The position numbers and the translations under genes were made by a program. The notes beneath the pieces are model-generated. The model had not been told where the DNA came from and did no database searches. It saw nothing but the letters and a program-made list of their open reading frames with translations. From Actinomycetota bacterium (GTDB lineage: Bacteria > Actinomycetota > Acidimicrobiia > Spongiisociales > ZC4RG35), in assembly GCA_019347585.1 (NCBI GenBank), contig JAHWLC010000021.1:1-10229 (forward strand): a DNA stretch of 10,229 bases, given 5' to 3'. Position 1 is the stretch's first letter, and every line of letters begins with the position of its first letter. Below are positions 1-10,229 of the stretch, piece by piece.

Positions 1-156
1 CCCGGTGGCGGTTGCTTTCTCCCTGGCCTCTCGTACCTCTGCGCCCTGGCCGACATCGGCGGTGTAGGCGACGACGTCGGCGGCGTAGTGCTCCTTGAGC
101 CAGACGAGGATCACCGAGGTGTCGAGGCCACCCGAGTAGGCGAGGACGATCTTCAT
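1..156 (-). CDS. argG: Argininosuccinate synthase, N-terminal 52 residues (partial, runs off the left edge)
   Basis: Only the first 52 codons are in the window, read on the minus strand from an ATG at 154-156. The translation begins [20 protein letters not shown], which carries the PP-loop ATP pyrophosphatase motif (AYSGGLDTS) that opens argininosuccinate synthases; the stretch AYTADVGQG is the equally conserved following strand. The enzyme joins citrulline and aspartate using ATP (giving AMP and PPi) in the cytoplasmic arginine pathway. No Shine-Dalgarno is visible upstream; instead an AATAAT hexamer lies 8 nt before the ATG, so the message may be leaderless. The gene diverges from otsA across 84 bp. 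Identity rests on a short but very characteristic N-terminus. The rest of the gene, and whether argH is adjacent, cannot be seen. Confidence 0.93.
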
Positions 157-164
157 CGCGGCTC

Positions 165-170
165 ATTATT
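165..170 (-). promoter_or_regulatory. Candidate -10 element for leaderless argG
   Basis: On the minus strand the hexamer reads AATAAT (5 of 6 matches to TATAAT) and ends 8 nt before the argG ATG. A start point about 7 nt downstream would fall within about two bases of the A of the ATG, fitting leaderless initiation. No convincing -35 is seen. Prediction from spacing only. Confidence 0.45.
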
Positions 171-228
171 GCCCCGCCGCCCGCGGCATCCGATCGGGGC
201 CTCGTCTGGCGCACCCCTCCCAGTGCGA

Positions 229-234
229 TAAGTT
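229..234 (+). promoter_or_regulatory. Candidate -10 element for leaderless otsA
   Basis: TAAGTT fits the TANNNT form of actinobacterial -10 elements and ends 6 nt before the otsA GTG at 241, so the expected transcription start coincides with the start codon. There is no Shine-Dalgarno in the short gap and no clear -35. Confidence 0.45.
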
Positions 235-240
235 CGTCTC

Positions 241-1617
241 GTGACTTCGAAGAGACGTGTCGTGGTGGTGGCCAACCGGCTCCCGGTCAGTTGGGATGAG
301 GAGTCGGGGGAGTGGTCGCCCAGCCCCGGAGGGCTGGTCTCGGCGCTGACGCCGATCCTGCAGAGAACCGAAGGCCTGTGGGTGGGATGGTCCGGTGTCC
401 CCGAAGTGGGATTCGAGCCGTTCTCCCACTCCGGAATCCGGCAGGTGCCCGTGGAGCTCTCCGAGCAGCTCTATCTCGACTTCTACACGGGGTTTTGCAA
501 CGGGACGCTCTGGCCTCTCTATCACGACGCGGTGCGCGCCCCGGAGTTTCACCGGCACTGGTGGAGGCCATACCGCGAGGTGAACGAGGGGTTCGCCGAG
601 ACCACCGTGGCCCACATCGGCTCCGATGACGTGGTCTGGGTGCAGGACTATCAGCTGCAATTGGTCCCGGCGATGATCCGGGAGCGGGCAAAGGCGCACC
701 GAATCGGCTTCTATCTGCACATTCCGTTCCCTCCTCTCGAGCTGTTCGCCAAGCTCCCCTGGCGGCGCCAGGTGATCGAGGGTCTCCTGGGGTCTGATGT
801 CCTCGCCTTCCAGTCCCGATCCAGCCGCACCAATTTCTCGGTGGCGGCGCGCCGGCTCACCGAGGCCGAGGGGACGACCCGGGAGCTGAGCTGGCAGGGG
901 CGGGAGGTCCAGCTCCAGGTGGCGCCAATCGGGATCGACACCGCCCAGTTCGAGGAGCTGGGGCGTGCCGAAGAGGTGCGAGAGCATGCGGCCCACATCC
1001 GGTCCGAGCTGGACAACCCCGATTCGGTCATCCTCGGAGTCGATCGTCTCGATTACACCAAGGGCATCGACCTTCGGATGACGGCGTTCAAGACACTCTT
1101 CGACATGAGGCCGGAGATGGTGGGCAAGGTGTCCTTCGTGCAGATCGCGGTGCCCTCTCGGGAAGATGTGCCCGAATACCAGCGCATCCGCAGCGAGATC
1201 GAGGGGATGGTGGGGCGGATCAACGGCGACTTCGCGGAGGTGGGCCGCCCCCCCATCCACTACCTCTACCGCAGCTTCGGTGCCGAGGAGCTGGTGGGGT
1301 ACTACAGGGCCGCCGACGTCATGCTGGTGACTCCGCTGCGGGACGGGATGAACCTCGTGTCCAAGGAGTATGTCGCCACCAGGTACGACAACACCGGCGC
1401 CCTCGTCCTCTCCGAGTTTGCCGGTGCCTCCGAGGAGCTCCACAATGCCTTGGTGGTGAATCCCCACGACGTCGATGCCCTGGCCGACACGCTGGGGCGG
1501 GCGGTCTCCATGGACCGCACAGAGCAGGCGCGGAGGATGAAAGCGCTCCGCCGCACCGTCGCCTCCAAAGACGTGTTCTGGTGGGCAGAGCGATGCCTCA
1601 ACGCCCTGGGAGTATGA
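241..1617 (+). CDS. otsA: Trehalose-6-phosphate synthase (GT20)
   Basis: This 458-residue cytoplasmic GT20 glycosyltransferase transfers glucose from UDP-glucose (or another NDP-glucose) to glucose-6-phosphate to give trehalose-6-phosphate, the first step of the OtsAB route. Signature segments are all present and in order: NRLPV near the N-terminus, SPGGLVSAL in the phosphosugar/nucleotide loop, VWVQDYQLQLVP, YLHIPFP, VDRLDYTKGI at residues 267-276 (the conserved Arg and Lys that grip the donor phosphates) and LRDGMNLVSKE at 366-376. Length is normal for the family. The start is GTG at 241; it has no Shine-Dalgarno but has a -10-like hexamer 6 nt upstream. The stop codon overlaps the otsB start in an ATGA, so the two are translationally coupled. 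No sign of truncation or transfer. Confidence 0.95.
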   Translation: MTSKRRVVVVANRLPVSWDEESGEWSPSPGGLVSALTPILQRTEGLWVGWSGVPEVGFEPFSHSGIRQVPVELSEQLYLDFYTGFCNGTLWPLYHDAVRAPEFHRHWWRPYREVNEGFAETTVAHIGSDDVVWVQDYQLQLVPAMIRERAKAHRIGFYLHIPFPPLELFAKLPWRRQVIEGLLGSDVLAFQSRSSRTNFSVAARRLTEAEGTTRELSWQGREVQLQVAPIGIDTAQFEELGRAEEVREHAAHIRSELDNPDSVILGVDRLDYTKGIDLRMTAFKTLFDMRPEMVGKVSFVQIAVPSREDVPEYQRIRSEIEGMVGRINGDFAEVGRPPIHYLYRSFGAEELVGYYRAADVMLVTPLRDGMNLVSKEYVATRYDNTGALVLSEFAGASEELHNALVVNPHDVDALADTLGRAVSMDRTEQARRMKALRRTVASKDVFWWAERCLNALGV

Positions 1618-2342
1618 CCCTCGAGGCCGCGCTGGCCAGGCTCGGAGAGTGCCGCGGCCTGCTGGTGGCGTCGGATTTCGACGGGACACTCGCCCCCATC
1701 GTCTCCCGCCCCGATCGTGCCGTGGGTGATCCAAGCGCCCTGCAGTCCCTGGTGCGGCTCGCCCGACGCGACGGTGTGGTGGTGGCAATCGTCTCCGGAC
1801 GGGCCTTTGCCGAGCTGCGCTCGCTGCTCGGGGACGCCCCAGGGGTGGTGCTCATCGGCGAGCATGGCAACGACCGCGGGGAGGAGGTCGTCGGGGGGGT
1901 GGAGATGGTTGACGAGATGGCCGCCTTCATCAGAGGCGTCGGCGACAACCTGCCCGGTTCCGCGGTCGAGGTGAAGCGGCACGGCGTGGGCTTCCACTAC
2001 CGGAGGGCGGATGCCGCCCCGGCCGAGAAGGCGGTGGACTCCATCCTCTCCTGGGCCGAGGAGCGCCCGGACATCACGGTGACCGAGGGGAAGGAGCTCG
2101 TGGAGATGAGCGTCGCTCCCCATCACAAGGGGGATGCGGTGCTGGCGCTCAAAGAGGAGGCCGGGGCGGAGTGCGTGGTCTTCATCGGCGACGACGCCAC
2201 CGACGAGAACGTGTTCGCGATGCTGGGCCCGGAGGACATCGGGATCAAGGTCGGTCCCGGGGAGACGGCGGCCCGCCATCGCGTGGACGATGTTTCGGAC
2301 GTCGTCGAGGTGCTCGCCGCCATCGAGTCGGCGCTCGGCTGA
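1614..2342 (+). CDS. otsB: Trehalose-6-phosphate phosphatase (HAD family)
   Basis: This 242-residue HAD-superfamily phosphatase removes phosphate from trehalose-6-phosphate, completing trehalose synthesis (osmoprotectant and storage sugar). All four HAD motifs are visible: SDFDGTLAP with nucleophile Asp21 and acid/base Asp23; VSGR at 60-63; the motif III lysine in HHKGDA (Lys172); and GDDATDE at 192-198 for Mg2+ binding. GEHG, typical of OtsB, also occurs. The ATG at 1614 is chosen because it overlaps the otsA stop (ATGA) and places the DxDGT motif about 20 residues in, as usual. In-frame GTG at 1581 and ATG at 1593 would extend the protein back into otsA and look less likely. The next gene begins 13 bp downstream. 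Confidence 0.95.
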   Translation: MTLEAALARLGECRGLLVASDFDGTLAPIVSRPDRAVGDPSALQSLVRLARRDGVVVAIVSGRAFAELRSLLGDAPGVVLIGEHGNDRGEEVVGGVEMVDEMAAFIRGVGDNLPGSAVEVKRHGVGFHYRRADAAPAEKAVDSILSWAEERPDITVTEGKELVEMSVAPHHKGDAVLALKEEAGAECVVFIGDDATDENVFAMLGPEDIGIKVGPGETAARHRVDDVSDVVEVLAAIESALG

Positions 2343-2348
2343 TAGCTT
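2343..2348 (+). promoter_or_regulatory. Candidate internal -10 element upstream of the acyl-CoA synthetase gene
   Basis: TAGCTT (TANNNT) begins immediately after the otsB stop codon and ends 7 nt before the GTG at 2356. There is no Shine-Dalgarno in the gap. The spacing matches that at otsA and suggests a second, leaderless transcript starting inside the gene run. Confidence 0.4.
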
Positions 2349-2355
2349 GCAGGCC

Positions 2356-3996
2356 GTGCCGGAACGGGCCAGGCAAACCGACTACGACAGTCTGCGACGC
2401 GAATTCACCTGGCGGATCCCCGAGAAGTTCAACATCGGCGTAGCCGCGTCCGGAGCCCACGAGCCCGACCGGCTCGCGCTCGTCTCGGTTGCCGGGGACG
2501 GGTCGGCAAGGCATACCACCTATGGAGAGCTGGATCGGCTCTCCAACCGGCTTGCCAACGGATTGGCCGGTCTCGGGGTGGGGCGGGGCGACCGTGTCGG
2601 GGTGGTCATCCCCCAATCACTCGAGACCGGGCTGGCCCATCTCGCCATCTGGAAGCTGGGAGCCGTGTCGCTGCCACTGGCGTCACTGTTCGGCCCCGAC
2701 GCCCTCGGCTATCGCCTCTCCGATTCGGGGGCCTGTCTGGTGCTGAGCACGCCTGAGAACATGGAGAAGGTCGGCGAGGCGGCGCCCGACCTGCCCGTGG
2801 TGGCGACCGGCAAGCAGTGGGACGACCTGATGGCGGGATCCTCCGACGCAGCTCCCGACTCCGATCCCACCAGCGCCGAGGACCCCGCCTATCTCATCTA
2901 CACCTCGGGCACGACCGGGCCGCCAAAGGGCGCCCTGCAGGCGCACCGCTCACTCCACGGCCACCTCCCCGGCTTCGAGTGTTACTACGAGCTGGCGGAC
3001 AAGGCTCCCGAAGGACGCGCCGACCTGGCCAGCCTTCCCGGGGTCTCCGCCGACCCCGATCGGCACGACGTCATCTGGACGCCGGCCGATTGGGCCTGGA
3101 TCGGCGGGCTCATGGATGTGCTCATCCCGGCGTGGTACTTCGGCATGACAGTGGTGACCGCGGACCGGGACTTCGATGCGGATTGGGCGGCGCACCTCAT
3201 GGCCGACCAGGGCGTGACGCTGGCCTTCCTGCCTCCGACGTCCCTCAAGATGATGCGGGCCGCCGCCGTCTCCCGGGCCGACGACCTCTCGCTACGGGCG
3301 GTGTTCTCAGGCGGGGAGCCGCTGGGCGAGGAGATGCTTGCCTGGGCCGACGAGCACCTGGGGGTGAGGATCAACGAGGGCTACGGACAGACCGAGTGCA
3401 ATCTGGTCGTCGGCAATTGTGGCTCCGTATGGCCGGTGAGACCCGGGTCGATGGGCCGGGCCATTCCCGGCCACGAGGTGCAGGTGCAGGACGACGAAGG
3501 CAACCGTCTCCTCGGGGAGACGGGCGAGATCTGCGTGCTCGGTCCCGACCCGGTGATGATGCTGGAGTACTGGGGCCGGCCCGACGCCACCGAGGACAAG
3601 TATCGCGGCGACTGGCTGCTCACGGGAGACCTCGGCGTGGAGGACGATGACGGCTACCTCTGGTTCAAGAGCCGCAAGGACGATGTGATCTCGTCGATGG
3701 GGTATCGGATCGGCCCCGGGGAGATCGAGGAATCACTCATGGGGCATCCCGCGGTGGCCATGTGCGCCGTGATCGGCATACCGGACGAGATCAGGGGCCA
3801 GGTCCCCGCCGCCTTCGTCGTCCCCAAGGCCGGGGTGGAGCCCGGAGACTCCTTGATCGTCGATCTGCAGCAGCATGTGAGGACTCGTCTCGCCGCTCAC
3901 GAAGTGCCCCGGTTCATCGAGTTCGTCGAGGACCTGCCCCGGACTACGACGGGCAAGATCATGCGCCGTGCCCTCCGGGCCGAGGCCGTGCGATGA
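2356..3996 (+). CDS. AMP-forming acyl-CoA synthetase (acetyl/medium-chain ACS-like)
   Basis: The product is a 546-residue ANL-superfamily adenylating enzyme that activates a carboxylic acid with ATP and transfers the acyl group to CoA, releasing AMP and PPi. Core motifs are in order: YTSGTTGPPKG at 182-192 (phosphate loop), a DWAWIGG segment typical of acetyl/medium-chain acyl-CoA synthetases, GYGQTE at 342-347, TGD at 423-425, the DDVISSMGYRIGPGEIE hinge, and TTTGKIMRR with the catalytic lysine at 534. The N-terminal FNIG segment resembles the ACSM/medium-chain branch, but chain-length preference cannot be read from sequence. GTG at 2356 is preferred; TTG at 2347 is an alternative, and the open frame back to 2134 only shadows otsB. 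The stop overlaps the pncB ATG (ATGA), so the two are probably co-translated. Confidence 0.9.
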   Translation: MPERARQTDYDSLRREFTWRIPEKFNIGVAASGAHEPDRLALVSVAGDGSARHTTYGELDRLSNRLANGLAGLGVGRGDRVGVVIPQSLETGLAHLAIWKLGAVSLPLASLFGPDALGYRLSDSGACLVLSTPENMEKVGEAAPDLPVVATGKQWDDLMAGSSDAAPDSDPTSAEDPAYLIYTSGTTGPPKGALQAHRSLHGHLPGFECYYELADKAPEGRADLASLPGVSADPDRHDVIWTPADWAWIGGLMDVLIPAWYFGMTVVTADRDFDADWAAHLMADQGVTLAFLPPTSLKMMRAAAVSRADDLSLRAVFSGGEPLGEEMLAWADEHLGVRINEGYGQTECNLVVGNCGSVWPVRPGSMGRAIPGHEVQVQDDEGNRLLGETGEICVLGPDPVMMLEYWGRPDATEDKYRGDWLLTGDLGVEDDDGYLWFKSRKDDVISSMGYRIGPGEIEESLMGHPAVAMCAVIGIPDEIRGQVPAAFVVPKAGVEPGDSLIVDLQQHVRTRLAAHEVPRFIEFVEDLPRTTTGKIMRRALRAEAVR

Positions 3997-5537
3997 GCCA
4001 CTCCGACCCGGTGCTTGAAGGCATCCTCGGGACCGACCAGTACCAGCTGGCGATGGCTCAGCTCTACTGGAAGGAGAGTCTGGGGGAGCGCGCCGCCCAG
4101 TTCGACTACTTCTTCCGGGACTACCCCGACTACGGGACCCACAAAGCGGGTTACTGCATCACCGCCGGTCTCGGCTGGCTTCTCGAGTGGATGGAGGTGG
4201 CCAGGTTCGGAAAACCGGAGATCGAACTGCTGGACGCGCAGCGGACCCCGGAGGGACAGCGTCGGTTCGACAAGGGATTCCTCTCCTGGCTCTCCGAGAA
4301 CGGGGACTTCAGCGGGATCGAGGTCCGCGCCGTTCCCGAGGGTCGCGTCGTGCATGCCGACGCCCCGGTGGCGGTGATCCGAGGCCCCCTGGCCATGGCC
4401 CAGATCCTGGAGACGCCGTTCCTGAATCGCCTGAACTATCCGACCCTGATCGCCACCAAGGCATCGCGGGTCAAGGAGGCGGCGCGGGACGGAATGGTCC
4501 TGGAGTTCGGGATGCGCCGCGGGCCCGCCTCGGGCGTCGGCGCCGGGGGCCGCGCCGCTCTGATCGGAGGCTGTGACTTCACCTCCAACGTGGCCCTTTC
4601 CGAAGTAATGAGTCTCGACCCGAAAGGGACCCACGCCCACTCGATGGTCCAGGTGTTCATGGCTCTGGGGGAGGGCGAGCTCGGCGCTTTCCGCAAGTTC
4701 GCCCGGCTATACCCCGATGAGACGATTCTCCTGGTCGACACGATCGACACCCTCGACTCGGGTGTCCCCAACGCGATCACCGTCTTCGAGGAGCTGCGCG
4801 ATTCGGGCCATGAGCCGGTGGGGATCAGGCTCGACTCCGGCGACCTCGCCTACCTCGCCATCCAGTCCGCCTTACTCCTCGACGAAGCCGGATTCGAGGA
4901 GACAAGCATCGTCCTCTCCTCGGATCTCGATGAGCTGGCCATCTGGCAGATCGTCTCCCAGATCGAGGCGGAGGCGCCGAGGTACGGCATCGACGGGGGG
5001 AAGCTCCTGGAGAGGCTGGCCTATGGGGTGGGCACCCGGCTGATCACCTCGGAGGGCGATCCGTCCCTGGGTGGCGTGTACAAGCTGGTGGCGGTCGACG
5101 ACCTCGTCGGCGATTGGGAGCCCGCGATCAAGATCTCCGAGGACCCGGCGAAGATCCCGGCGCCGGGGGAGAAGAAGCTGCTTCGGCTCTACGACCACCG
5201 CGGTCTCGCCACTGCGGATGTCATCGCGCTCGAGGACGAGGATTTGCGGGTGGGGGAGACGATCGAGCTCCATCATCCCAGGGGCGACCTGAGTCGCAGC
5301 CTTCCTCCCTCACGAGTCTCCGAGATCGAAGAACTGCTCGAGGTGGTCTTCCAGGACGGGAAGCGTGCCGATGGCCGCCCCGAGCTGGAGACGATGCGGG
5401 AGCGCCGCCGCCGTGATCTGGAGCGGCTCGACCCCGGGGTGCGGCGTCTAGTGAACCCCCACATCTATCACGTCTCATTCACCACGGCGGTGAAGGAGCT
5501 GCGGCACCATCTCATCTCGGAAGCGACCGAGGAATGA
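3993..5537 (+). CDS. pncB: Nicotinate phosphoribosyltransferase
   Basis: This 514-residue cytoplasmic enzyme converts nicotinate, PRPP and ATP to nicotinate mononucleotide, the entry step of NAD salvage (Preiss-Handler). Evidence is the N-terminal TDQYQLAMAQ, EFGMRRG, the GTHAHS segment whose His216 corresponds to the transiently phosphorylated histidine, LLVDTIDT, GIRLDSGDL and LSSDLDE in the expected order. The ATG at 3993 overlaps the stop of the acyl-CoA synthetase gene (ATGA), which fixes the start and implies translational coupling. The gene ends one base before the stop codon of pncA on the opposite strand, so nicotinamide deamidation and nicotinate capture are encoded tail to tail. 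Length and motifs look intact. Confidence 0.95.
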   Translation: MSHSDPVLEGILGTDQYQLAMAQLYWKESLGERAAQFDYFFRDYPDYGTHKAGYCITAGLGWLLEWMEVARFGKPEIELLDAQRTPEGQRRFDKGFLSWLSENGDFSGIEVRAVPEGRVVHADAPVAVIRGPLAMAQILETPFLNRLNYPTLIATKASRVKEAARDGMVLEFGMRRGPASGVGAGGRAALIGGCDFTSNVALSEVMSLDPKGTHAHSMVQVFMALGEGELGAFRKFARLYPDETILLVDTIDTLDSGVPNAITVFEELRDSGHEPVGIRLDSGDLAYLAIQSALLLDEAGFEETSIVLSSDLDELAIWQIVSQIEAEAPRYGIDGGKLLERLAYGVGTRLITSEGDPSLGGVYKLVAVDDLVGDWEPAIKISEDPAKIPAPGEKKLLRLYDHRGLATADVIALEDEDLRVGETIELHHPRGDLSRSLPPSRVSEIEELLEVVFQDGKRADGRPELETMRERRRRDLERLDPGVRRLVNPHIYHVSFTTAVKELRHHLISEATEE

Positions 5538-5538
5538 G

Positions 5539-6126
5539 TCAGACGATGTCGACGCCGGTACCGGCCATCTCCGCCGCGGCGCGGGTCCCGTCCCCGGGCT
5601 GAAGATTGACTGCTCTGGTCCCGTCGGCGAGGAGGGTGGTGTCGAAACCCGCCTTGGCGGCGTCGAGGGCAGTCTCCTTGACGCAGTAGTCGAGGGCAAG
5701 GCCGACGACGACCACCTTCTCGACATTCTCGTCGTGCAGATCAGAGGCAAGACCGGTCGCGGCTTCCTCTCCGGACTCGGGATCACGGATGTGGAACGCG
5801 GAGTACCCATCCTCGCCTCCGACGCCCTTGCGGATGCGGATGGCCTCGTCGATCTCGTCGAGATCGGGGTGGAGCTCCGCGCCGGTGGTGCCCCCGACGC
5901 AGTGCACCGGCCAGACCCCCCCGTCCTTCTCGAAATGCGGCGTGCTCTCCGGGTGCCAGTCCTGGGTGTAGACCACGACCGCCCCGGAGTCGCGCGCGGC
6001 AGCGATCTGCTCGTTGATGAACCCGATGGCCTCTTCCCCGCCGGGCACGTAGAGGCTGCCCGCAGGATCGGCGAAGTCGTTCTGCACGTCGACCACGATG
6101 AGAGCGGTGCCCTTCCCGTACTCCAT
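5539..6126 (-). CDS. pncA: Nicotinamidase (isochorismatase-like)
   Basis: The 195-residue protein hydrolyses nicotinamide to nicotinate and ammonia, supplying the substrate of PncB; in other bacteria this family also activates pyrazinamide. The catalytic triad is visible as Asp13 (VVDVQNDF), Lys100 (IRKG) and Cys148 (LDYCVKETA). Metal ligands are expected at Asp56, His58, His64 (DWHPESTPHF) and His75 (WPVHC). The ATG at 6124-6126 places Asp13 where the family has it. There is no Shine-Dalgarno, but a TACCGT hexamer ends 7 nt upstream. The gene is convergent with pncB with a single base between the stops, leaving no room for a terminator outside coding sequence. It is divergent from the TSUP permease across 46 bp. 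Confidence 0.95.
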   Translation of the reverse strand: MEYGKGTALIVVDVQNDFADPAGSLYVPGGEEAIGFINEQIAAARDSGAVVVYTQDWHPESTPHFEKDGGVWPVHCVGGTTGAELHPDLDEIDEAIRIRKGVGGEDGYSAFHIRDPESGEEAATGLASDLHDENVEKVVVVGLALDYCVKETALDAAKAGFDTTLLADGTRAVNLQPGDGTRAAAEMAGTGVDIV

Positions 6127-6133
6127 GAGCCCG

Positions 6134-6139
6134 ACGGTA
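6134..6139 (-). promoter_or_regulatory. Candidate -10 element for leaderless pncA
   Basis: On the minus strand TACCGT (TANNNT) ends 7 nt before the pncA ATG. No Shine-Dalgarno lies between. It sits in the 46-bp gap shared with the divergent permease gene. Spacing-based prediction. Confidence 0.4.
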
Positions 6140-6157
6140 ATCGGCCTGGCGGCTACC

Positions 6158-6163
6158 TAGGCT
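6158..6163 (+). promoter_or_regulatory. Candidate -10 element for the TSUP permease gene
   Basis: TAGGCT (TANNNT) ends 9 nt before the GTG at 6173. The spacing is slightly longer than at the other genes but still allows a start point a few bases before the start codon. No Shine-Dalgarno is visible. Confidence 0.33.
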
Positions 6164-6172
6164 GGCCCGCTG

Positions 6173-6958
6173 GTGAGTGAGCTGGCCCGAGTCGAGCCGT
6201 GGAAGCTGGTCGTCATCGGGCTGGTGGCAGGTCTTTTCGGGGGCGGGTTCGGCATCGGCGGGGGCCTGGTTCTGGTGCCGCTGCTCGTCTTCGTCGGTCT
6301 CGACCGTCATCGAGCCCACGCCACCTCACTGGCCGCCATCGTGCTCATCGCCATCGCCGGCGCCTCCTCCTTCGGCTTCTCGGGAGAGCTCTCCCTGGGT
6401 CTGGGGGCGCTGATCGGCCTCGGGGGCGTGGCCGGCTCGGTGGTCGGGGCCACGGTGATGCACCGGTCCAGCCCGCGTGCGCTGACCATCGTTTTCTCAG
6501 TCGTGCTGTTGGTGGCGGCGGCGCGTATGATCAGTGGGGCCGCCCCCCTCCCCGGTGCAAGTGATCTCGGAGACTTGGCCCAGGGGGTGGTGGCGGCGGG
6601 TATCGGCGTGGTCGCGGGATTCTTTGCCGGTCTCGCCGGAATCGGCGGGGGAGTGGTCATCGTGCCCTCCAGTGTCCTCCTCCTCGACCTCGCCCAGCAC
6701 GAGGCGCAGGGGACTTCACTGGTCGCCATCGTCTTCACCGCGATGGCGGGAACCATGGTCAACCGGCGAAACCGCCGGGTCCGTCTTCAGGACGGTCTCA
6801 TCGCCGGCATCGGGGGAGTGGTGGGCTCGGTGCTGGGATCACGGGCCGCTCTCGCCGTCGAAGGTCGAACCCTGTCCATGGTCTTCGGCTTCCTCGTCCT
6901 CTTCGTCGCCCTCCGCAGCGTCTATCAAGTGTGGCGTGAGGAGCCGCAGCAGGTTTAG
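6173..6958 (+). CDS. TSUP (TauE/SafE) family membrane permease
   Basis: This 261-residue, strongly hydrophobic integral membrane protein consists of two related halves, each opening with the same motif. These are GLFGGGFGIGGGLVLVPLLV followed by AHATSLAAIVL in the first half, and GFFAGLAGIGGGVVIVPSSV followed by AQGTSLVAIVF in the second. This internal duplication with G-x-GIGGG loops is diagnostic of the TSUP family, whose studied members export or take up sulfite, thiosulfate, sulfoacetate, taurine-related or other small organic anions across the cytoplasmic membrane. The substrate here cannot be assigned: no sulfur metabolism genes are next to it. Eight or so helices are expected from the hydropathy pattern. 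The GTG at 6173 lacks a Shine-Dalgarno. The gene is divergent from pncA and convergent with the amidohydrolase, with a large palindrome after its stop. Confidence 0.9.
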   Translation: MSELARVEPWKLVVIGLVAGLFGGGFGIGGGLVLVPLLVFVGLDRHRAHATSLAAIVLIAIAGASSFGFSGELSLGLGALIGLGGVAGSVVGATVMHRSSPRALTIVFSVVLLVAAARMISGAAPLPGASDLGDLAQGVVAAGIGVVAGFFAGLAGIGGGVVIVPSSVLLLDLAQHEAQGTSLVAIVFTAMAGTMVNRRNRRVRLQDGLIAGIGGVVGSVLGSRAALAVEGRTLSMVFGFLVLFVALRSVYQVWREEPQQV

Positions 6959-6963
6959 GTGCT

Positions 6964-7010
6964 TTCTGTGTCGATTTACCCGGGCTATAGCCGGGTAAAT
7001 CGACACAGAA
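6964..7010. terminator. 47-bp near-perfect palindrome between convergent genes (probable bidirectional terminator or repeated palindrome)
   Basis: Arms at 6964-6983 and 6991-7010 are perfectly complementary over 20 bp, with a 7-nt loop GCTATAG. Removing the single G at 6984 would make the whole element a perfect 46-bp palindrome. It fills most of the 55-bp gap between the TSUP gene stop (6958) and the amidohydrolase stop (7014-7016), the position of a shared terminator. Neither strand has a U-tract after the stem, so it would be a tract-less terminator. Its arms are more AT-rich than the flanks. A dispersed palindromic repeat is the alternative. Confidence 0.6.
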
Positions 7011-7013
7011 GGG

Positions 7014-8240
7014 TCACCCTTTGTAGCGGACGCCCCCTTTGAAGACGTGGGTGATGTTGTCGGGGTCGGCGAGGATCGAGACGTCGCCGGTGGGGTCTCC
7101 GCTCACACAGATGACATCGGCATCGAGGCCCTCTTCCAGCCGGCCGCTCTTGGGAGCCTGTGGGCCCAGGGTGGCGGGTCCGTTGGCCGTGGCCGCCTCG
7201 ATCGCCTGCATCGGGGTCATCCCGCACTCCACCATCAGGTCGAGCTCCTCGCCGTTCCGGCCCCAGACGCCGGTGGCCCAGATGTCGGTGCCCATGGCGA
7301 TCTTCACTCCCTTCTCGATGGCGAGGGATATGGCGTCGCTGTGCGCCTCGGCGGTCATCCGGATCTTCTTCTTGGCATATTCGGGCATGCCCCGCTGCTC
7401 GCCCTCCCGGATGAGCAGATCGACGATGAACCGGGTGGGCACCAGGATCGCCTCGGCCTCGACCATCGCCTCGGCGGCCTCATCGTCGAGGAAGGTGCCG
7501 TGCTCGATGGTCTTCACCCCGGCCTCGAGGGCGCTCATGATGCCGCGCTTGCCGTGACAGTGGGCACCGACGAGACGCTCCATTCGATTGGCCTCGTCGA
7601 CGATCGCGTTCAACTCCTCGTTGGAGAACTGGGGGAGATGGGGATCGTCGAGCTCGCTCATCACTCCGCCGGAGGCGTGGATCTTGATCACCTTGGCGCC
7701 GAGCCGAAGCATGCGGCGGACGCCGGCCCGACACTGGTCGGGGCCGTCCACGATGTTGTCCTCGCCCCCGAAACGAACGTGCAGAGCCCTGGCCATGTCG
7801 AGATCGACACTGTGGGTGTCGGCGTGGCCGGCAGTCATCGACAGGGTTCCACCGGCTCCGTACACGTTGGGGCCGACCACGACTCCTTCTTCCACCGCCC
7901 GGCCCAGGAACACCCCGAGCCCGCCCATCTCTCGCACCGAGGTGAACCCGGCATCGAGAGCCACCCGGGCATCGGAGGTGACCCGCATCGACAGCAGCTG
8001 GGGACGGCTCAGGTGAGCCTCGTCGATGTTGGCGGTGTAGATCCCGAAGAAGTGACCATGGCACTCCCACATCCCCGGCATCACCGTCTCGGTCTTCACC
8101 ACCTCGGCGTCGCCGGGATCGGGGGCGCCGTTGGCGGCTCCGGCGTAGGTGATCTCTCCCTGGTCGAGCACGACCACTCCGTTCTCGATCACGTCCCCAC
8201 TGCCGGGGATGAGCCGCTTGGCCTCGATGCGCACCGTCAC
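7014..8240 (-). CDS. Metal-dependent amidohydrolase (imidazolonepropionase/prolidase-like, COG1228 type)
   Basis: This 408-residue member of the amidohydrolase superfamily is a cytoplasmic binuclear-metal hydrolase; no signal peptide is seen. Metal-site residues can be placed: HxH at His61/His63 (PGMWECHGHF), the lysine expected to be carboxylated at 186 (KVIKIHASGG), His227/His229 (GAHCHG), His247 (EHGTF) and the terminal Asp319 (GTDIWATG). The N-terminal beta strands and the C-terminal GRLEEGLDADVICV segment form the usual composite urease-like beta domain. The overall pattern fits the group containing imidazolonepropionase-related proteins and Xaa-Pro or N-acyl-amino-acid hydrolases; the substrate cannot be named. 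The start is GTG at 8238-8240, overlapping the stop of the upstream LiaF-like gene (GTGA), so it is translationally coupled to it. No histidine degradation genes are nearby, arguing against a true HutI. Confidence 0.88.
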   Translation of the reverse strand: MTVRIEAKRLIPGSGDVIENGVVVLDQGEITYAGAANGAPDPGDAEVVKTETVMPGMWECHGHFFGIYTANIDEAHLSRPQLLSMRVTSDARVALDAGFTSVREMGGLGVFLGRAVEEGVVVGPNVYGAGGTLSMTAGHADTHSVDLDMARALHVRFGGEDNIVDGPDQCRAGVRRMLRLGAKVIKIHASGGVMSELDDPHLPQFSNEELNAIVDEANRMERLVGAHCHGKRGIMSALEAGVKTIEHGTFLDDEAAEAMVEAEAILVPTRFIVDLLIREGEQRGMPEYAKKKIRMTAEAHSDAISLAIEKGVKIAMGTDIWATGVWGRNGEELDLMVECGMTPMQAIEAATANGPATLGPQAPKSGRLEEGLDADVICVSGDPTGDVSILADPDNITHVFKGGVRYKG

Positions 8241-8698
8241 GAGACCCTCGTCTCCGCCGGGTGCCTGTTGGACGCCTGGAGCCCGCCCATGGCGACCGAT
8301 CCCTTGACCACGACCACGGGCAGGTCGGGAGCTGCCGTGGTCCTCGTCTCGTCGGAGAACCCACCCCCGTACATCTCACCCTCCCACCGCACCCGCCAGC
8401 CTTCCGGCACCACCAGCGACACTCCCCCGAAGAAGACAGCGAGGTCGAGCAGCACCCCGGTGGGGGAGGGGGTGGCCCGGCGGAGGTCGAGGAGAGCGCC
8501 GCCAAAGGCGACGAGGACCTTGCCGCCGAAGAAGGGATCGGCGGTCGAGACCAGCTCGCGGCGCTCGAAGATGGCCACCAGGTCGATCTCCTCGGTGTCC
8601 GCATGCGCGTGCGACTCCAATGCCAACTTGGCGACCAATGCCGCCCCCGCGAGCAGGAGAAAGGCGTTGCGGATTTGTCTGAAGATGAATGAGAACAC
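8237..8698 (-). CDS. LiaF-like (cell wall-active antibiotic response) protein with one N-terminal membrane helix
   Basis: The product has 153 residues. Residues about 8-27 form a hydrophobic helix after a short basic start (FRQIRNAFLLLAGAALVAKL), suggesting a membrane anchor. The remainder is a beta-rich domain with FGG repeats: DPFFGGKVLVAFGGALLDL, LAVFFGGVSLVVPEGWRV and PDLPVVVVKGSVAMGGL. This periodic FGG...VPEGW...G pattern is that of the C-terminal domain of LiaF/VraT-type proteins, which in Firmicutes restrain a cell-envelope-stress two-component system. Full LiaF proteins have a multi-helix N-terminal half that is missing here, and no sensor kinase or response regulator is adjacent, so function should not be transferred. 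GTG start at 8698; its -10-like hexamer overlaps the stop of the upstream DUF1684 gene. The stop overlaps the amidohydrolase start. Confidence 0.78.
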   Translation of the reverse strand: MFSFIFRQIRNAFLLLAGAALVAKLALESHAHADTEEIDLVAIFERRELVSTADPFFGGKVLVAFGGALLDLRRATPSPTGVLLDLAVFFGGVSLVVPEGWRVRWEGEMYGGGFSDETRTTAAPDLPVVVVKGSVAMGGLQASNRHPAETRVS

Positions 8699-8704
8699 GA
8701 GGCG

Positions 8705-8710
8705 ATGCTA
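8705..8710 (-). promoter_or_regulatory. Candidate -10 element for the LiaF-like gene, sharing bases with the upstream stop codon
   Basis: On the minus strand TAGCAT (TANNNT) ends 6 nt before the GTG at 8698. Its first three bases are the TAG stop of the DUF1684 gene. No Shine-Dalgarno is present in the 9-bp gap. This would give a leaderless transcript for the LiaF-like and amidohydrolase genes. Confidence 0.42.
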
Positions 8711-9313
8711 CGCGGGGCCGGGGAGGCGCTCGCCGGCGGTGACCGGGAAGTCGAGCCGGTTCTCGGCGGGGGCGAGGGGACAGGACCAACGGGACGAGTG
8801 GACGCAGGAGGGGTGGTAGGCGTAGTTGAAGTCGAGGACGATCAGGTCTCCGTCGTGTCCGAGATCGGCTCCCTTGGCGCTGTCGAGCAGGTACCGGCCG
8901 CCCCCGTAGGTCAGATCGCCATTGGTCAGGTCACGGAAGGGAAGGAACACCCCTCCGCCATAACCGGTGAGCCAGTAGAGGCCGAGTCGCCCGGCGCGAC
9001 CCTTGGCCTCGAACTGAACTGTCCCCACCCTGAGAAACGAAGTCGCCCCCTCTCCGGAATGACCTACGTCCAGCGTCTCGTCCTCTTCGGGGAGCAGAGC
9101 CCCCGTGATCCGCCATCCGGGGTCATAAGGAAAGTAAGGGAGGCCGGTAAACCGGACCGTGGCTTCGATGGGCGTCTGTGGGTGGTGGGCGAAGAGCTGG
9201 TCCCGCTCCTCTCTCCATCGTTCCCAGGCCCCGATCCCTTGTCCCTCCCGGACTCGGGCGTAGATCTCGGAGACACGGCGTCGGTAATCCCAGAGGTCGA
9301 GGGTCGCGCTCAC
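8708..9313 (-). CDS. DUF1684 family protein
   Basis: The protein has 201 residues from the GTG at 9311-9313; a TTG at 9325 would add four residues. The C-terminal part has the strongly conserved DUF1684 block: GGGRYLLDSAKGADLG, then DFNYAYHPSCVHSSRW and CPLAPAENRLDFPV. The N-terminal part (LWDYRRRVSEIYARVREG, then ERWREERDQLFAHHPQTPI) also matches the usual opening of the family. No signal peptide or membrane helix is seen, so it is probably cytoplasmic. The biochemical role of DUF1684 is, as far as I know, not established; the block rich in Tyr, His, Cys and Trp suggests a ligand or metal site but this is inference. It is first in a minus-strand run with the LiaF-like and amidohydrolase genes and diverges from the whiB7 leader. 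Neither start has a Shine-Dalgarno or the -10 spacing seen elsewhere, so the start is uncertain. Confidence 0.85.
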   Translation of the reverse strand: MSATLDLWDYRRRVSEIYARVREGQGIGAWERWREERDQLFAHHPQTPIEATVRFTGLPYFPYDPGWRITGALLPEEDETLDVGHSGEGATSFLRVGTVQFEAKGRAGRLGLYWLTGYGGGVFLPFRDLTNGDLTYGGGRYLLDSAKGADLGHDGDLIVLDFNYAYHPSCVHSSRWSCPLAPAENRLDFPVTAGERLPGPA

Positions 9314-9343
9314 GTCAGCAGCCAACGCCGGAGGCGGTTTGGC

Positions 9344-9381
9344 TAATTCCCTTGACGGACGCTGGTGTCGTCGGCGATGAT
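9344..9381 (+). promoter_or_regulatory. Predicted whiB7 promoter with AT-rich box upstream of the -35
   Basis: TTGACG at 9352-9357 is a good -35. GATGAT at 9376-9381 (4 of 6 matches to TATAAT) follows with an 18-bp spacer. TAATT at 9344-9348 lies three bases upstream of the -35. In mycobacteria WhiB7 activates its own and its target promoters by its AT-hook contacting an AT-rich element just upstream of the -35, so the placement suggests autoregulation. Expected start point near 9388. In GC-rich surroundings the AT-rich box stands out. Confidence 0.6.
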
Positions 9382-9406
9382 GACCGGGTCGAGAAGAGGT
9401 ACGTCT

Positions 9407-9520
9407 ATGAGGATGCGGTTGCTGAACACGAATCCCGCCCAGGCGGAATTCTGCAGCCGCGTCCCTTTCCAGGTGCCGGCAATGCAGGGCACCGCACCAC
9501 GGCGGCCTCTCGTCAGCTGA
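9407..9520 (+). CDS. Leader peptide (upstream ORF) of the whiB7 attenuator, 37 codons
   Basis: The short ORF starts at ATG 9407 with MRMRLLNTNPAQAEF and ends in TGA at 9518-9520. It has the best Shine-Dalgarno in the window: AGAGG at 9395-9399, seven bases before the ATG. This contrasts with the SD-less genes around it and argues that it is really translated. It lies between the predicted promoter and an intrinsic terminator, upstream of the whiB7-like gene. Its last codons (32-35) contain a segment complementary to the terminator's 5' arm, so the ribosome's position on it could decide whether the terminator forms. Upstream ORFs in this position are known for whiB7 in Mycobacterium and wblC in Streptomyces. 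I do not recognise the peptide itself. In-frame ATGs at 9377 and 9380 fall before the predicted transcription start. Confidence 0.6.
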   Translation: MRMRLLNTNPAQAEFCSRVPFQVPAMQGTAPRRPLVS

Positions 9521-9552
9521 TCTGACGCCGATCGCTCTTCACGAGGCCGCCG
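9500..9552 (+). promoter_or_regulatory. Candidate antiterminator of the whiB7 leader
   Basis: RNA segment 9500-9509 (CGGCGGCCTC) is perfectly complementary over 10 bp to 9543-9552 (GAGGCCGCCG), which includes seven of the eight bases of the 5' arm of the downstream terminator. The loop between them contains a second perfect 6-bp hairpin, 9511-9516 with 9522-9527, whose loop spans the upstream-ORF stop codon. The two structures (antiterminator and terminator) are mutually exclusive. A further hairpin, 9472-9477 with 9488-9493, precedes them. Confidence 0.6.
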
Positions 9553-9575
9553 GAGCACCCGGCGGCTTTTTGTTT
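9546..9575 (+). terminator. Intrinsic terminator in the whiB7 leader
   Basis: An 8-bp perfect GC stem, GCCGCCGG at 9546-9553 and CCGGCGGC at 9559-9566, with the 5-nt loop AGCAC, is followed directly by TTTTTGTTT. This is a classical rho-independent terminator on the plus strand. No annotated plus-strand protein gene ends before it, because the upstream gene is on the other strand. It can only terminate the leader RNA starting near 9388, about 185 nt long, so it acts as a premature terminator for whiB7, whose ATG is 33 nt further on. Confidence 0.88.
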
Positions 9576-9608
9576 GCCGCTTTCGATCACGAAGAGACAG
9601 GTTTCGAC

Positions 9609-9917
9609 ATGAGTTTGCAACAGATACAACAAGACGGGCGATGTAGGGAGGAGGGGAGCCACGGGCTCTTCTTCTCCGACGACCCTGCGGAGCTGGCCGA
9701 GGCGCAGGGCATCTGTGCCCGCTGCGCCGTGAGGGTGAAATGTCTAGAGGTCGCCCTGGAGGAGCGCATGGAATGGGGGGTCTGGGGTGGCGTCATCTTC
9801 TGGGACGGCGATCCGTTTCACCGGAGACGGGGCCGGGGTCGACCCAAGCGGTCCGAGGCCGACCTTCCGCTGGAGGCCGACAGGAGAGAGCTGCTCGAGG
9901 TGGTCGCGTCGGCTTAG
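9609..9917 (+). CDS. whiB7: WhiB7-type Fe-S transcription factor with AT-hook
   Basis: The protein has 102 residues. It has the four WhiB cysteines for a [4Fe-4S] cluster, Cys12, Cys36, Cys39 and Cys45 (CxxCx5C for the last three), then EWGVWGG at 55-61, then GRGRPKR at 75-81. The last is an AT-hook (RGRP core) in the position seen in WhiB7, which distinguishes this subclass from other Wbl proteins. WhiB7 binds domain 4 of the principal sigma factor and activates intrinsic antibiotic-resistance genes through AT-rich sites next to the -35. The ATG at 9609 is chosen over TTG at 9570, because the latter lies inside the terminator T-tract; a weak CAGG Shine-Dalgarno sits 7 nt upstream. Unlike mycobacterial WhiB7, about 21 mostly acidic and hydrophobic residues follow the AT-hook. 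The stop overlaps that of the convergent sigma gene. WblC is the Streptomyces name. Subclass assignment is strong but from motifs only. Confidence 0.85.
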   Translation: MSLQQIQQDGRCREEGSHGLFFSDDPAELAEAQGICARCAVRVKCLEVALEERMEWGVWGGVIFWDGDPFHRRRGRGRPKRSEADLPLEADRRELLEVVASA

Positions 9918-10229
9918 CCGGCGGCGAGCTCGCGGAGCCCGCCGGGATTGGACGGGTGACGCATCTTGGCCAGGGCCTTGGCCTCGATCTGACGGATGCG
10001 CTCCCTGGTGACGCTGAAATGCTTGCCGACCTCGTCGAGGGTCGCCGGCTCGCGATCGCCCAAGCCGTAGCGCATCTCGATGATGGTGCGCTCCCGCTCG
10101 GTCAGCCTGTCCAGGACGAACCCCAGGTTCTCGATGTTCAGCTTCGAGGCGATCAGCTCGAAGGGGGCGGTGGCATCGATGTCCTCGATGAAATCGCCCA
10201 GAGTGGCATTGTCCTCACCCACCGGCTCG
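9914..10229 (-). CDS. rpoD: Principal sigma-70 factor, C-terminal part (partial, runs off the right edge)
   Basis: Only the last 104 complete codons are present, reading in from the right edge on the minus strand and ending in TAA at 9914-9916. The sequence covers the region 3.2 linker (EPVGED and then LGDFIED, the sigma finger), region 4.1 (LTERERTIIEMRYGL) and the region 4.2 helix-turn-helix (TLDEVGKHFSVTRERIRQIE) that reads the -35 hexamer. It ends ALAKMRHPSNPGGLRELAAG. This pattern is that of the essential housekeeping sigma (RpoD, called SigA or HrdB in actinobacteria). The HPS tripeptide near the end corresponds to the His-Pro pair of mycobacterial SigA that contacts WhiB proteins. The gene is convergent with the whiB7-like gene and overlaps it by 4 bp. 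The GTG at 10222 is internal, not the start. Confidence 0.93.
   Translation of the reverse strand, partial: EPVGEDNATLGDFIEDIDATAPFELIASKLNIENLGFVLDRLTERERTIIEMRYGLGDREPATLDEVGKHFSVTRERIRQIEAKALAKMRHPSNPGGLRELAAG

What the first reader, a model, noticed from the sequence alone, without database searches (positions are those of the whole stretch)
9344..9608. A complete ribosome-sensing attenuator upstream of a WhiB7-type resistance regulator
Seen: promoter, strong-SD 37-codon upstream ORF, an alternative RNA pairing and an intrinsic terminator, all on the plus strand and all before the whiB7 ATG. The terminator has no other plus-strand gene to serve. Known: whiB7 in Mycobacterium and wblC in Streptomyces are controlled by an upstream ORF and a conditional terminator that is read through when ribosome-targeting antibiotics disturb leader translation. 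Inferred: the same logic operates here in a lineage that does not look mycobacterial or streptomycete, with what seems to be an unrelated leader peptide. If so, antibiotic sensing by whiB7 leaders is older or more convergent than these two genera show.
Basis: partly seen in the sequence, partly recalled or inferred. Interest (0 to 1): 0.85.

Follow-up and report, generated by a model that had tools for sequence, protein, structure and literature searches.

The report
Ribosome-sensing RNA switch before whiB7
A short leader in front of an antibiotic-response regulator gene in an actinobacterium related to the class Acidimicrobiia looks like a switch that ends transcription when ribosomes run well and lets it through when they stall; this kind of switch is already known in relatives, and here it is followed through a further class of the phylum.

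Summary
Window 9345-9608 carries an AT-rich box, a promoter, a Shine-Dalgarno-led 37-codon upstream ORF (9407-9520), an intrinsic terminator (9543-9575) and a 10-nt perfect complement between the end of the ORF (9500-9509) and the terminator's 5' arm. The gene downstream is WhiB7-type. Relatives are mostly Acidimicrobiia MAGs. By a fixed score the layout is found in 32 of 39 leaders of the order and 71 of 114 overall, against 3 of 6,840 shuffles. A covariance model of 13 leaders, blind to the protein, gave 54 full-length hits at E<=0.01 in 198 genomes of the class; 51 lie directly upstream of a WhiB7-profile match (42 of 45 outside training). The upstream frame is kept (22 of 22 against 1.9 expected) while its amino acids drift, so ribosome progress rather than a peptide seems to be read. 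[quoted passage not shown] New here are its mapping in Acidimicrobiia, weak model hits as far as Streptomyces-like genomes, and a variant without a U-tract. No expression data were available.

The parts
9345..9348 (+). AATT box 3 nt upstream of the -35; position of the AT-rich WhiB7/WblC site in mycobacteria and Streptomyces
   Evidence: AT-rich stretch before TTGAC in 31 of 39 promoters printed; pattern AATTNNCTTGAC occurs once in the own genome (76% complete), here; role elsewhere from PMC3905903 and PMC7157823
9352..9381 (+). promoter: -35 TTGACG 9352-9357, -10 GATGAT 9376-9381; start of transcription inferred near 9388
   Evidence: relatives
9394..9399 (+). Shine-Dalgarno AAGAGG of the upstream ORF
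   Evidence: sequence
9407..9520 (+). upstream ORF, 37 codons, MRMRLLNTNPAQAEFCSRVPFQVPAMQGTAPRRPLVS*
   Evidence: frame kept in 22 of 22 lineages against 1.9 expected
9500..9509 (+). arm A (CGGCGGCCTC), antiterminator strand inside the last codons of the upstream ORF
9511..9527 (+). small hairpin CGTCAG-CTGAT-CTGACG around the stop codon; role unknown
   Evidence: weak support
9543..9553 (+). arm B (GAGGCCGCCGG), shared by antiterminator (with arm A) and terminator
9543..9575 (+). intrinsic terminator hairpin (9543-9569) with T-rich tail (9567-9575)
   Evidence: compensatory changes across 25 leaders
9609..9917 (+). whiB7 (WhiB7/WblC-type regulator, 102 aa): four cysteines, GVWGG, RGRGRPKR AT-hook-like tail

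Best explanation
It is the 5' leader attenuator of a whiB7/wblC gene in an Acidimicrobiia-related bacterium. RNA polymerase starts near 9388 and a ribosome loads on the upstream ORF. If the ribosome reaches the stop codon (9518-9520) it covers arm A, so arm B is free to pair with the terminator's 3' arm and transcription ends near 9571-9575. If a drug or starvation holds the ribosome back early in the ORF or keeps it off, arm A pairs with arm B as soon as B is made, the terminator cannot form, and whiB7 is transcribed; WhiB7 then boosts its own promoter through the AATT box. Shown by sequence and comparison: the parts, their conservation and their spacing. Inferred: start of transcription, termination, read-through, the inducer and the autoregulation.
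For: Layout: 32 of 39 order leaders and 71 of 114 overall reach the score, 3 of 6,840 shuffles do. Geometry: 36 of 39 order leaders have a terminator 18-37 nt after the uORF stop, and the A duplex ends within -3 to 16 nt of the stop. uORF frame 22 of 22 against 1.9 expected. Own arms fit better than swapped arms: -18.95 against -14.90 kcal/mol over the 80 of 114 leaders where uORF and terminator could be picked without using A:B, 0 of 5,000 permutations; also in the 42 leaders outside my first hand-chosen set, and in the order alone (35). Terminator stem: 7 of 10 pairs with changes on both sides in 25 leaders, 0 of 500 shuffles. Protein-blind model: 51 of 54 class hits upstream of a WhiB7-profile match; 17 of 17 family hits at E<1e-4 upstream of whiB7, 13 of them training rows. 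Stepwise folding shows the A:B helix at lengths 9550-9560, before the 3' arm is complete. Same mechanism described for whiB7 in actinobacteria (PMC10727445, passages).
Against: No transcript data. At equilibrium the terminator, not the antiterminator, is the predicted fold of 9500-9575 and of the full leader, free and under all six ribosome positions I masked, so read-through would have to be kinetic. Within the family the A:B arms hardly vary and show no covariation above shuffles. Allowing for the peptide, A:B is stronger than synonymous recodings at the 5% level in only 9 of 36 leaders, median fraction 0.14. The swap test does not remove differences in base composition between genomes. Rows were chosen for having a terminator, which favours paired cells. 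In 3 of 39 order leaders the hairpin lacks a U-tract, and 7 of 39 (L035-L041) lack the TTGAC promoter pattern.
Confidence: 0.86

Rival explanations
1. A plain terminator with an incidental ORF: the hairpin simply lowers whiB7 expression and no ribosome is sensed.
For: The terminator is the minimum-energy fold in every state tested, and the peptide is not conserved.
Against: An SD-led frame to the same stop is kept in 22 of 22 lineages against 1.9 expected, and arm A fits its own arm B.
Confidence: 0.06
2. A codon- or peptide-specific sensor: one drug class or amino acid is sensed through particular codons or an arrest peptide (for example the FC-containing stretch shared by some relatives).
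For: A shared EFC or QFC stretch in 6 leader peptides of the window's family (L001, L004, L005, L007, L008, L012); in mycobacteria alanine starvation induces whiB7 (as cited in PMC10727445 and PMC11550727, passages read).
Against: Substitutions at codon positions 1, 2, 3 are 152, 155, 177 over 23 pairs (overlapping pairs, so not independent), with 253 nonsynonymous and 68 synonymous codon changes: no sign of peptide constraint over the whole ORF. The RNA arm inside the last codons may blur this count.
Confidence: 0.12
3. Translational rather than transcriptional attenuation: the downstream hairpin controls ribosome access to whiB7.
For: In L019, L020 and L034 (one sister family) the hairpin has no U-tract and stands beside the whiB7 ribosome-binding site.
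Against: In the window the terminator has a T-rich tail and ends about 40 nt before the gene; 36 of 39 order leaders have a terminator.
Confidence: 0.06

Closest known systems
whiB7/wblC uORF attenuator of Mycobacterium and Streptomyces (Lee, Lee and Roe 2022, not held, known to me by citation and recall; described in passages read of PMC10727445, PMC11550727, PMC13393426 and PMC4128351)
   Same: AT-rich box and promoter, SD-led uORF, terminator, antiterminator formed by uORF and terminator sequences, before an orthologous gene
   Different: Different leader peptide and arm sequences; shorter leader (about 220 nt from the inferred start to the gene here, about 350 nt in the two mycobacteria of PMC4128351); Acidimicrobiia; models from this family do not recover the Mycobacterium-like leaders
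Ribosome-mediated attenuators of resistance genes in Firmicutes (vmlR, bmrCD, msrD; titles and starts of abstracts seen in listings)
   Same: Works alike: leader translation decides between alternative RNA structures
   Different: Different genes and phylum; no homology tested
Amino-acid attenuators (for example ilvB1 of Mycobacterium, PMC13236596, passages read)
   Same: Same logic of ribosome position and alternative hairpins
   Different: Those carry a run of regulatory codons; by eye no such run is evident here

Membership tests
whiB7/wblC leader attenuator | Lies directly before a WhiB7/WblC orthologue | tested here: met
   Solved WhiB7 is the best structure-sequence match of the orthologue profile, E 4.6e-19; PF02467; cysteines, GVWGG and GRP of the tail invariant in 23
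whiB7/wblC leader attenuator | SD-led uORF within the leader | tested here: met
   9407-9520; kept in 22 of 22 lineages
whiB7/wblC leader attenuator | Rho-independent terminator between uORF and gene | tested here: met
   36 of 39 in the order; compensatory changes
whiB7/wblC leader attenuator | Antiterminator from overlapping uORF and terminator sequences | tested here: met
   10-bp complement; arm-swap test. As a predicted equilibrium fold it does not win
whiB7/wblC leader attenuator | AT-rich WhiB7 site immediately upstream of the -35 | tested here: met
   AATT 9345-9348; AT-rich stretch and TTGAC in 31 of 39 relatives' promoters
whiB7/wblC leader attenuator | Induction by ribosome-targeting drugs through read-through | not testable with these tools
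   needs RNA or reporter data
whiB7/wblC leader attenuator | Sequence homology of the leader to the characterised Mycobacterium/Streptomyces leaders | tested here: inconclusive
   Model R1: no whiB7 leader among its hits in the Mycobacterium- or Streptomyces-like genomes. Model R2: 9 of 96 hits in 40 genomes lie before WhiB7, 3 of them training rows, 2 Streptomyces-like at E 0.02 and 0.1, none Mycobacterium-like
Rfam families | Match to a curated RNA family | tested here: not met
   4 matches at E<=5, none relevant or near its gathering score

The most novel reading that the evidence does not exclude
The whiB7 attenuator goes back to the common ancestor of Acidimicrobiia and the other whiB7-bearing Actinomycetota, and what selection has kept since is the position of the stop codon and the two RNA arms, not the peptide: a drug-agnostic gauge of ribosome progress whose coding sequence is free to drift, with one side branch that dropped the U-tract and may have moved to control of translation.
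Probability: 0.5. Interest if true: 0.55.

Novelty: new member of a known kind. Interest (0 to 1): 0.4.

Why it matters
It places the antibiotic-sensing leader of whiB7 in a class that I do not know (recall, no call) for antibiotic producers or pathogens, which would argue that sensing ribosome trouble predates the clinical and antibiotic-producer settings in which it was found. The free drift of the peptide gives a natural experiment on whether such leaders read particular codons or only ribosome progress. The model also offers a way to find whiB7 leaders in unannotated genomes.

Tried and rejected
Covariation inside the family failed: the arms are nearly invariant, so deeper lineages were needed. 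A first terminator scan with loops up to 9 nt found terminators in 29 of 39 order leaders; loops up to 18 nt were then allowed. The score cut-off of 45 was set after seeing the scores. The 38 lineages were chosen by hand, mostly from leaders that had passed the score, so I repeated the swap test on all 80 of 114 leaders that could be picked without A:B, and on the 42 not used before; both held. The synonymous-recoding test gave weak support only. A WhiB7 regulon could not be read from the promoter pattern: in 34 family genomes it occurs 19 times, 12 of them before whiB7; the other 7 have no common theme (the reversed control pattern has 1 hit). Masked-ribosome equilibrium folds did not show the switch. 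The stop-codon hairpin has mean z -1.13 over 52 leaders (12 with fraction <=0.05) against +0.21 (3 of 52) in a control segment, but only 1 of 24 within the order, so I do not claim it. Looking for more f4 genomes gave 5 genomes and no new leader.

Rows left out: L009 and L042 (too little upstream sequence) and L089-L091 (no AT-hook by eye), before the counts. In one search, 22 of 39 order leaders were used, one per lineage by my choice, and the stop position was held at that of the uORF I had picked, so the chance figure is somewhat too low. The 26 genomes were judged by profile match and position only; their AT-hooks were not checked. The names VOC and LexA for two ORFs are by eye, from no call.

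Full report
What is there. The plus strand from 9345 to 9608 holds an AATT box, TTGACG/GATGAT hexamers (9352-9381), AAGAGG followed after 7 nt by a 37-codon ORF (9407-9520), and a hairpin with T-rich tail (9543-9575), then the ATG of a 102-residue protein at 9609. The last codons of the ORF contain CGGCGGCCTC (9500-9509), the exact complement of GAGGCCGCCG (9543-9552) in the terminator's 5' arm. Rfam has no relevant match.

The gene. The protein matches PF02467; among solved structures a profile of its relatives fits WhiB7 best (E 4.6e-19, against 2.7e-12 for the best other Wbl). Four cysteines, GVWGG and GRP of the tail are invariant in the 23 orthologues aligned. Of 149 genomes searched, 39 (own included) have a match below 1e-20; in the others the best match is weaker: fragments, more distant WhiB7-type genes or other Wbls. 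In the named collection, 33 records of this group came back: 19 titled Acidimicrobiia bacterium, 1 Acidimicrobiales, 8 just bacterium, 2 Acidobacteria, 2 Actinobacteria, 1 Actinomycetes; the window's own record was not among them. The window's genome is a 1.4 Mb, 76% complete assembly.

Conservation in the order. Forty-one upstream regions were collected, 39 long enough. With hand-picked uORFs, 36 of 39 have a terminator 18-37 nt after the uORF stop, and the A duplex ends within -3 to 16 nt of the stop. By an automatic score (terminator, SD-led uORF, A:B duplex), 32 of 39 reach 45; over all 114 leaders 71 do, against 3 of 6,840 dinucleotide shuffles. By group the count is 32 of 39 (order), 15 of 28 (other orders of the class), 10 of 16 (Mycobacterium-like), 1 of 5 (Streptomyces-like), 3 of 12 (Nocardioides and Ornithinimicrobium), 3 of 3 (f35), 3 of 3 (f38), 4 of 8 (others). 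Some misses show the layout by eye (L133 and L134), so I take these as lower bounds.

Is the uORF translated? Shuffling only the sequence between promoter and the last six codons, an SD-led frame of 15-75 codons to the same stop is expected in 1.9 of 22 lineages and seen in 22 of 22. The loci were taken because of the protein, but the stop tested is that of the uORF I had picked, which understates chance somewhat. Substitutions are spread evenly over codon positions (152, 155, 177; 23 overlapping pairs). So the frame is kept and the peptide is not.

Is the RNA pairing real? Inside the family the arms are too conserved to test: neither structure exceeds column shuffles, and the automatic consensus fold shows the terminator, not the A:B helix. 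Across 38 hand-chosen lineages own arms fit at -20.83 kcal/mol and swapped arms at -15.85 (0 of 5,000 permutations; own arm first in 9 of 38, median rank 5). Because that set was mostly chosen from leaders that had passed the score, I repeated the test on all 80 of 114 leaders where uORF and terminator could be picked without A:B: -18.95 against -14.90; one per arm-B core (34): -19.03 against -14.25; order only (35): -18.55 against -16.55; leaders not in the first set (42): -17.26 against -14.12; 0 of 5,000 permutations each time. Own arms are seldom the single best (11 of 80), and differences in base composition between genomes are not removed. The terminator stem in 25 leaders (11 order, 11 class, 3 f35) has changes on both sides in 7 of 10 pairs, 0 of 500 shuffles; those rows were chosen for having a terminator.

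Does the leader mark whiB7? A covariance model from 13 family leaders was run without protein information. In 34 family genomes the 17 hits below 1e-4 all precede whiB7 (13 are training rows); weaker hits, from E 0.0024, include chance places. In 198 genomes of the class 54 full-length hits reach E 0.01; 51 lie within 500 nt upstream of a WhiB7-profile match on the same strand, 42 of 45 outside training. Two of the three exceptions are in f4 genomes whose own whiB7 leader is the U-less variant. In 40 genomes outside the class the model hit whiB7 leaders in 4 (1 of f35, 3 of f38) and in no Mycobacterium- or Streptomyces-like genome. A second model with class-wide rows gave 96 hits in the same 40 genomes; 9 precede WhiB7, 3 of them training rows, the other 6 in f38 (2), f55, f83 and two Streptomyces-like genomes; several hits elsewhere score as well or better, for example E 1.7e-5 in G215. 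So common descent is well supported in the class and only suggested across the phylum.

How it would work. Stepwise folding puts arm A on arm B once 9550-9560 is transcribed; when the 3' arm is complete the terminator is the lower-energy state. A ribosome at the stop codon would cover arm A. This fits the published scheme: normal uORF translation gives termination, disturbed translation gives the antiterminator (PMC11550727, PMC10727445, PMC13393426; passages read). The equilibrium folds do not by themselves show a switch.

What is known. [quoted passage not shown] The primary paper (Lee, Lee and Roe 2022) is not held. A search for papers holding both whiB7 and Acidimicrobiia gave 0; that covers only the open library. 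The Wbl review PMC6282962 and PMC3905903 have no occurrence of 'Acidimicro'. I therefore file this as a new member of a known kind.

Variant. In L019, L020 and L034 (genera g21 and g31 of family f4) promoter, uORF and arm A are present but the hairpin has no U-tract and stands next to the whiB7 ribosome-binding site; a genus of the same family (L024) has the usual terminator. Folds of these leaders gave no clear switch.

Noticed in passing
window 9609-10228: whiB7 lies tail to tail with the 3' end of the principal sigma factor gene (region 4), the part of SigA that WhiB7 binds in mycobacteria (PMC3905903). By a sequence motif of that region the convergent pair is present in 26 of 37 order loci with enough sequence.
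   Followed up: partly
L019, L020, L034: whiB7 leaders whose terminator hairpin has no U-tract and sits beside the whiB7 ribosome-binding site.
   Followed up: partly
window 9511-9527 and leaders across the phylum: A short inverted repeat often spans the uORF stop codon; support is modest overall and weak within the order.
   Followed up: partly
L009 and L043 (genome G020): Two copies of whiB7 with leader near the ends of two contigs of one genome; a duplication or an assembly effect.
   Followed up: no
L200 at the AATTACCTTGAC site: The same promoter pattern with an ORF starting 44 nt after it that looks to me like a VOC-family protein; a possible WhiB7 target, from one genome only.
   Followed up: no
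G253, G138, G523: Two WhiB7-profile matches about 1 kb apart in some genomes of the class, with a leader-model hit before the second of them.
   Followed up: no
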